A DNA stretch of 64,000 nucleotides from the NCBI GenBank assembly GCA_001801995.1, contig MGZB01000001.1, positions 248,001 to 312,000 on the forward strand, given 5' to 3'. This document shows positions 1-64,000 of the stretch, in pieces (the first letter of the stretch is position 1; every line of letters starts with the position of its first letter). The DNA comes from Gammaproteobacteria bacterium RIFOXYD12_FULL_61_37. Lineage in GTDB: Bacteria; Pseudomonadota; Gammaproteobacteria; Chromatiales; Chromatiaceae. The translations under genes were made by a program, and so were the position numbers. A model generated the notes under the pieces. The model did no database searches and was not told where the DNA came from. It saw only the letters and a program-made list of their open reading frames with translations.

Positions 1-595
1 TGGGTTCGTAGCGCCTCGGCAGCAGGGCGTGAATGGCCGCCACCAGATCATCCCAGTCGCGCAGGAGGTAGAAGGTGATGACGGGGATCAGCAGCAGGCT
101 GGCCAGCGTACCGAGCAGGGAGGCGCCGGACTGGGAGACGGAGATCAAGGCCCCTTTCACAAAGCCACCGGCGTCCTGCCAGTGCTTCGCCAGGACATCC
201 TGGAACCAGCTCAGGTCGTTTAGACGGCCTTCCAGACCCAGATGCTGTTGCAGCCAGGGGAGGGTCTTTGTCTTGATCCAGTCGATATAGGCGGGGAATT
301 GCTGGAACAGCAGGGAGATCTGACCTTCCAGCCGGGGCAGGATCACCAGGGCAACAGCCAGCGCCAGCAGCAGAAAGGCCGTGAACACCATGGCCACCGC
401 GAGGCCACGGCTGATTTTGAGGCGTTCGAGCCGGTCTACCAGGGGATCGCCCAGATAGGCCAGGAGGGCGCCGGCCAGGAATGGGGTCAGAATGGGTGAC
501 AGCAGGGAGATCAGCCACCCCGCCAGGATCGCCAGCGCCAGGTAATACCAATGGCGCGGGTCAGTCGCCCTTTCTCGCTCGTTCTGTCGCTTCAC
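1..595 (-). CDS. AI-2E family transporter (PerM-like permease), 3' part cut by window edge
   Basis: Inner-membrane protein of the AI-2E/PerM exporter family; the substrate is not known. I translated this frame by hand because it runs off the left edge. From a GTG at 595 the protein starts MKRQNERERATDPRHWYYLA and continues into hydrophobic segments containing ISLLSPILTPFLAGALLAYL, a typical PerM N-terminus. Later it has the conserved LLLIPVITFYLLRDWDD stretch. A purine-rich GGGGGAAAAGAG precedes the GTG. The start overlaps the end of the upstream phosphatidyltransferase gene by 35 bases, so the two are probably co-transcribed. About 198 residues are visible of a family that is usually near 350. 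In related gammaproteobacteria this gene lies between the phosphatidyltransferase and hda. The family is clear; the exact start is less so. Confidence 0.82.
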   Translation of the reverse strand, partial: MKRQNERERATDPRHWYYLALAILAGWLISLLSPILTPFLAGALLAYLGDPLVDRLERLKISRGLAVAMVFTAFLLLALAVALVILPRLEGQISLLFQQFPAYIDWIKTKTLPWLQQHLGLEGRLNDLSWFQDVLAKHWQDAGGFVKGALISVSQSGASLLGTLASLLLIPVITFYLLRDWDDLVAAIHALLPRRYEP

Positions 596-1130
596 GTGCT
601 CTTTTCCCCCAAACCCAGACATAATCCATGCCGCTCGACAAAGTAGTGGCCAGGGTGATCCAAACCAAGGCCCCGATGGCACCTACGGGCAACAACCCCA
701 GCGCCTGATCGGCCACTACGGATACCACCAGCAGTATTTGCACGAAGGTGTTGATCTTGCTGACGATGGTCGGCTCGGCTTCCAGTTGTCCGATTCGCAG
801 GGTCCAGATACCCGCGCCGCCGACGATGATCAGATCGCGCAACATCACGGCGGCGACCAGCCAGGCCGGCAGCAGCCCTAGCCAGCCAAGGCAGAGGTAA
901 CTGGAGACCAGGAGCAGCTTGTCGGCGATGGGGTCGAGCAGCGAACCCAACCGGCTTTGCCAGTGAAACTGCTTGGCGAGAAAACCGTCCACTCCATCGG
1001 AGACGCCTGCTACCACGAACAGGGCCAGGGCCAGTTCAAACTCCCGGAAGAGCATGGCGATCACCACCGGCAGGGTCAGCAGGATACGGGCAATGGTGAT
1101 GAGATTGGGTATATCGCTGGCTCGCAGCAT
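561..1130 (-). CDS. CDP-alcohol phosphatidyltransferase family protein
   Basis: Integral membrane enzyme that moves a phosphatidyl group from CDP-diacylglycerol to an alcohol; phosphatidylglycerophosphate synthase-like proteins are the nearest relatives. The family signature D-x2-D-G-x2-A-R-x8-G-x3-D-x3-D is present at residues 45-70, with D45, D48, G49, G62, D66 and D70 all conserved. The usual Arg after Ala is Lys53. At 189 residues with several hydrophobic segments it has normal family length. A purine-rich GGGAGGCGGTG precedes the ATG. It sits between the DUF2066 gene and perM on the same strand. This is often a second, non-pgsA member of the family, so the acceptor alcohol is not certain and no gene symbol is given. 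Confidence 0.85.
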   Translation of the reverse strand: MLRASDIPNLITIARILLTLPVVIAMLFREFELALALFVVAGVSDGVDGFLAKQFHWQSRLGSLLDPIADKLLLVSSYLCLGWLGLLPAWLVAAVMLRDLIIVGGAGIWTLRIGQLEAEPTIVSKINTFVQILLVVSVVADQALGLLPVGAIGALVWITLATTLSSGMDYVWVWGKRAREATERARKGD

Positions 1131-1250
1131 TCCGCTTCACCGCCTCCCGGTCAAGAAAACAGGGAAAGGGACAACGCTGCCCGCCGCGCCCAGTGCCGTC
1201 TGCGGGTGGCGGGAGATATTTTCACGGCCTATCAGTCCCATGCTAGGCAC

Positions 1251-2498
1251 CTATTCAGATTTGACGACGGCATAGAACAGATCCGCCGGGGGCGGCGCTT
1301 CCGCCGCCAGCGGTGTCAGACTCGCCCCGCCGGTCGGGCTGGACACCTTGGGGGACGGCTTGGCCGCACGGGGCAGATCGAACAAATCAAGGGGATTGGG
1401 GGCAACGCCTGTTTCCACCGGGACCGGCGTTTCCTGCGGCTTGTCCGCTGGCGGAAGCTCCTTCACGGGGGGCGAAGCAGGCGGCTCTGCCGGGCGAAGC
1501 AGGGCGCCAGCAGCGATCGCCTGTTCGAGTGCGGCCTTCCCGCCGCGAACGCTGAGGCGCAGGGTCAGGAAATCGATACCGATTTCCAGGATCTTGCTCT
1601 CCCCTACGGGGGCCAGTTGACGCAGGTGTTCCGAGACACGGGCTTGCCCGGCAGGTCCGGTAACGCCCTGGACCCGAATCACCAACTGCACGGGGGGAAC
1701 ATGCTGCGTCACCTTTGCCTGGTCGCCGGCCAGCATACCGACGACTTTGTCCACCCCGTTTCTGGCCGCCTCGGCGGGGGTTTTGGTGAAATCGGCCCAA
1801 TCTTTCCGCTTCCCATTTTGATAGAGGATCCAGAAGACCTCCCAACGATCCTCGGCCAGGAAGGTGATGCGCCCCACCAGCACCACATCCGGCTGATAGC
1901 GCTGCGACAGCGTCACCACCTCCACAATGGAGCCGGACCAGAGTTTTTCGGTCAAGCCATTTGAACGCTCCTGAAGATCCATCAAAGGCATCAGGACGGG
2001 CAGCCCCCGCGCTGTTGCCTCGTCCTTCAGGGCATGGTAGGGACTGTTCGGGTCTTCCGGCGCTATGACCCAGCGTTGCTTGGCCTCTTCCTGCACCAGC
2101 CATACCAGGGGCTGGGTGCGGTCGTGCCCCCATTCGGGCAGGCCGGCCTGGCGCAACCATCCGCTCAGGGCCGCCCCGTCGAACTGAAAACGGATACGCC
2201 GGGCCGCCGCCGCGCCGGTTCCCTCGGTCAGGTAACGGAACTGGCGCACGTATTGCCCCGCCGAAGCTGTGGCCTGCTTGACCTCGGGGTGTTCGAGCAA
2301 TTTGGGATCGCCGGTCAACTTGACCATCACCTGACGGAATGCCTCGCCCAGGGCCTTGTCCCGCTGCTCCGCGCTTTCGTCCGCCACGACGGCCTCCCCT
2401 TCATGCAGACCCGTGACTGGCGCGGCCTGCAAAGGCGTGCTTGCCAACCAAAACAGGCAAATAGCGGACAATGATGAAAAATAATGGATTCGCGGCAT
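1251..2498 (-). CDS. DUF2066 domain-containing exported protein
   Basis: Conserved protein of unknown role. It begins with a signal peptide (MPRIHYFSSLSAICLFWLAS, then an Ala-rich cleavage region near residue 26). The mature part opens with the DUF2066 pattern: a region rich in Asp, Glu and Arg, then ALGEAFRQVMVKLTGDPKLL. The C-terminal 100 residues are rich in Pro and Ala and look disordered. The gene is first in a minus-strand run with the phosphatidyltransferase (120-base gap) and perM, and divergent from purM. The same DUF2066-purM neighbourhood is common in gammaproteobacteria, usually with no direct link to purine synthesis. No catalytic motif is apparent. Confidence 0.8.
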   Translation of the reverse strand: MPRIHYFSSLSAICLFWLASTPLQAAPVTGLHEGEAVVADESAEQRDKALGEAFRQVMVKLTGDPKLLEHPEVKQATASAGQYVRQFRYLTEGTGAAAARRIRFQFDGAALSGWLRQAGLPEWGHDRTQPLVWLVQEEAKQRWVIAPEDPNSPYHALKDEATARGLPVLMPLMDLQERSNGLTEKLWSGSIVEVVTLSQRYQPDVVLVGRITFLAEDRWEVFWILYQNGKRKDWADFTKTPAEAARNGVDKVVGMLAGDQAKVTQHVPPVQLVIRVQGVTGPAGQARVSEHLRQLAPVGESKILEIGIDFLTLRLSVRGGKAALEQAIAAGALLRPAEPPASPPVKELPPADKPQETPVPVETGVAPNPLDLFDLPRAAKPSPKVSSPTGGASLTPLAAEAPPPADLFYAVVKSE

Positions 2499-2573
2499 GC
2501 CCGGATTCTACCCCGCACCCCTCAACCTGTCTAAAATAGGCAGCCAAACCCCCTAAACCGAAGTGGAATAATC

Positions 2574-3632
2574 GTGGACCCTACCCCCCCCTCCATCAGC
2601 TACCGCGACGCCGGGGTCGACATCGACGCCGGCAACTCCTTTGTCGAACGCATCAAACCCATCGTCAAGAAGACCTTCCGGCCCGGCGTCCTCACTGGGC
2701 TCGGCGGCTTCGGGGCGCTCTTCGAACTACCCATCGGCCGCTACCGGGAACCCGTGCTGGTCTCCGGCACCGACGGCGTCGGCACCAAGCTCAAGCTGGC
2801 CATGGAGGTTGGACGCCACGACAGCATCGGTATCGATCTCGTCGCCATGTGCGTGAACGACATCGTCGTCGCCGGGGCCGAGCCGCTCTTTTTCCTCGAC
2901 TACTACGCCACCGGCAAGCTGGACGTGGACATGGCCACCGCCGTAGTCACCGGCATTGCCCGCGGCTGCGAGCTGGCCGGTTGTGCCCTGACCGGCGGCG
3001 AAACGGCCGAAATGCCCGGCATGTACACCGAGGGGGATTACGATCTGGCGGGCTTCGCCGTCGGTATTGTGGAGAAGTCCAGGTTGCTGACCCCGGAACG
3101 GGTCGCCGCTGACGATGTCTTGCTGGGCCTGGCCTCTTCCGGCCCCCACTCCAACGGCTACTCCCTGATCCGCAAGATTGTTCAGGTCCGCCAGCTCGAC
3201 CTGCGTACCCCATTCGGTGAAACCACCCTGGGCGAGGCGCTGCTGGCGCCGACGCGGATCTATGTGAAGCCCCTGCTGGCCCTGATGGCCGAGATCGATA
3301 TTCACGCCCTCGCCCATATCACGGGCGGCGGCTTGACCGAGAACGTGCCGAGGGTGCTGCCCAAGGGTTGCGACGCGGTGATCGATCTGGATTCCTGGCC
3401 GCGCCCCGATCTCTTCCAGTTTCTGCAAGGGCAGGGCAACGTGCTGGAAGAGGAGATGCTGCGCACCTTCAACTGCGGCATCGGTATGGTCATCGCGGTC
3501 TCCGCCGGGCAAGCGGATCAGGCCGAGCAGGCACTCATTGCCGCCGGCGAGACCTGCTTCCGCATCGGCCACATTGCCGACAACGGCGGTGGCGAACCCA
3601 TGGTCCGCACCGTCCGGGGCGGGGCGGTCTGA
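2574..3632 (+). CDS. purM: Phosphoribosylformylglycinamidine cyclo-ligase
   Basis: Cytosolic enzyme of de novo purine synthesis. It closes the imidazole ring of FGAM with ATP to give aminoimidazole ribonucleotide. The ATP-binding signature SGTDGVGTK is at residues 64-72, and the conserved [11 protein letters not shown] segment lies further on. The length of 352 residues is typical (about 345). The start is GTG, chosen because the protein aligns from its [13 protein letters not shown] beginning, which is the usual PurM N-terminus. It overlaps purN by one base (TGATG), so the two are translationally coupled. Divergent from the DUF2066 gene across a short gap. Confidence 0.97.
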
Positions 3633-4276
3633 TGCCGCCACTCGCCCTGGTAGCGCTGATCTCAGGCAGCGGCAGCAATCTCCAGGCCCTGATCGACGCT
3701 ACGATCGCCGGCGCCCCCTTCCGCATTGCCGCCGTCATCAGCAACCGGGCGGATGCCTTTGGCCTGGAAAGGGCGCAACAGGCCGGTATTGCAACGGAGA
3801 TCCTCGATCACCGCGCCTTCGCCGACCGGGAGTCTTATGACCGGGCGCTGATGACGGCCATCGATACCCATGCGCCCGGCCTGGTGGTCCTGGCCGGTTT
3901 CATGCGCATCCTCGGCGAGGCGTTTGTGCATCACTATCAGGGCCGGTTGCTGAACATCCACCCCTCGCTGCTGCCCAGATTCAAGGGTCTCGACACCCAT
4001 CGGCACGCCCTGGAGGCGGGGGTACGGGTCCACGGGGCGAGCGTCCACTTCGTCACCAGTGAACTGGACGGGGGACCTGTCATCATGCAGGGAGAGGTGG
4101 CGGTGCGGGAAGAGGAAACGCCTGAGACTTTGGCCGCGCGGGTGCTGCAAAGGGAGCACATCCTCTATCCGCTGTCGGTCCAGTGGTTCGCCGAGGGACG
4201 CCTGAAGCTAGATGAAGGGAAGATCCTGCTGGACGGCCAACCCCTGGCCCGTCCTGTGGTCTTCGATTATGGCTGA
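3632..4276 (+). CDS. purN: Phosphoribosylglycinamide formyltransferase
   Basis: Transfers the formyl group of 10-formyl-tetrahydrofolate to GAR, the third step of purine synthesis. The start at 3632 is chosen over an in-frame upstream extension because it shares one base with the purM stop and gives the normal N-terminus ALVALISGSGSNLQALIDA, which includes the phosphate-binding loop. The catalytic triad can be read as Asn108 and His110 in the NIHPSLLP segment and Asp146 in ELDGGPV. The length is 214 residues, as in the family. It ends 36 bases from the convergent dcd gene. Confidence 0.97.
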   Translation: MPPLALVALISGSGSNLQALIDATIAGAPFRIAAVISNRADAFGLERAQQAGIATEILDHRAFADRESYDRALMTAIDTHAPGLVVLAGFMRILGEAFVHHYQGRLLNIHPSLLPRFKGLDTHRHALEAGVRVHGASVHFVTSELDGGPVIMQGEVAVREEETPETLAARVLQREHILYPLSVQWFAEGRLKLDEGKILLDGQPLARPVVFDYG

Positions 4277-4312
4277 TGGGGTTTGGCGCTGAGGCTGAGA
4301 AAATATCCCGCT

Positions 4313-4879
4313 TCAGGGCTTCGGCAAGGTCACGCCCTGTTGCCCTTGGTACTTGCCGCCGCGATCCCGGTAGGAACAATCACAGACCTCGTCCGATTCG
4401 AAGAAGAGGATCTGGGCCACGCCCTCGTTGGCGTAGATCTTGGCCGGCAGGGGCGTGGTATTGGAGAACTCCAGCGTGACATGCCCCTCCCACTCCGGCT
4501 CCAAGGGCGTTACGTTCACTATGATGCCGCAACGGGCGTAGGTCGATTTCCCGAGACAAATGGTCAGGATGTTGCGCGGTATGCGCAGATATTCCACCGT
4601 GCGAGCCAGGGCGAAGGAGTTGGGAGGGATGATGCAGACATCGGATTTCACATCGACGAAGCTGTTGGCGTCGAAGTTCTTGGGATCGACGATCGCCGAG
4701 TTGATGTTGGTGAAGATCTTGAATTCATTGGCGCAACGGATGTCATATCCATAACTGGAAGTGCCGTAGGAGATGACCCGCCCCGTCTCTCCCTCGCGCA
4801 CCTGACGGGGCTCGAAGGGCTCGATTATGCCGTGCTCTGCGGCCATCCGCCTGATCCAGTGATCCGATTTGATACTCAT
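4313..4879 (-). CDS. dcd: dCTP deaminase
   Basis: Homotrimeric enzyme that deaminates dCTP to dUTP, feeding dTMP synthesis. It has the full 188-residue length of the family and starts [19 protein letters not shown]. Conserved trimer and active-site segments are visible: [16 protein letters not shown] near residue 41, then [25 protein letters not shown] with the catalytic Glu, and [13 protein letters not shown] near the C-terminus. It is convergent with purN and is followed downstream on its own strand by nothing closer than the DUF2066 gene. No unusual features. Confidence 0.97.
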
Positions 4880-4942
4880 CTTGTGGCTACCTTGTTCATA
4901 ACCGCGTGATATTACAATATTCGAAGCTGCGAAATCGCCTCT

Positions 4943-5665
4943 CTATTCGCGGCTGTCTTCGCTGCTCCCCTTTTTTGAAATATCCCGGCTGAAGCGTTCG
5001 ATCTCTCCCATCGGCCCGATTACCACCATCACATCTCCCGCATCCAGGTGATGGTTGACGCCTTTGGTGGCGAAAATCAGGTCGTCCCCCCGTTCCTTGT
5101 CAACCACACCCAGCAGCACCAGGTTGTAGCTGCCTCGCAGGTCCAGGTCGTCGAGCATGGCGCCGGCTAGGCGGGAGCCCGGCGGGATCTCGACCTGAAA
5201 GAGATTCAGATCATGCCGGCCGAAGACTGTGTGTTCCATGGTCTCCGCCACCAGGGGCTGGCGGATCAGTGTATGCACCTTATGGCCGATGATCTGGTAG
5301 GGGTCGATTACCTTGTCGGCCCCGGCGGCCATGAGTTTGCGGGCCGAGTCCTGGGTGCTCGCCACGGTGATGATGCGCAGGGAGGGCCGGATGGCGCGGG
5401 CCGAGATGGTCAGGAAGACGTTTTTCGGGTCGTCCTGGAATAGGGCGAAGATGACTTGGAGGTCGGTGCCGAGGATCAGCTCTTCCAATGCCTTGTCATC
5501 GGTGTAATCCATCTCGGTCAGACTCATTTCACGGCGGGCGGCCTGCTTCAGCAGTTCCGGGTCCTGGTCTACCAGGATCAGCTCCCAGCCCCGCTGCCGG
5601 AGTTGCTCCGCCACTTCCAGTCCAAGCGGGCCGCAGCCGAAGATTGCCAGGGGCGCCGCAGCCAT
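4943..5665 (-). CDS. Stand-alone TrkA-N/TrkA-C (RCK) potassium regulatory protein
   Basis: Cytoplasmic nucleotide-binding regulator of K+ flux. The Rossmann glycine motif GCGPLG lies at residues 10-15 (IFGCGPLGLEVAEQL), followed by an acidic residue at the end of the second strand (LILVDQD). The C-terminal 80 residues have the TrkA-C form, with strand-rich segments VEIPPGSRLAG and GDVMVVIGP. The start at 5665 is set by the ATGA overlap with the channel gene upstream, which argues for translational coupling. The frame is open further upstream but only over the shadow of the channel gene. At 240 residues it resembles the second RCK domain of channels with two RCK units, here as a separate polypeptide. 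Confidence 0.85.
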   Translation of the reverse strand: MAAAPLAIFGCGPLGLEVAEQLRQRGWELILVDQDPELLKQAARREMSLTEMDYTDDKALEELILGTDLQVIFALFQDDPKNVFLTISARAIRPSLRIITVASTQDSARKLMAAGADKVIDPYQIIGHKVHTLIRQPLVAETMEHTVFGRHDLNLFQVEIPPGSRLAGAMLDDLDLRGSYNLVLLGVVDKERGDDLIFATKGVNHHLDAGDVMVVIGPMGEIERFSRDISKKGSSEDSRE

Positions 5666-7245
5666 CACTCCATCCCCTGCTTGAAATGGAAGAGGCTGTA
5701 TTGATGGCCGAAGAGGATCAGAATATCCTCGCGCTTGAGGACAAATTCGGGCCGGGGATTGAAGTGGAAATGCATGGTCGGCATGCCGTAGATCAACCCT
5801 CCTTCCCTCAGGCGCGGATCGCCTTCCCGGCAGACGACGCCGAACAGGATCAGCCGGTGGGTGCGGAAATCGATGTCGCCGATGCTGAGGCCGTCCAGGG
5901 GACCGGATTCCACAACCCGCATCGCCTCCATCTCGATCTCCCTCTCGCCGCTCAGCATGCCGAAGATGGCCTCGAAGGCCACCGGGTGGCCGATGTATTC
6001 CGCCGCGATCATCCCGGCCAGGCCAAAGGGGTTCAGGGTGTGGTTGGCCCCCGCCTTGATCAGCTTGCCGACGGTGTTGAGGTGGTTGGCGCGGGAGATG
6101 ATCTCGATTTGGGGATTGAGGAAACGGGCCGTCAGGGTGATGTAGACATTGACCACATCGTCGCCGGTCAAACAAAGAACCTTGCGTGCTGTGCGGGAGA
6201 CACCCAGGCTCTCCAGAATCCGCGTCTCGGCGGCATCTCCTTGCAGGGCCAGGTAGCCGTTACGCTTGGCGATGCCGATGCGGCCCTCGTGGCTGTCTAC
6301 TACCACGAAGCGCTCCTTGTCCTGGGTCAGTTTGGCCGCGACCATCTCCCCCACCCGGCCGAAACCGCAGATGATGATGTAGCCGCCGCGCCGTCCCACC
6401 TCGGCCAGGACCCGCCGCTCGCGCACCTCCGGCATCTTCTCGGTCAGGGCGGCGACGATGATGGAGGTGGTGAAGGCGACGAAGCCGATCCCGCACAGGA
6501 CCAGTGCCATGCTGACGAAGCGTCCCTCGGTAGTCTGGGGGGTTATGTCGCCGTAGCCGACGGTGGTGAGGGTGATCAGCGCCCAGTAGATGCCGTCGAA
6601 GAAGCCGTTGATCTGGGGGTTCTTGCCCGCCTCGAAGAAGTAGATCACTGCCGCGCCGGCAAAGACCACAGCAGAGAGAAAGAGCACTAGGGTGCCCAGC
6701 TCGAAGCGCTTGTCCGAGAGGATCTTGACGAATTCATTGATGCTGCGGGTGTAGCGGAACAGCTTGAACAGCCGGAACAACACGAACAACCGCAGCACGG
6801 GCAAGGAACGGAAACTCGGCAGGATGGCCAGCAGGTCGATGATGGCTGGCGGCGAGGTCAGATATTCCCACTTACGCCCCAGCGCCTCCTTCAGCGCGGG
6901 AAGGAGACAGAAGGGCCGCCCGAGGAATTCGGCGCGCTCGTAGTGCTCGATGATGATGAGCCGGCTGTCGTTGTAGACCCAGAGGCGCAGCAGATACTCG
7001 GCGATGAAGATCGTCACCACCAGCATTTCGAACCCATCGACAAACTTGCCCAGGTCGTGGCGGACCTCGTAGACCAGAAGGGTAACGCTGGCCAGCACCA
7101 GCAGGATCATGAAGTTGTCGAAATAGGGCCGCTCGCGGGTATAGGGGTCTTCCAGCAGCTTCCAAACCCGTTTCTTGGAAGCCTGGTAGGCTCCGGATCC
7201 TTCCAACTGATAGGCCAGCTTGACGATGACCCTCGACAGGATCAT
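5665..7245 (-). CDS. Six-TM-type potassium channel with C-terminal RCK (TrkA-N/TrkA-C) domain
   Basis: Probable inner-membrane K+ channel. About 526 residues from an ATG at 7245 preceded by GGAGAA; an in-frame upstream extension to 7410 lacks good support. Residues about 50-220 hold hydrophobic segments typical of voltage-sensor-like channels, including an Arg-rich segment around FRYTRSINEFV. The pore loop has the K+ selectivity filter TTVGYGD at residues 227-233. After the last membrane segment, ICGFGRVGEMVAAKL begins a Rossmann RCK domain (GxGxxG), followed by a TrkA-C domain. The downstream gene encodes a second RCK protein overlapping by four bases, so the gating ring could be hetero-oligomeric. 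The ligand is unknown. Confidence 0.9.
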   Translation of the reverse strand: MILSRVIVKLAYQLEGSGAYQASKKRVWKLLEDPYTRERPYFDNFMILLVLASVTLLVYEVRHDLGKFVDGFEMLVVTIFIAEYLLRLWVYNDSRLIIIEHYERAEFLGRPFCLLPALKEALGRKWEYLTSPPAIIDLLAILPSFRSLPVLRLFVLFRLFKLFRYTRSINEFVKILSDKRFELGTLVLFLSAVVFAGAAVIYFFEAGKNPQINGFFDGIYWALITLTTVGYGDITPQTTEGRFVSMALVLCGIGFVAFTTSIIVAALTEKMPEVRERRVLAEVGRRGGYIIICGFGRVGEMVAAKLTQDKERFVVVDSHEGRIGIAKRNGYLALQGDAAETRILESLGVSRTARKVLCLTGDDVVNVYITLTARFLNPQIEIISRANHLNTVGKLIKAGANHTLNPFGLAGMIAAEYIGHPVAFEAIFGMLSGEREIEMEAMRVVESGPLDGLSIGDIDFRTHRLILFGVVCREGDPRLREGGLIYGMPTMHFHFNPRPEFVLKREDILILFGHQYSLFHFKQGME

Positions 7246-7422
7246 TACACTTTCTCCAATGCATCTTGTTTCGCGGAAGCGCCGGATCGACCGGCGCAAA
7301 GACCGGCAAGGCCACTGAGTATAGGTAGGACCGCCGCCCTTGGGAATGGCCTGGCGATACCTCGCCTCGCTGCTATAGTTTACTGAGCTGTTTGCGATCC
7401 CTTCCCTCATGAGGCCATCCCA

Positions 7423-7989
7423 ATGAACAGATCCCTGCTCCTCGGCTTGCTGTTATTCCCGGCCATCTTGCTGGCCGAAAGCACCTTCGCCTACAAGGAT
7501 GTAGGCGAGGGGCGTGGGCTGGGAGTGGCAAGCTTCGAACCCTCGACGGATCGCATGGGGTCGGATTTCAACGGCTTCGAAATGCGCGACGCCGATCCTG
7601 TCCTCTGCCAACAGGCTTGTGAAAGCGATGCCCGCTGCCGGGCCTGGACCTATGTCCATCCCAACACCATTCAAGGCCCCGCCCCGCGCTGCTGGCTCAA
7701 GGGCGCCATCCCGGCTCCCCGCACCAGCAATTGCTGCGTCTCGGGGGTCATCATGGCGAGACGCGGCATGGAGTGGGATACGGACCGCATGGGACAGGAC
7801 TACGACTCCCTGGAACTTCCGTCCGCCGATCCCGCCCTCTGCCGGCAGGCCTGCGACGGTGATCCCCGGTGCAGGTCCTGGACCTATGTCCATCCGGACA
7901 GCATCCAGGGCCCCATTCCCCTGTGCTGGCTGAAGGGTGGAGTGCCGGCCCCCGTCGACCGGAACTGCTGTGTCTCGGGGGTCAAATAG
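7423..7989 (+). CDS. Exported protein with two tandem PAN/Apple-like domains
   Basis: Secreted or periplasmic protein of 188 residues with an N-terminal signal peptide (MNRSLLLGLLLFPAILLAES). The rest is two copies of a 67-residue unit at residues 43-109 and 121-187. By hand alignment 44 of 67 positions are identical. Each unit has six cysteines in the same places (62, 66, 72, 90, 104, 105 and 140, 144, 150, 168, 182, 183), and both contain WTYVHP, CWLKG and NCCVSGV. This cysteine layout with an ADPxLCxxAC core matches the PAN_4/Apple fold, which in other proteins binds carbohydrate or protein. The gene is transcribed alone, divergent from the channel gene. Function unknown. Confidence 0.85.
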   Translation: MNRSLLLGLLLFPAILLAESTFAYKDVGEGRGLGVASFEPSTDRMGSDFNGFEMRDADPVLCQQACESDARCRAWTYVHPNTIQGPAPRCWLKGAIPAPRTSNCCVSGVIMARRGMEWDTDRMGQDYDSLELPSADPALCRQACDGDPRCRSWTYVHPDSIQGPIPLCWLKGGVPAPVDRNCCVSGVK

Positions 7990-8078
7990 TCAGGGGATCG
8001 CGCCGCGGTTGGAAATCCGGGTATCATCTGCCTCCCCCGGCGCAAACCGCCGCCACAGATCAGGAGCGCAAAACAGCC

Positions 8079-8366
8079 ATGGCATCTACCCCGGAAGAAC
8101 TCACCCTCAGCTACAGCGAGGACGGCGAGGAGCTGATCAAGGAACTGGACAAAGCTATCCTGACGCGCGGCGCCTGGACCACCATCCTCTTCCGCTACCA
8201 GGACTGGGATCGCGCCAAGAACGACTTCGGGCCGGACAAGTACAGCATCCGCCGCTATCAGAAGCGCGGTGGCGAATACCTTCCAAAATCGAAGTTCAAT
8301 ATCTCCAGCAAGGAGCAGGCGAAGGCTATCGTCGAAGCGCTCAATAGGTGGATCAAGGATGAATGA
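8079..8366 (+). CDS. Small conserved hypothetical protein
   Basis: A 95-residue soluble protein starting MASTPEELTLSYSEDGEEL. The ATG at 8079 is preceded by CAGGAGC at good spacing; an in-frame extension to 7869 overlaps the PAN gene and is rejected. The sequence is charged, with an aromatic and basic middle (ILFRYQDWDRAKNDFGPDKY, then SIRRYQKRGGEY) that could form a small alpha/beta fold. No signal peptide, membrane segment, Cys pairs or catalytic motif. It reads as a real gene by codon use and ribosome site. I recall similar small proteins in beta- and gammaproteobacteria but cannot assign a function. Confidence 0.75.
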   Translation: MASTPEELTLSYSEDGEELIKELDKAILTRGAWTTILFRYQDWDRAKNDFGPDKYSIRRYQKRGGEYLPKSKFNISSKEQAKAIVEALNRWIKDE

Positions 8367-8426
8367 GGCCGGTGAGCGCTGACGGCAGGCCGCTCTGAGG
8401 AGCGATCTACGGCAAGGGCCGCCGGG

Positions 8427-9584
8427 TTAGCCGTTGCGGCCATGCTCCGTGATATAGGTGGAAATGGCGCGTTGACACAGCTTATCCATCCGCTTGAAGC
8501 AGAGTTCCGCGCCCACGTTTGAGCCACGGGGGGAATCCTCCACCCGGACGACTTCGCCGATCAGCATGAGTGAATCCTGTTCCGGCAACTGGAACAGAAC
8601 TTCGATGCAGCTCCCCATTTCCAGCCGCTCCTCGGTCTGGAAACGGAAACCTCCCAGACTGATGTCTTGGCCGAAGGCGGCAATGGGGCGACTGCCGTTG
8701 AAGCCGAAGCTTCTTATCTTGATGGGAAGGGAAAGCCCCACGCGCAGGCTGCGCCGCTTGTCGATGGTCGCGAAGGAGATGGTGTTCTTGCCTGCCCCCT
8801 TGGCCCGGTAGAGGGCGGCATCGCAACTTTGCAGGAGTTCCTCTGCGGTTTCGCCAAAACGGGGATAGGTAGCCAACCCGGCGCTGATGGTCGTCGTGAT
8901 GCGCCGGCCAAGATGCTTGAGGGCCGCGTTTTCCACCCGCTTCAATATGCGGCGTCCCAGGGAAAGGGCTTCCTGGCCGTTGGTGCGGGGCAGGATGAGC
9001 ATCATCTCCTCGCCGCCGAAGCGACCGGCGATGTCCTCCATCCGTTTGGCGTTGCAGATGATGTCGGCCACCAATTGCAGGTAGAGATCGCCCATCTGGT
9101 GACCGTGGGTGTCGTTGATCTCCTTGAAGTTGTCGATGTCGAAGTACAGCAGGGAGAGTTCGCTGCCGTGCCGTTTCGACAAGGCCAGCTCCCGTTCGAG
9201 TACCTCGTCGATGTAGCGGCGGTTGTATAGGCCGGTGAGCTTATCGAAATAGGCGTACTGCACCGTCGCCTCGTAGCTCTGGGTATCGATGACCCTGGGC
9301 GCCTTCAATGGGCCATGGATGGAGCTGAAGTAGTCGCACACAGAGGTTTGCAGGCTGATGTCGCGCCCCAGCTTTGCTTGCAACTCCAGCCAGTTGTCGA
9401 CGATTCCCCGCCAATGCGTCGAGGCATCGTGCTCTTCCAGCACCAGCGCGGTCAGGACTTCCAGCAACACGGGATAGACCTGGGCCCCGTGCCGTTCCAC
9501 GAGCTGTTGGACCCGGTCGGGCAAGGATTCTGCGTCACGCCCGGAATCCAGAATCGCCAGCAACTGATCTCTGATTTTTTTCAT
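8427..9584 (-). CDS. GGDEF diguanylate cyclase with C-terminal PilZ domain
   Basis: Cytoplasmic c-di-GMP signalling protein of about 385 residues from an ATG at 9584 (MKKIRDQLLAILDSG). The N-terminal 130 residues have no recognisable fold and no membrane segment. The GGDEF domain follows, beginning DKLTGLYNRRYIDEV with DIDNFKEINDTHGHQMGD. The active-site loop reads RFGGEEM instead of GGDEF/GGEEF; Met replaces the last aromatic. The domain ends YRAKGAGKNTI. A PilZ-like beta domain then starts at RRSLRVGLSLPIKI and includes DISLGGFRF, matching the RxxxR and (D/N)xSxxG motifs that bind c-di-GMP. So one protein may both make and sense c-di-GMP. An upstream in-frame extension to 9713 is not supported. 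Confidence 0.88.
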   Translation of the reverse strand: MKKIRDQLLAILDSGRDAESLPDRVQQLVERHGAQVYPVLLEVLTALVLEEHDASTHWRGIVDNWLELQAKLGRDISLQTSVCDYFSSIHGPLKAPRVIDTQSYEATVQYAYFDKLTGLYNRRYIDEVLERELALSKRHGSELSLLYFDIDNFKEINDTHGHQMGDLYLQLVADIICNAKRMEDIAGRFGGEEMMLILPRTNGQEALSLGRRILKRVENAALKHLGRRITTTISAGLATYPRFGETAEELLQSCDAALYRAKGAGKNTISFATIDKRRSLRVGLSLPIKIRSFGFNGSRPIAAFGQDISLGGFRFQTEERLEMGSCIEVLFQLPEQDSLMLIGEVVRVEDSPRGSNVGAELCFKRMDKLCQRAISTYITEHGRNG

Positions 9585-9839
9585 ATTCAAGCCCCCTGCT
9601 AGGGAGAAGATTATGGAATAACGCCCCGGATGGCAATCGATGAAACTCAGGGCGTTGCCTCCAGCCGGTGGATTACGAGACTGCCGCTCAAATTTAGTCT
9701 CAAGCCTCCTCAACTCTAGCCCGGTAAGCGCCGTGAGGGGAGCCTTCTTTTCATCCCGGCGCGATCATCACGGCAATTCATGAAATATCCGGGTTAATCT
9801 TTGTTACAGTTGCAGCGACGTCTCCCCGGATCTTGCGGT

Positions 9840-10691
9840 ATGAAAAGGGTCATTGGTTTTTTCCTGGCATTGGTGCTGGCCTCCGCGGCCGATGCGGAGA
9901 ATGCCGTCAGATTTGTTTACAAGGAACCCGAGAGCCGGAGAGATGCCGCTATCAAGCAAGAGATGGAGGTCTTGCTGCCGGTGGATAATGTCGTGCGGAT
10001 GCTGAACGATGTGTTCGTCATCCCCCGGCCGCTGACCATCATTCTCGGGGGTGACGAAGGTCCTTCCCATGACCTGGAATCCAATGAAATCCTCCTGCCC
10101 TACCGCTTCGTCGGCGAGGTGAAGGATTTTTTCAAACAGCACAACTACCAGGAGACGGGTGTCGGCATCCAGGACGCAGCCATGGATGTGACGCTGTACG
10201 TCCTGCTGCACGAGATTGCCCATGCCATGATCGGCATGTTTGATTATCCCACCCTGTCCGGCCGGGAAGAGAACGCGGCGGACGAGCTTACAACCGTTCT
10301 GCTGCTGGAGTTTTTCGACGACGGCACGGAGGTCGTCATCAGCGCGGCTGATCTGGTGGATTTGCGCAGCAAGGCCGAGAAGGGGGCCGCCAAGGAAGAC
10401 TTCTGGGACCTGCACGATTTTCTCGGCGAGCCGAGGTATTACAGGACCCTCTGTTACGTTTACGGCAGCAATCCCAAGGAGTACCCCGAACTGCTGGAGG
10501 GTACAGGCATCACCAAACAGGGGGCGCAGGTTTGCATCAATGACTACAAGAAACTGACTAACGACTGGTCCTTTATGCTTGGCCCCTACATCAAACCTGG
10601 TCCCGAGCAGCCGGCCGGGGCGGATGCAGCAGAGTCCGACCCCGAATCCAAGGCCCCTCAGACCGCTCCCCACAGCCATCTCGCACCTTAA
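9840..10691 (+). CDS. DUF4344-type exported metallopeptidase
   Basis: Probable periplasmic zinc peptidase-like protein of 283 residues. The ATG at 9840 gives a clean signal peptide (MKRVIGFFLALVLASAADAE). A TTG 39 bases upstream would lengthen the n-region and is less likely. The zinc-binding motif HEIAH is at residues 124-128, and SGREENAADELTTVLLLEFF a few turns later may supply the third ligand. This matches the DUF4344 family as I know it. The C-terminal 30 residues are Pro- and Ala-rich. It sits 36 bases upstream of the DyP peroxidase on the same strand and may be co-transcribed. Confidence 0.82.
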   Translation: MKRVIGFFLALVLASAADAENAVRFVYKEPESRRDAAIKQEMEVLLPVDNVVRMLNDVFVIPRPLTIILGGDEGPSHDLESNEILLPYRFVGEVKDFFKQHNYQETGVGIQDAAMDVTLYVLLHEIAHAMIGMFDYPTLSGREENAADELTTVLLLEFFDDGTEVVISAADLVDLRSKAEKGAAKEDFWDLHDFLGEPRYYRTLCYVYGSNPKEYPELLEGTGITKQGAQVCINDYKKLTNDWSFMLGPYIKPGPEQPAGADAAESDPESKAPQTAPHSHLAP

Positions 10692-10727
10692 GCTCAGATC
10701 TTCCGACCCATCCCCCATGACTGCCCG

Positions 10728-11615
10728 ATGAATAATCAAGCCGGAATTCTTGAACCCGTCCCCCGCCTGGCCCGCTACCAGTTCTATTCCATCAACCAGG
10801 TAGACCATTGCCCTGAGGCGCTGGACGGGCTTCTGCGGCAGGCGGACGGAGACTTACTGGTGGTTGGCTTTGGTGAATCCCTGCTGCGGTCGATGGGAGG
10901 CGAGGTCGAAGGCTTGCGCCTCTTTCCCTCCTACCATGGCCCCGGCTACTCCGTCCCCTCCACACCCGCCGCGCTCTGGTGCTGGTTTCGGGGAGACGAC
11001 CGGGGCGAGCTGCTGCACCGGTCGCGGACGCTACAGCAGGCACTTGCTCCGGCCTTCCGGCTGGAGAAGACCATCGATGCCTTCCGTTACGGCACCGGTC
11101 TCGATCTGACCGGTTACGAAGACGGTACTGAAAACCCCAAAGGCGCGGAGGCTATCGAGGCTGCCATCGTGCGGGGAGGCGCCAGGGGCCTGGATGGCTC
11201 CAGCTTTGTCGCCGTTCAGCAGTGGGTACATGACCTGGATCGCTTTGAGTCCCTGTCCGGCGAGCGGCAAGACCACAGCATCGGCCGCAGAAAAACCGGC
11301 AATACGGAGATCGAGGATGCCCCGGAATCGGCCCATGTGAAGCGGACCGCGCAAGAGAGCTTCGATCCGGAGGCCATTGTGGTGCGCCGCTCAATGCCCT
11401 GGGCGGAGGGAGACCAGGCCGGCCTGGTGTTTGTCGCCTTTGGCCGGTCGCTGGATGCCTTCGAGGCCCAACTGACGCGCATGACCGGCGGGGAGGACGG
11501 CATCGTCGATGCCCTGTTCGACTTCACCCAGCCGGTCACGGGCAGCTACTTCTGGTGCCCACCCATGAAGGAGGGGAAGCTGGATTTGGGTCTATTTGAA
11601 AACCCCGAACTTTGA
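10728..11615 (+). CDS. Dye-decolourising (DyP-type) heme peroxidase
   Basis: Heme peroxidase of the DyP superfamily, 295 residues. The distal motif GxxDG appears as GYEDGTENP at residues 129-137, with catalytic Asp132. The proximal heme ligand is His203 in ESAHVKRT, and the distal Arg lies in VVRRSMPW near residue 219. A late segment rich in aromatics (GSYFWCPP) is also typical. No signal peptide is visible, so it is probably cytosolic. Physiological substrate unknown. The next gene follows after 18 bases with a good ribosome site, so the pair is likely one operon. Confidence 0.92.
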   Translation: MNNQAGILEPVPRLARYQFYSINQVDHCPEALDGLLRQADGDLLVVGFGESLLRSMGGEVEGLRLFPSYHGPGYSVPSTPAALWCWFRGDDRGELLHRSRTLQQALAPAFRLEKTIDAFRYGTGLDLTGYEDGTENPKGAEAIEAAIVRGGARGLDGSSFVAVQQWVHDLDRFESLSGERQDHSIGRRKTGNTEIEDAPESAHVKRTAQESFDPEAIVVRRSMPWAEGDQAGLVFVAFGRSLDAFEAQLTRMTGGEDGIVDALFDFTQPVTGSYFWCPPMKEGKLDLGLFENPEL

Positions 11616-11633
11616 CCGCATCAGGAGATCAGC

Positions 11634-12194
11634 GTGGCCATACGCATCAAAAGCCATTGGCACAACGAAAATTCCGGCCGTTCCCTTGAAGAGATCGGCA
11701 GCGCCCTCGCCTTCAACGCTTGGCGCCTCGCCAAGGACAAGGCCATCAACCTGCATGGTGTGGACTTTGTGTACGAGACCGACGAGCAGCGCATGGCGGT
11801 CATCGCCGAATACCTCATCTTCCAGGTCCAGGTCGCGGACCGCTTGGCCCATGATGTGCTCCAACTGGACGAAGAGACGCGCCGCAGCCTCATCGTCGGC
11901 TTCGTCAAGAATCTGGCCGGGCACATGCAGGACAACAGCATCGATCTCTTTGGTCCCGGCAGCTACGGTTCGGCCTTTATCGGCCGGCTCAACGAGCGGG
12001 CAGGGGAGTACGCCGGTTTCAACTTCACCGATGACGGCCCCAGCTACCCTTTCTACCGCCATCTGGGCTACGAGATCCAGCGCATCATGGGTAGGGAGGG
12101 CGAGAACCGCTGGGTGATCGATCAGGTCATGGACAAGGACGGTCCAGAACTCGCCAAGCAGATCCAGCGGACCATTATCGATCTGATGGAATAG
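11634..12194 (+). CDS. Conserved hypothetical protein linked to DyP peroxidase
   Basis: A 186-residue soluble protein starting from GTG (preceded by CAGGAGATC). It is mostly helical by composition, with no Cys and no signal peptide. Notable segments are SHWHNENSGRSLEEIGSALA at the start, LDEETRRSLIVGFVKNLAGH mid-protein, and LGYEIQRIMGREGENRWVID near the end. It lies 18 bases after the DyP gene and is presumably co-transcribed, so it might be a cargo, partner or accessory of the peroxidase. I do not recognise the family. It is convergent with adenine deaminase. Confidence 0.75.
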   Translation: MAIRIKSHWHNENSGRSLEEIGSALAFNAWRLAKDKAINLHGVDFVYETDEQRMAVIAEYLIFQVQVADRLAHDVLQLDEETRRSLIVGFVKNLAGHMQDNSIDLFGPGSYGSAFIGRLNERAGEYAGFNFTDDGPSYPFYRHLGYEIQRIMGREGENRWVIDQVMDKDGPELAKQIQRTIIDLME

Positions 12195-12201
12195 GGGTCT
12201 C

Positions 12202-13842
12202 TCAGCCCTGTAGCGCGGTAAAGCTGAAACTCCGCCCGTCGAACAGGCCCTTGTCGCTGAGTTTGAGTTCGGGGATCACCAGCAGGGCCATGAAGGAGAG
12301 GGTCATGAAGGGCGCCCGCAACGGGGAGCCGAGCGCCTTGGCCCGCCGGTCCAGTCCGGCGTAACGCTCGGCTACCCAGGGGCCTTCCCGGTTGCTCATC
12401 AGGCCGGCGATGGGCAGCGGCATGAGTTCCACCTGCGTTCCGTCGGCCACGGCGATGCCGCCCTGGGCGGAGATTAGTGCATTGAGGGCCGCCGCTAGGG
12501 ATTCCGGGTCCGTGCCGACGGCAATCAGATTGTGGGAGTCATGCGCCACGCTGGAGGCCAGGGCGCCGCGCTTCAGTCCGAAACCCCGGATGAATCCCAG
12601 GGCCGGGGGAGCGGGCTGGTAGCGGTTGATGACGCAGAGCTGGAGCAGGTCCCTCACAGGGTCTGGCAGGATAAAGCCCGCTTCCACCTTGGGCTCGGCC
12701 CAGGATTCATGGGTGATGAGTTCCCCGTCCAGGGCATCGATGACCCGCAATCGCCCCACTTCCGCCCTGACCCTGAGACCGGCGGGGTCCAGGGGATTGG
12801 CATTGAAGCGATTCACGGCATGGGCCTGGTGGTGAGGCAGAAGCACATTCCCCGCCTCCATCACCCGCCGTCCCCTCAGCCAAGCCGTCAATGGCCGGAA
12901 TTCCCGCAGGTCCTGCACCAGCAGGGCATCCATGGAATCGCCCGGCCGCAACTGCCCCAAGGGCAGGCGGTAGTGCCTGACCGGATTCAAACAGGCGCAA
13001 CGCAACACATCGAATGGATCATGGCCAAGGGCGACGGCCCTGGCGGCCAGCCGGTCCATATGGCCCAGGAGCAGGTCGTCGGGGTGCTTGTCGTCGCTGC
13101 AAAACATCACCCGGCCGGGATACTCGCTGATCAGGGGATGGAGGGCATCGAAGTTACGGGCGGCGGAACCCTCGCGGATCAGGATGCTCATGCCCGCCGC
13201 GATCTTGTCGCGGGCCTCTTCCAGGCTGAAGCATTCGTGATCGGTACCGATGCCTGCCTCCGCGTAGCGCCGGGCCTCCTCGCCCCGCAGGCCGGGGGCG
13301 TGACCGTCTACCGGCATCCCCAGCCGGAGAGCGGCAGCGATCTTGGCCATGACCCCAGCATCACGCGCCAGCACACCGGGGAAGTTCATCATTTCGGAGA
13401 GATAGCCGATCTGGGGCTCGGCAAGCAGCAGCTCGATCTCTTCCAGGCCGAACAGGCTACCGGCCGTTTCGAAGGGGGTGGCCGGGACGCAGGAGGGCGC
13501 GCCGAAGGCGATGGGGAAAGGAGATTGTGCGGCATCGCTCAACATGAACCGCACCCCCTCCATGCCGAGCACATTGGCGATCTCGTGGGGATCGGAAACC
13601 GCGCCGAGAGTGCCGTGCCGGAGCGCCATGCGGCCGAACTCACTCGGAGTGAGCATGGAGCTTTCGATATGGACGTGGGCATCGACGAAACCAGGGATGA
13701 GATAGGATGCACGCGGCTCTTCATCCCCCTTGGGCTCTATGCGGGTAATTACCCCGTCGCGCCAATGCAGCCCGCCGAAGCAGACTTCTATGGCCTCCAA
13801 ATCGACAATGTTGGCCTTGATCGTCCCGGAAAGATTTTCCAT
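12202..13842 (-). CDS. ade: Adenine deaminase
   Basis: Metal-dependent amidohydrolase that converts adenine to hypoxanthine and ammonia in purine salvage. Length 546 residues. The metal-binding segment GFVDAHVHIESSMLTP is near residue 50 and is diagnostic of the bacterial Ade family. Also seen are VSDPHEIANVLG, VDGHAPGL, the late FCSDDKHPDDLL metal-site segment, and the C-terminal VAHDSHNLIAVG stretch. The ATG at 13842 gives the usual N-terminus. It ends seven bases from the convergent hypothetical gene and is transcribed alone. Confidence 0.95.
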   Translation of the reverse strand: MENLSGTIKANIVDLEAIEVCFGGLHWRDGVITRIEPKGDEEPRASYLIPGFVDAHVHIESSMLTPSEFGRMALRHGTLGAVSDPHEIANVLGMEGVRFMLSDAAQSPFPIAFGAPSCVPATPFETAGSLFGLEEIELLLAEPQIGYLSEMMNFPGVLARDAGVMAKIAAALRLGMPVDGHAPGLRGEEARRYAEAGIGTDHECFSLEEARDKIAAGMSILIREGSAARNFDALHPLISEYPGRVMFCSDDKHPDDLLLGHMDRLAARAVALGHDPFDVLRCACLNPVRHYRLPLGQLRPGDSMDALLVQDLREFRPLTAWLRGRRVMEAGNVLLPHHQAHAVNRFNANPLDPAGLRVRAEVGRLRVIDALDGELITHESWAEPKVEAGFILPDPVRDLLQLCVINRYQPAPPALGFIRGFGLKRGALASSVAHDSHNLIAVGTDPESLAAALNALISAQGGIAVADGTQVELMPLPIAGLMSNREGPWVAERYAGLDRRAKALGSPLRAPFMTLSFMALLVIPELKLSDKGLFDGRSFSFTALQG

Positions 13843-13976
13843 CGGTCTGGCCTCCTCAAGCTGCGTGAATCGGGCGGACAGTTTTCATTCTAGACGGTAT
13901 TCGGGAGGGCCAGGGCCCGCTTTATTCCCTGAAAGGGCGGCCTGCGGGAAATGGGATTTCACCGGCGATCGGGCAT

Positions 13977-14002
13977 AAAAAAAGGGCGGTGGAACCGCCC
14001 TT
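13977..14002 (-). terminator. Rho-independent terminator after the 65-residue hypothetical gene
   Basis: On the minus strand the 8-bp stem AAGGGCGG/CCGCCCTT with a five-base loop is followed by a run of seven T. It begins about 22 bases after the stop of the small gene at 14025, so it ends that transcript before ade. Confidence 0.85.
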
Positions 14003-14024
14003 ATTTCATGGGACCAGAGGCAGG

Positions 14025-14222
14025 TCAGCCCTTGGCCCACTCGTCCAGATTGTCCAGGTTCCTTTCCTCGCCATCGGCGTATCCGGCCTCGTAGGCCTCG
14101 GTTACGCGCTGTTCCTCGCGCTGGGGGTTGTGCAGGTATCCTGCTTGCCAGCCTTGGATGTATTCATCATCGACACCCATCTGTTCCATTTTGGTCACGG
14201 CGTCGTAATAGGTCTGGTCCAT
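14025..14222 (-). CDS. Small conserved hypothetical protein (65 aa)
   Basis: Acidic 65-residue protein starting MDQTYYDAVTKMEQMGVDDEY. The ATG at 14222 is preceded by CGGAGA. A longer in-frame ORF reaching 14366 has no better start. Two short motifs of the type G-W-x-A-G and A-G-Y-A-D-G recur (GWQAGYLHNP and AYEAGYADG), faintly like ribosome modulation factor, but the resemblance is too weak for a call. It is a single gene with its own terminator. Confidence 0.7.
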   Translation of the reverse strand: MDQTYYDAVTKMEQMGVDDEYIQGWQAGYLHNPQREEQRVTEAYEAGYADGEERNLDNLDEWAKG

Positions 14223-14702
14223 ATCAGTCTCCGAATAGTCTCTAAATGATTCAACCAAACAAACGGCCTCGCGTGGATTCTTGGGTAGCCCCCTATGGCT
14301 ACGTAGCGCGCGGCGTCTCGTTTCTTTTAAGATGCCTTGGAGGAGCGGGGCCGGGACCCCATCCAAAACAAAGGCGAAAGAATACTTCGTTTTGCTAATA
14401 GACGCCAGAGGCCGAGGCTTGGCTAGGGGTGGCGGCCATCGACACCCGCGATCCCATCGGGGACAATGAAATCAACCGGCGCAAGGTGCAAGTCCAAGCG
14501 ATGACAGTCCATTGATAATTCTTGTGTTCTTTGTGTTTGAGCAGGGGTTCCCAGGATCAATGAATTTCCCGTCCAGGAATCTGTCGAACCGGGCAGCAGC
14601 GGAGATTTCCGTACAAACTGCCTCCTTATCCGGTCGTCCGGCTGCTGATGGCAGGAGAGACCGCCTGGGCCAGCGCATACTGTTCAACTGACAACCCGAC
14701 AT
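14223..14702. other. 480-base intergenic region
   Basis: Lies between the divergent small gene and bepA, so it must hold promoters for both. It contains a perfect 6-bp hairpin GTAGCC-N6-GGCTAC at 14285-14302, in the leader of the minus-strand gene. It also holds a 37-codon open stretch without a start (14402-14515, plus strand) reading TPEAEAWLGVAAIDTRDPIG and ending QVQAMTVH, which looks protein-like and may be the tail of a lost gene. No RNA gene or riboswitch was recognised. Confidence 0.5.
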
Positions 14703-16229
14703 ATGAAGCCGAAGTTACACACTGAAACCCGCTCCTCATTTTTGTTTTCCCGAAGCCCCTTTCTGAGGACGCTAGGACCTCGGCTGCTGCTCAGTCTGCT
14801 GCTTATCCTCCCCTCACCGGCATTCACCCTGGATACGGACATCCAACTGCCCGACATGGGTGACCCTGCCGACACCGTGCTTACCCCTACCTCGGAGGAG
14901 CGGCTGGGCCGGGCATTCATCAACAGTGTGCGCGAGCGGCAAAAGTTCGTGGATAAGCCGGTTTACGAGGACTATATCGAGTCGCTCGGCAACCGGATCG
15001 CAGCCAACAGCGACGACCCCGGCCACCCCTACAGTTTCTACCTGATCGAAAGCCCGGTGGTGAACGCCTTCGCCGGCCCCGGCGGCCATATCGCCGTCTA
15101 TAGCGGGCTGGTGCTGACTACTCAATCGGAGAGCGAACTGGCCGCCGTGCTCTCCCATGAAATCGCCCACGTCACCCAAAAGCACCTGCTACGGACCTTC
15201 TATCGTGCCCAGCAGATGAGCGTGCCCGCCGCCGTGGCCCTGCTGGCAGCGGTGCTGATCGGTGTCGGTGGAGGCGGAGGGGACTTCACGCGGGCCGCTG
15301 TCGCCGGCATTCAAGGCGGTATGCTTCAGGACCAGATCAACTACACCCGCCACAATGAGGAAGAGGCGGATCGCGTCGGCATGGATACCCTGGCGCGCAC
15401 GAATTTCGATCCGCGCTCCATGCCGGCCTTCTTCGGCCGCATGGGCAAGGCCAGCCAGGCCTATTCCTCCAAGCTGCCGGAGTTCTTGCGCACCCACCCG
15501 GTCACCACCAACCGTATCGGCGACGCACTGGGGCGGTCCGAGAAATATCCCTACAAGCAGCATGACGAAAATATCCGTTACCACTTGCTGCGCTCATGGC
15601 TGAAAATGCGGAGCTTCCAGCAACCCAGCAAGGCCGTGGCCTATTTCGCCAACAATCTTCGCGAAGGCCGCTACAACAACAAGGAGGCGGAGGAATACGG
15701 CCAGGCCCTCGCCTTGATGCAACAACGCCAGTTCGACCAGGCGCGCCCCATCCTTTCCCAGTTGCTGCAAGGGCGTCCCCAGACCGTCGAATACCGGCTG
15801 GCCCTGGCTGATCTTGAGGCGGCCGGCGGCCGCCCTGCCCTGGCCAAAAACATCATCGCAGAGGGGAGAAAAACCCTTTCCGACAACAAGCCGCTTGCCC
15901 TCGGGCATGCCGAACTGCTCGAAAAGGAAGGTAGTTACCGGGAAGCTGCGTCGGTCCTGGGCAAGCTCGTCAAAAATAACCCCGAAAACTCCCGGCTTCT
16001 CCTGCTGCTTTCCATGGCCGAGGGGAAGAGCGGCAACAGGCCCGATGCCCATGGCCATTTGGCCGAGCACTATTATCTGAATGGCGAATTGAAAGCGGCC
16101 ATAAACCAGTTGGAGATCGCCCTGCGGGAACCGGCCCTTAGCGATTACCAGTCCGCCCGGTTTGCCGCTCGTCTAAGAATCCTCAAGCAGGAATTTGTCG
16201 AGCAGGAAAATATGCGCAAGAAACACTGA
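14703..16229 (+). CDS. bepA: M48-family periplasmic metalloprotease/chaperone with TPR repeats (BepA-like)
   Basis: Periplasmic zinc protease and chaperone associated with outer-membrane protein assembly in E. coli (BepA/YfgC). It has 508 residues and a signal segment (residues about 25-45, ending PSPAFTLDT). The HExxH zinc site is HEIAH at residues 152-156, in the context AAVLSHEIAHVTQKH; the third ligand is in EEEADRVGMD. A Gly-rich hydrophobic loop (LIGVGGGGGD) lies between these. The C-terminal half from about residue 300 is TPR-like (YGQALALMQQRQFDQARPIL, ALADLEAAGGRPALAKNI). Only a weak ribosome site is seen before the ATG. It is transcribed alone. Confidence 0.9.
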   Translation: MKPKLHTETRSSFLFSRSPFLRTLGPRLLLSLLLILPSPAFTLDTDIQLPDMGDPADTVLTPTSEERLGRAFINSVRERQKFVDKPVYEDYIESLGNRIAANSDDPGHPYSFYLIESPVVNAFAGPGGHIAVYSGLVLTTQSESELAAVLSHEIAHVTQKHLLRTFYRAQQMSVPAAVALLAAVLIGVGGGGGDFTRAAVAGIQGGMLQDQINYTRHNEEEADRVGMDTLARTNFDPRSMPAFFGRMGKASQAYSSKLPEFLRTHPVTTNRIGDALGRSEKYPYKQHDENIRYHLLRSWLKMRSFQQPSKAVAYFANNLREGRYNNKEAEEYGQALALMQQRQFDQARPILSQLLQGRPQTVEYRLALADLEAAGGRPALAKNIIAEGRKTLSDNKPLALGHAELLEKEGSYREAASVLGKLVKNNPENSRLLLLLSMAEGKSGNRPDAHGHLAEHYYLNGELKAAINQLEIALREPALSDYQSARFAARLRILKQEFVEQENMRKKH

Positions 16230-16283
16230 TCGGTCGATCCATTAGATAATCATAAATTACTAATTCAACTACCGAATCGCTGT

Positions 16284-16311
16284 TTGCCTTGGAATTGTGA
16301 TCAGGTATGCT
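16284..16311 (+). promoter_or_regulatory. Possible sigma-70 promoter upstream of soxYZ
   Basis: TTGCCT (16284-16289) and TATGCT (16306-16311) are spaced 16 bases apart in AT-richer DNA about 100 bases upstream of the broken cytochrome and 290 bases before soxY. The boxes match consensus in part; this is a reading of sequence only. Confidence 0.3.
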
Positions 16312-16416
16312 ACCCCGCACCGATAGCAGGCCGGCAAGGGGCGAGGGCCATTACCACAACAAAACCCGATTCCTTGCGCTAATAACCATAAAAACCTGTT
16401 TGGAAGGAGGATCAAG

Positions 16417-16570
16417 ATGCGGACATTCGATGATGTCGCAACCACGGCGCCATCCCTTGCCCTGTTAAGCGGCGCAGGCCGGCGGCACCCGCATCTCCCC
16501 CTTCGGCGCCTACAAGATCCTGTCGGACAAGGAAATCGACCTGGTGGCGGATTTCCTCTACACCCTTTGA
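16417..16570 (+). pseudogene. Remnant of a soxX-like cytochrome c gene
   Basis: A strong ribosome site (GGAAGGAGG) precedes ATG at 16417, but that frame (MRTFDDVATTAPSLALLSG) soon turns into nonsense. In another frame a clean C-terminal piece of 33 residues begins right after a stop, at 16469. It reads AAQAGGTRISPFGAYKILSD, continues with KEIDLVADFLYTL, and stops at 16570. That pattern, a Pro-Phe-Gly segment followed by LSDKEI and VADFLY, is the usual end of a class I cytochrome c such as SoxX. No CxxCH remains, so the heme domain is gone. Its place directly before soxY matches the common soxX-Y-Z order. Reads as decay by deletion plus frame change. Confidence 0.6.
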
Positions 16571-16603
16571 TTTCGAGCACCCAAGATTTAGGAGACACCA
16601 AAC

Positions 16604-17077
16604 ATGAGCACTGACATGAAACGCCGTATCTTCCTCAAGGGGTCACTGGCCTCGAGCGCCCTGGGCATCGCCCTGGGCGCGGGTCTGCTGACCCCGCAAT
16701 CGGTCCTGGCCGCCTGGAACAAGGATGCCTTTACCGCCAAGAAGGCAGAGGACGCCATCGGCGCCCTGCTGGGCAATGCCGTCACCGAGGCCAGCGACGC
16801 GGTCGAAATCAAGGCCCCCGATATTGCCGAGAACGGCGCCGTGGTGCCGATCACCGTGACCACCACCCTGGCCGCCGAAAGCATCTCCATCCTGGCTGCC
16901 GACAACCCCATGCCGCTGACCTCGACTTTTGTTCTGGGCGAAGGGGCCGAGGGCTTCATCTCCACCCGCATTAAGATGAGCAAGACCAGCGACGTGATCG
17001 CCGTGGTCAAGGCAGGCGGCAAGCTCTACAGTGCCCGCAAGAGCGTCAAGGTCACCATCGGCGGCTGCGGCGGCTGA
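16604..17077 (+). CDS. soxY: Sulfur carrier protein SoxY
   Basis: Periplasmic carrier that holds sulfur intermediates on a C-terminal cysteine during thiosulfate and sulfide oxidation. It has 157 residues. A Tat signal is clear: MKRRIFLKGSLASSALG with twin Arg at 7-8, followed by a hydrophobic stretch and a site near SVLAAW. The protein ends GGCGG, with Cys155 as the carrier residue, the defining SoxY feature. The ATG at 16604 is preceded by AGGAGACACC. soxZ follows after 32 bases; a decayed soxX-like gene lies upstream. No soxA, soxB or soxCD is in the window. Confidence 0.97.
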   Translation: MSTDMKRRIFLKGSLASSALGIALGAGLLTPQSVLAAWNKDAFTAKKAEDAIGALLGNAVTEASDAVEIKAPDIAENGAVVPITVTTTLAAESISILAADNPMPLTSTFVLGEGAEGFISTRIKMSKTSDVIAVVKAGGKLYSARKSVKVTIGGCGG

Positions 17078-17109
17078 TCCGGCAACGATTTTTCGAGAGG
17101 ACATAAACA

Positions 17110-17421
17110 ATGTCGAATTCCATTAAGGTTCGTGCGAAATCCACCGGCGGCGTCGCCGACATCAAGTGCCTGATCACGCATCCCATGGAGCAGGGCAACC
17201 GCAAAGACAAGACCACCGGCCAGGACATCGAGCCCCATTTCATCCAGGATGTCACTATCGAGATCAACGGCAAGGCCGTGGTCTCCGGCTCCTTCAGCGG
17301 CGCCATCTCCAAGAACCCTTACCTGGCCTGCCGGGTCAAGGCCAATCCCGGTGACACCCTGAAGGTCACCTGGGTGGACAACAAGGGCAACAAAGACAGC
17401 GCTGAAGACCAGGTCAAATAA
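17110..17421 (+). CDS. soxZ: Sulfur carrier partner protein SoxZ
   Basis: Forms the SoxYZ heterodimer; SoxZ has an Ig-like fold and no signal, so it is exported with SoxY by the Tat system. It has 103 residues, as usual. Characteristic segments are IKVRAKSTGGVADIKCLITH at the start and the TGQDIEPHFIQDVTIEINGK core. A ribosome site GAGAGGAC precedes the ATG. It is followed by a strong terminator, so soxYZ ends here. Confidence 0.97.
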   Translation: MSNSIKVRAKSTGGVADIKCLITHPMEQGNRKDKTTGQDIEPHFIQDVTIEINGKAVVSGSFSGAISKNPYLACRVKANPGDTLKVTWVDNKGNKDSAEDQVK

Positions 17422-17449
17422 CCTGGCCTGGCAGGGTCCCACGCGCAAC

Positions 17450-17484
17450 AAAAAGGCCCGGTTGGCAATCAACCGGGCCTTTTT
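17450..17484. terminator. Strong bidirectional terminator between soxZ and a hypothetical gene
   Basis: A perfect 15-bp stem (17450-17464 with 17470-17484) and a five-base loop GCAAT; the stem ends in A5 on the left and T5 on the right. It can terminate both soxZ and the convergent small gene at 17507. Confidence 0.93.
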
Positions 17485-17506
17485 GCTCATCCTATGTCCA
17501 GAGGAT

Positions 17507-17731
17507 CTACTTACCGGATATCTCCTTCCTTTTTTTCTCCAGTGACTCCTGAAGTAGTTTCTCCAGAATCCGGTAGGTCTTGAGTTGGGCCTTCTGGTAA
17601 GGGGTTTCCGGATCGGAGCCGATCATGGTGATACGCGCATCGAAATAGGCCATGTCGGCCTCGATATCACTGATCTCGACCTTGGTCTTCCTTCTGTCGC
17701 TGTCGGACGTTTTATTGCCGGGGTCGCTCAT
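17507..17731 (-). CDS. Small charged hypothetical protein (74 aa)
   Basis: 74 residues starting MSDPGNKTSDSDRRKTKVEI. It is highly charged and likely helical, with a possible coiled coil in the second half (QKAQLKTYRILEKLLQESLE). No Cys, signal or membrane segment. It shares the bidirectional terminator with soxZ and lies divergent from sucA. I do not recognise the family. Confidence 0.65.
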   Translation of the reverse strand: MSDPGNKTSDSDRRKTKVEISDIEADMAYFDARITMIGSDPETPYQKAQLKTYRILEKLLQESLEKKRKEISGK

Positions 17732-17917
17732 AAATTCCCATTAAAGTCAGATGTCCTTTGCCCAGTTTAGCAACCCAACAAGGAAGCAACCATCCCCACG
17801 GAGCACATGGCCGGGCATTTCTGGACCCTGTGCTAATCTTCGGAGTGCGTATAGGGGACAATGCTGTGCTTGCAGCACAAATTTTCACGTTAAACGAGGA
17901 AATCAGGCTCATCACAT

Positions 17918-20743
17918 ATGGTCGCATCGAACGATCCGCTAAGGGAAGCCTCCCCGCTGTTCAGTGGCAATGCCGCCTTCCTGGACGATCTCTACGGGCG
18001 CTATTCGCAGGACCCCGGTTCCATTCCCGCTGACTGGCGGCGGTATTTCGATGCATGGCGGAACGAGGGAGACGGGCTCGCTTGCGCTCCGGTCCGGTGT
18101 AATTCTCAACCCGTCGGCCCTGAGAAAAATCCCCTATCCCACTCCGGTGCCGAAAAACAGGCGACTGTGCTGCGATACATCAACGCCCACCGGGTGCGTG
18201 GTCATCAGAACGCCCGTCTCGACCCCATCGATCTGCGCGGGTTCGTGCCCGTCCCGGATCTCGATCTGGCCTATCACAACCTGGGCGAGGCAGACATGGA
18301 CTCGGTGTTCAACACCGGTTCCCTGCACGCCATCAGCCGCATGACCCTGCGCGAGATCGTCGCCTTTGTCAGTGATATTTATCTGGGTCCGCTCGGCACG
18401 GAATACATGCATATCACCGATACCAAGGAAAAACGCTGGATTCAGGAAAGGGTCGAAGGCCGCAGGGCTACATTCAAAATCGACCCCGAGGGGAAGCGCT
18501 GGCTTCTGACTCTGCTGACGGCGGCTGAGGGCATAGAGAAGTACCTGCACACCCGATACGTTGGTCAGAAACGTTTCTCCCTGGAAGGGGCTGAGGCGCT
18601 GATCCCTTTGCTGGACGAGCTGATCCAGCACGGCGGCGCCCAAGGGATCGAAGAGATGGTGATCGGCATGGCCCATCGTGGGCGCCTCAATGTCCTGACC
18701 AATATCCTGGGCAAGCCACCCGAGGAGATCTTCAATGAGTTTGAGGGCCGCCGGCCCAGCAACAGCCAGATGTCTTCAGGCGACGTCAAATACCACATGG
18801 GTTTTTCCACCGACATCGAAACCCCCGGCGGCATCGTCCATGTGGCCCTGGGCTTCAATCCCTCGCACCTGGAGATCATCGATCCGGTGGTGGAGGGATC
18901 GGTGCGCGCCCGCCAACACCGCCGTGGCGACCATACGGGGGGCAAGGTCCTGCCGGTTCTGATCCATGGCGATGCCGCCTTCGCCGGGCAGGGGGTAGTA
19001 ATGGAAACCCTCAACCTTTCCCAGGCAAGGGGGTTTTCGACTGGCGGCACCCTGCACATCATTGTCAACAACCGCATCGGTTTTACCACCAGCGACCCGC
19101 TGGACGCCCGCTCCACCGTCAATTGCACCGATGTCGCCAAGATGGTCCAGGCCCCCATCTTCCATGTGAACGGAGACGACCCGGAGACCCTCATCTTTGC
19201 CACCCGGCTGGTGCTCGACTTTCGTCTCAGGTTTCGCAAGGATGTCATCCTCGACCTGATCTGTTACCGGCGCCATGGCCACAATGAGGCCGACGAACCG
19301 GCTGTGACCCAGCCACGGATGTACCGGAAGATCCGCGGCCACACCCCTGTCCGAGCCCTCTACGCCGATCGTTTGATCTCCCAGGGGATATTGGACCCGG
19401 AGACGGCACAACGGATGGTGGAGGAGTACCGCCTTTCCATCGAACAGGGCAGGGTTATCGCCCGCCCCGTCCTCTGTGGGCTCAAGTCCCTTTTTTCCGT
19501 CAACTGGAAGCGATATTGCGGTATCCCTTGGGACCAGCCGGCCCGCACCGGTTTTGACCGGAAGCGTCTGACCGGGCTGGCGCTGAAGCAACTGGAAATC
19601 CCCCCCGGCTTCGAACTCCACCCCAGGGTTGAACACATCCTGCGGGACCGGCGCAAGATGGCGCAGGGCGATGTGCCGGCCGATTGGGGCTTCGCTGAAA
19701 ATCTCGCTTACGCAACGCTGCTCGACGAGGGCTACCCCATTCGCCTGTCGGGCCAGGACGGCGGGAGGGGTACTTTTTTTCATCGCCATGCGGTATTGCA
19801 CAATCAGGCCGACGGGGAATCCTACAGTCCCTTGCAGCACCTCAGTGAGGGGCAGCCCGACTTTCTGGTGATCGACTCCACCCTGTCGGAGGAGGCCGTA
19901 CTAGGCTTTGAATACGGCTACGCCTCCGCCGAACCCAACGCCCTGACCCTATGGGAGGCCCAGTTCGGCGATTTTGCCAATGGCGCCCAGGTGGTCATCG
20001 ACCAGTTCATCACCTCGGCCGGGGCCAAATGGGGGATGTATTGCGGGCTGGTCCTGCTGTTGCCGCACGGTTACGAGGGCCAGGGGCCGGAGCACTCCTC
20101 CGCCCGCCTCGAACGCTACCTGCAACTCTGCGCCGAGGAAAACATCCAGGTCTGCGTGCCCAGCACGCCGGCACAGATCTTTCACTTGCTGCGGCGTCAG
20201 ATGATACGGCCCTACCGGCATCCCCTCGTCGTCATGGCCCCGAAGAGCCTGCTGCGCCATAAATTGGCCACCTCTTCGATGGATGAACTAAGCGATGGGC
20301 GATTTCATCCGGTTCTGGGTGAAATCGATGCCATCCCCGCCCATTCGGCCAAGCGGGTCATCCTCTGCGCAGGCAAGCTCTACTACGAACTGCTGGAGGC
20401 CCGCCGTTCGCGCGATATCCAGGATGTGGCGATCCTTCGCATCGAACAGCTCTATCCCTTCCCGCGCACCGAATTTCTCGACCTCATCGAATCCTACCGG
20501 TCAACGCCCAGCCTCGTCTGGTGCCAGGAAGAGCCGCAAAACCAGGGGGCCTGGGACTATATCCGCCGCCACCTGAAAGCCGATCTGGGTGACAGGCAAC
20601 AACTCCATTACATTGGCCGTCCCGCAGCTGCTGCGCCGGCAGCCGGCAGCCACAAGGCCCACATGCAGGAACAGCAAGGCCTAATCGAGGCGGCCATCAG
20701 CGGCGCAATCGAACCCAACACCAATCAAAGGTTATCTGGATGA
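17918..20743 (+). CDS. sucA: 2-oxoglutarate dehydrogenase E1 component
   Basis: Thiamine-diphosphate enzyme that decarboxylates 2-oxoglutarate and passes the succinyl group to the lipoyl arm of E2; part of the oxidative TCA cycle. It has 941 residues, close to the E. coli protein. The N-terminal [20 protein letters not shown] segment is the E2-binding start typical of SucA. The ThDP region [12 protein letters not shown], then [19 protein letters not shown], is conserved, as is the C-terminal [15 protein letters not shown]. The ATG overlaps nothing upstream; sucB overlaps the stop by four bases (ATGA). A 6-bp palindrome TGTGCT-TGC-AGCACA lies about 40 bases upstream of the ATG. Confidence 0.97.
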
Positions 20744-21876
20744 CTACGGAAGTTCGCGTTCCCGCCCTGCCCGAATCCATCACCGACGCCACCATTCTGG
20801 TTTGGCACAGGTTGCCTGGCGATCCGATCAGCCGCGACGAAAATCTGCTGGACCTGGAGACGGACAAGGTGATCCTGGAAGTCCCCGCTCCGGTCGATGG
20901 AGTATTGGTCCGGCAGCTTTTCGAGGCAGGCGACAGGGTCACCGCCGATCAGCTCTTGGCCCTGATCGAACCTGTCGCGGATAACACCCCTACCTCCAGC
21001 GAAAAGGCAAGTCCCGGTGGTCCGGTTTTGACACCATCGGTGCGGCGTCTGGTCAAGGAATTCGATCTTGATCCCGGCCTGATCCAAGGCACCGGCAAGG
21101 AGGGGCGCATCCTCAAAACAGATGTGGTGAAGTCCCTGGAAGGAGGGGGGGGTAAGCTCCCGGAGAATACAGTCTCCCGGCCCGAACGGCGCGTCTCCAT
21201 GAGCCGGCTGCGCGCCCGTATTGCCGAGCGGCTGATTGAGGCGCAACAGACGGCCGCCATTCTCACCACCTTCAACGAGGTCAACCTGCAACGGGTCATG
21301 GAACTGCGGGACAAGTACAGGGAGACGTTTGAACAGGAACATGGCGTCCGCCTCGGGTTCATGTCCTTCTTCGTCAAGGCCTCGATCGAGGCCCTAAGGC
21401 GATTTCCCCTGATCAATGCCGCCATCGACGGCAATGACATCCTCTATCACGACTATTACGATATCGGCATCGCCATCGGCTCCCCGCGCGGACTGGTGGT
21501 CCCCATCCTGCGCGATGCCGAGCGGCTCTCCTTTTCTGGGATCGAGAAGGGGATCAAGGCACTAGCCAAAAAGGCGGAAGAGGGAACCCTGAGCTACGAG
21601 GAACTGACCGGCGGCACTTTCAGCATCACCAACGGCGGGGTCTACGGCTCCCTGCTTTCCACCCCGATCCTCAATCCGCCCCAGAGCGCCATCCTCGGCA
21701 TGCACAGCATCCAAGAGAGGCCGGTGGCGGAAAACGGCGAGATCGTCATCCGCCCTATGATGTACCTCGCCCTCTCCTACGACCACCGCCTCATCGACGG
21801 CCGCGACGCGGTTTCCTTCCTGGTGGCCGTCAAGAAATACCTGGAAGACCCGGCGCGGTTGTTGTTGGAGCTATGA
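20740..21876 (+). CDS. sucB: Dihydrolipoyl succinyltransferase E2 component
   Basis: Core enzyme of the 2-oxoglutarate dehydrogenase complex. It has 378 residues with one lipoyl domain at residues 1-75, modified Lys43 in ETDKV. A peripheral-subunit-binding domain follows (about 95-130: [20 protein letters not shown]). The C-terminal acyltransferase domain carries [15 protein letters not shown], with the catalytic His and Asp. It is coupled to sucA by an ATGA overlap. The gene for E3 (lpd) is not next to it. Confidence 0.96.
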
Positions 21877-21906
21877 TCATGAAACAAAACCCACGGGGAC
21901 CGAGCC

Positions 21907-22194
21907 ATGTCAGAAGTTGTAGGTAATTGCTGGAGCTGCGGCCATAAACTGGTCCGCTCGGACTACGGACGGGAATCACTTTGTCTCGCTTGCGGGAAAC
22001 CGGCCCACGTCTGCCGCAACTGCCGCTGGTTTGCGCCGGGCCGGCCCAACGACTGTTTCGAGCCCATGGTGGAACGAATACTGGACAAGACCCGCGCCAA
22101 TTTCTGTGGCTACTTCGAACCTGTCACGCGGGAAGCCCAGGGCGGTCCCGCCTCGGATGACTTGCGCAGACTGGCCGAGTCCTTGTTCAAGTGA
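21907..22194 (+). CDS. Cys-rich zinc-ribbon-like conserved protein
   Basis: A 95-residue protein with eight cysteines: C8-x2-C11, C26-x2-C29, C36-x2-C39, then C50 and C67. The first two pairs form a zinc-ribbon-like unit (NCWSCGHKLVRSDYGRESLC) and the third pair starts a second one. The C-terminal 25 residues are helical (PASDDLRRLAESLFK). It follows sucB after 30 bases and may be co-transcribed. Known only as a conserved hypothetical; it could bind Zn or an Fe-S cluster. Convergent with ptsP with an eight-base gap. Confidence 0.75.
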   Translation: MSEVVGNCWSCGHKLVRSDYGRESLCLACGKPAHVCRNCRWFAPGRPNDCFEPMVERILDKTRANFCGYFEPVTREAQGGPASDDLRRLAESLFK

Positions 22195-22203
22195 ACTGAG
22201 CCG

Positions 22204-24486
22204 TCAGCCCTTTTTCAACTCTCTCGTGGCGGGCCGGATGAGGTGCAACAGGCCGATTTCCTGCACAGCGCCTTCCACAAGATCGTGAACGGCCTTGGCG
22301 TCGGTGCAGCGCAGGGCGGACATAACCAGGTGCTCGGTAAAGCCCAGGCTGACTTGGCGCAACACATGTTTTACCCGTAGCAGGCTGCCGGCGCTCATGC
22401 TCAGCCTTCGGTAACCCATGCCCACCAGCAGGAGGGCCGAGAGGGGGTTGCCGGCCATTTCACCGCAGACGCTGATTTCTTCCACATGGGGCTTGGCATC
22501 CCGCATGACCTGCATCAGGGCCTTGAGTACGGAAGGGTGCATGTCGTCGAAGATGTCGGCCACGCTCGGGTTGTTGCGGTCCACCGCCAGCAGGTACTGG
22601 GTCAGGTCGTTGGTGCCCAGGGAGATGAAATCCACCAGCTTGGCCAGGGTTCCGGCTTGGAAGACGGCTGCGGGTACTTCGATCATGACCCCGATCTTCG
22701 GCATGCGAACCGGATAACCCTCCTGGATCAGTTCATCAAGGGCCTGTTTGATGAGCGCCTTGGCATCCACCACTTCGCTGACGCGGCTGATCATGGGCAG
22801 CATGATGCGCAGGTTGTCGTAGCCAACGGCGGCGCGCAGCATGGCGCGCAACTGGGTGAGGAAAATCTCCGGGTGGTCGAGCGATATGCGGATGCCGCGC
22901 CAGCCCAGGAAGGGGTTGGACTCCTGGATGGGAAAATAGGGCAGGGGCTTGTCGCCGCCGATATCCAGGGTGCGCAGAATCACCGGACGGGGGTGGAAGA
23001 GTCTCAGCACCCGCTGGTAGTTGCTCATCTGGACATCTTCGCTGGGGAAGCGGTCGCGCACCATGAAAGGCAGTTCTGTTCGATAGAGGCCCACGCCCTC
23101 GGCCTCATCCACGCCGAGCCCGCCCGTTTCGAAGACCAGACCGGTGTTCAGATAGAGGGGCACCCTGCACCCGTCGGTGGTCTGCGAAGGGAGTCCCTTG
23201 ACCCGCTCGATCTCGGCGCTTTGCGCCCGCACCTCGTCCGCCAGTTTCCGGTATTCCGCGAACACCGAGGGCGGCGGTTCCAGGAAGACGCGGCCGCGAT
23301 AGCCATCGACGATTACTTCCCTGCCTTCCAAGCGGCTGACATGGAGATCCGCCACCCCCATGATGGCAGGGACACCGAAGGCGCGCGCCAGAATGGCAAC
23401 GTGGGAAGAGCTGGAACCCGTGGCGCTTACAATGCCCACCAACCGGCCTAGCGGCACTTCTGCGATTTGGACGGCGCTTACATCCTCTCCGACCAGCACC
23501 GTTTGGGAGGGGTAATCCGCGCCCCGGCGCTCCTCTTTCAGCAAGTGCGAGAGGATGCGCCTGCCCAGTTCGCGGATATCGGACATCCGCTCCCGCATAT
23601 AGGGGTCTTCCATCTTTTCGAAGACGCGGCAGTGTTCATCGATGGTCCTGCGTAGGGCGCCCGGCGCCCAGCAGCCTTCCCGGATCAGCTCAAACACCCG
23701 GTTTACCAGTGAGTCGCTACGCAACATCATGGACCAGGCATCGAACAGCACCACTTCTTCGTCGGGCAAGCTGTCGCCCAGGCGTTCCTTCAAGCGCAGA
23801 ATCTCGTGACGGGAGGATTCCACGGCGGTCATGAAGGATTCCTCCTCCCGCTGCGGATCGTCCGCCTTGCGGTCGGGGACAGAACGCAGGTCGGCGGACC
23901 TGAAGGCGACGACAGCCACCCCCATGCCGACACCCGGCGCGCCGGAGCGGCCCACCATGAAACTCCGTTGACGGTCCTTTCCGCCTTCCATGGCCGCCAG
24001 CTCGCCGCTGGCCATGGCATGGGTAATGGCGCCGGCTAACTGTGACGCCAGCGTCATCAGGAAGGTCTCTTCCAGTTCAGCGAATTTGCGCGGCTTCTGC
24101 TGCCTTACAACCAAGACCCCCAGCACACGGCGGTTTTGAATGATAGGTACGCCGAGAAATCCGTGAAAAAGCTGCTCTCCCGTCTCGGTGATGAAGTGGT
24201 AGCTGGGATGGGTCGGCGCATCGGCCAGATTGACCGGCTCGGCGCGTGCGCAAACCAGCCCGATCAGGCCCTTGTGAAAGGGCAGTCGAACCCGATCGAC
24301 AGCTTGAAGGCGCAAGCCGTCGGTGGCACGCAGGACATGTTCTTCCTTGTCAAAATCGGTGAGATAGATAGAGCAGACATCGGCGCCGACGGCTTGCTTG
24401 ACCCGATGCACAATGATCTCCAAAGCCGCCCTCAAGTCGGGGGCATCGTTGACCTCTTGTACTATGCTCCGCAGGATTTCCAACAT
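22204..24486 (-). CDS. ptsP: Phosphoenolpyruvate-protein phosphotransferase PtsP (nitrogen PTS EI)
   Basis: First enzyme of the regulatory PTS-Ntr relay; takes phosphate from PEP and gives it to NPr. It has about 760 residues from an ATG at 24486, chosen because MLEILRSIVQEVNDAPDL is the normal PtsP N-terminus; the frame is open to 24558. A GAF domain covers residues about 17-160. The EI part follows, with the phosphorylated His in TGSSSSHVAILARA near residue 360. The PEP-binding barrel is conserved (GVGLYRTELPFM, RTLDIGGDKPLPYF, ISLGTNDLTQYLLAVDR, SVCGEMAGNP). It is the downstream partner of rppH, as in Pseudomonas. Confidence 0.95.
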   Translation of the reverse strand: MLEILRSIVQEVNDAPDLRAALEIIVHRVKQAVGADVCSIYLTDFDKEEHVLRATDGLRLQAVDRVRLPFHKGLIGLVCARAEPVNLADAPTHPSYHFITETGEQLFHGFLGVPIIQNRRVLGVLVVRQQKPRKFAELEETFLMTLASQLAGAITHAMASGELAAMEGGKDRQRSFMVGRSGAPGVGMGVAVVAFRSADLRSVPDRKADDPQREEESFMTAVESSRHEILRLKERLGDSLPDEEVVLFDAWSMMLRSDSLVNRVFELIREGCWAPGALRRTIDEHCRVFEKMEDPYMRERMSDIRELGRRILSHLLKEERRGADYPSQTVLVGEDVSAVQIAEVPLGRLVGIVSATGSSSSHVAILARAFGVPAIMGVADLHVSRLEGREVIVDGYRGRVFLEPPPSVFAEYRKLADEVRAQSAEIERVKGLPSQTTDGCRVPLYLNTGLVFETGGLGVDEAEGVGLYRTELPFMVRDRFPSEDVQMSNYQRVLRLFHPRPVILRTLDIGGDKPLPYFPIQESNPFLGWRGIRISLDHPEIFLTQLRAMLRAAVGYDNLRIMLPMISRVSEVVDAKALIKQALDELIQEGYPVRMPKIGVMIEVPAAVFQAGTLAKLVDFISLGTNDLTQYLLAVDRNNPSVADIFDDMHPSVLKALMQVMRDAKPHVEEISVCGEMAGNPLSALLLVGMGYRRLSMSAGSLLRVKHVLRQVSLGFTEHLVMSALRCTDAKAVHDLVEGAVQEIGLLHLIRPATRELKKG

Positions 24487-24725
24487 GGAACCAGCCAAAT
24501 TCCCACCAAACCCTAATTGTTCATAAATATAATGTGACCGCAACGATATTACCGGCACTGCAACCGCTTTTGCCTAACTATTTCATCCTTGAGGGCAGTT
24601 TCACTTTGCCGCTGCTTTGCGTCGGATTGGGCGCCCCAGACTATAAAAAACGGACCCTATTAACAGGATTTTTCCTGTAAATACGGTCAGCAATATAGAC
24701 CGGCGAAGAGGGTAGTGATAACCGC

Positions 24726-25274
24726 TCAACTGCCCCGGCGCTCCGAAAACCCCCGATGCATTCCTCTCTCCGGTTCCTTGGAGGTGGATTGGGAAACATC
24801 CTCGGGAAACAGCAAAGGGGCCAGCTCCCGCAGCGCGCGTGAATAGACATTTCGTTTGAAATAGACCACATCCCTGATCGGGCGCCAGTAGTGAATCCAG
24901 CGCCAGTGGTCGAATTCGGGCTTATCGCATTGGTCGAAACAGAAATCGTTTTCGTCGCAAAGCAGGCGCAAGAGATACCAGCGCTGTTTCTGGCCGATGC
25001 AGAGTGGCTGGCAATTGCGGCGGACATATCGTTTGGGGAGACGATAGCGGAGCCATCCCTTGGTGCAACCCAGGATCTCAACCTGATGAGGCCCCAGTCC
25101 CACCTCCTCCTTTAGCTCGCGGAACAGCGCATCCTCCGGGGACTCGTTATCGTCTATGCCGCCTTGGGGAAACTGCCAGGCATCTTGACCTACACGACGC
25201 CCCCAAAAGAGTTTGCGCTGACCATTGCAGAGGATTATGCCGACATTTAGCCGGAAACCGTCTGAATCGATCAC
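24726..25274 (-). CDS. rppH: RNA pyrophosphohydrolase
   Basis: Nudix hydrolase that removes pyrophosphate from the 5' end of mRNA and so starts RNase E-dependent decay. It has 182 residues; the start is GTG at 25274 with a poor ribosome site but the usual N-terminus [17 protein letters not shown]. The Nudix box runs from G38 to L60, including RELKEEVGL with its metal-binding Glu residues. WQFPQGGID and the C-terminal WRWIHYWRP segment are also typical. Divergent from the HAD phosphatase gene and upstream of ptsP, the standard gammaproteobacterial order. Confidence 0.95.
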
Positions 25275-25411
25275 TGTTAAATCTTAGTTTTATATGAAAT
25301 TGACCCCATTCAATCACATGCCCGTCCTCAGCGGCAAGCCCGATAAGCTACTGCTCGCAAAAGAAATTCGGTATAGTCAGCCCCTTTCCACCCTCCGCCG
25401 CGCAAAAATCC

Positions 25412-26068
25412 ATGCCACTTGCCATCTTCGATCTGGACAACACCCTGCTGAATGGAGACTCCGATTACCTCTGGGGCCGCTATCTGGTAGAGCGAGGCAT
25501 TGTTGACGGCGAGCGCTACGATAGGGAAAACGACCGCTTTTACCGGGAGTACGAGGCGGGCAAGCTGGATATCTTCGAGTTTCTCGCCTTCGCGCTGAAA
25601 CCCCTGGCCGATAATTCACCGGAGGACCTGGGACGCTGGCGCGAGGAGTTCCTGCACGAGAAGATCGCCCCCATTATTCTCCCCGCTGGCCGCAACCTGA
25701 TCGAAAAGCACCGCTCGGCGGGCGACACCCTGATGATCATCACCGCCACCAATGCCTTCGTCACGGCCCCCATCGCCGAGAGGTTGGGCATCCCCCATCT
25801 GCTGGCTACCGATCCGGAGATGAACGGGGGCCACTATACCGGCCGAGTGGCGGGCACCCCTTGTTTCCAGAACGGCAAGGTGGAGCGCCTTCAACAGTGG
25901 CTTGCCGCCCATGGCGCCGACCTCAAGGGCAGTTTCTTCTACAGCGATTCCCGCAACGACATCCCCTTGCTGGAACAGGTCGAGCATCCCCACGCCGTCG
26001 ATCCCGACGAGGCCCTGACGGCCCACGCCCAAGAGCGGGGCTGGCCGATCATCTCCTTACGAAAATAA
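25412..26068 (+). CDS. HAD-family phosphatase (subfamily IB; candidate histidinol-phosphatase)
   Basis: 218-residue HAD hydrolase. Motif I is DLDNT at residues 7-11, with nucleophile Asp7 and acid Asp9. Motif II is in TLMIITATNAFV, and motif IV is SDSRNDIPLLEQ. The subfamily IB cap is helical. In Pseudomonas aeruginosa the equivalent gene beside rppH and ptsP (PA0335) has been described as a histidinol-phosphate phosphatase; transfer of that role is inference from synteny. The ABC permease gene starts one base after its stop. Confidence 0.85.
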   Translation: MPLAIFDLDNTLLNGDSDYLWGRYLVERGIVDGERYDRENDRFYREYEAGKLDIFEFLAFALKPLADNSPEDLGRWREEFLHEKIAPIILPAGRNLIEKHRSAGDTLMIITATNAFVTAPIAERLGIPHLLATDPEMNGGHYTGRVAGTPCFQNGKVERLQQWLAAHGADLKGSFFYSDSRNDIPLLEQVEHPHAVDPDEALTAHAQERGWPIISLRK

Positions 26069-26069
26069 T

Positions 26070-27032
26070 ATGCAGCAGGGTTCTTCCTGGCTGATCCCAC
26101 TGGTTTTGGCCGCGCTGGCCGTTTTCTTCCTCTCCCTCGGCAGCGGCAGTGTCCCGCTGGATGGCAAAACCCTCTGGCAGGCCCTCTGGGGCCAGGGCAC
26201 GGAACTGAATCTGACCCTGGTCCAGCAGTTGCGTCTGCCGCGCGCGGTGGCCGGCTTCGTTGCCGGCGGCCTGCTGGCCCTGGCCGGGGCCTTGATCCAG
26301 ATCCTGCTACGCAATCCCCTTGGCGACCCTTATGTGCTGGGCATCTCCGGCGGAGCCTCGGCAGGGGCCATGGTGGGGATGCTGCTGCAATGGGGCGGAC
26401 AGATAACCCACCTGGCGGCACTCCTCGGTGCCCTGCTTTCCATGCTGCTGGTCTTTGGCCTGACCGCGCTGCAACGCTGGACCACCCACCGCCTATTGTT
26501 GACCGGGGTAGTGATCGCCGCCGGCTGGGGCGCCGTGGTCAGCCTGACCCTTGCCCTCGCTCCGGCGGAGCGCCTGCCCGGCATGGTTTTCTGGCTCATG
26601 GGCGATCTCTCCCATGCCGGGCTGCCTCTGGGCGCTGCCCTGGTGCTGGTTTTGGGGCTGCTCGTCTCGCTCTGGCTGGCGTCTCGACTCAACCTGCTGA
26701 TGCTGGGTGAGATCCAGGCCGCCTCGCTCGGCGTGGAAGTTTCACACATCCGCGTCCTGCTGTTTCTGCTCTCCTCGTCGCTCACCGCCACGGCGGTTAT
26801 CTTGGCAGGCAATATCGGCTTCATCGGATTGGTTGCCCCGCATCTTTTTCGTCTGACGGGCGGCAGCGACCACCGGGTGCTGCTCCCCGGCGCCCTGCTG
26901 GTGGGTGGCATTCTGTTGCTGTCGGCGGATACCCTGGCGCGGACGATCATCGCCCCGCAACAGCTCCCCGTCGGCGCTCTGACTGCCCTGATCGGTGTGC
27001 CGCTCTTTCTTTATCTTCTCAACCGGCGCTGA
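26070..27032 (+). CDS. FecCD/BtuC-type ABC transporter permease
   Basis: Inner-membrane permease for cobalamin, heme or iron-siderophore import. It has 320 residues, mostly hydrophobic, with about ten membrane segments. The family signatures LRLPRAVAGFVAGGLLALAG, NPLGDPYVLGISGGASAG and AGNIGFIGLVAPHLFR are all present. Its gene begins one base after the HAD stop and is two bases from the ATPase gene. No substrate-binding protein, TonB receptor or cobalamin riboswitch lies nearby, so the substrate cannot be assigned. Confidence 0.92.
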   Translation: MQQGSSWLIPLVLAALAVFFLSLGSGSVPLDGKTLWQALWGQGTELNLTLVQQLRLPRAVAGFVAGGLLALAGALIQILLRNPLGDPYVLGISGGASAGAMVGMLLQWGGQITHLAALLGALLSMLLVFGLTALQRWTTHRLLLTGVVIAAGWGAVVSLTLALAPAERLPGMVFWLMGDLSHAGLPLGAALVLVLGLLVSLWLASRLNLLMLGEIQAASLGVEVSHIRVLLFLLSSSLTATAVILAGNIGFIGLVAPHLFRLTGGSDHRVLLPGALLVGGILLLSADTLARTIIAPQQLPVGALTALIGVPLFLYLLNRR

Positions 27033-27034
27033 GC

Positions 27035-27802
27035 ATGTCTCTGGAAGCCGTCAATCTCAGCCAGTCCTTTGGCGGCCGCAGTCTCTACCGGGGGCTGAAT
27101 CTCCGCGTCAATCCCGGCGAGTGCTGGGGAATACTCGGCCTCAACGGCTCGGGCAAGACCACGCTGCTGCACAGCCTGGCGGGATTGCGCATCCCCACCG
27201 GCGGTCAGGTGTTGCTGGAGGGCAAGCCCGTCCGGGAAACGCCGCGCCGCCATCTGGCACGCCAGATCGGCGTCCTGCTGCAACAGCAGAGTGACGAGTT
27301 CCCGGTCAGCGTCCTGGAGACCGCCCTGGCCGGCCGTTTTCCCCACTTGGGCGTCTGGGGCGCGACAAGGGCATGCGATCTTGAGTTGGCGCGTCATTGG
27401 TTGGAGCGGCTGGGTCTGAGCGACTTCGGCGAGCGGCTGGCCAGCACCCTATCCGGCGGCGAACGGCGGCGGCTGGCGGTCGCCACCTTGATGCTGCAAG
27501 GGCCTCGCATCGCCCTGCTCGACGAACCGGACAACCACCTGGACCCCGCCCGGCGCAAAGAGATCCTGGAATTGCTGGCGGGGCACTTTACCACCGAGGG
27601 ACGCAGCGCCCTCATGACCCTCCACGACATCAACCTGGCCCGGCGCCATTGCAGCCATATCCTGATGCTGAACGGCGAAGGGGACTGGCTCGCCGGAAGG
27701 GGGGACGAGCTGCTGACCCAGGCGCGGCTGGAATGGCTCTACCGCTGTCCCGTCACCCGGATCGAGGGACCTTCGGGACCCATTTTCTTGCCGGGGTACT
27801 GA
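27035..27802 (+). CDS. FecE/BtuD-type ABC transporter ATP-binding protein
   Basis: Cytoplasmic ATPase that pairs with the preceding FecCD-type permease. It has 255 residues. Walker A is GLNGSGKTT at 35-43, the signature is LSGGERRRLAV, and Walker B is ALLDEPDNHLDP, followed by a switch His in LMTLHDINLARRH. The Q-loop lies in IGVLLQQQSDEFPV. It is two bases after the permease and six before the CPBP protease gene, so it is part of a tight operon. Confidence 0.93.
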   Translation: MSLEAVNLSQSFGGRSLYRGLNLRVNPGECWGILGLNGSGKTTLLHSLAGLRIPTGGQVLLEGKPVRETPRRHLARQIGVLLQQQSDEFPVSVLETALAGRFPHLGVWGATRACDLELARHWLERLGLSDFGERLASTLSGGERRRLAVATLMLQGPRIALLDEPDNHLDPARRKEILELLAGHFTTEGRSALMTLHDINLARRHCSHILMLNGEGDWLAGRGDELLTQARLEWLYRCPVTRIEGPSGPIFLPGY

Positions 27803-27808
27803 GATGCT

Positions 27809-28564
27809 ATGAAAAAATCCCACGAAGGCTCGCACCCACCGTCTCCAAGCTTTGATGAAACGCCGCACTGGGGTCTGCCGGCAACCTTGCTGTGGAGTAT
27901 CCCTGTCAGCCTCCTTTTCGCCCTTCTGCAAATCGCCACGCTGTATCTGGTCATGCAGCCCATGGAGGGACCGGACAATGGGGAGATTTTCGGCAACCTG
28001 GAAAATGACGGAACCCTGCTGGCCCTGGCCACCCTGATCACATCCGCCGGCTGTTCACTGCTGGTCATGGGGATTATTCGGCTCAAAAAGGGAAGCCGGC
28101 TCCGGGACTACCTCGCCTGGCGCGGCGTTTCCCCACGGGTTGTGTTGCGCTGGTTTCTCCTGCTGACCTTGCTCATGATCCTGTCCGATGCCCTCATGGC
28201 CGGACTGGGGCGCCCCATCATTCCTGAATTCATGACCCGGAGCTACGCGACGGCGGAGCCCCTCTGGCTGTTATGGCTGGCGCTGATCGCGGCCGCGCCC
28301 TTATTCGAGGAGATCCTGTTCCGGGGCTTTCTGATGCGGGGATTGCAGGGAAGCTTTCTCGGCCCCTTGGGCGCAGTGCTGGTGACGACCCTCCTCTGGT
28401 CCTCTCTTCACCTCCAGTACGACGGGTACGGCATCGCCACGGTGTTTGTCTTTGGTCTCCTCTTGGGCTCGGCAAGGATCATGACCAGATCCCTGCCCCT
28501 CTCCATCGCCATGCACGCCTTCATCAACGGCGTGGCCACCCTCCAGACGGCCCTGTTCGGCTAG
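27809..28564 (+). CDS. CPBP-family intramembrane glutamic endopeptidase
   Basis: Membrane protein of 251 residues with about seven hydrophobic segments. The CPBP (Abi/Rce1) motifs are clear: EEILFRG with Glu167 and Glu168, followed by SSLHLQYDGYG and SIAMHAFINGVA, with the His residues that complete the site. Such proteins cleave or process membrane or prenylated substrates. The gene follows the ABC ATPase by six bases, probably as the last gene of the HAD-ABC run. Role here unknown. Confidence 0.88.
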   Translation: MKKSHEGSHPPSPSFDETPHWGLPATLLWSIPVSLLFALLQIATLYLVMQPMEGPDNGEIFGNLENDGTLLALATLITSAGCSLLVMGIIRLKKGSRLRDYLAWRGVSPRVVLRWFLLLTLLMILSDALMAGLGRPIIPEFMTRSYATAEPLWLLWLALIAAAPLFEEILFRGFLMRGLQGSFLGPLGAVLVTTLLWSSLHLQYDGYGIATVFVFGLLLGSARIMTRSLPLSIAMHAFINGVATLQTALFG

Positions 28565-28771
28565 TTTTACCGTTCGAAGGAAAGGAGCATGGGGCATGGT
28601 ATGGTTCCATGCTTGCTGCTGCGCTGGCCGTATTGGCAGGAAAAACCGGTAAACCCTGTCTATTCTTCACAAATCTGCCGGGAGCAGATTTGGACGCCGG
28701 TACGGCGCCCGTAGGGTGGAAAACAGGGACGTTTTTCATCAATTCGAAGCAACTGGAAGATCTATCAAGCC

Positions 28772-30970
28772 ATGACAGAAACCCCTTCTCCTGGGCAGGC
28801 TATTCCTGCCGCCGATGCATCCGAGGTAGCGGTGACGCAGTGGGATCTCAACGATCCCCGGCTGTATCTGAACCGTGAGCTGACCTGGCTGGAGTTCAAT
28901 AAGCGGGTTCTGTATCAAGCAGAGGACCGCCGCACGCCATTGCTGGAGCGGGTGAAGTTCCTCGCCATCGTCAGCAGCAATCTGGATGAGTTTTTCATGA
29001 AGCGCATCGGCGGCCTGATGCAACAGGTGGGGGCCTGCATGGCGAAGCTGTCGGTGGATGGCCGCACGGCGCAGCAGCAGCTCGCCGAATCCCTCGCCAA
29101 AGTGCGCGAGATAGAGCAGCGCAAGGAGGGGCTGCTGTTCGGGGTACTGGATGAGCTGAAGGCGCATGAAATCCGTTTGCTGCACTACGAGGACATGAGC
29201 GAAGAACAGGCGTCACGAATCCGGGACCACTTCTTCATCAACATCTATCCGCTGATGACGCCGCAGTCCATCGACCCGGCCCACCCTTTCCCTTTCCTCT
29301 CCAACCTCTCTTTCAACCTCTTGGTGACGGTGCGGATCTCCGACAAGTCGGATAAGACCTCCCTGACCCGGATCAAGATCCCTGTCGGCGGCGGGGTTCC
29401 CCGGTTCGTGCGGGTGGGGGACGCCAACCACTTCGTGACACTGGAGGAGGTGGTGGCCCACAACCTGGACATGCTCCTGCCGGAGGTTGAGGTGGTTTCG
29501 GTCGAGATGTTCCGCGTCACCCGCAACGCCAACACGGAGCGCAACGAGGAGCACGCGGAGGATCTGCTGTCGATGATCGAATCGGAGCTGCGCGAGCGGC
29601 GCTTCGCCCCCATCGTGCGCATGGAGATCCTAAAGGGGATGGACCCGGTGCGCCGGGGCATGCTGGCGGCCGAACTGGGGCTGGTCGAGGAGCGCGATGT
29701 CTCCGAGGTGGACTGCATGCTGGCCATGCGCGATCTTTTCGAAATCGCCGCGCTCTCACAACCGGATCTGCACGATCCGCCCCATGAGCCCCTGGATCAC
29801 GCCGAACTGCGGCGGGCACAAAACATCTTCCATAACATCCGCGACAACGGACCCTTTCTGTTGCAGCACCCCTACGAGTCCTTCGCCAACACGGTGGAGC
29901 GCTTCCTGCGGGAGGCGGCGGAAGACCCCAAAGTGCGGGCCATCAAGATGACCCTCTACCGTACCTCGGGTGAATCCAGGGTGGTCGATTATCTGGTCCG
30001 CGCCGCGCGTAACGGCAAGCAGGTGGCCGTGGTGGTGGAGCTGAAGGCCCGTTTCGACGAGGCCGCCAATATCCGCTGGGCATCGCGCATGGAAGAGGCG
30101 GGCATCCACGTCACCTATGGCGTCGTCGGGCTCAAGACCCACTCGAAGATCATCCTGGTGCTGCGCCAGGACTACAACGGCCTTCAGCGCTACCTGCACA
30201 TCGGCACCGGCAATTACCACGCCGGTACGGCGCGCCTCTATTGCGACCTGGGGCTGCTGACCAACGATATGGCGCTTGGCCAGGACGCCACCGAGCTGTT
30301 CAACTACCTGACCACAGGCTACACCCCCCAGCGAAGCTACAAAAAGTTGCTGCCCTCGCCGAAAATCCTTAAGAAGGCCCTGCTGAAGAAGATAGAACGG
30401 GAAAGGAAGCTCCATGCCCCCGATAAGCCGGGGCTGATCCAGTTCAAGATGAACGCCCTGGAAGACGTGGACATCACCCGCGCCCTCTACGAGGCAGCGC
30501 GAGACGGGGTGCAGGTGGATTTGATCGTGCGCGACACCTGCCGCTTCCGGCCGGGCCTGCCGGGGATTTCTGAACATGCCCGAGTCCTTAGCGTGGTCGG
30601 GCGGTTTCTGGAACACGCCCGCATCTACTACTTCCAGAACGGCGGCGAGGAGGAGTATTTCATCGGCTCCGCCGACTGCATGATCCGCAACCTAGAATCG
30701 CGGGTGGAGGTGGTGACCCCCGTCGAGAATCCCAAGCTGCGGGTGTTTCTGCGGGAGCAACTGGACGCCCAGCTCAACGACTATCGCAGTGCCTGGGCGA
30801 TGCAGCCGGACGGTACCTACGTGCAAAGGACTCCTCGCAGCACAGAGGAAGAGACCGGCTGCCAGCAACGGATGATCGCCCAGGCAGAGAAGCGGCTCAA
30901 AAAGGCGGAAAAGGAGGTGAAGATGCTGGGAAAATCAAAAAAGGTCTCCAGCCGCCGCAATCTCCGTTGA
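28772..30970 (+). CDS. ppk1: Polyphosphate kinase 1
   Basis: Reversibly makes long-chain polyphosphate from ATP. It has 732 residues from an ATG with GGAAG upstream. The N-terminus YLNRELTWLEFNKRVLYQAE is diagnostic of PPK1. The autophosphorylated His is His457 in LKTHSKIILV, and IHIGTGNYHAGTARLY-type residues (HIGTGNYHAGTA) and the RNLESRVEVVTPV segment are conserved. The C-terminal tail is Lys-rich. Transcribed alone, with a gap of 207 bases from the CPBP gene in which I see no gene. Confidence 0.96.
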   Translation: MTETPSPGQAIPAADASEVAVTQWDLNDPRLYLNRELTWLEFNKRVLYQAEDRRTPLLERVKFLAIVSSNLDEFFMKRIGGLMQQVGACMAKLSVDGRTAQQQLAESLAKVREIEQRKEGLLFGVLDELKAHEIRLLHYEDMSEEQASRIRDHFFINIYPLMTPQSIDPAHPFPFLSNLSFNLLVTVRISDKSDKTSLTRIKIPVGGGVPRFVRVGDANHFVTLEEVVAHNLDMLLPEVEVVSVEMFRVTRNANTERNEEHAEDLLSMIESELRERRFAPIVRMEILKGMDPVRRGMLAAELGLVEERDVSEVDCMLAMRDLFEIAALSQPDLHDPPHEPLDHAELRRAQNIFHNIRDNGPFLLQHPYESFANTVERFLREAAEDPKVRAIKMTLYRTSGESRVVDYLVRAARNGKQVAVVVELKARFDEAANIRWASRMEEAGIHVTYGVVGLKTHSKIILVLRQDYNGLQRYLHIGTGNYHAGTARLYCDLGLLTNDMALGQDATELFNYLTTGYTPQRSYKKLLPSPKILKKALLKKIERERKLHAPDKPGLIQFKMNALEDVDITRALYEAARDGVQVDLIVRDTCRFRPGLPGISEHARVLSVVGRFLEHARIYYFQNGGEEEYFIGSADCMIRNLESRVEVVTPVENPKLRVFLREQLDAQLNDYRSAWAMQPDGTYVQRTPRSTEEETGCQQRMIAQAEKRLKKAEKEVKMLGKSKKVSSRRNLR

Positions 30971-31067
30971 GGGTCGATTCTCACACTCCGTGCCGAAGAA
31001 ACCTGCCGCCCGCATCCGGCCTGCTAAATTTCGTATCAAAAACTTTCGTCATGATTTGGAGATAGAG

Positions 31068-31622
31068 ATGGTTTCTTTGCAGACCCCGATTTGTGAATTC
31101 GGTAAACCGGCCATTGATTTCGCGCTGCCCGGCGTGGATGGCAGGATATGGACCCTGGCCGATTGCCGGGGTGAGAAGGGATTGCTGGTGATGTTCATCT
31201 GCAACCATTGCCCCTATGTAAAGGCCATCCGTGACCGGCTTGTGCGTGATCTGCGGGAACTGCGGGATTACGGCGTCCATGGCGTGGCCATCATGTCCAA
31301 TGATCCCTCGCTCTATCCCGAAGATTCCTTCGACAACATGAAGCGGACGGCCGAGGAGTGGGATTTCCCCTTTCCTTACCTGCTTGACGAAACCCAGTCG
31401 GTTGCCAAAGCCTATGGGGCAGTCTGCACGCCCGATTTCTTCGGTTATAACGCCGATTTACAGTTGCAATACCGGGGGCGGCTGGATGAGAGCCGCAAGG
31501 AGACAGCGCCGGAAGGCGTCAGGCGCGATCTGTTCGAGGCTATGAAGGAAGTGGTTTTACGAGGGCACGGCCCGGAACAGCAGATCCCCAGCATGGGATG
31601 CTCCATAAAGTGGCGGGAGTGA
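31068..31622 (+). CDS. Thioredoxin-like (redoxin family) protein
   Basis: 184-residue soluble protein of the AhpC/TSA-redoxin type with a CxxC centre. The motif is Cys45-Asn-His-Cys48-Pro in MFICNHCPYVKAIRD. The downstream FPYLLDETQSVAKAYGAVCTPDFF has the cis-Pro equivalent TPD. The ATG at 31068 has GGAGATAG upstream; a start at 30990 would add an unsupported basic tail. Proteins of this family are often annotated as thioredoxin family but have not been given a fixed role. No signal peptide. Confidence 0.85.
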   Translation: MVSLQTPICEFGKPAIDFALPGVDGRIWTLADCRGEKGLLVMFICNHCPYVKAIRDRLVRDLRELRDYGVHGVAIMSNDPSLYPEDSFDNMKRTAEEWDFPFPYLLDETQSVAKAYGAVCTPDFFGYNADLQLQYRGRLDESRKETAPEGVRRDLFEAMKEVVLRGHGPEQQIPSMGCSIKWRE

Positions 31623-31843
31623 TTTCCCCAGTTTGCTTTATGGGTATATAGACTAATTGTCAAGCCCGGCTGGTTGCCCTCGGCGGGTCGATAGAGGAGA
31701 ATGTGCGGCCCCAATGCCGCCCAATACGCAGATTTACGCCCGGCGTGCCGATCACGGCGGGTATGCAGCCGGGTCTGAACCTGTCGCTGTGCAAAGATTT
31801 CTTTTCAGCCTTATCTTTTTAAGAATCCCAAGGGGAAGTCATT

Positions 31844-34895
<3,052 letters not shown>

Positions 34896-34914
34896 CGATC
34901 TTCATAAGGCCGAT

Positions 34915-34942
34915 GGGGCGGGCCGCGAGGCCCGCCCCTTTT
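34915..34942 (+). terminator. Hairpin with T run after gap
   Basis: A perfect 10-bp stem GGGGCGGGCC/GGCCCGCCCC with tetraloop GCGA is followed by TTTT. Position and form fit a Rho-independent terminator or attenuating element between gap and pgk. pgk could still be expressed by readthrough or its own promoter. Confidence 0.8.
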
Positions 34943-35022
34943 CAAGAAAGGCATCCGTTGAGCCCCTGGGTTCACCCGATCCCTTTTAATCAATTCATCT
35001 ACCCCATTCATAGAGGTAAGCC

Positions 35023-36210
35023 ATGTCGTTCATCAAGCTCACCGATCTCGATCTCTCCGGCAAGCGCGTCCTGATCCGTGCCGATCTGAACGTGCCCGTC
35101 AAGGAAGGCAAAGTCACGTCCGACGCCCGCATCACCGCCTCCATGCCCACCATCGAGCACTGCATGAAGGCGGGCGCCAAGGTGATGGTCACCTCTCATC
35201 TAGGCCGTCCCACCGAGGGCGAGTGGTCCGAGGAGGTCTCCCTCAAGCCCGTGACCCAGAACATCGCCGGGCGCCTGGGCAAGGAAGTGCGCCTCATCAA
35301 GGACTGGGTGGACGGCGGCTTCGAAGTGGCCGAGGGCGAGCTGGTGGTACTGGAGAACTGCCGCGTCAACAAGGGCGAGAAGAAGAACAACGAAGAGACC
35401 GCCCGCAAATATGCCGCCCTCTGCGATGTCTTCGTGATGGACGCCTTCGGCACCGCCCACCGCGCCGAGGCCTCCACCACCGGCGCCGGGCGGTTCGCCC
35501 CGGTGGCCTGCGCCGGTCTGTTGTTGGCCGAGGAGCTGGACGCCCTGGCCAAGGCCCTGGCCAACCCTGCCCGGCCCATGGTCGCCATCGTCGGCGGCTC
35601 CAAGGTCTCCACCAAGCTGACCGTGCTGGAGGCCCTCTCCGAGAAGGTGGACCAGCTCGTGGTCGGCGGCGGGATCGCCAACACCTTCCTGGCCGCCACC
35701 GGCAAGAACGTGGGCAAGTCCCTGTGCGAGCACGACCTGATCCCCATAGCCAAGGCGCTGATCGAGAAGATGGCCGCCCGTGGCGCCTCGATCCCGATTG
35801 CCCTGGATGTGGTCTGCGGCAAGCAGTTCGACGCCAATGAACCCGCCGTGCTGAAAAATGCCGATGAAGTAACCGACGACGACATGATCTTCGACATCGG
35901 TCCCCGGTCCGCCCAGCAACTGGCCGACATCATCGCCAAGGCCGGGACCATCGTCTGGAACGGCCCCGTGGGCGTGTTCGAGTTCGACCAATTCGGCGCA
36001 GGCACCAAGACCCTTTCCATGGCCATCGCCGATGCCCCCGGCTTTTCCCTGGCTGGCGGCGGCGACACCATCGCCGCCATCCAGAAGTACGGGATTTACG
36101 ACCAGATCTCCTACATTTCCACCGCCGGCGGCGCCTTCCTGGAGTACCTTGAGGGCAAGGTCCTGCCTGCCGTCGCCATGCTGGAAGAAGCGGCGAAGAC
36201 AAAGAAATAA
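35023..36210 (+). CDS. pgk: Phosphoglycerate kinase
   Basis: Interconverts 1,3-bisphosphoglycerate and 3-phosphoglycerate. It has 395 residues, the usual bacterial length. Seen are the N-terminal [15 protein letters not shown], the [12 protein letters not shown] substrate loop, [24 protein letters not shown] and the C-terminal [13 protein letters not shown] nucleotide loop. GAGGTAAG precedes the ATG. Part of the tkt-gap-pgk-pyk-fba run. Confidence 0.97.
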
Positions 36211-36220
36211 AACATAGGGG

Positions 36221-36239
36221 GCGGGACCCCAGGTCCCGC
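36221..36239 (+). other. GC-rich hairpin between pgk and pyk
   Basis: GCGGGACC (36221-36228) and GGTCCCGC (36232-36239) form a perfect 8-bp stem with loop CCA. No T run follows, and pyk begins 16 bases later, so it may affect mRNA processing or pyk translation more than ending transcription. Confidence 0.55.
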
Positions 36240-36255
36240 ATCCAGAGGAGATTCG

Positions 36256-37704
36256 ATGCTGAGACGCACCAAGATTCTGGCAACCCTGGGTCCGGCGACG
36301 GATGATCCCGGTGTGCTGGATGAGTTGATCCATGCCGGCGTGGACGTGGTCCGCGCCAACCTCTCCCACGGCAGCCATGAGGAACACCGCAAGCGGGTCG
36401 AGACCCTGCGCGGCCATGCCCGCGCCGGTGGCCGCCATGTCGGTCTCTTGGCCGATCTGCAAGGGCCGAAGATCCGCGTCGGCCGGTTTATCGAGGGCAA
36501 GGTCCAGTTGGAAGAGGGCGCACGCTTTTCTCTGGATGCGGATTGCCCCCTGGATGCCGGTGATCAGACCCGCGTCGGCCTCACCTTCCCAGACCTGGTC
36601 CAAGATGTGGCCGCTGGCGACACCCTGCTGCTCGACGACGGGGCCATCATCCTCGGGGTGGTCGAGATCAAGGACAACTGCGTCTGTTGCAAGGTCCTGG
36701 TGGGCGGCGATCTGTCCAACAACAAGGGCATCAACAAGCAGGGTGGCGGACTTTCCGCGCCGGCCCTGACCGATAAGGACAAGGAAGACATCAAGTTTGC
36801 CGCCGCGATCGAGGCCGATTATGTCGCCGTCTCCTTCGTGAAGACAGCCGGGGATGTCATCACCGCCCGGCGCTTGCTGCGCGAGGCTGGCGGCCAGGGG
36901 GGCATCGTCGCCAAGATCGAACGGGCCGAGGCCCTCGACCATATCGAGGAGATCATCAACGCCTCGGACGCCATCATGATCGCCCGTGGCGATCTGGGCG
37001 TGGAGATCGGCGATGCGGAACTGCCGGCGGTCCAGAAGCACCTGATCAGCCTGGCGCGATCGCTGAATTGCGTGGTGATCACCGCAACCCAGATGATGCA
37101 ATCGATGATTGCCAGCCCGATTCCCACCCGCGCCGAGGTCTTCGATGTCGCCAATGCCGTCATGGACGGAACCGACGCCGTCATGCTCTCCGCCGAGACC
37201 GCCGCCGGGAAGTATCCGGTGAAGGCCGTCGAAGCGATGGACCGCGTCTGCCGCGAGGCAGAGAAGCAGTCTCAGGTTCGCTGCTCCGATCACCGCCTCA
37301 ATTCCGTCTTCGGCCGGGTGGACGAGGCCATCGCCATGGCCAGCATGTACACGGCCAATCATCTGGGGGTCAAGGCGATTGCCGCCTTGACCGAGTCCGG
37401 TTCTTCCGCCAAGTGGATGTCGCGCATCAGCTCGGGTATACCTATTTACGCCTTGACCCGGCATGTGGCGACCCGTAGAAAGGTAACTCTCTTTCGCGGC
37501 GTTTATCCGGTAGGCTTCGACGTGGTCCATACCGACCCGAACCTGGTCAACAAAGAGGTGATAGACGAATTGCTGAAGCGCGGCACGGTTCGCGAGAACG
37601 ACTTGGTCATCATCACCAAGGGCGACCGCTCGGGCGTCGAAGGCCAGACCAACATCATGAAAATCATGCGTGTCGGCGAGCATGCGCTCCCGCCGGCCGA
37701 TTAA
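36256..37704 (+). CDS. pyk: Pyruvate kinase
   Basis: Converts PEP and ADP to pyruvate and ATP. It has 482 residues. Conserved parts include [27 protein letters not shown], the active-site [20 protein letters not shown] and the [20 protein letters not shown] segment. CCAGAGGAG precedes the ATG. Placement between pgk and fba links it to the same cluster and suggests coordinated lower glycolysis and carbon fixation. Confidence 0.96.
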
Positions 37705-37732
37705 GACAAATCGTCAACAAAGGAGACCCAAA

Positions 37733-38800
37733 ATGGCTCTGATTTCTCTGCGTCAGCTTCTGGACCACGCCGCCGAACATGGCTACGGTCTGCCCGCCTT
37801 CAACGTCAACAACATGGAACAGGTACAGGCCATCATGCAGGCCGCCGCCGCCACCGACAGCCCGGTCATCCTGCAAGGCTCCGCCGGCGCCCGCTCCTAT
37901 GCCGGCGAACCCTTCCTGCGCCACCTGATCCTGGCCGCCCTGGAGGCCTATCCCCATATCCCGGTGTGCATGCATCAGGACCACGGCGCCAGCCCCAGCA
38001 TCTGCTTCCGCTCCATTCAGTCCGGTTTCAGCTCGGTCATGATGGACGGCTCCCTGATGTCCGACGGCAAGACCCCCTCCACCTATGAATACAACGTCGA
38101 CACCACCCGTCATGTGGTCGAGCTGGCTCATGCCTGCGGCGTCTCCGTCGAAGGCGAGCTGGGCTGCCTAGGCTCCCTGGAGACCGGCAAGATGGGCGAG
38201 GAAGACGGCCATGGCGCCGAGGGCGTGCTGGATCACTCCGCCCTGCTGACCGACCCCAACGAGGCCGCCGACTTCGTCGCCAAGACCCATGTGGACGCCC
38301 TGGCCATCGCCATCGGTACTTCTCACGGCGCCTACAAGTTCACCAAGAAACCGACCGGCAAGGTGCTGCGCATCGACCGCGTCAAGGAGATCAACGCCCG
38401 CATCCCCACCGTCCACCTGGTCATGCACGGCTCCTCCTCCGTCCCGGAAGACTGGCTGGCCATCATCAACCAGTACGGCGGCGACATGGGCCAGACCTAT
38501 GGCGTGCCGGTCGAAGAGATCGTGGAAGGCATCAAGCACGGTGTGCGCAAGGTCAACATCGACACCGATCTGCGCATGGCATCTACCGGCGCCATCCGCC
38601 GCCACATGTCTGAGGACCGCAAGAACTTCGATCCCCGCAAGTTCCTGAAGGAAGCCACCAAGGGCATGACCGGCATCTGCAAAGCCCGCTACGAGGCCTT
38701 CGGCACCGCCGGTCAAGCCAGCAAGATCGGCAAGATCTTCAACCTGGAAGAGATGCAGAAGCGCTACGACAAGGGTGAGTTGGACCCCAGGGTCAACTGA
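37733..38800 (+). CDS. fba: Class II fructose-bisphosphate aldolase
   Basis: Zinc-dependent aldolase of glycolysis and the Calvin cycle; the Calvin type can also act on sedoheptulose bisphosphate. It has 355 residues from ATG 37733 (AAAGGAGACC upstream); an in-frame extension to 37670 overlaps pyk and is rejected. Zinc ligands lie in [12 protein letters not shown] (His), the later GTSHGAYKF and [13 protein letters not shown]-terminus [19 protein letters not shown] is typical of the CbbA-like subtype. Ends with a UUCG-type terminator. Confidence 0.96.
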
Positions 38801-38821
38801 TCCGCCTTGGCGGGAACTGAG

Positions 38822-38845
38822 AAGGGCGCTTCGGCGCCCTTTTTG
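38822..38845 (+). terminator. Rho-independent terminator after fba
   Basis: Stem AAGGGCGC (38822-38829) and GCGCCCTT (38834-38841) with a TTCG tetraloop and following T run. It closes the tkt-gap-pgk-pyk-fba run. Confidence 0.92.
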
Positions 38846-38854
38846 TTGGGATAA

Positions 38855-38899
38855 GGGCACCTCAAAAAATTCAAGAAAATCGGATTTTTAGAGATGCCC
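38855..38899. repeat. 45-bp imperfect inverted repeat, MITE-like, flanked by ATAA
   Basis: The left arm GGGCACCTCAAAAAAT (38855-38870) and right arm ATTTTTAGAGATGCCC (38884-38899) match at 14 of 16 positions when one is reversed, with a 13-base spacer. The same four bases, ATAA, lie on both sides (38851-38854 and 38900-38903), as a target-site duplication would. The arms look like transposon ends. It could also be a weak hairpin of the recG leader. No transposase is near. Confidence 0.45.
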
Positions 38900-38987
38900 A
38901 TAAGGTGTTCACCTTGGCGTACTCTTCTACCGAGACATACCCTTGGGGCGGATTGAGGGAGAGACCTCACCGAATTTCAGGATGGCC

Positions 38988-41078
38988 ATGCCGATTACCC
39001 TGGACAAAAAAACGCCATTGACCAGCCTGCGCGGTGTAGGCCCGAAAAACGCCGAACGCCTGGAGAAACTGGGGCTCTGTTCCGTCGAGGATGTTCTGTT
39101 CCATCTGCCGCTACGCTATCAGGACCGCACCCGCGTGATGCCCATCGGCTGCCTGCGTCCGGGGGATCAGGCGGTGATCGAGGGGGCCGTGGAGCTGGCC
39201 CAGGTCAAATTGGGCCGACGCAGCTCCCTGCTGGTCCATTTTTCCGATGGGACCGGTTTCGTCCTGCTGCGTTTCTTCCACTTCACTAGCGCCCAGAAGA
39301 ATGCACTTCAACCGGGTGTGCAGCTGCGTTGTTTCGGCGAGGTGCGCAACGGCCCGGCTTCGCTGGAATTGGTCCACCCGGAATACCGGCGGCTCGACGG
39401 GCAGGAACCCCAGGCGGTGGAGGAGAATCTGACCCCGGTCTATCCCACTACCGAGGGGCTGCACCAGCTCGCCTGGCGCGAGATCACGGGGCAAGCGCTG
39501 AGGCTGTTGCAGCAGGACGGTCTCTCATTGCCGGAACTCATCCCCCAGCCGTTGCTGGCGGCCCAGGGGTTTCCGTCCCTTAAGGAGGCTCTGCTCTTCA
39601 TGCACAGGCCCCCGCCCGATGTGCCCATGGCCTTGCTGGATGAGGGAAATGTCCCGGCCCGGAACCGCCTGGTTTTCGAGGAGCTGCTCGCGCACCAGCT
39701 CTCCCTGCGCCTGCTGCGCCGCGAGCAGCGCGGCAAGCTGGCGCCTCCCCTGCGGGGCGATGGGCGATTGCGGCAGCAGCTCCTGGCCGGGCTCCCTTTC
39801 GCCCTGACCCCGGCGCAACAGCGGGTGGCGGCGGAGATCGGCGCAGACCTGACCGGGGAGCATCCCATGTTGCGCCTGGTTCAGGGCGACGTGGGATGCG
39901 GCAAAACCCTGGTTGCCCTGATAGCGGCCTTGCAGGCGATCGAGGCGGGGTTTCAGGCCGCCCTCATGGCCCCCACCGAACTGCTGGCGGAGCAGCATTT
40001 CCGCAATCTTTCCGCCTGGCTGGTTCCCCTCGGGGTCGATCTGGGCTACCTCAGCGGCCGGGCCAAGGGGAAGGCGCGCCGGGAACAACTGGCACGCTTG
40101 GCGAGCGGTGAGTGCCGGCTGCTGGTGGGGACCCACGCCCTGTTCCAGGAGGATGTCGTCTTCCAGTCCCTCGGCCTGGCGATCATCGACGAGCAGCACC
40201 GCTTCGGGGTCCACCAGCGCCTGGCCCTGCACGAGAAGGGGAGCAGTGACGGATGTGTCCCCCACCAGTTGGTGATGACGGCGACCCCTATCCCCCGCAC
40301 CCTGGCCATGACCGCCTATGCCGACCTGGACCTCTCCATCATCGACGAACTGCCCCCTGGCCGTACACCAGTCAAGACCGTGGCCTTGCCCGACAGCCGC
40401 CGCGACGAGGTGGTGGCGCGGGTGGCTGGGGCCTGCCGTGGGGGGCGCCAAGCCTACTGGGTCTGCACCCTTATCGAGGAGTCGGAGGCTCTGCAATGCC
40501 AAGCCGCCGAGGAGACGGCGACCGGACTGGCGGCTGGCCTGCCGGGGCTGAACATCGGACTGGTCCATGGCCGCCTGAAACCGGCCGAAAAAGAGGCAGT
40601 GATGGCCCGGTTCAAGGCGGGCGAGATCCATCTGCTGGTGGCCACCACGGTGATAGAGGTAGGGGTGGATGTCCCCAACGCCAGCTTGATGATCATCGAA
40701 AACCCGGAGCGTCTGGGGCTTGCCCAGTTGCATCAACTGCGCGGGCGGGTCGGGCGCGGGGCGGTGGAGAGCCACTGCCTGCTGCTCTACCACGCGCCCC
40801 TGAGTGAAAACGCCCGTACCCGGCTGGACGTGATGCGCGAGACCAATGACGGCTTCGTCGTGGCGCGCAAGGATCTGGAGCTGCGCGGTCCTGGCGAGGT
40901 ATTGGGGACGCGCCAGACCGGCTTGGCGCGCATGCGTATTGCCGACCTGCTGCGCGATCAGGCGTGGATACCCCAAGCCCAGGCGGCAGCCGACCGACTG
41001 CTGGAGCGGTACCCCGAACAGGCGGCGCCCCTGGTGGAGCGCTGGGTGGGCAATCGCCTAGATTACGGGCGTGTGTAA
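38988..41078 (+). CDS. recG: ATP-dependent DNA helicase RecG
   Basis: Branch-migrating helicase that remodels stalled forks and Holliday junctions. It has 696 residues from ATG 38988, which has the best-spaced AGGA; ATG 38982 and a far TTG at 38943 are alternatives. The wedge domain (LTSLRGVGPKNAERLEKLG) leads to helicase motifs: Walker A QGDVGCGKTLVA, motif II IIDEQHRFGV (DEQH), TATPIPRT, and motif VI HQLRGRVGRG. Length is normal. Transcribed alone between fba and ubiC. Confidence 0.96.
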   Translation: MPITLDKKTPLTSLRGVGPKNAERLEKLGLCSVEDVLFHLPLRYQDRTRVMPIGCLRPGDQAVIEGAVELAQVKLGRRSSLLVHFSDGTGFVLLRFFHFTSAQKNALQPGVQLRCFGEVRNGPASLELVHPEYRRLDGQEPQAVEENLTPVYPTTEGLHQLAWREITGQALRLLQQDGLSLPELIPQPLLAAQGFPSLKEALLFMHRPPPDVPMALLDEGNVPARNRLVFEELLAHQLSLRLLRREQRGKLAPPLRGDGRLRQQLLAGLPFALTPAQQRVAAEIGADLTGEHPMLRLVQGDVGCGKTLVALIAALQAIEAGFQAALMAPTELLAEQHFRNLSAWLVPLGVDLGYLSGRAKGKARREQLARLASGECRLLVGTHALFQEDVVFQSLGLAIIDEQHRFGVHQRLALHEKGSSDGCVPHQLVMTATPIPRTLAMTAYADLDLSIIDELPPGRTPVKTVALPDSRRDEVVARVAGACRGGRQAYWVCTLIEESEALQCQAAEETATGLAAGLPGLNIGLVHGRLKPAEKEAVMARFKAGEIHLLVATTVIEVGVDVPNASLMIIENPERLGLAQLHQLRGRVGRGAVESHCLLLYHAPLSENARTRLDVMRETNDGFVVARKDLELRGPGEVLGTRQTGLARMRIADLLRDQAWIPQAQAAADRLLERYPEQAAPLVERWVGNRLDYGRV

Positions 41079-41124
41079 AGGGTGAGATAATCCTAGAAAC
41101 CTCGGTTGACGAGTTGAAGTGTGC

Positions 41125-41252
41125 GGTATTCGGGGTGCAGGGCAAGGCGCATGGACGCGGAATGGCTATTCCTTTCCAAGGGTTGCAACGCTGCCACGCG
41201 CCCCGAATACCCTGCAATCCAGCTCGTAGCGGGGTCACTCACCTGGGTGAGT
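41125..41252. repeat. Long imperfect palindrome upstream of ubiC (possible dispersed intergenic repeat)
   Basis: GGTATTCGGGG at 41125-41135 pairs perfectly with CCCCGAATACC at 41201-41211. Near the middle lies a hairpin GGAAT-GGCT-ATTCC (41159-41172). A separate 7-bp palindrome ACTCACC-TG-GGTGAGT is at 41237-41252. The recG-ubiC gap (281 bases) holds no gene. The form suggests a repeated intergenic element or a structured leader of ubiC; I recall similar sequences in other gammaproteobacteria but cannot check this. Confidence 0.45.
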
Positions 41253-41359
41253 TTCATATTTCTGTGTTCTTCCTGATAAAACGAGACCTTGCCTAACACT
41301 GTGAAGCGGGCAACTGAGGATTCTAGGATAATGGCCCCCTTTGGTTTTCAGGCTTCTTT

Positions 41360-42004
41360 ATGACCCCAACCCTCGACCGTCGGCCGCTGAAACACGACCC
41401 AGGCTGGTTTCTGCCGGGGAGCGGGCGGGGCTTGGTTCCTCCGGCGGGGGTTCGGGGATGGCTGAGTGATGCCGGGTCCCTCACCCAGCGCCTGCGAACG
41501 GCCTGTGGCGGTTTGTTCAGCGTCCATGTCCGGCGCCAAGCCTGGTCCAGGGGCTATCCCGGCGAGGCGGGTCTGCTCGGCATCAAGCCCAATCGAATCG
41601 CCCTGGTGCGCGAGGTGGAGTTGCGCTGTGACGGGGTGGCTTGGGTCTTCGCCCGGACCCTCATTCCCGTATCCAGCCTTCGGGGTCCTGCGCGGCGGCT
41701 GAAGATGCTGGGCAACAGGCCGCTGGGGGCGGTGCTGTTCGCCGATCCGGGCGTGACGCGGGGAGAGACCCAGTTCGTTTATTTGACGCCGGGGCAGCCC
41801 CTCTTCGAATCGGCCGTGGCGGGGCTCCCGGTTCGACCCGGCGGATTGTGGGGCCGGCGGACCCTCTTCAACCTCGCCGGCAAGCCCCTCCTGGTAAACG
41901 AGATATTCCTGCCGGGGATACCGCCGGATGACGACTGCATGGATGCAGGAGGTAGGGCGACGCAGGATGCCAAAGCCGAAGAGATTGGCCATGCAGCCCC
42001 TTGA
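41360..42004 (+). CDS. ubiC: Chorismate lyase
   Basis: Splits chorismate to 4-hydroxybenzoate and pyruvate, the first committed step of ubiquinone synthesis. It has 214 residues. The family pattern is seen in [20 protein letters not shown], the [20 protein letters not shown] segment with the conserved Arg and Glu, and the late LVNEIFLPG with the active-site Glu. The tail is longer than in E. coli (165 residues). The ubiA start lies within its last 40 bases, so the two are coupled. Confidence 0.93.
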
Positions 42005-42854
42005 GCGCCTTTACGCCTACGCCGATTTGATCCGCATCCGCCGCCCCATCGGCATCTTTCTCCTTCTGTGGCCCGCCCTATGGGCGCTTTGGATCGCGGG
42101 CCAAGGGGCGCCGGACTGGCGGGTGGTGCTGATCTTCGTGCTGGGATCGGTCCTCATGCGCTCCGCCGGTTGCGCCATTAACGACTACGCCGATCGCCAC
42201 ATCGACGGCCAAGTGGAGCGCACCCGCGTCCGCCCCCTGGCGACCGGCGCCGTCAGTCCCCGTGAGGCCCTGCTGGTCTTCGCGGTCCTCAGCCTGACCG
42301 CCTTCGGTCTGGTGCTGTTCCTCAATTGGCCGACCGTCGCCATGTCCTTCGTCGCCGTCCTGCTCGCGGCCCTTTACCCCTTCATGAAGCGTTACACCCA
42401 TCTGCCCCAACTGGTGCTGGGCATGGCGTTCGGCTGGGCAGTGCCTATGGCCTTTACCGCGCTGACCGGAACGGTGGCGTTCGAGGGCTGGCTGCTCTAC
42501 CTGGCCACGGTCATCTGGGCGCTGATCTACGATACGGAATACGCCATGGTGGACCGGGAGGACGACATCCGCATCGGGGTCAAATCCACCGCCATCCTCT
42601 TCGGCAGGCACGACCGCCTCGTCATCGGCCTGTTGCAGGCGGCGATGCTCGCGCTGCTGCTGGCGGTGGGGCTGTCGGCGGGCCTGGGGGTTTTTTACTA
42701 CCTGGGCCTGGGTGTGGCTGCCGTGTCCGCCGCCCATCAGCAGTACCTGATCCGTGGCCGTGAACGTCAGGCCTGTTTCCAAGCCTTTTTGAACAATAAC
42801 TACTTTGGATTGTCTCTCTTTCTGGGACTCTTACTGGATTACCTGACGCTATGA
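41967..42854 (+). CDS. ubiA: 4-hydroxybenzoate octaprenyltransferase
   Basis: Inner-membrane prenyltransferase that attaches the isoprenoid tail to 4-hydroxybenzoate. It has 295 residues from ATG 41967 (GCAGG upstream); a start at 41991 is equally possible. Two Asp-rich motifs are present: NDYADRHID in the first half and [12 protein letters not shown] in the second. About eight hydrophobic segments. It overlaps ubiC at its start and the DUF3299 gene by four bases at its end. Confidence 0.95.
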
Positions 42855-43414
42855 AACATCGAGCCTTGTTACTCCTGCCTCTTCTGCTAACCCTGGTCTG
42901 CCACCCTTCCCTGGCGGAGGAGAAGCAACCCGAGGTGCTGAAGTGGGACGCCCTGGTGCCGGAAGGCTTCAATCCCGACAAGCTGTTTGAAAAATATGAA
43001 CTCGACAAGATGAAAGACAGCGATCCCCGCGCCGACGAGTTTATGCGGGAGATGAAACAGGTCTGGAAGGCCGCGCCAGTGGTGGAATCCATGGAAGGCA
43101 AATACGTGAAGCTGCCCGGCTTCGTCGTGCCCCTGGAGACTGAGGGCGGTAAGGTCAGCGAGTTCTTCCTGGTCCCCTATTTTGGGGCCTGCATCCATGT
43201 CCCGCCCCCGCCCGCCAACCAAATGGTCTATGTTGTCATGGAGAAAGGCCAAAATATCGAGGTAACGGGCGAGATGTTCGAGGCGGTCTGGGTCACCGGC
43301 ACCCTCAGCATCAAGCGCACCAGTAACGAGCTGGGCGACGCGGGTTACGTCCTCAATGCGACCGCCACCGAACCTTATACAGAGGAGGAAGGTTCCATCA
43401 CTATCGGTCCTTGA
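42851..43414 (+). CDS. DUF3299 domain-containing exported protein
   Basis: 187-residue protein with a signal peptide ([20 protein letters not shown]) and a mature DUF3299 domain. The core is [20 protein letters not shown], then [20 protein letters not shown]. This Cys-His pair beside a Pro-rich loop is typical and could bind metal. It overlaps ubiA by ATGA. DUF3299 genes commonly sit with DUF2796 and an ABC exporter-type pair, as in the Vibrio zrg zinc-uptake locus, so a zinc role is likely here by context. Confidence 0.87.
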
Positions 43415-43471
43415 GGCCTATGGCAGCACCTGTTGAACCTACTTGAATCTTGTATTTATCGGAGTCATGAA

Positions 43472-43669
43472 ATGAAAGTTCAGGAAATCAAGGGCATCGC
43501 CCTGGGAATGGGGATCAAACCGGGCCGCATGAAGAAACTCGATCTGGTTCGCGCCGTTCAGCGCCATGAGGGCAACGACGACTGTTTCGGCACGGATCGG
43601 ATACGGCATTGCAATGAAGCAGGTTGCCTCTGGCGCGGGGACTGCGCAACTGAGGCGAAGAGCGCCTGA
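43472..43669 (+). CDS. Small SAP-like domain protein
   Basis: 65-residue protein. The ATG at 43472 is preceded by GGAGT; a longer in-frame start at 43433 is not favoured. The first 35 residues (MKVQEIKGIALGMGIKPGRM, then KKLDLVRAVQRHEG) fit a helix-extended-helix SAP fold that can bind nucleic acid. The second half has three Cys (DDCFGT, HCNEAGCLWRGDC contains more), so it may hold metal. It sits between the DUF3299 gene and the DUF2796 gene; its link to them is unclear. Confidence 0.75.
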   Translation: MKVQEIKGIALGMGIKPGRMKKLDLVRAVQRHEGNDDCFGTDRIRHCNEAGCLWRGDCATEAKSA

Positions 43670-43701
43670 GCTATATCCTTATCCGGAGCAGGCACGCTCC
43701 T

Positions 43702-43714
43702 GTTATATTGTATC
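43702..43714 (+). promoter_or_regulatory. Candidate Zur operator upstream of the DUF2796 (zrgA-like) gene
   Basis: GTTATATTGTATC matches the Zur core GTTATANTATAAC at 10 of the 12 specified positions. It lies 36 bases before the ATG of the DUF2796 gene, a place where a bound repressor would block the promoter. Found by eye only. Confidence 0.45.
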
Positions 43715-43749
43715 CATTGCCCCCCGCCCCGCGAAATGTATAAGTAAAC

Positions 43750-44286
43750 ATGCGAAGCCAGCGTCCCTTATTCCTTTTTCTTGTCCTTTGCCTCTCTCCC
43801 TATCCGGTGCTGATGGCCGATGAGCACCGCCAGTTGACATCCCATGTCCATGGGGAGGCCCGGCTGGACATCGGTATCGAGGGGCAGGATATGGTCCTGG
43901 AACTTGAGTCCCCGGCCATGGATATCCTGGGTTTCGAGCATGAACCGGCCAGCGAGGCCGAACACAAGAAGGCACATGAAGCCGAAGAGCAACTGCGCTC
44001 GGCCGATGCCCTCTTCACACTGCCCGAGAATGCCCAATGCAAGCTGACTGCCGCCGAGGTCAAAGCGGGCGGCGGAACGCATGAACATGAAAAGGGAGGG
44101 GAGGAGGGCCATCGGGATTTCGATGCCCAATACGCCTTCCGTTGCGCAGGCGGGGTCCCCGGCTGGATCGAGGTCCGTCTGTTCGACACCTTCCCTTCCT
44201 TACACAGGCTCCATGTCCAACTGGCCGGACCCAAGGGCCAGAAATCGGCGGTGCTATCGGCGGGCAGCAACCGGATCGAGTTTTAA
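43750..44286 (+). CDS. DUF2796 periplasmic metal-binding protein (ZrgA-like)
   Basis: 178-residue exported protein (signal MRSQRPLFLFLVLCLSPYPV). The mature start SHVHGEARLDIGIEGQDMVL is the DUF2796 hallmark. It has a His- and Glu-rich loop (GGGTHEHEKGGEEGHRDFD) likely to bind zinc. The Vibrio cholerae homologue ZrgA is the solute-binding part of a zinc-uptake ABC system. Here the ATPase and permease genes follow 11 bases later and overlap each other. A candidate Zur site precedes the gene. Zinc specificity is inferred. Confidence 0.85.
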   Translation: MRSQRPLFLFLVLCLSPYPVLMADEHRQLTSHVHGEARLDIGIEGQDMVLELESPAMDILGFEHEPASEAEHKKAHEAEEQLRSADALFTLPENAQCKLTAAEVKAGGGTHEHEKGGEEGHRDFDAQYAFRCAGGVPGWIEVRLFDTFPSLHRLHVQLAGPKGQKSAVLSAGSNRIEF

Positions 44287-44297
44287 TAAGGATGGCA

Positions 44298-44990
44298 ATG
44301 GAGCCGCCCGTCGTCGATCTGACCGGCCTCGCATTTACCTGGCGGGGGGCGGCCAAGCCCATTCTGAGCATTGCCCGGCTCAGCCTTGCGCCAGCCGAGC
44401 GCATGTTCGTCAAGGGGCCGAGTGGGAGTGGCAAGAGTACCCTGCTCGGTCTGGTGGCCGGCGTCAATGTGCCCGATTCCGGTTCCGTCCGGGTATTGGG
44501 GCAGTCGTTGGGCGGGATGGGCGGCAGCGCGCGCGACCGCTTCCGCGCCGACCACATGGGCGTGATCTTCCAGCAGTTCAACCTGCTTCCCTATCTCTCC
44601 GTGGTGGAGAACGTGCTCCTGCCCTGCCGTTTCTCCCGGCGCCGTCTGGCAAAGGCCTCGGCGCAGGGTGATGCCAAGCTGGAGGCGGAACGCTTGCTGG
44701 AACACCTCGATATCGGCCAGGGGATTCTCCACCAACGGGTTTCCGAATTGAGCGTGGGCCAGCAGCAGCGGGTGGCTGCGGCACGGGCGCTGATCGGCGG
44801 GCCGGAACTGGTGATCGCCGACGAGCCCACCTCTTCCCTGGACGCCGACCGTCGGCGCGCCTTCGTGGAATTGCTGTTTCGCGAGTGCCGGGAGGCGGGG
44901 TCCGCGCTGATGTTCGTCAGTCACGACTCTACACTGGAACCCTTGTTCGACCGTTCCGTCCACCTGGACGAAATCAACGGGGCAGGCTGA
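44298..44990 (+). CDS. ABC transporter ATP-binding protein (LolD/MacB type), zinc-locus
   Basis: 230-residue ATPase. The ATG at 44298 has AAGGA at good spacing; 44292 is the nearer alternative, and an extension to 44142 overlaps the DUF2796 gene. Walker A is KGPSGSGKST at residues 39-48, the Q-loop is VIFQQFNLLPYLSV, the signature LSVGQQQRVAAARAL, and Walker B LVIADEPTSSLD. The LolD/MacB class pairs with FtsX-fold permeases, which is exactly what follows, with a one-base overlap. Confidence 0.93.
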   Translation: MEPPVVDLTGLAFTWRGAAKPILSIARLSLAPAERMFVKGPSGSGKSTLLGLVAGVNVPDSGSVRVLGQSLGGMGGSARDRFRADHMGVIFQQFNLLPYLSVVENVLLPCRFSRRRLAKASAQGDAKLEAERLLEHLDIGQGILHQRVSELSVGQQQRVAAARALIGGPELVIADEPTSSLDADRRRAFVELLFRECREAGSALMFVSHDSTLEPLFDRSVHLDEINGAG

Positions 44991-46249
44991 TGGCGGTCCT
45001 CACCCTGGCCTGGAAAAGCCTGCTCAACCGCCGCTTCACGGCGCTCCTGACCCTGCTCTCCATCGCCCTGAGCTGCGCCCTGCTGCTGGGGGTGGAACGT
45101 ATCCGCCACGAGACCCGTCAGGCCTTTACCCAGAGCGTCTCCGGGACCGACCTGGTGGTGGGCGCCCGCAGCGGCGCGGTTAACCTGCTGCTCTACGCGG
45201 TCTTCCATATCGGCAACCCGACCAACAACATCTCCTGGCAGAGTTACCGGGAGATCGCAGCCCACCCCAAGGTGGACTGGACCATCCCGATCTCCCTAGG
45301 GGATTCCCATCGCGGCTACCGGGTAGTGGGCACCTCCCCCGATTTCTTCACCTACTACAAATACGGCGCCAAACAACCATTGGACTTCGCTTACGGCAAG
45401 CCCTTCGAAGGGGTCTATGAGGCGGTGGCCGGCAGCGAGGCGGCGGCATCCCTCGGTTACGCCCTGGACCAGGAGATCGTTATCGCCCACGGAGCCGGCA
45501 ATGTCAGCTTCGCGGAACATGGCGACAAGCCTTTCCGCCTAGCCGGTATCCTGGCGCCGACCGGGACCCCGGTGGACCGTTCCCTCTTCGTGTCGCTGCA
45601 AGGCATCACCGCCATCCATGTGGGCTGGCAAGGCGGCGCTCCCGTCCCCGGTTTAAAAATCCCCGCCTCGGCTGCCGCCAAGCTGGCAAAGGAGCCGAGC
45701 GACATCACTGCCTTTTTTGTCGGCCTGAAGTCGAAACTTGCCACCTTCAACCTGCAACGCCATATCAACCAATACCTCCAGGAACCCTTGACGGCGGCCT
45801 TGCCAGGCGTCGCCCTGGAAGAGTTGTGGGGCATGATGGCCCTGGCCGAGAAGGCACTCATGGCCATGTCCTTCATGGTGGTGCTGGTGGGCCTTACCGG
45901 CATGCTGAGCCTAATGCTCAGCGCCCTCAACGAGCGGCGGAGGGAGATGGCGATTCTCCGTGCCCTGGGGGCGAATCCCTGGCAGATATTGCTGCTGGTG
46001 GTGGGCGAATCGCTCTTTCTTACCCTCTCGGGTATCCTCGCCGGGCTCTTGCTGCTCTACGCCCTGCTATGGCAGGCCCAGCCACTGATTCAGAACCGGC
46101 TGGGGCTCTTCCTTCCCATAAATCCGCCCAGTTCCACAGAGGTGATGCTGATGGGGGCAGTACTCCTGGCCGGTCTGCTGGCGGGACTGGTCCCTGGTCT
46201 ACGCGCCTACTTCTACTCGCTTGCCGACGGCATGAATATCCGTGTGTGA
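44990..46249 (+). CDS. FtsX/MacB-fold ABC transporter permease, zinc-locus
   Basis: 419-residue inner-membrane protein. First membrane segment TALLTLLSIALSCALLLGVE is followed by a large periplasmic domain (about residues 45-290). The last three segments contain the FtsX signature LSLMLSALNERRREMAILRA, then LGANPWQILLLVVGESLFL. The start is fixed by the TGATG overlap with the ATPase. With the DUF2796 and DUF3299 proteins it resembles the Vibrio zrg zinc-uptake operon. Confidence 0.92.
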   Translation: MAVLTLAWKSLLNRRFTALLTLLSIALSCALLLGVERIRHETRQAFTQSVSGTDLVVGARSGAVNLLLYAVFHIGNPTNNISWQSYREIAAHPKVDWTIPISLGDSHRGYRVVGTSPDFFTYYKYGAKQPLDFAYGKPFEGVYEAVAGSEAAASLGYALDQEIVIAHGAGNVSFAEHGDKPFRLAGILAPTGTPVDRSLFVSLQGITAIHVGWQGGAPVPGLKIPASAAAKLAKEPSDITAFFVGLKSKLATFNLQRHINQYLQEPLTAALPGVALEELWGMMALAEKALMAMSFMVVLVGLTGMLSLMLSALNERRREMAILRALGANPWQILLLVVGESLFLTLSGILAGLLLLYALLWQAQPLIQNRLGLFLPINPPSSTEVMLMGAVLLAGLLAGLVPGLRAYFYSLADGMNIRV

Positions 46250-46379
46250 TTTTGACGGACGGGGCTTGAGGTTATCCCCCGCCCGGCTGTCTTGGCTTGC
46301 GTGGTATTCTATCGACTGATCGCAAATCGGCCTGGCGGGGAGGCGGCGGCCTTCACCACGGCCCAGGAGGTAACTGCCC

Positions 46380-47267
46380 ATGAAAAAAATGATGCTCAGC
46401 CTGCTGATTCTCCTGCTCAGCATGGGCCTCTACCTAGCCTCCTTCGTGGAGATCCCGGTTGTGGACAGGCAATCGGACGCCTATTTCGCCGGTACCCTTA
46501 AGTCGGCGACCCTGGCCTATGCGACTACCCGTGGGGTGAACGCGGTCGTCTCGGTACTCAAGGAGTCCGAGGTGCAGGTTTCGCCTGCGGGCGTTGGGCT
46601 GACCATCGCGGCGGGGCAGATACTCGACCCCATCGACGATATGACCGAGCGGCTCTCCTCCGTCATCGTCATGGCCATCGTCTCGCTTGGCATTCAGAAG
46701 ATCGGCTTTGAATTGGGTGCGGCCTTCAGCTTCAAGCTGGTCGCTGCCCTGATCCTTCTCTTTATCCCCGCGCTTTGGCTGAACCTGCGGGCGCCCAACC
46801 CGATGCTCCGCCTGGCGGTGAGGTTTTGCTATTTCCTTTTGGTCCTGCGCTTCCTGCTGCCGGCCTCCTCCCTGGTCAACGACTATCTCTACGAGAATCT
46901 GTTCAAGGCCAAGATCGAGGATTCGGTGAAGAGCCTTTCGGTGATCTCCTCGGATTACAAGGAGATGAGCACCATGGAGCCGGAGGGGGAAAGGGGCTTT
47001 TTCTCCTCCCTGACGGGGGCAGTGGGGACCCGGATCGAAAAGACCAAGCAGGCCTTCTCCCGCGTACTGGAAAACGCCGAAGGGGTAATTACTTCACTTT
47101 TGAGCCTGACGACCCTCTACGTCGCCCTGTTCATCATCCAGGTGCTGTTCATTCCGCTGGGAATGCTCTGGCTGTTGACGAATCTCGCCCGCTCTCCGAC
47201 CATCGACCTCCTGACGGATCGGGTCCTGGCGCTGTTCGGCAGCCCGGACTTGGGTGAGAGGCTGTGA
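46380..47267 (+). CDS. Conserved inner-membrane hypothetical protein
   Basis: 295 residues with a strong ribosome site (AGGAGG) before the ATG. Hydrophobic segments lie near residues 5-22, 95-115, 120-137, 145-162 and 240-265, and a long polar loop of about 75 residues contains KAKIEDSVKSLSVISSDYKE. No catalytic motif. It starts 130 bases after the permease on the same strand; whether it belongs to the zinc operon is unclear. I do not recognise the family. Confidence 0.75.
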   Translation: MKKMMLSLLILLLSMGLYLASFVEIPVVDRQSDAYFAGTLKSATLAYATTRGVNAVVSVLKESEVQVSPAGVGLTIAAGQILDPIDDMTERLSSVIVMAIVSLGIQKIGFELGAAFSFKLVAALILLFIPALWLNLRAPNPMLRLAVRFCYFLLVLRFLLPASSLVNDYLYENLFKAKIEDSVKSLSVISSDYKEMSTMEPEGERGFFSSLTGAVGTRIEKTKQAFSRVLENAEGVITSLLSLTTLYVALFIIQVLFIPLGMLWLLTNLARSPTIDLLTDRVLALFGSPDLGERL

Positions 47268-47391
47268 AAATACCCCCCCCCCGCCTGCTACTGGGAGTAG
47301 GCCAAGCCGGCATTGCCTGGCGCAGCCGGGGTTATGGCGTTGCAGGGAAATAGGGTAGCATCCACGCATATTTCATTCTGGAGCCCAGCCC

Positions 47392-48324
47392 ATGTCCGCC
47401 TTGATTTGCGGTTCTTTCGCCTACGACACCATCATGGTCTTTCACGACCATTTCAAACACCACATCCTTCCGGAACAGGTGCATATCCTCAATGTCTCCT
47501 TCCTGGTTCCCGACCTGCGCCGTGAGTTCGGCGGCTGTGCCGGCAATATTGCCTACAACCTGAAACTGCTGGGCGGCGAAGGCAAACCCATGGGCACCGT
47601 CGGCTTCGATTTCGGCCCCTACGCCGAATGGATGGACCGGCAAGGCATCAGCCGGGATCATCTGAAAGTGATGGATGGCACCTACACCGCCCAGGCCTAT
47701 ATCACCACCGACCAGGACGATAACCAGATCACCGCCTTTCACCCCGGCGCCATGAATCACGCCCATGAAAACCGCGTCAGCGATGCGGCAGGCACCACAC
47801 TGGGACTGGTTTCCCCTGACGGACGCCAGGGGATGGTCGAACACGCGGAGCAGTTTGCCGAGGCGGGCATCTCCTTCATCTTTGATCCGGGTCAGGGCAT
47901 GCCCATGTTTAATGGCGATGACCTCAACCGCTTCGTCAAACAGGCATCCTATCTGGCCTTCAACGATTACGAGGCCAAACTGATGCAGGAGCGTACCGGC
48001 AAATCCCCCGAACAATTAGCGCGTGAAACAGAGGCGGTCATCGTCACCCGTGGCGGTGAGGGCTCCCTCATCTATGCCGCCGGCAAGGTCCATGAGATCC
48101 CTCCCGCCCCCGTCCGGTCCATCGAGGACCCCACGGGTTGCGGTGATGCCTACCGCGCCGGGCTGATCTATGGCTTGATGAACGGCATGGACTGGGAAAC
48201 TACTGGCCGCATCGCCGGCCTCATGGGCGCCGTCAAGATCGAGCAGGCCGGAACCCAGAACCACCGCTTTACCCTGGATGAGTTCAAGGGCCGCTTCAAA
48301 GAGGCCTATGGTTTCAATTTCTGA
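47392..48324 (+). CDS. PfkB-family carbohydrate/nucleoside kinase (adenosine kinase-like)
   Basis: 310-residue cytosolic kinase. It begins SALICGSFAYDTIMVFHDHF, close to bacterial adenosine kinase-like members. The substrate loop has REFGGCAGNIAYNLKLLGG. The catalytic motif is DPTGCGDAYRAGLIYGL, matching PfkB signature 2 (DTxGAGD) with Pro and Cys changes and the base Asp kept. Substrate not certain. GGAG lies before the ATG. The DNR-type regulator gene follows. Confidence 0.88.
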   Translation: MSALICGSFAYDTIMVFHDHFKHHILPEQVHILNVSFLVPDLRREFGGCAGNIAYNLKLLGGEGKPMGTVGFDFGPYAEWMDRQGISRDHLKVMDGTYTAQAYITTDQDDNQITAFHPGAMNHAHENRVSDAAGTTLGLVSPDGRQGMVEHAEQFAEAGISFIFDPGQGMPMFNGDDLNRFVKQASYLAFNDYEAKLMQERTGKSPEQLARETEAVIVTRGGEGSLIYAAGKVHEIPPAPVRSIEDPTGCGDAYRAGLIYGLMNGMDWETTGRIAGLMGAVKIEQAGTQNHRFTLDEFKGRFKEAYGFNF

Positions 48325-48345
48325 TTCAAAGTGAGCCGCATCCCC

Positions 48346-49065
48346 ATGGCCAATACGACAGATCTTCTGAAACAGCATCTGCTTTTCTGCAACCTCAGCG
48401 ATGAACAGATGGCCCAGGTTGGTCGGCACTCGCGTATCGTCAGCTATGCCAAGGGAAGCCATCTGTTCGAACAGGGTGATGCGGCAACCCACTTTTTTTA
48501 TCTAGTGGAAGGCCAAGTTAAGCTGTCTATATATTCGGCATCCGGTGATGAAAAGGTGATCGAGGTGATCAAGCCGGGCGGAACCTTCGCTGAATCCCTG
48601 ATGTTCCGCGATGCCCCGTACTACCCCGTAGCCTGCCAGATGCTGCTTGACTCGCGGCTGGTAAGCATTGAGTCCCGCGCCTTCAAGCTGCTCTTGCGTG
48701 AATCGGTGGATACCTGTCTTGCCATGCTGGCCGATCTAAGCAAGCGCCTGCACGGACTGGTTAGCGAGATCGACAACCTGAGCCTGCACAGCGCCCTATG
48801 CCGGGTTGCCAGTTACCTCTCGGCACAAGCCCCGGAACAGACCCTGGAGTTTGATCTCAACGTCCAAAAACAGGTACTGGCGTCCCGCCTGTCGGTCAAA
48901 CCTGAGACCTTCTCGCGCCTCATCAAGCAACTCTGCTCCGACGGACTGATCGAGCTGAACGGACCCAGGGTCAAGGTCCTTAACCCCAACGGGCTGCGGG
49001 CGCTTGCCAGAAGCTGTTCCCAGGACATGGAGAGTTTCACTGACTCCTTTTATCTATCCAGTTAA
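48346..49065 (+). CDS. Crp/Fnr-family regulator, DNR-like
   Basis: 239-residue transcription factor from ATG 48346 (GTG 48331 is an alternative). An N-terminal cNMP-type sensor domain (LVEGQVKLSIYSASGDEKVI) leads to a long dimer helix and a C-terminal helix-turn-helix; the recognition helix is SVKPETFSRLIKQL, with the Glu and Arg that read TTGAT in Fnr-type proteins. No N-terminal Cys cluster is present, so it is not an O2-sensing FNR; overall it reads like DNR, the NO-sensing heme regulator. Its 3' end overlaps mobB by 29 bases. It lies beside the nap cluster, which has a matching box. Confidence 0.88.
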   Translation: MANTTDLLKQHLLFCNLSDEQMAQVGRHSRIVSYAKGSHLFEQGDAATHFFYLVEGQVKLSIYSASGDEKVIEVIKPGGTFAESLMFRDAPYYPVACQMLLDSRLVSIESRAFKLLLRESVDTCLAMLADLSKRLHGLVSEIDNLSLHSALCRVASYLSAQAPEQTLEFDLNVQKQVLASRLSVKPETFSRLIKQLCSDGLIELNGPRVKVLNPNGLRALARSCSQDMESFTDSFYLSS

Positions 49066-49567
49066 GGATAAAGTCCCTGATCCCGAGGTGATCGTTCAGG
49101 TCCAAGAGGGGTATCTCCGGCTCCACCGGCAGGCTCCCATCCGTAGCCACAGCGATGATATGGGGGTCGGACGGAAACAGAAGCGGCTGTCCCGTATCGG
49201 GACGATGAAGTTCTATCTTCGGGAAGGCCTCGTGCCGGAATCCCTCGATCAGAACCAGATCCAGCACGGCCTGATCCAAGTGGGACAGCATTTCATCCAA
49301 TACGGGCTCGGCGGGCTCCGCCACTTCGGTCACCATGGCCCAACGATGGGCAGAGGCGATCAAAACCTGGCCCGCCCCCGCCTTGCGCAGTTCATAGCTA
49401 TCCTTGCCGGGAATGTCGATTTCGAAACGGTGGTGGGAGAGTTTGATCAAGCCTACCCGCACCCCCTGATCCGCCAACAAAGGCAGCAATTGCTTCAATA
49501 GGGTGGTCTTACCTACGCCACTGTATGCGGCAAAACCCAACACCGGTTTTTCAGCGTGCTTCAACAT
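49037..49567 (-). CDS. mobB: Molybdopterin-guanine dinucleotide biosynthesis protein MobB
   Basis: GTP-binding helper of MobA in making bis-MGD, the cofactor of NapA. It has 176 residues; ATG 49567 with AAGGGGAA upstream gives the N-terminus LGFAAYSGVGKTTLLKQLLP with a P-loop. The frame is open to 49756, but that part overlaps napC. LVLIEGFRHEAFPKIELHR is also conserved. It is the last gene after napC on the minus strand, and its end overlaps the convergent DNR-like gene. Confidence 0.93.
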   Translation of the reverse strand: MLKHAEKPVLGFAAYSGVGKTTLLKQLLPLLADQGVRVGLIKLSHHRFEIDIPGKDSYELRKAGAGQVLIASAHRWAMVTEVAEPAEPVLDEMLSHLDQAVLDLVLIEGFRHEAFPKIELHRPDTGQPLLFPSDPHIIAVATDGSLPVEPEIPLLDLNDHLGIRDFILNWIDKRSQ

Positions 49568-49659
49568 GACGTCATGTTCCCCTTCGGCTAGGACGCCATG
49601 CCCAGGCTGGACTGGCATCGAAGGCGAAATATGCGCCCCCGATGCCATTCGGACAAGGC

Positions 49660-50247
49660 TCACTTCGCCTCTGGGTTGGAGGATTTCAGCAGGGGGTTGT
49701 TTTCCACCGCCTCTTCCCATCCTGCGGGAAGGGAATGGGCGATTCCCTTGTGACAATCGATACAGGTCTGGCCTGCCTCGATCGCCTCTTCGTGGCGAGT
49801 GGCGCTACGCGACTCCTGCTTGGTGAAGTCCATGGAATCGAAGTTGTGGCAGTTACGGCACTCGCGAGAGTTGGATTTTTTCATCCGCTCCCACTCATTC
49901 GTTGCCAGTTCCAAGCGTTTTGCCTCGAACTTCTCCGGGGTATCGACGGTACCCAGCATCTTGTGCCAGAGCTCATTGCTGGCCTGGATCTTGCGGCCGA
50001 TCTTGTGAATCCAATCCTTCGGCACATGGCAATCAGGGCAGGTTGCCCGCACCCCGGTGCGGTTCGTGAAATGGACTGTCTCTTGCAGTTCCTTGTAGAC
50101 GTTCTTCTCCATTTCGTGGCAGGAAATACAGAACGTCTCTGTGTTGGTCAGTTCCAGGGTCCAGTTGAAACCGCCCCAGAGCATTACGCCGAGAACGACA
50201 CCAACAATCAGGGTTCCGGTGAAAATCTTGGAAAACATCTTGATCAC
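49660..50247 (-). CDS. napC: Tetraheme cytochrome c NapC
   Basis: Inner-membrane-anchored quinol dehydrogenase that feeds electrons to NapB-NapA. It has 195 residues with an N-terminal membrane anchor ([19 protein letters not shown]). Four CxxCH sites are present: CISCH, CPDCH, CRNCH and CIDCH. The start is GTG 50247; an ATG at 50238 is possible. It lies after napB across a pair of stable hairpins. NapG and NapH are also encoded, giving two possible quinol routes. Confidence 0.95.
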
Positions 50248-50286
50248 ACTCTAGTAATTGTAAAAATCAACCGTTCCAATCGGGTG

Positions 50287-50334
50287 GGTCCCTGAGAGAG
50301 AGCCCCTCAGGGACCGGCGCGCCCTGGGCGCGCC
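50287..50334 (-). other. Two tandem stable hairpins between napB and napC
   Basis: GGTCCCTGAG (50287-50296) pairs with CTCAGGGACC (50306-50315), and right after it GGCGCGCC pairs with GGCGCGCC across CTG (50316-50334). No T run follows, so in the operon mRNA they may protect or separate napB and napC segments. Confidence 0.6.
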
Positions 50335-50339
50335 CCGAT

Positions 50340-50756
50340 TCACAGGGAATTGTCGACCAGGGGCTGGGCGTCGACTTGCGGCGCATGGCATGTATCGCAG
50401 AACCAGCGGCGCATGGAGATGTCCTGCAACTTCTTGCCGTCCCGGTCAAGGAAGTGGCTGTCCCCCACCTTTGGCGCCTTTTCCTTTTCGTGGTTCTTTT
50501 CGCTATGGCACTTCATGCAGCTATTGTTTTTCAGTGTAATCGTCTCCTTTTCGATCCCATGGGGGATCAAGGGAGGCTGCTTTTTATGGAAGCGTTCGAA
50601 GCCACCCTCGGCCTTCAGCGGCTTCTTTTGCTCGAAAGACTTCTCCTCCTTGTCGATGGGGTTATCCCCCCTCAAGGTTTGAACATCGGCGTATACCGCA
50701 AATGCCAACATTGAAGCCATCCATCCCAAAACCAGTGCTCGAATCGTTTTTTTCAT
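50340..50756 (-). CDS. napB: Diheme cytochrome c NapB
   Basis: Periplasmic small subunit that passes electrons to NapA. It has 138 residues from ATG 50756 (GGAGGG upstream), signal peptide ending AFAVYAD. Two heme sites are CMKCH and CDTCH. The region before the first site (IPHGIEKETITLKNNSCMKC) is typical of NapB. It is 55 bases after napH and followed by paired hairpins and napC. Confidence 0.95.
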   Translation of the reverse strand: MKKTIRALVLGWMASMLAFAVYADVQTLRGDNPIDKEEKSFEQKKPLKAEGGFERFHKKQPPLIPHGIEKETITLKNNSCMKCHSEKNHEKEKAPKVGDSHFLDRDGKKLQDISMRRWFCDTCHAPQVDAQPLVDNSL

Positions 50757-50811
50757 GGTGCCCTCCACCAGGCTAATGAACTTGTGAAGCTTCCGCAATC
50801 GTACGCAACCC

Positions 50812-51708
50812 TCATGGCTGTTGCGTCGTACCCCTCAGGCTTTCCACCTTCTCTTCGTTGTTGAAACGCAAACCAAAATTGAAGACGTCCTTTGAGCAGA
50901 CATCGATACAGCGACCACAGTTTGTACATTCCCCGGCCAGGATCACCGGACCAACCCCCTTGCCGGCACCTTTCAGCGCCGGCTTGATGACTTGCGGTTC
51001 CGGGCAGACAGCAAAGCAATCCATGCAATCGTTGCAACTTGCCCTCTGATCGGCCCGAATACGCAGGGGACTCAACTGGCCTATCAGCCCGTAAAGCCCA
51101 CCCATAGGGCAGAGATGGCTGCACCACCCCCGCTTCGCCACCAGGAGATCGAACAGGAAGACCGCAAGGATCACCGCCCAAGCCAGCCCCATGCCGAAGA
51201 TGATGCCCCGCTGCACGATGGAAACGGGGTTGAACATCTCGAAGGCCAGGGTCCCTGTAACGGCTGACAGTACCACCACCATTCCCAGCATCCAGTAGCG
51301 CAGCCCCCTGGAAAAACGGGCACCACCCCGGATTCCCAACCGCTCCCTCGTCCAATAGGCGGCATCGGTGACCCAGTTCAGGGGACAGACCCAGGAACAA
51401 AAGACACGTCCACCAACCAGCAGATAGAAAAGAGAAACGATCAGAACCCCGATGAGGGCATCCACCGCAGGGGCCATGCCCGCCGCCAGCATTTGCAGGA
51501 ACAGGATGGGTTCCGTCATCGGCACCCTGTCCAGCAACAGGCTCGACGACAGATTGCCTTTGATGATCCAGACCCCGGCCAACGGTCCGAGCAGGAACAG
51601 CAGGAACACTGAAACCTGGCTCAGCCGCCGCAGGATCAGCCACTTGTAGGCGCCGAACCATCCCTTGGCTTGGACAGCCTCCTTGCCTACTTCGCTGTAA
51701 CTCGCCAT
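50812..51708 (-). CDS. napH: Ferredoxin-type membrane protein NapH
   Basis: Membrane Fe-S protein that with NapG takes electrons from quinol. It has 298 residues with four main membrane segments. Two CxxxCP sites (FCSWVCPL and WCSHLCPM) lie at membrane ends. The C-terminal 4Fe-4S pairs are CNDCMDCFAVCPEP and CTNCGRCIDVCSKD. The start at 51708 is set by an ATGA overlap with napG. Confidence 0.95.
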   Translation of the reverse strand: MASYSEVGKEAVQAKGWFGAYKWLILRRLSQVSVFLLFLLGPLAGVWIIKGNLSSSLLLDRVPMTEPILFLQMLAAGMAPAVDALIGVLIVSLFYLLVGGRVFCSWVCPLNWVTDAAYWTRERLGIRGGARFSRGLRYWMLGMVVVLSAVTGTLAFEMFNPVSIVQRGIIFGMGLAWAVILAVFLFDLLVAKRGWCSHLCPMGGLYGLIGQLSPLRIRADQRASCNDCMDCFAVCPEPQVIKPALKGAGKGVGPVILAGECTNCGRCIDVCSKDVFNFGLRFNNEEKVESLRGTTQQP

Positions 51709-52580
51709 CACCGGCCCTCCAGACCACGGTTAAGGACATCGGCCGGACCGGAGGGAGCGGGCGTTTCCGCCTTCTCCAAGATCAGGCCCTTGCCTCCGTG
51801 CTCATAGCGAACCCCTTCGGGCAGGTTATAGCGATGTTCCAGGTCCGGCGTTACCAGTGACTCTCCGGCCTTGGCCTTCTCCTCCCAACCCTTCCGGTAG
51901 TGGCTGGCCAGCTTGCCCTGAACCAGATGCTTGGGCAGAACCCGTATGGCCGCCTCCTCCAGAATGCAGCCCTCCTCGCACTTACCGCAGCCGGTGCAGT
52001 GCTCGGAGTGAACCACCGGCAGGAAACGGGCATGCTTGCCGGAACGGACGTTGTGCTCCTTTTCCAGCGTGATCGCCTTACCGCGAATCGGGCAAATGTT
52101 GAAGCAGACCTCGCAACGCAGACCCAGAAAGGCAATGCAGGTCTCCTGATCGGAGACCACCGCCAGCCCCATCCTGGCCTTGTTGATGTCGGTCAGCTCG
52201 TGGCTCAGGGCACCCGTAGGACAAACCGGTACGCAGGGAATGTCCTCGCACATCTCACAACCGGCCTGGCGGGCGAAAAAGTAAGGCGTACCCAAGGGAA
52301 CGCCGTCGCCCAGCCTGCCCAGATGAAGCATGTCGTAAGGGCACCCCCGAATACAGAGCCCACAGCGAGTACAGGCAGCGAGAAACTCCTCCTCCGGCAA
52401 GGCGCCCGGCGGTCTCAACGCTTGCGCGGGCAAAGCCCCCGCGCGCTGCGCGTAGACACCGATACCCAGACCCAGCAGACCAATCCCACAAGCGGTCCTG
52501 GCCATTTCGGCCAGAAACTGCCGGCGCGTCGCCTGACTGGTTCCTCCGGCTGGATTGTCGTCGCTCACCTTTGTTCCCAT
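51708..52580 (-). CDS. napG: Ferredoxin-type protein NapG
   Basis: Periplasmic Fe-S protein with four 4Fe-4S sites, acting with NapH. It has 290 residues from ATG 52580 (the frame is open to 52643). A Tat signal with RRQFLAEMART lies near residue 20. Clusters are CTRCGLCIRGCP, CEMCEDIPCVPVCP, CEVCFNICP and CTGCGKCEEGC. It lies between napA and napH and overlaps napH by four bases. Confidence 0.95.
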   Translation of the reverse strand: MGTKVSDDNPAGGTSQATRRQFLAEMARTACGIGLLGLGIGVYAQRAGALPAQALRPPGALPEEEFLAACTRCGLCIRGCPYDMLHLGRLGDGVPLGTPYFFARQAGCEMCEDIPCVPVCPTGALSHELTDINKARMGLAVVSDQETCIAFLGLRCEVCFNICPIRGKAITLEKEHNVRSGKHARFLPVVHSEHCTGCGKCEEGCILEEAAIRVLPKHLVQGKLASHYRKGWEEKAKAGESLVTPDLEHRYNLPEGVRYEHGGKGLILEKAETPAPSGPADVLNRGLEGR

Positions 52581-52673
52581 GACTGATACTGCCAATACCA
52601 ATGCCGCACTAAGGCCGGAATGTAGCGGCGGCCCCCACCCCAAAGGGAAAAGGCCACCGCCATCCCCCGACCG

Positions 52674-55292
52674 TTACGCCTTCACTACCTTGACCGCGCA
52701 CTTCTTGTAGTCGGTTTCCTTCGAGAGCGGGTCTGTCTGATCCAAGGTCACCTTGTTGATCAGGCGGCTTTCGTCAAACCATGGCACAAACACCAAACCT
52801 TCCGGAGGCCGGTTGCGTCCGCGGGTATCGACACGGGTAATGATCTCGCCACGACGAGAGATCACCTTCACTTCCGAGCCGTCACGCAGATTGCGTTTCT
52901 TGGCATCCTTCGGGTTCATGTAGACAACGGCGTCCGGCATGGCCCGATGGAGTTCCGGCACACGCCGGGTCATGGAGCCGGAATGCCAGTGCTCAAGTAC
53001 GCGCCCGGTGCAAAGCCAGAGGTCGAACTCAGCATCCGGGGCCTCGGCCGGCGGCTCGTAGGGGCCAAAGATGATATTGGCCTTGCCATCCTTCTGGCCG
53101 TAGAAGTTCACCGCGCCCTTGGCCACCGTATCCGATACTTTGACATGGGGGTCATAGCCTTCGCGGAAACGCCACAGGGTCTCCTTGCCGTCGATTACCG
53201 GCCACCGCAGGCCACGCACCTTGTGATAGGTATCGAACTCGGCCATCTCGTGGCCCTTCTTCGGCATACCCTCGGCGGTATTGAACATCCGGTACTCTTC
53301 GAACAGCCCCTTCTGGACGTAATAGCCGAAGTGGTCCATCTCATCGTTGCCGTAATTGTTGCCGCGGTCGTCGGTCACCTGCTGTTTCGGGAACTTGTTG
53401 ACCTGGCCGTTTTCGTACAGCACTTCGTATAGGGTCTTGCCCTTATACTCCGGCATCTTCGCCAGTTGCTCCTCGGGCCAGACCTCTTCGGTCTTGAAAC
53501 GCTTGGCGAACTCCATCACCTGCCACATGTCGGATCGGGATTCGCCCGGCGCCTTCACTTGCTGGCGCCAGAACTGGGTGCGGCGCTCGGCGTTGCCGTA
53601 GGCGCCTTCCTTCTCGATCCACATGGCGGTGGGCAGTACCAGATCGGCGGCAATGGTGGAGACCGTCGGATAGGGATCGGAGACGGTGACAAAGACATCC
53701 GGGTTACGCCAGCCGGGGAAGGACTCCTGGTTCGTGTTGGCGGCGGCCTGCATGTTGTTGTTGCACTGCTGCCAGTAACAGTTCAACTTGCCGTCCTTCA
53801 TCATGCGATGCATGAGCACGGCGTGGAACCCAACCTTGCCGTTGATGGTTCCCTCGGGCAGCTTCCAGATCTTCTCTGCGTAGGCACGATGATCCTTGTT
53901 CATGACCACATGGTCCGCCGGCAGACGGTGGGCGAAGGTACCCACCTCGCGGGCCGTGCCGCAGGCGGAGGGTTGACCGGTCAGGGAAAAGGGGCTGTTG
54001 CCGGGCTCGGAGATCTTGCCCATCAGCAGGTGGATGTTGTAGACGTTGCCGTTCTGCCAGACCCCGCGGGTATGCTGGTTCATGCCCATGGTCCAGAAGG
54101 AGGAGACCTTCTTGCTGGGGTCCGCGTAGACCTTGGCCAGTCTCAGCAACTGATCCTGGGGCACACCGGACATTTCGCTGGCCTTTTCCACCGTGTACTC
54201 GGCGACAGCCGCCGCATACTCCTCGAAGGTCATGGGGTCCATCTTGTTGGGATCGCCCTTGTTCTTCTCGGGATCGGCTGGGTCGTTGGCGGAATAACCG
54301 TTGTTGGCCGCCGCCACCTCCAGGGGGTGCTTAGGACGCAGGCCGTAACCGATATTGGTCACCGCACGCTTGAAGTTGACCTTGTTGGCAACGAAGTCCT
54401 GGTTATAGGCCTTGTTCTGGATGATGTAGTTGGCGATGAAATTGGCGATCGCCAAATCGGACTGCGGCTTGAATACCATGCTGTTGTCGGATAGTTCGAA
54501 GCAGCGGTGCTCGTAGGTGGAGAGCACATGCACCTCGCTACCCGCCTTGGTCAGACGAGTATCAGTCAGGCGAGACCAGAGGATGGGGTGCATTTCCGCC
54601 ATGTTGGCGCCCCAGAGGACAAAGACATCGGCGTGCTCCAGGTCGTCATAGCAGCCCATGGGCTCGTCGATGCCGAAGCCGCGCATGAAGGCGACCACTG
54701 CCGACGCCATACAGTGGCGGGCGTTGGGGTCGAGGTTGTTGGAACGCAGACCGGCCTTCATGAACTTGGAGGCGGCATAGCCCTCCCAAATGGTCCATTG
54801 GCCGGAGCCGAACATGCCGACCCGTGAGGTGAGTTTGTCGACAGGCTTGCCCTTGTTTTCCTCCATGCTCTTGGCAATGGCTGCCTTCCACTTTTCCGCC
54901 ATCACATTGAAGGCCTCGTCCCAGGAGACTTCCTCGAACTTGCCGTTCTTGTCGAATTTACCGTCGGTCTTGCGCAGCAGCGGTTTGGTCAGACGGTCCT
55001 TGCCGTAAAGGATCTTAGGCAGGAAGTAGCCCTTGATGCAGTTCAGGCCACGGTTGACCGGGGCATCCGGGTCGCCTTGGGAAGCCACCACCTTGCCGTC
55101 CTTGACGCCCATGAGAACACTGCATCCCGTACCGCAATAGCGGCAGGCTGCCTTGTCCCAACGGACATCCATGTACTCATCCTTCTCCTCTGCCGCCAGC
55201 GCCTCCTTAACCCCCGGGATGGTAACCCCGGCGATGGCGGCGGTCGCCGCTATGGCGTTGGTTTTGATAAAGTCCCGTCGTGTTTGTTTCAT
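52674..55292 (-). CDS. napA: Periplasmic nitrate reductase catalytic subunit NapA
   Basis: Bis-MGD molybdoenzyme that reduces nitrate to nitrite in the periplasm. It has 872 residues from ATG 55292 (GAGAGG upstream), somewhat longer than the usual 830, with an extra polar loop around residues 310-345 ([18 protein letters not shown]). The Tat signal is [13 protein letters not shown]. The 4Fe-4S cluster is C50, C53, C57 and C85; the Mo ligand is Cys194 in [10 protein letters not shown]. napD lies 16 bases upstream; NapD binds this Tat signal. Confidence 0.97.
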
Positions 55293-55308
55293 GACCAGGT
55301 TTCCTCTC

Positions 55309-55554
55309 TTATATTGCCTCGTTGTCATCTTCGCGATGGTGATAAATCAGCGATGCCGACAGCACGCCCTCCAGCGTCTGTATCGCCATCATGGACTCCG
55401 CCATTCGATCCTCGTCGTCCTCCTCCAAGGTGACCACCGCACGCCCCTCTTCACTGACGCCATGGACTTCCACTCCGGAAATGGCCAGGAGCCGTTCGCG
55501 AACGGCGCCAAAACCCTCAGGGTGCGCATGGACCAGAATTCCACAAATATTCAT
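55309..55554 (-). CDS. napD: NapA-signal-peptide chaperone NapD
   Basis: Cytoplasmic 81-residue chaperone that binds the Tat signal of NapA until cofactor is loaded. N-terminus [20 protein letters not shown] and the VVTLEEDD segment fit the family. It overlaps napF by ATGA and precedes napA by 16 bases. The C-terminus is His- and Asp-rich ([11 protein letters not shown]). Confidence 0.93.
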
Positions 55555-56111
55555 TCAGCCCTCTCATTATTGGTTGACCAACCCATCCCTCGGGTGGCGT
55601 GGACAGGCTCACCGCCGCTGGGTGCCCTGATCTTCACAGCGCCCACCGGGCAGATCGAAAGGCAGGCGCCACACCCGGTGCAGGCCTCCATGAGGATGTT
55701 GACCTCGGCACGACCGCCGGTTTGCAGCCGGAACCTAATAGCACGGGCGCCGCACGCATCGCCGCAAGCACGGCATGTGATCCCTCGCCCGGCAAGACAG
55801 CTCCCATCGACCCTTGCCTTGACCGGCCATGCAGGCTCCTGGGATCGCATCAATGCCCCAGGCTTGCAGACATCGGCGCACAGGCCGCAAAAACTGCATC
55901 CCCCCCGCTTGAAATCGACGGCGGGGAAGCCTCCATCACCGCGTACGAGTATCCCCTCGCCGCAACCCTCGATGCAGGCATTGCAGCGGGTACAGAGAGC
56001 GCTAAACTTTGCAGGCAAAGCCCAGGGGGGACGGATCGGCTCTTCCGCGTGAGCCCCGATACGTCCCCTCAAAAGGTTCCTCCGGCTATGATCGACTGCT
56101 GCTGACTGCAT
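55551..56111 (-). CDS. napF: Ferredoxin-type protein NapF
   Basis: Cytoplasmic Fe-S protein thought to help mature NapA. It has 186 residues from ATG 56111; the frame is open to 56258 but that would reach moaA. The N-terminus holds DHSRRNLLRGR, and the clusters are CTRCNACIEGCGEG, CSFCGLCADVCKPG and CTGCGACLSICPVG, plus a CRACGDACGA site. It is the first gene of napFDAGHBC-mobB. An FNR/DNR box lies 61 bases upstream. Confidence 0.93.
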   Translation of the reverse strand: MQSAAVDHSRRNLLRGRIGAHAEEPIRPPWALPAKFSALCTRCNACIEGCGEGILVRGDGGFPAVDFKRGGCSFCGLCADVCKPGALMRSQEPAWPVKARVDGSCLAGRGITCRACGDACGARAIRFRLQTGGRAEVNILMEACTGCGACLSICPVGAVKIRAPSGGEPVHATRGMGWSTNNERAE

Positions 56112-56143
56112 GGTTCCTGGGGTGTAATGCCTAACTGGTCGCC

Positions 56144-56149
56144 AATACA
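56144..56149 (-). promoter_or_regulatory. Possible -10 element of the nap promoter
   Basis: On the minus strand TGTATT lies 22 bases after the FNR/DNR box, as expected for an activator centred near -41.5. It matches TATAAT at four of six positions. Confidence 0.4.
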
Positions 56150-56171
56150 CACCTGTTACGGGGTCAATAAC

Positions 56172-56185
56172 TTGACGATTATCAA
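56172..56185. promoter_or_regulatory. FNR/DNR-type operator between napF and moaA
   Basis: TTGACGATTATCAA fits TTGAT-N4-ATCAA at nine of ten positions, and its arms extend to the perfect palindrome ACTTGA-N6-TCAAGT (56170-56187). Geometry fits class II activation of napF. GGGTCAA (56161-56167) and TTGACCC (56211-56217) form a second inverted pair around it. Confidence 0.75.
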
Positions 56186-56245
56186 GTCGGTTTCTGGAGT
56201 AGGGCGTAGGTTGACCCAGGTCATAACAAATAGGCAGTGAATCCC

Positions 56246-57217
56246 ATGAGAGACTCATTCGGCCGAGAGATCAGCTACCTGCGGTTGTCGGTGACGGATC
56301 GTTGCGACTTCCGCTGCTTCTATTGTCTGCCGCGCGATTACCGTGGTTTCGCTACGCCAGAGCACTGGCTGAGCCCCTCAGAGATAAAGTGCTTGATCAG
56401 TGTCTTTGCCGGCTTGGGTATTCGCCATGTGCGACTCACGGGTGGCGAGCCCCTGGTCCGGAAGGAGTTGCTTGAGATAACCCAGCGCATAGGAGAAGTA
56501 GCCGGCATCGAGGAGATCTCGCTCAGCACCAATGCCTCTCGGTTGCGGCAACAGGCCAGCGAGCTGCGCAAGATGGGAGTGTCGCGACTCAATATCAGCC
56601 TCGATTCATTGGACCCCTCGACCTTCGAGAAGATCACGGGCGGCAATCTGAGCAAGGTCCTCAACGGCATTCAGGCTGCCGTTGATGTGGGATTCCACCC
56701 GCTCAAGCTCAATATGGTGGTCATGAGGGGGATCAATGATCATGAAGTCGAGAAGATGGTCGACTTCTGCATGGATCAGGGGCTGACGTTGCGTTTCATC
56801 GAAACCATGCCCGTCGGACGGAACGGAATCGAGGCCAACCGCCACTTCATCCCGCTCAGGGAAATAGAGACGCGCCTGCGCCAGCGCTATTCCTTGCAGC
56901 CAGCCGCCATGCGCGGTTCTGGCCCGGCCCGTTACTTCCAGGTAGGCGGGACCGGTTTGGTTATTGGGTTCATCACACCGCAATCCCAGCACTTCTGCGA
57001 CACCTGCAACAGGGTGCGCCTCTCCGTGGAAGGGGACCTGCACCTCTGTCTCGGCAAGGAGAACCGGATCTCCCTGCGGGATATGCTGAGAGAGGGTGCC
57101 TCCGGCGACGCCATCGCCGAGGCCATCATCGCCGGCGTTCGACTGAAACCGGAGCGCCACAGCTTCGACCAGCCGGAGACCCACGTCCTTCGGCCCATGT
57201 CCGCCTTGGGCGGATAG
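56246..57217 (+). CDS. moaA: GTP 3',8-cyclase MoaA
   Basis: Radical SAM enzyme, first step of molybdopterin synthesis. It has 323 residues from ATG 56246 (GTG 56237 is an alternative). The N-terminal 4Fe-4S site is Cys20, Cys24 and Cys27 in DRCDFRCFYC. The second cluster near the C-terminus is FCDTCNRVRLSVEGDLHLC. The chain ends SALGG, with the C-terminal Gly-Gly that MoaA needs. Divergent from napF across the FNR/DNR box, so both sides may be induced together. Confidence 0.95.
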   Translation: MRDSFGREISYLRLSVTDRCDFRCFYCLPRDYRGFATPEHWLSPSEIKCLISVFAGLGIRHVRLTGGEPLVRKELLEITQRIGEVAGIEEISLSTNASRLRQQASELRKMGVSRLNISLDSLDPSTFEKITGGNLSKVLNGIQAAVDVGFHPLKLNMVVMRGINDHEVEKMVDFCMDQGLTLRFIETMPVGRNGIEANRHFIPLREIETRLRQRYSLQPAAMRGSGPARYFQVGGTGLVIGFITPQSQHFCDTCNRVRLSVEGDLHLCLGKENRISLRDMLREGASGDAIAEAIIAGVRLKPERHSFDQPETHVLRPMSALGG

Positions 57218-57309
57218 GATTCCAGCTGGAGACCGGAGACCTGGGGTAATGCCAATTTCTATCCGGCATGCTTAAATCAGCCTCACGGCTTCCAACTCCG
57301 AAGAAAGGC

Positions 57310-57837
57310 ATGAGCACAAAAACCGAACAACCCCTGAAAATCGCGGTGCTGACTCTTTCCGACAGCCGCGACCTGTCACAAGACAAATCCGGCGACACCC
57401 TGGTGCAACGCCTGCAAGAGGCGGGGCATGAATTAGTGGACCGGGACTTGGTCCCGGATGACATCTACAAGATGCGCGCGGTGGTCTCCAAGTGGATTGC
57501 CGACCCCGGCGTCCAAGTGATTTTTACCACCGGCGGCACCGGCGTGACCGGCCGCGACAGCACCCCCGAAGCCATCGCCCCCTTGCTGGACAAACAGATC
57601 GAAGGCTTCGGCGAGCTGTTCCGTGCCATCTCCTTCGCCGAGATCGGCCCCTCCACCCTGCAAAGCCGCACCATCGCCGGCATGGCCAACGGCAAGCTGA
57701 TCTTCTGCCTGCCCGGCTCCACCGGCGCCTGCCGCACGGCCTGGGACAAAATCCTGCGGCCCCAGCTCGACATCAGCACCCATCCCTGCAACTTCGCCGC
57801 CATGTTCCCCCGCTTCCTGGAAGGGAGGGCGTCATGA
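57310..57837 (+). CDS. moaB: Molybdopterin adenylyltransferase-type protein MoaB
   Basis: MoaB/Mog-fold protein that adenylates molybdopterin before metal insertion. It has 175 residues from ATG 57310; an extension to 57268 lacks support. The motif IFTTGGTGVTGRDSTPEAI and the FCLPGSTGACRTAWDKIL segment are the family marks. It overlaps moeA by ATGA. Confidence 0.92.
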   Translation: MSTKTEQPLKIAVLTLSDSRDLSQDKSGDTLVQRLQEAGHELVDRDLVPDDIYKMRAVVSKWIADPGVQVIFTTGGTGVTGRDSTPEAIAPLLDKQIEGFGELFRAISFAEIGPSTLQSRTIAGMANGKLIFCLPGSTGACRTAWDKILRPQLDISTHPCNFAAMFPRFLEGRAS

Positions 57838-59075
57838 GCGAATGCGGATGCAGTCAAGCCTCGGGCAAGATGCGCTGCTATGACGAGGCCGTAGCCCAGC
57901 TCCTGGCGGCCGCCAAGCCCCCGTTCCGGACCGAGATTCTGTCCATCGAACAGGCCCTGGGCCGCATCCTAGCCGCACCGGTCGAGAGCGCCATCAACGT
58001 CCCCGCCTGGGACAACAGCGCCATGGATGGTTACGCCTTCCGGGCTCAGGACATCACCGGCCCCGGTGATCGCCTGCCCATCAGCCAGCGCATCCCCGCC
58101 GGCCGGGCGGGAGAGCCTCTGCAACCCGGCACCGCCGCCCGCATCTTCACCGGCGCCCCCATCCCGGCAGGAGCCGATACCGTCGTCATTCAAGAGGTCT
58201 GCGAGGCGGACGGCGGCTTCGTCATCGTCAAGGAGCCGCCCAAGCCGGGGGCCAATGTGCGCAAGGCGGGCGAGGACATCAAGTCAGGTCGGACCATTCT
58301 GCAACCGGGAGTGAAGCTGGCCCCCCAGCACCTGGGCTTGGCTGCCTCGGTCGGTATCGCCGAGGTCGAAGTCTACCGGCGGCTCCGGGTTGCTCTGCTC
58401 GCCAGCGGCGACGAGCTGGTCATGCCCGGCGATCCCCTCGGCCCCGGCCAGATCTACAACTCCAACCAGTTCACCGCCACAGGCCTGTTGCAGGCCCTGG
58501 GCTGCGAAGTCATCCCGCTGGGGATCGTCGAAGATACCCTGGAGGCCACCTGTGATGCCCTGACCTGGGGCGCGGCGGAGGCCGATCTGGTCATCGCCTC
58601 GGGCGGCGTCTCCGTCGGCGAGGAGGATCACGTCAAGCCGGCGGTGGAGAAGCTGGGTTCGCTGGACCTCTGGAAGATCGCCATCCGGCCCGGCAAGCCG
58701 GTCGCCTTCGGCCACATCGGCCAGACACCCTTTATCGGCACCCCCGGCAACCCCGTTTCCCTGTTCGTCACCTTCCTGCTGTTTGCCCGGCCATTCATTC
58801 TCAAAATGCAGGGCGCCACCAACCCGCTGCCCACGCCGCTGACCCTGGAAGCCGACTTCGACTGGCCCAAACCCGACAAGCGGCGAGAGTACGCGCGAGG
58901 CCGCCTGGAGATCGGCGCCGACGGCAAGGCCCGCGTCAATATCTTCCCCAGCCGCTCCTCCGGGGTATTGAGCTCGGTCGCCTGGGCCAATGGCCTGGCG
59001 GTAATCCCCGAGAACCAGACCCTCAAGCGGGGCGATCCGGTACAGTTCCTCAGCTTTGGAGAACTGCTGTCATGA
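57834..59075 (+). CDS. moeA: Molybdopterin molybdotransferase MoeA
   Basis: Inserts molybdate into adenylated molybdopterin. It has 413 residues; start set by overlap with moaB. The start is unusual, with CGCSQ near residue 5. Conserved parts are PAWDNSAMDGYAF, FTGAPIPAGADTVV, ASGGVSVGEEDHVK, and IGTPGNPVS near the end. It overlaps moaD by four bases. Confidence 0.96.
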   Translation: MSECGCSQASGKMRCYDEAVAQLLAAAKPPFRTEILSIEQALGRILAAPVESAINVPAWDNSAMDGYAFRAQDITGPGDRLPISQRIPAGRAGEPLQPGTAARIFTGAPIPAGADTVVIQEVCEADGGFVIVKEPPKPGANVRKAGEDIKSGRTILQPGVKLAPQHLGLAASVGIAEVEVYRRLRVALLASGDELVMPGDPLGPGQIYNSNQFTATGLLQALGCEVIPLGIVEDTLEATCDALTWGAAEADLVIASGGVSVGEEDHVKPAVEKLGSLDLWKIAIRPGKPVAFGHIGQTPFIGTPGNPVSLFVTFLLFARPFILKMQGATNPLPTPLTLEADFDWPKPDKRREYARGRLEIGADGKARVNIFPSRSSGVLSSVAWANGLAVIPENQTLKRGDPVQFLSFGELLS

Positions 59076-59323
59076 TCCACATCCTCTATTTCGCCAGTCT
59101 GCGCGACCGGGTCGGCGCCGCTTCGGAAGAGTTGGAGATAACCGATGAGGCCCGCGTCGGCGCCATCGTGGAAATCCTGAAAGGACGCGGCGGCGCCTGG
59201 GCCGAGGCCTTCGGCGGCAAGACCCGCGTCCTCGCAGCCGTCAATCAGGAGATGTCACGGCCGGAGGACCCCGTCAAGGATGGAGACGAACTAGCCTTTT
59301 TTCCGCCGGTGACGGGGGGATAA
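59072..59323 (+). CDS. moaD: Molybdopterin synthase small subunit MoaD
   Basis: Ubiquitin-fold sulfur carrier of MPT synthase. It has 83 residues and ends FPPVTGG, with the C-terminal Gly-Gly needed for thiocarboxylate formation. The start overlaps moeA (ATGA). The partner moaE and the gene moaC are not in the window. Confidence 0.93.
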   Translation: MIHILYFASLRDRVGAASEELEITDEARVGAIVEILKGRGGAWAEAFGGKTRVLAAVNQEMSRPEDPVKDGDELAFFPPVTGG

Positions 59324-59355
59324 ACCCCCACAGCCAGTAGCCTGTCGGCAGCCTC

Positions 59356-59835
59356 TCAACACTGGGGACAAGATTCCAGCGGCAGCCCACGCTTGATCCA
59401 ACCGGGACTGGCGGCGCTGTCGGACATGCCCTCCTTGACGTTGTAGACTTGCACAACCTCGCGGCCGGTCTCGTCCAGATAACGCACCTGGTAATAGATC
59501 CCGCGGCTCTTGGCAAATGCCAGAAACTCCCGTTCCAGCGCCTCCCTCGCCTGCACCGCCTTGGGCGAGGAGGAATTTTGCCGGCGAACGGCCAGAAAAT
59601 GGGTCAGGGGCGCCGACTCGCTGAGAAAGGCGATATCTCCCTTGGCGGATGAGAGGAAGGAATCGATGCTCCGCTGCAGGCCCGAGACCAATTGCCGTTG
59701 TGCGTTCAACTCCTGGTTCAGGAGCGACCGGCCGGATACCTCCATGGAATAGAGGCCGGTGGCGACTACCGGGATCAGCGCCACCAGCATGAAGGCAAAC
59801 AACAGTTTATAGCGGATACGACTGTAGAATTTCAC
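59356..59835 (-). pseudogene. Truncated N-terminal part of a membrane sensor protein
   Basis: Only 159 residues. It starts from GTG with a good GAGGGGGAA site and begins MKFYSRIRYKLLFAFMLVAL, a membrane segment as seen at the start of sensor kinases, then a helical and Cache-like sensing region (SFLSSAKGDIAFLSESAPLT, then YYQVRYLDETGREVVQVYNV). It stops in mid-domain with no second membrane segment, HAMP or kinase. The downstream DNA belongs to the convergent moaD. Looks like a sensor kinase cut short by rearrangement, though a short stand-alone protein is possible. Confidence 0.6.
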
Positions 59836-59937
59836 GGGGTTCCCCCTCGGTTGCGATTATGCCCAAGTGGTTCGTCCGAGGCGCGGACGGGTGACCACAC
59901 CCCGCAAAACCCGGCAGTTTCCGCGCCAAATACCTAG

Positions 59938-61134
59938 TCAAGGCCCATCCCATGGACCCGGCCGCCGCAGAGGCTGGCGGGCGCTGAACAGCTCGTAGGG
60001 AGAGGATTCGGCCTGACGCAGGGCCTCCTGGAGCAAGGGCGATGGGGAACGGGCCAGGGTGGCGCGGTAAAAATCGGCGTAGAAGGCATCGGGTTGGACG
60101 ATGACGCGGAACACAAGTCCCTGGGCACGGGGGTCAAGGGGCCGGTCGTAACCGTAGCGGCGCCGTTCGCCGGGCATCAGACGGGTGTCGGCGCGTTCCG
60201 CCGTCAGGTCCAGGGTTACATCGCGGGCGATGAGATGACGCTCGACGCTGGAGCCGATCGGCCTTCCTTCCCGATCCTCCTGACCGATCTCCACCTGGAC
60301 CCTGGGCGTGACGTAGGTGGGAAAGGCATGGCCTGCCCCGGTATTGGCGAGGCTCAGTTCCGCCCGGACCCGGCCCCCGGCGGTGGAGGAGGGAGGGGTG
60401 TCGATGGTCAGGGCGGAGCGGGTCATCTCCGGGTCGTGGATACCGCGCCACAGATGCCGGCGCCCCGGCATGTGGCACGACTGGCAGGTGCGCCCCTCGG
60501 CGGCGTGGCGGCTGGCCTGCCACTCGGCATTCGTGTTTTCCAGCGGCTTGCCGTTCAGGCTGGGCCAATCGGGCTCGAACTGGTGACAGGCGGCGCAGAA
60601 ACGGGCATCGGCGAAGGCCTTTTCCACTTGCCAGCCCGCGTGGGGCAGGACCCTGCCCGGCTCCGGGACGCTGCCGTCGGCACGCGGGGGACCGAGACGA
60701 ACCTGGCCACGCACATGGCAACCGGCACAGGTGAGCCCCTGGGCGGCGGAGACAGCCTCAGTCCCCGGCGGCAAGGTGGCCTTGGCGGTGAGGGTCCGGA
60801 CCAGGTGATCGGCCTGCTCCGCCAGGGGGGCATGGCAGTGGAGACAGGCCTGATGCTCCTCCCGCGCCCCGGCGCCCATGGCCTGTAACTGGCCCATCAG
60901 GCCCGGCCCCATGGCGCGGCTGTGCAGCGAGGTTCGCCAGTCCTCGAACTGGCGGAGATGGCAGGAACCGCAGGCGGCCGGGTCGAGGGACGACTCGGCC
61001 GGGCTGAAATGGCCTGGCGCCGGGCCGTTGGCCGCCAGGGGTCTTTGCCAGTGGCGGGCGAGGAAGGCCTCCGGCTCCGCCTCCAGGGTCCCGCCCCAGA
61101 GGACGAGCAGGAAGAGAACCGGAAGCCGCCCCAT
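59938..61134 (-). CDS. Pentaheme cytochrome c (c554-like) of unknown role
   Basis: 398-residue exported protein with signal (MGRLPVLFLLVLWGGTLEAE). Five heme sites, CxxCH: CGSCH (55-59), CLHCH, CAGCH, CAACH and CQSCH. The C-terminal 150 residues have no heme site and look like a beta domain (IDTPPSSTAGGRVRAELSLA, then GAGHAFPTYVTPRVQVEI). The resemblance is to multiheme c554-type cytochromes. The gene starts four bases after the NPC-repeat cytochrome stop; both are at the end of the ECF-sigma run. Redox partner unknown. Confidence 0.88.
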   Translation of the reverse strand: MGRLPVLFLLVLWGGTLEAEPEAFLARHWQRPLAANGPAPGHFSPAESSLDPAACGSCHLRQFEDWRTSLHSRAMGPGLMGQLQAMGAGAREEHQACLHCHAPLAEQADHLVRTLTAKATLPPGTEAVSAAQGLTCAGCHVRGQVRLGPPRADGSVPEPGRVLPHAGWQVEKAFADARFCAACHQFEPDWPSLNGKPLENTNAEWQASRHAAEGRTCQSCHMPGRRHLWRGIHDPEMTRSALTIDTPPSSTAGGRVRAELSLANTGAGHAFPTYVTPRVQVEIGQEDREGRPIGSSVERHLIARDVTLDLTAERADTRLMPGERRRYGYDRPLDPRAQGLVFRVIVQPDAFYADFYRATLARSPSPLLQEALRQAESSPYELFSARQPLRRPGPWDGP

Positions 61135-61138
61135 GGGA

Positions 61139-61669
61139 TCACTGACCGGCCGGTTTTGGCGCGCAGGGATTCGCGGGCCGGGCCGAACAGGGGTTGGCGG
61201 GTTTGAAGGTCTTCTGCACCACGTCCCCCGTATAGGCGGTCAGTGCCGCCAGTTCCTTGGAACCCCAGGGCAGGGGCTTGGCGGCCATGGGCATGACCAT
61301 ACAGGCCTGAATCATCTCATCCAGATGCACGGCCTTGAGCCCGGCCTGGTCCTTCGCCATCGCCACGAAGTGGGGATAGGGTTCGGCGAACCCCGCCTGG
61401 AAAGCCGCGTGGTTGGCGTGGCAACTGTTGCAGGACATGCCGTTGCTGGAAAGCTTGGTGTCCATCCAGAGTCGCTCGCCGAGCTTCGGATCTCCCGCCT
61501 GGGGCTGATAACCCGCCGGGCGGCTGACCAGTTTCGGATCGATCCCGGCCTTGGCGGCGCAGGGATTCGCCGGTTTGGCACAGGGGTTTCTGGCGCAGGG
61601 GTTAGGCCCGGCAACGGCAGCGAGACTACCGAGGGCGAGGGCCAGAAGGATCAAGGGTTTCGTGTTCAT
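61139..61669 (-). CDS. Monoheme cytochrome c with NPC repeats
   Basis: 176-residue exported protein (signal MNTKPLILLALALGSLAAVA). It has one heme site, CNSCH at 80-84, and a Met-rich MVMPM segment for the sixth ligand. Both ends carry Asn-Pro-Cys repeats: 23-25, 28-30, 35-37 and 159-161, 167-169, five in all. These free Cys are unusual in a cytochrome and may bind metal or form disulfides. GGAGATATGCC precedes the ATG. CcdA and thioredoxin are encoded upstream, which could act on these Cys. Confidence 0.85.
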   Translation of the reverse strand: MNTKPLILLALALGSLAAVAGPNPCARNPCAKPANPCAAKAGIDPKLVSRPAGYQPQAGDPKLGERLWMDTKLSSNGMSCNSCHANHAAFQAGFAEPYPHFVAMAKDQAGLKAVHLDEMIQACMVMPMAAKPLPWGSKELAALTAYTGDVVQKTFKPANPCSARPANPCAPKPAGQ

Positions 61670-61701
61670 GGCATATCTCCCGATGAATGGTGGAAAAACG
61701 G

Positions 61702-62430
61702 CTAGAGCGAGGTGGTCAGGCTCACCAGCCAGGGGGGCGCCGAGCGCAGGACCCAGGCCTCGAACAGCTTGTCGGCGCCGCTGAGTATCGCCGCCCCCAG
61801 GATCAACAGCAGGCCGCCGAGCAGCCGCTTGCCCAGCAGACCGGCGGCCGCCAGCCCGCCGCGCAGGCGCAGCATCGCCTCCCGCGAGGCCAGGCCCAGG
61901 AGCAGCAGGGGGAGACCGGCCCCCAGCCCGAACAGGGCCATGGCGAGGGCCGCCTGGGGAAGGCTTTCACCCCGGCTCGCCAGGGTGATGGCGGCCCCCA
62001 GGGTCGGGCCGACGCAGGGGCTCCAGGCGATACCCAGCAGCAGCCCGAGGAGGAACTGCCCGCCAAGCCCTTCCAGGCGGAGGCGGGACAGGAGGCCGTT
62101 GCCGGCGGACGAGAGCCCCGACAGAAGGGCTGCGAAGGACGCCTGAAGCCGGCTGGAGAGCAGGAGGATCCCGAAGGCGATCAGGATCAGGGCGGCGATG
62201 TCCCGGAACGGCCCCTGGCCGATCCCCAGGGCCGCCCCCAGGCTGGCGACGAACAGCCCGACCACCGTGAAGGAGAGGCTCAGCCCAGCGGCCAGGGCGA
62301 GGGGACCAAGCCGGTGGCTGGCCGCCGCCGCGCCGGCCAGGATTGGCACCAGCGGCAGTACGCAGGGCGACAGGGTGGAGAGGCCGCCGGCGGCAAAGGC
62401 GAGTCCGTAGGTGCCGGGTCCGAAGTCCAT
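61702..62430 (-). CDS. CcdA/DsbD-type thiol-disulfide transmembrane protein
   Basis: 242-residue inner-membrane protein with about six hydrophobic segments. The two conserved Cys are in GLSTLSPCVLPLVPI and LLLGIAWSPCVGPTLGA, the CcdA signature. It carries reducing power from cytoplasm to periplasm. It starts 10 bases after the thioredoxin gene, so its partner is probably that protein. This pair is like SoxV-SoxW or CcdA-ResA. Confidence 0.92.
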   Translation of the reverse strand: MDFGPGTYGLAFAAGGLSTLSPCVLPLVPILAGAAAASHRLGPLALAAGLSLSFTVVGLFVASLGAALGIGQGPFRDIAALILIAFGILLLSSRLQASFAALLSGLSSAGNGLLSRLRLEGLGGQFLLGLLLGIAWSPCVGPTLGAAITLASRGESLPQAALAMALFGLGAGLPLLLLGLASREAMLRLRGGLAAAGLLGKRLLGGLLLILGAAILSGADKLFEAWVLRSAPPWLVSLTTSL

Positions 62431-62440
62431 CGCCTTTTCC

Positions 62441-62821
62441 TCAAAGGGCCTGTTTCAGCAGGGCGGCGATGGCGTCCTGCCGGGTCTCGCCGAGGGAACG
62501 CCCCAACTCCTTGCCGCCCTTGAACAGGATCAGGGTGCTCTGCATGCTGGCCTTGAAGCGCTTGACGGCCTCCTGCTGGCCGTCGAAATCGACGCGGAAG
62601 GCGGTGATGCCCTGGAATTCCGGCTTGGTCAGCAGCCCCGAGATGATGGGGTCCTGGGCCTGGCAGGTGGGACACCAGTCGGCATGGATGGCGATGAGGA
62701 TGGGCTTGCCCTCGGCGTTCAGGGCGTCGAACTTCGCCGCGTCGTAGGGCGCGCCCCCGGCCAGGGCCGCCCCGGCGGCGAGGAAGGGAAGCAACAGCAG
62801 GGAACGGATGAACTTGAACAT
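62441..62821 (-). CDS. Periplasmic thioredoxin-like protein
   Basis: 126-residue exported thioredoxin from ATG 62821 (AGAGGAAAA upstream; the frame is open to 62890). Signal peptide ends near ALAGG. The active site is DWCPTC with Cys50 and Cys53. Likely takes electrons from the CcdA-like protein of the next gene. It is 141 bases after the anti-sigma gene, the largest gap in this run. Confidence 0.9.
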   Translation of the reverse strand: MFKFIRSLLLLPFLAAGAALAGGAPYDAAKFDALNAEGKPILIAIHADWCPTCQAQDPIISGLLTKPEFQGITAFRVDFDGQQEAVKRFKASMQSTLILFKGGKELGRSLGETRQDAIAALLKQAL

Positions 62822-62962
62822 GGGTGTTTTCCTCTGTGGTGGCGGGTCTTGATTTGTTGGGTCAGGCGCGTTCCAGCGGTACCTCTGCAACAGCGAGGCG
62901 CGAAGGGGAGTGGAATAGAGTCCGCACTCGATATCCCCATGATCCTTGATCGGCCAGGGGCC

Positions 62963-63154
62963 TCATTCCTTACAACCCGCCTCCCCGGCAGGATGACGGC
63001 GGCAGGCCGTCCGCAGGAATCCGATCTGGCGGCGGTAGTTGCGGCAGTCCCGGCAGAGGGCCAGGTGGAGGCCCAAGGCCAGCCGTTCGCCCAACCGCAG
63101 TTCCCGGTCCAGCGCGGCGGAGAGGAGTTCGGCGGCCTGTTTGCAGCTCAACAT
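62963..63154 (-). CDS. Zinc-finger (zf-HC2) anti-sigma-like protein
   Basis: 63-residue protein from ATG 63154 with AAGGAGAT upstream. It carries the ZAS motif H-x3-C-x2-C as His30, Cys34 and Cys37, plus Cys4. This fold holds an ECF sigma factor inactive, often in response to redox. It has no membrane segment, so it is a cytoplasmic form. Its start overlaps the end of the sigma gene by seven bases. Confidence 0.85.
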   Translation of the reverse strand: MLSCKQAAELLSAALDRELRLGERLALGLHLALCRDCRNYRRQIGFLRTACRRHPAGEAGCKE

Positions 63155-63714
63155 GGACGATCTCCTTCGTTCTGATACCAATGGGATTCCAGGCAGAGGC
63201 GCAGGCCCATGCGGGCGCGGTGCAGCAGCACCCAGCAGTTACTCTGGCTCATGCCCAGCGATTGGCAGATCTCCTCGGTCTCAAGGCCGAGGAACTCGCG
63301 CATCATGAACACCCGCGCCCTGTTTTCCGGCAGGTGATCGAGGCAGGCGTCGAAAATCCGCCAGAACTGGGCGTTCTCCAGGGCCTGGAGGGGGTCGCCC
63401 CAAGCAGCGGGGCGGTCCTCGGGCCGCCAGTGCCCGCCCTCGTCGAAGAGGGGTTCAAAGGGATCGGCGGACGGCTCGGCCGCCAGGGGTTCCCGGTAAT
63501 GCTGGCGGAGGATATCGACGATCTTGCGCTTGAGGATTGCAAAGACCCAGGTCCTGAGCCGAGCGCGGGGTTCGAAACGACCGGCCGCCGCCAGGGCCGC
63601 CACCAGGGCCTCCTGTACCGCATCCTCGGCAGTCGCCCGGTCCCGCAACTGGAGCAGGGCGAAACGCAGCATGCCGGGGCGGATCTCCTCCAACTGGTCG
63701 GCGATGGTTTTCAT
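63148..63714 (-). CDS. ECF-type RNA polymerase sigma factor
   Basis: 188-residue sigma-70-family protein. Region 2 is at about residues 10-75 (AEDAVQEALVAALAAAGRFE, then RTWVFAILKRKIVDIL). Region 4 is near 125-175 (LPENRARVFMMREFLGLETE, EICQSLGMSQSNCWVLLHRA). No region 3. The following gene encodes a zinc-finger anti-sigma factor, overlapping by seven bases. Likely controls the redox genes downstream. Confidence 0.93.
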   Translation of the reverse strand: MKTIADQLEEIRPGMLRFALLQLRDRATAEDAVQEALVAALAAAGRFEPRARLRTWVFAILKRKIVDILRQHYREPLAAEPSADPFEPLFDEGGHWRPEDRPAAWGDPLQALENAQFWRIFDACLDHLPENRARVFMMREFLGLETEEICQSLGMSQSNCWVLLHRARMGLRLCLESHWYQNEGDRPC

Positions 63715-63738
63715 GGGGCTCCCCTTGGGAATATTCGC

Positions 63739-64000
63739 CTATAAATTCGGCAACTGCCCGACCAGCAGATCGAGGGCCTGGGTGGTCCGCTCGCGGATGC
63801 CGGTCATGGCGGGACCCGTGAGATGCCGTCCTCCGACCAGCAGCGCCGGCACGCGGTCCCGTTTCAGGCGGCGTACCGTTTCGGCCGCCTGGCGCACCTT
63901 GATGTCCACCCCGAAAGAGGCGTAAGCCTCGCGGAACGCCTCGCCATCGGCCCCGAGGGAGACAAGCAATACCTCCAGCGCGGGGAGATCGAACAAGGGC
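63739..64000 (-). CDS. DsbA-family thiol oxidoreductase, 5' part outside window
   Basis: C-terminal 86 residues of a thioredoxin-fold protein. The segment SLGADGEAFREAYASFGVDI, then VRQAAETVRRLKRDRVPALL, VGGRHL is like DsbA, with cis-Pro in RVPALLV. The CxxC motif would lie beyond the edge. It ends 24 bases before the sigma gene, so it may lead this run. Confidence 0.8.
   Translation of the reverse strand, partial: PLFDLPALEVLLVSLGADGEAFREAYASFGVDIKVRQAAETVRRLKRDRVPALLVGGRHLTGPAMTGIRERTTQALDLLVGQLPNL

Follow-up and report, generated by a model that had tools for sequence, protein, structure and literature searches.

A conserved FNR/DNR-type palindrome upstream of napFDAGHBC in a bacterium of the Chromatiaceae, and its probable activator

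Introduction

Which protein turns on periplasmic nitrate reduction is the question raised by a palindrome that lies between divergent napF and moaA in Gammaproteobacteria bacterium RIFOXYD12_FULL_61_37. The DNA analysed here, referred to as the window, is a 64,000-nucleotide stretch of contig MGZB01000001.1. A regulator gene of the Crp/Fnr family stands at the far end of the nap cluster, and a first, sequence-only reading had proposed that nitrate reduction responds to NO or low oxygen through this linked regulator, which it regarded as unusual for nap. That last point is not supported, given that FNR- or DNR-type control of nap has been published and that the box proved to be common to the window's family.

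In Escherichia coli, FNR activates napF and moaABCDE, and for several gamma-proteobacteria FNR sites have been predicted at both nap and moa, according to reviews and comparative papers (PMC1805755, PMC10845959). In Dinoroseobacter shibae, nap carries a TTGAT-N4-ATCAA site, FnrL induces the genes, and Dnr proteins also act on them (PMC5398030). The DNR box has been described as indistinguishable from the ANR/FNR box (PMC5398030) or as very similar to it (PMC1274295). The beta-proteobacterial DNR motif is CTTGATnnnnATCAAG, and dnr genes occur in denitrifiers (Rodionov 2005, PMC1274295). FNR-type control of denitrification genes has also been published for the Rhodocyclaceae, including Accumulibacter.

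Results

The palindrome and its occurrence in the genome

The features of the locus are listed in Table 1. Reading of the sequence confirmed the 18-mer ACTTGACGATTATCAAGT where the sequence-only reading had placed it, flanked divergently by napF (TIGR00402) and moaA (TIGR02666), as had also been proposed. Both of its 6-bp arms are perfect, and 9 of the 10 core positions of TTGATN4ATCAA are matched, one half being TTGAC.

Table 1. Features of the nap locus in the window
Feature	Position	Strand	Basis or remark
PfkB-family kinase	47392..48324	+	PF00294; just upstream of the regulator
DNR-clade Crp/Fnr-family regulator	48346..49065	+	cNMP-binding domain and HTH_Crp_2; HTH motif PETFSR
mobB	49037..49618	-	TIGR00176 above cut-off; start uncertain
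napC	49660..50247	-	PF03264
napB	50340..50798	-	PF03892; start uncertain
napH	50812..51711	-	NF007013 above cut-off
napG	51708..52643	-	NF007012 above cut-off; start uncertain
napA, catalytic subunit	52674..55328	-	ORF, PF00384, between napD and napG; inner ATG possible
napD	55309..55554	-	PF03927
napF	55551..56108	-	TIGR00402 above cut-off; first gene of napFDAGHBC; start from homology and box distance
Candidate napF -10 hexamer TGTATT	56144..56149	-	22 bp from the 14-mer core
FNR/DNR-type palindrome ACTTGACGATTATCAAGT	56170..56187	none	core TTGAC-N4-ATCAA at 56172-56185
moaA	56249..57217	+	TIGR02666 above cut-off; divergent from napF
mog, moeA, moaD-like, after moaA	57268..59323	+	ORFs, matched in order in relatives

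Taken alone, the palindrome is weak evidence for a regulatory site, because TTGAN6TCAA was not enriched in the 64-kb window (2 occurrences against 0.77 expected, not significant) and because the same stretch contains 23 inverted repeats of this size (6-bp arms, 6-bp gap). Both counts would fit an inverted repeat that arose by chance, and the case for a site thus rests on genome-wide enrichment and on conservation upstream of napF. A motif search of the genome, which the sequence-only reading had suggested as a check, found TTGAYNNNNRTCAA (TTGAYN4RTCAA) in 34 places, compared with 2 for the same pattern read backwards. The exact pattern ACTTGA-N6-TCAAGT was found at a single place in the 3.47-Mb genome, and its reversed control at none.

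Genome contexts were read as stretches around the matches; norB, norC and nirS were identified from translations by eye, and the other target genes by NCBIfam matches. Sites were located at known targets of FNR/DNR-type control: in the gap that separates norC from a second DNR-like gene, near a nirS-like gene, before fnr, between ccoP and ccoG, and before nrdD. Elsewhere (L041, 2501-2748), two divergent genes are separated by a region with three TTGAYN4RTCAA sites inside 250 bp, and one of these genes encodes a cytochrome of the octahaem tetrathionate-reductase family. Several of the 34 sites fall inside genes and are probably chance occurrences. When the spacing to a -10 hexamer was profiled for the full set of 34, no peak appeared, since the direction of the target is clear for a minority of sites and some sites are intragenic.

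Conservation and promoter geometry upstream of napF

The 300-bp regions upstream of napF were compared in 24 relatives from the same family and class; a box was counted at 9 or more of 10 core matches, and the expectation came from random sequences generated with a first-order Markov model at matched composition. The box was present in 19 of the 24 regions (0.3 expected) and was not found in the other five, one of which offered just 109 bp. The congener keeps the site as ACTTGATGAATATCAAGT.

Class II FNR promoters have a site centred at about -41.5. Among the 19 relatives with a box, the mean match to TATAAT in the direction of napF peaked at 3.37 of 6 where the hexamer lay exactly 22 bp beyond the box, compared with about 1.0 to 2.3 of 6 at the other spacings tested (10 to 39). 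In the window, the hexamer at that distance is TGTATT, with 4 of 6 matches, and the congener has the same hexamer. The 22-bp spacing is, judging from the sequence, class II geometry facing napF, with the centre predicted at about -41.5, and the hexamer and the peak across relatives bear out the class II spacing that had been suggested earlier for a nap -10 box.

Conservation, the spacing peak and the genome-wide enrichment of TTGAYN4RTCAA all contradict an origin by chance, which we regard as extremely improbable. By sequence comparison, the palindrome is a genuine, conserved FNR/DNR-type site.

The moaA side of the box

The sequence-only reading had assigned the box to both nap and molybdenum cofactor (Moco) genes. 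The nap half of this claim stood, with a -10 hexamer in place, whereas in the direction of moaA the hexamer at class II spacing is AGGTTG in the window, which agrees with a -10 box at 0 of 6 positions, and TAGCTT in the congener. A bidirectional switch, in which the box would govern napF and moaA together and raise the Moco supply along with the enzyme, is accordingly a tentative proposal, to which we give clearly less credence than to its opposite. It draws on the short, divergent napF-moaA intergenic region and on the FNR control of moaABCDE known in E. coli and predicted in several gamma-proteobacteria. In addition, a second, imperfect palindrome, TTGACCCAGGTCAT (TTGACCCA(G/A)GTCAT), lies at 56211-56224, nearer the start of moaA, and both elements are kept in the congener. 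The genome contains two moaA genes, the other copy being on contig C56, so that the copy beside nap could be the induced one. Against the switch, besides the hexamers, stands the fact that divergent moaA was seen in no relative examined outside the window's genus.

The regulator linked to nap

The genome encodes three candidate regulators, namely Fnr, a DNR-like protein linked to norCB, and the regulator linked to nap. As the sequence-only reading had noted, the last of these lacks the N-terminal FNR cysteine cluster (sequence and alignment) and resembles DNR, its best solved relative being Pseudomonas aeruginosa DNR (3dkw, E 7.5e-42). A small tree, built on few references, placed it in a clade with that protein (support 0.97), as sister (0.90) to a family-wide clade whose genes adjoin norCB in L104, L105, L106, L107, L109 and L128. 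It is 48% identical to the norCB-linked paralogue of its own genome. Some marginal PADLOC matches to the regulator were set aside as irrelevant.

In P. aeruginosa DNR, His139 is haem-linked, and His14, His15 and His187 are further haem-linked histidines. The window protein has the same recognition motif as P. aeruginosa DNR, PETFSR, and keeps the histidines aligned with His14 and His139, but it differs in having Leu at His15 and Arg at His187, and in its genomic context. A literature search on DNR His187 gave no match. At the His139 position the norCB-linked paralogue has Arg, and most relatives in the family likewise have no His there.

The regulator and its synteny are kept in the congener (88% identity). 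A scan of named genomes of close relatives returned one contig, that of the congener, and the gene was found in these two genomes only. Its 3' end overlaps that of the convergent mobB by 29 bp (49037-49065), the two being about 400 bp apart in the congener. The congener also has a long inverted repeat upstream of the kinase (L071, 8900-8960) that is absent from the window.

DNR-like genes within 10 kb of nap were found in G000/G001 (G001 being the congener), G032, G039, G053 and G060, that is, in five genera among 30 lineages, compared with 0.33 expected (Poisson P about 2e-5), a figure that is overstated because the G032 and G039 regulators are close to each other and the counting was done post hoc. 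In G032 and G039 a Crp/Fnr-family regulator heads napDAGHBC in the place of napF (L209, 6642-13438; L210, 5537-12216); these regulators belong to another branch, and no FNR box was found near them. In G060, a DNR-like and an Fnr-like gene adjoin a moaD-moeA-mog-moaA-napF cluster. A nap-linked regulator of the Crp/Fnr superfamily is a recurring arrangement.

Candidate activators of nap

The genome's own Fnr (contig C46) carries CKNCSLGSLC and an internal VCEL, which together supply the four cysteines for a 4Fe-4S cluster, and is 46% identical to E. coli Fnr. Fnr homologues were present at E <= 1e-40 in every genome carrying the nap box. The box itself occurred family-wide, with or without a DNR-like gene near nap, and was present in G038 (94% complete) and G006 (69% complete), neither of which gave a DNR-like match; in G006 the missing DNR may be an assembly gap. 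Because the box is family-wide and includes genomes without a DNR-like match, its distribution points to Fnr as the ancestral activator. Since FNR and DNR sites are inseparable by sequence, it is this distribution that names Fnr, and DNR-type proteins may share the box, as FNR, ANR and DNR boxes have been published as indistinguishable or very similar.

The nap-linked regulator might instead be the genus's dedicated nap activator, using the box to respond to NO or related signals, with a minor role for Fnr or none. Its place in the DNR clade, the PETFSR motif, the histidine that its norCB-linked paralogue has replaced by Arg, the synteny kept in the congener, the number of genera with DNR-like genes near nap and the replacement of napF by such a regulator at the head of the operon in G032 and G039 all speak for this reading. 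We nevertheless consider it unlikely: the nap box is spread far beyond the regulator, which was itself found in the window's genus only; its gene runs convergently to mobB-nap and lies behind a kinase, upstream of which no box was found; Arg stands at the His187 position; and the other nap-linked regulators are of other branches, with nap operons that mostly have no box, in a linkage counted after the pattern was seen. The nap-linked regulator is probably not the main user of the nap site, and a special NO switch linked to nap, though conceivable, is not the favoured reading. As a site for an FNR-type dimer that activates napFDAGHBC, with the genome's own Fnr most likely the main activator, the palindrome finds a reading that we hold to be probable.

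History of the locus

Seven other genera have mog immediately after the kinase, and moeA next where the fetched stretch reaches, whereas in the window (47392-57268) kinase and mog are separated by the regulator, mobB, nap and moaA. The comparison suggests that in an ancestor of the genus the whole block, regulator to moaA, came to lie at this position; the direction of the change is deduced. Kinase and regulator were also considered as a conserved pair, which was rejected, as the kinase is widespread without the regulator.

The nap genes differ in their divergence from the congener. NapG, NapH and NapD are 88 to 90% identical between the two genomes and NapA 74%; the congener's NapA is 84% identical to that of another genus (G007). 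The operon looks like a mosaic in which napA of the window, perhaps with napB, napC, mobB and napF, has been replaced or is changing fast.

Discussion

The sequence shows the site, how widely the family conserves it, its spacing and the three candidate regulators, and from these we infer binding, the direction of the effect and the acting protein. An FNR-type dimer, most likely the genome's oxygen-sensing Fnr, would bind the palindrome at about -41.5 and recruit RNA polymerase to the weak -10 box, switching the periplasmic nitrate reductase on as oxygen runs low. The norCB-linked or nap-linked DNR-type proteins can probably recognise this box as well and may contribute an NO signal, and moaA may profit from the nap site too. 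Control of nap here would be ordinary low-oxygen activation of the Fnr type.

The FNR-activated napF promoters of gamma-proteobacteria likewise have an FNR-type site upstream of napFDAGHBC, with Moco genes in the FNR regulon; the window differs in the class II spacing of its site and in the divergent moaA. In D. shibae a TTGAT-N4-ATCAA-type site also lies upstream of nap, but it precedes napD inside the napF transcript, and the Dnr proteins repress nap (PMC5398030). The beta-proteobacterial DNR regulon has nir, nor and nos as its core (PMC1274295), whereas the window regulator adjoins nap; the norCB-linked paralogue fits the published regulon better (PMC1274295).

These results assign the family's periplasmic nitrate reductase to an FNR-type regulon, with a promoter whose architecture is well defined, and a neighbouring regulator gene should not be assumed to be the acting one. 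It seems rather improbable that a DNR-type regulator dedicated to nap and Moco genes was recruited into the nap locus here and separately in several other lineages. If true, NO or another N-oxide would join oxygen as a signal that gates the first step of nitrate reduction, and DNR-like genes beside nap, if confirmed in more genomes, would offer a testable route by which N-oxides control the first step of denitrification.
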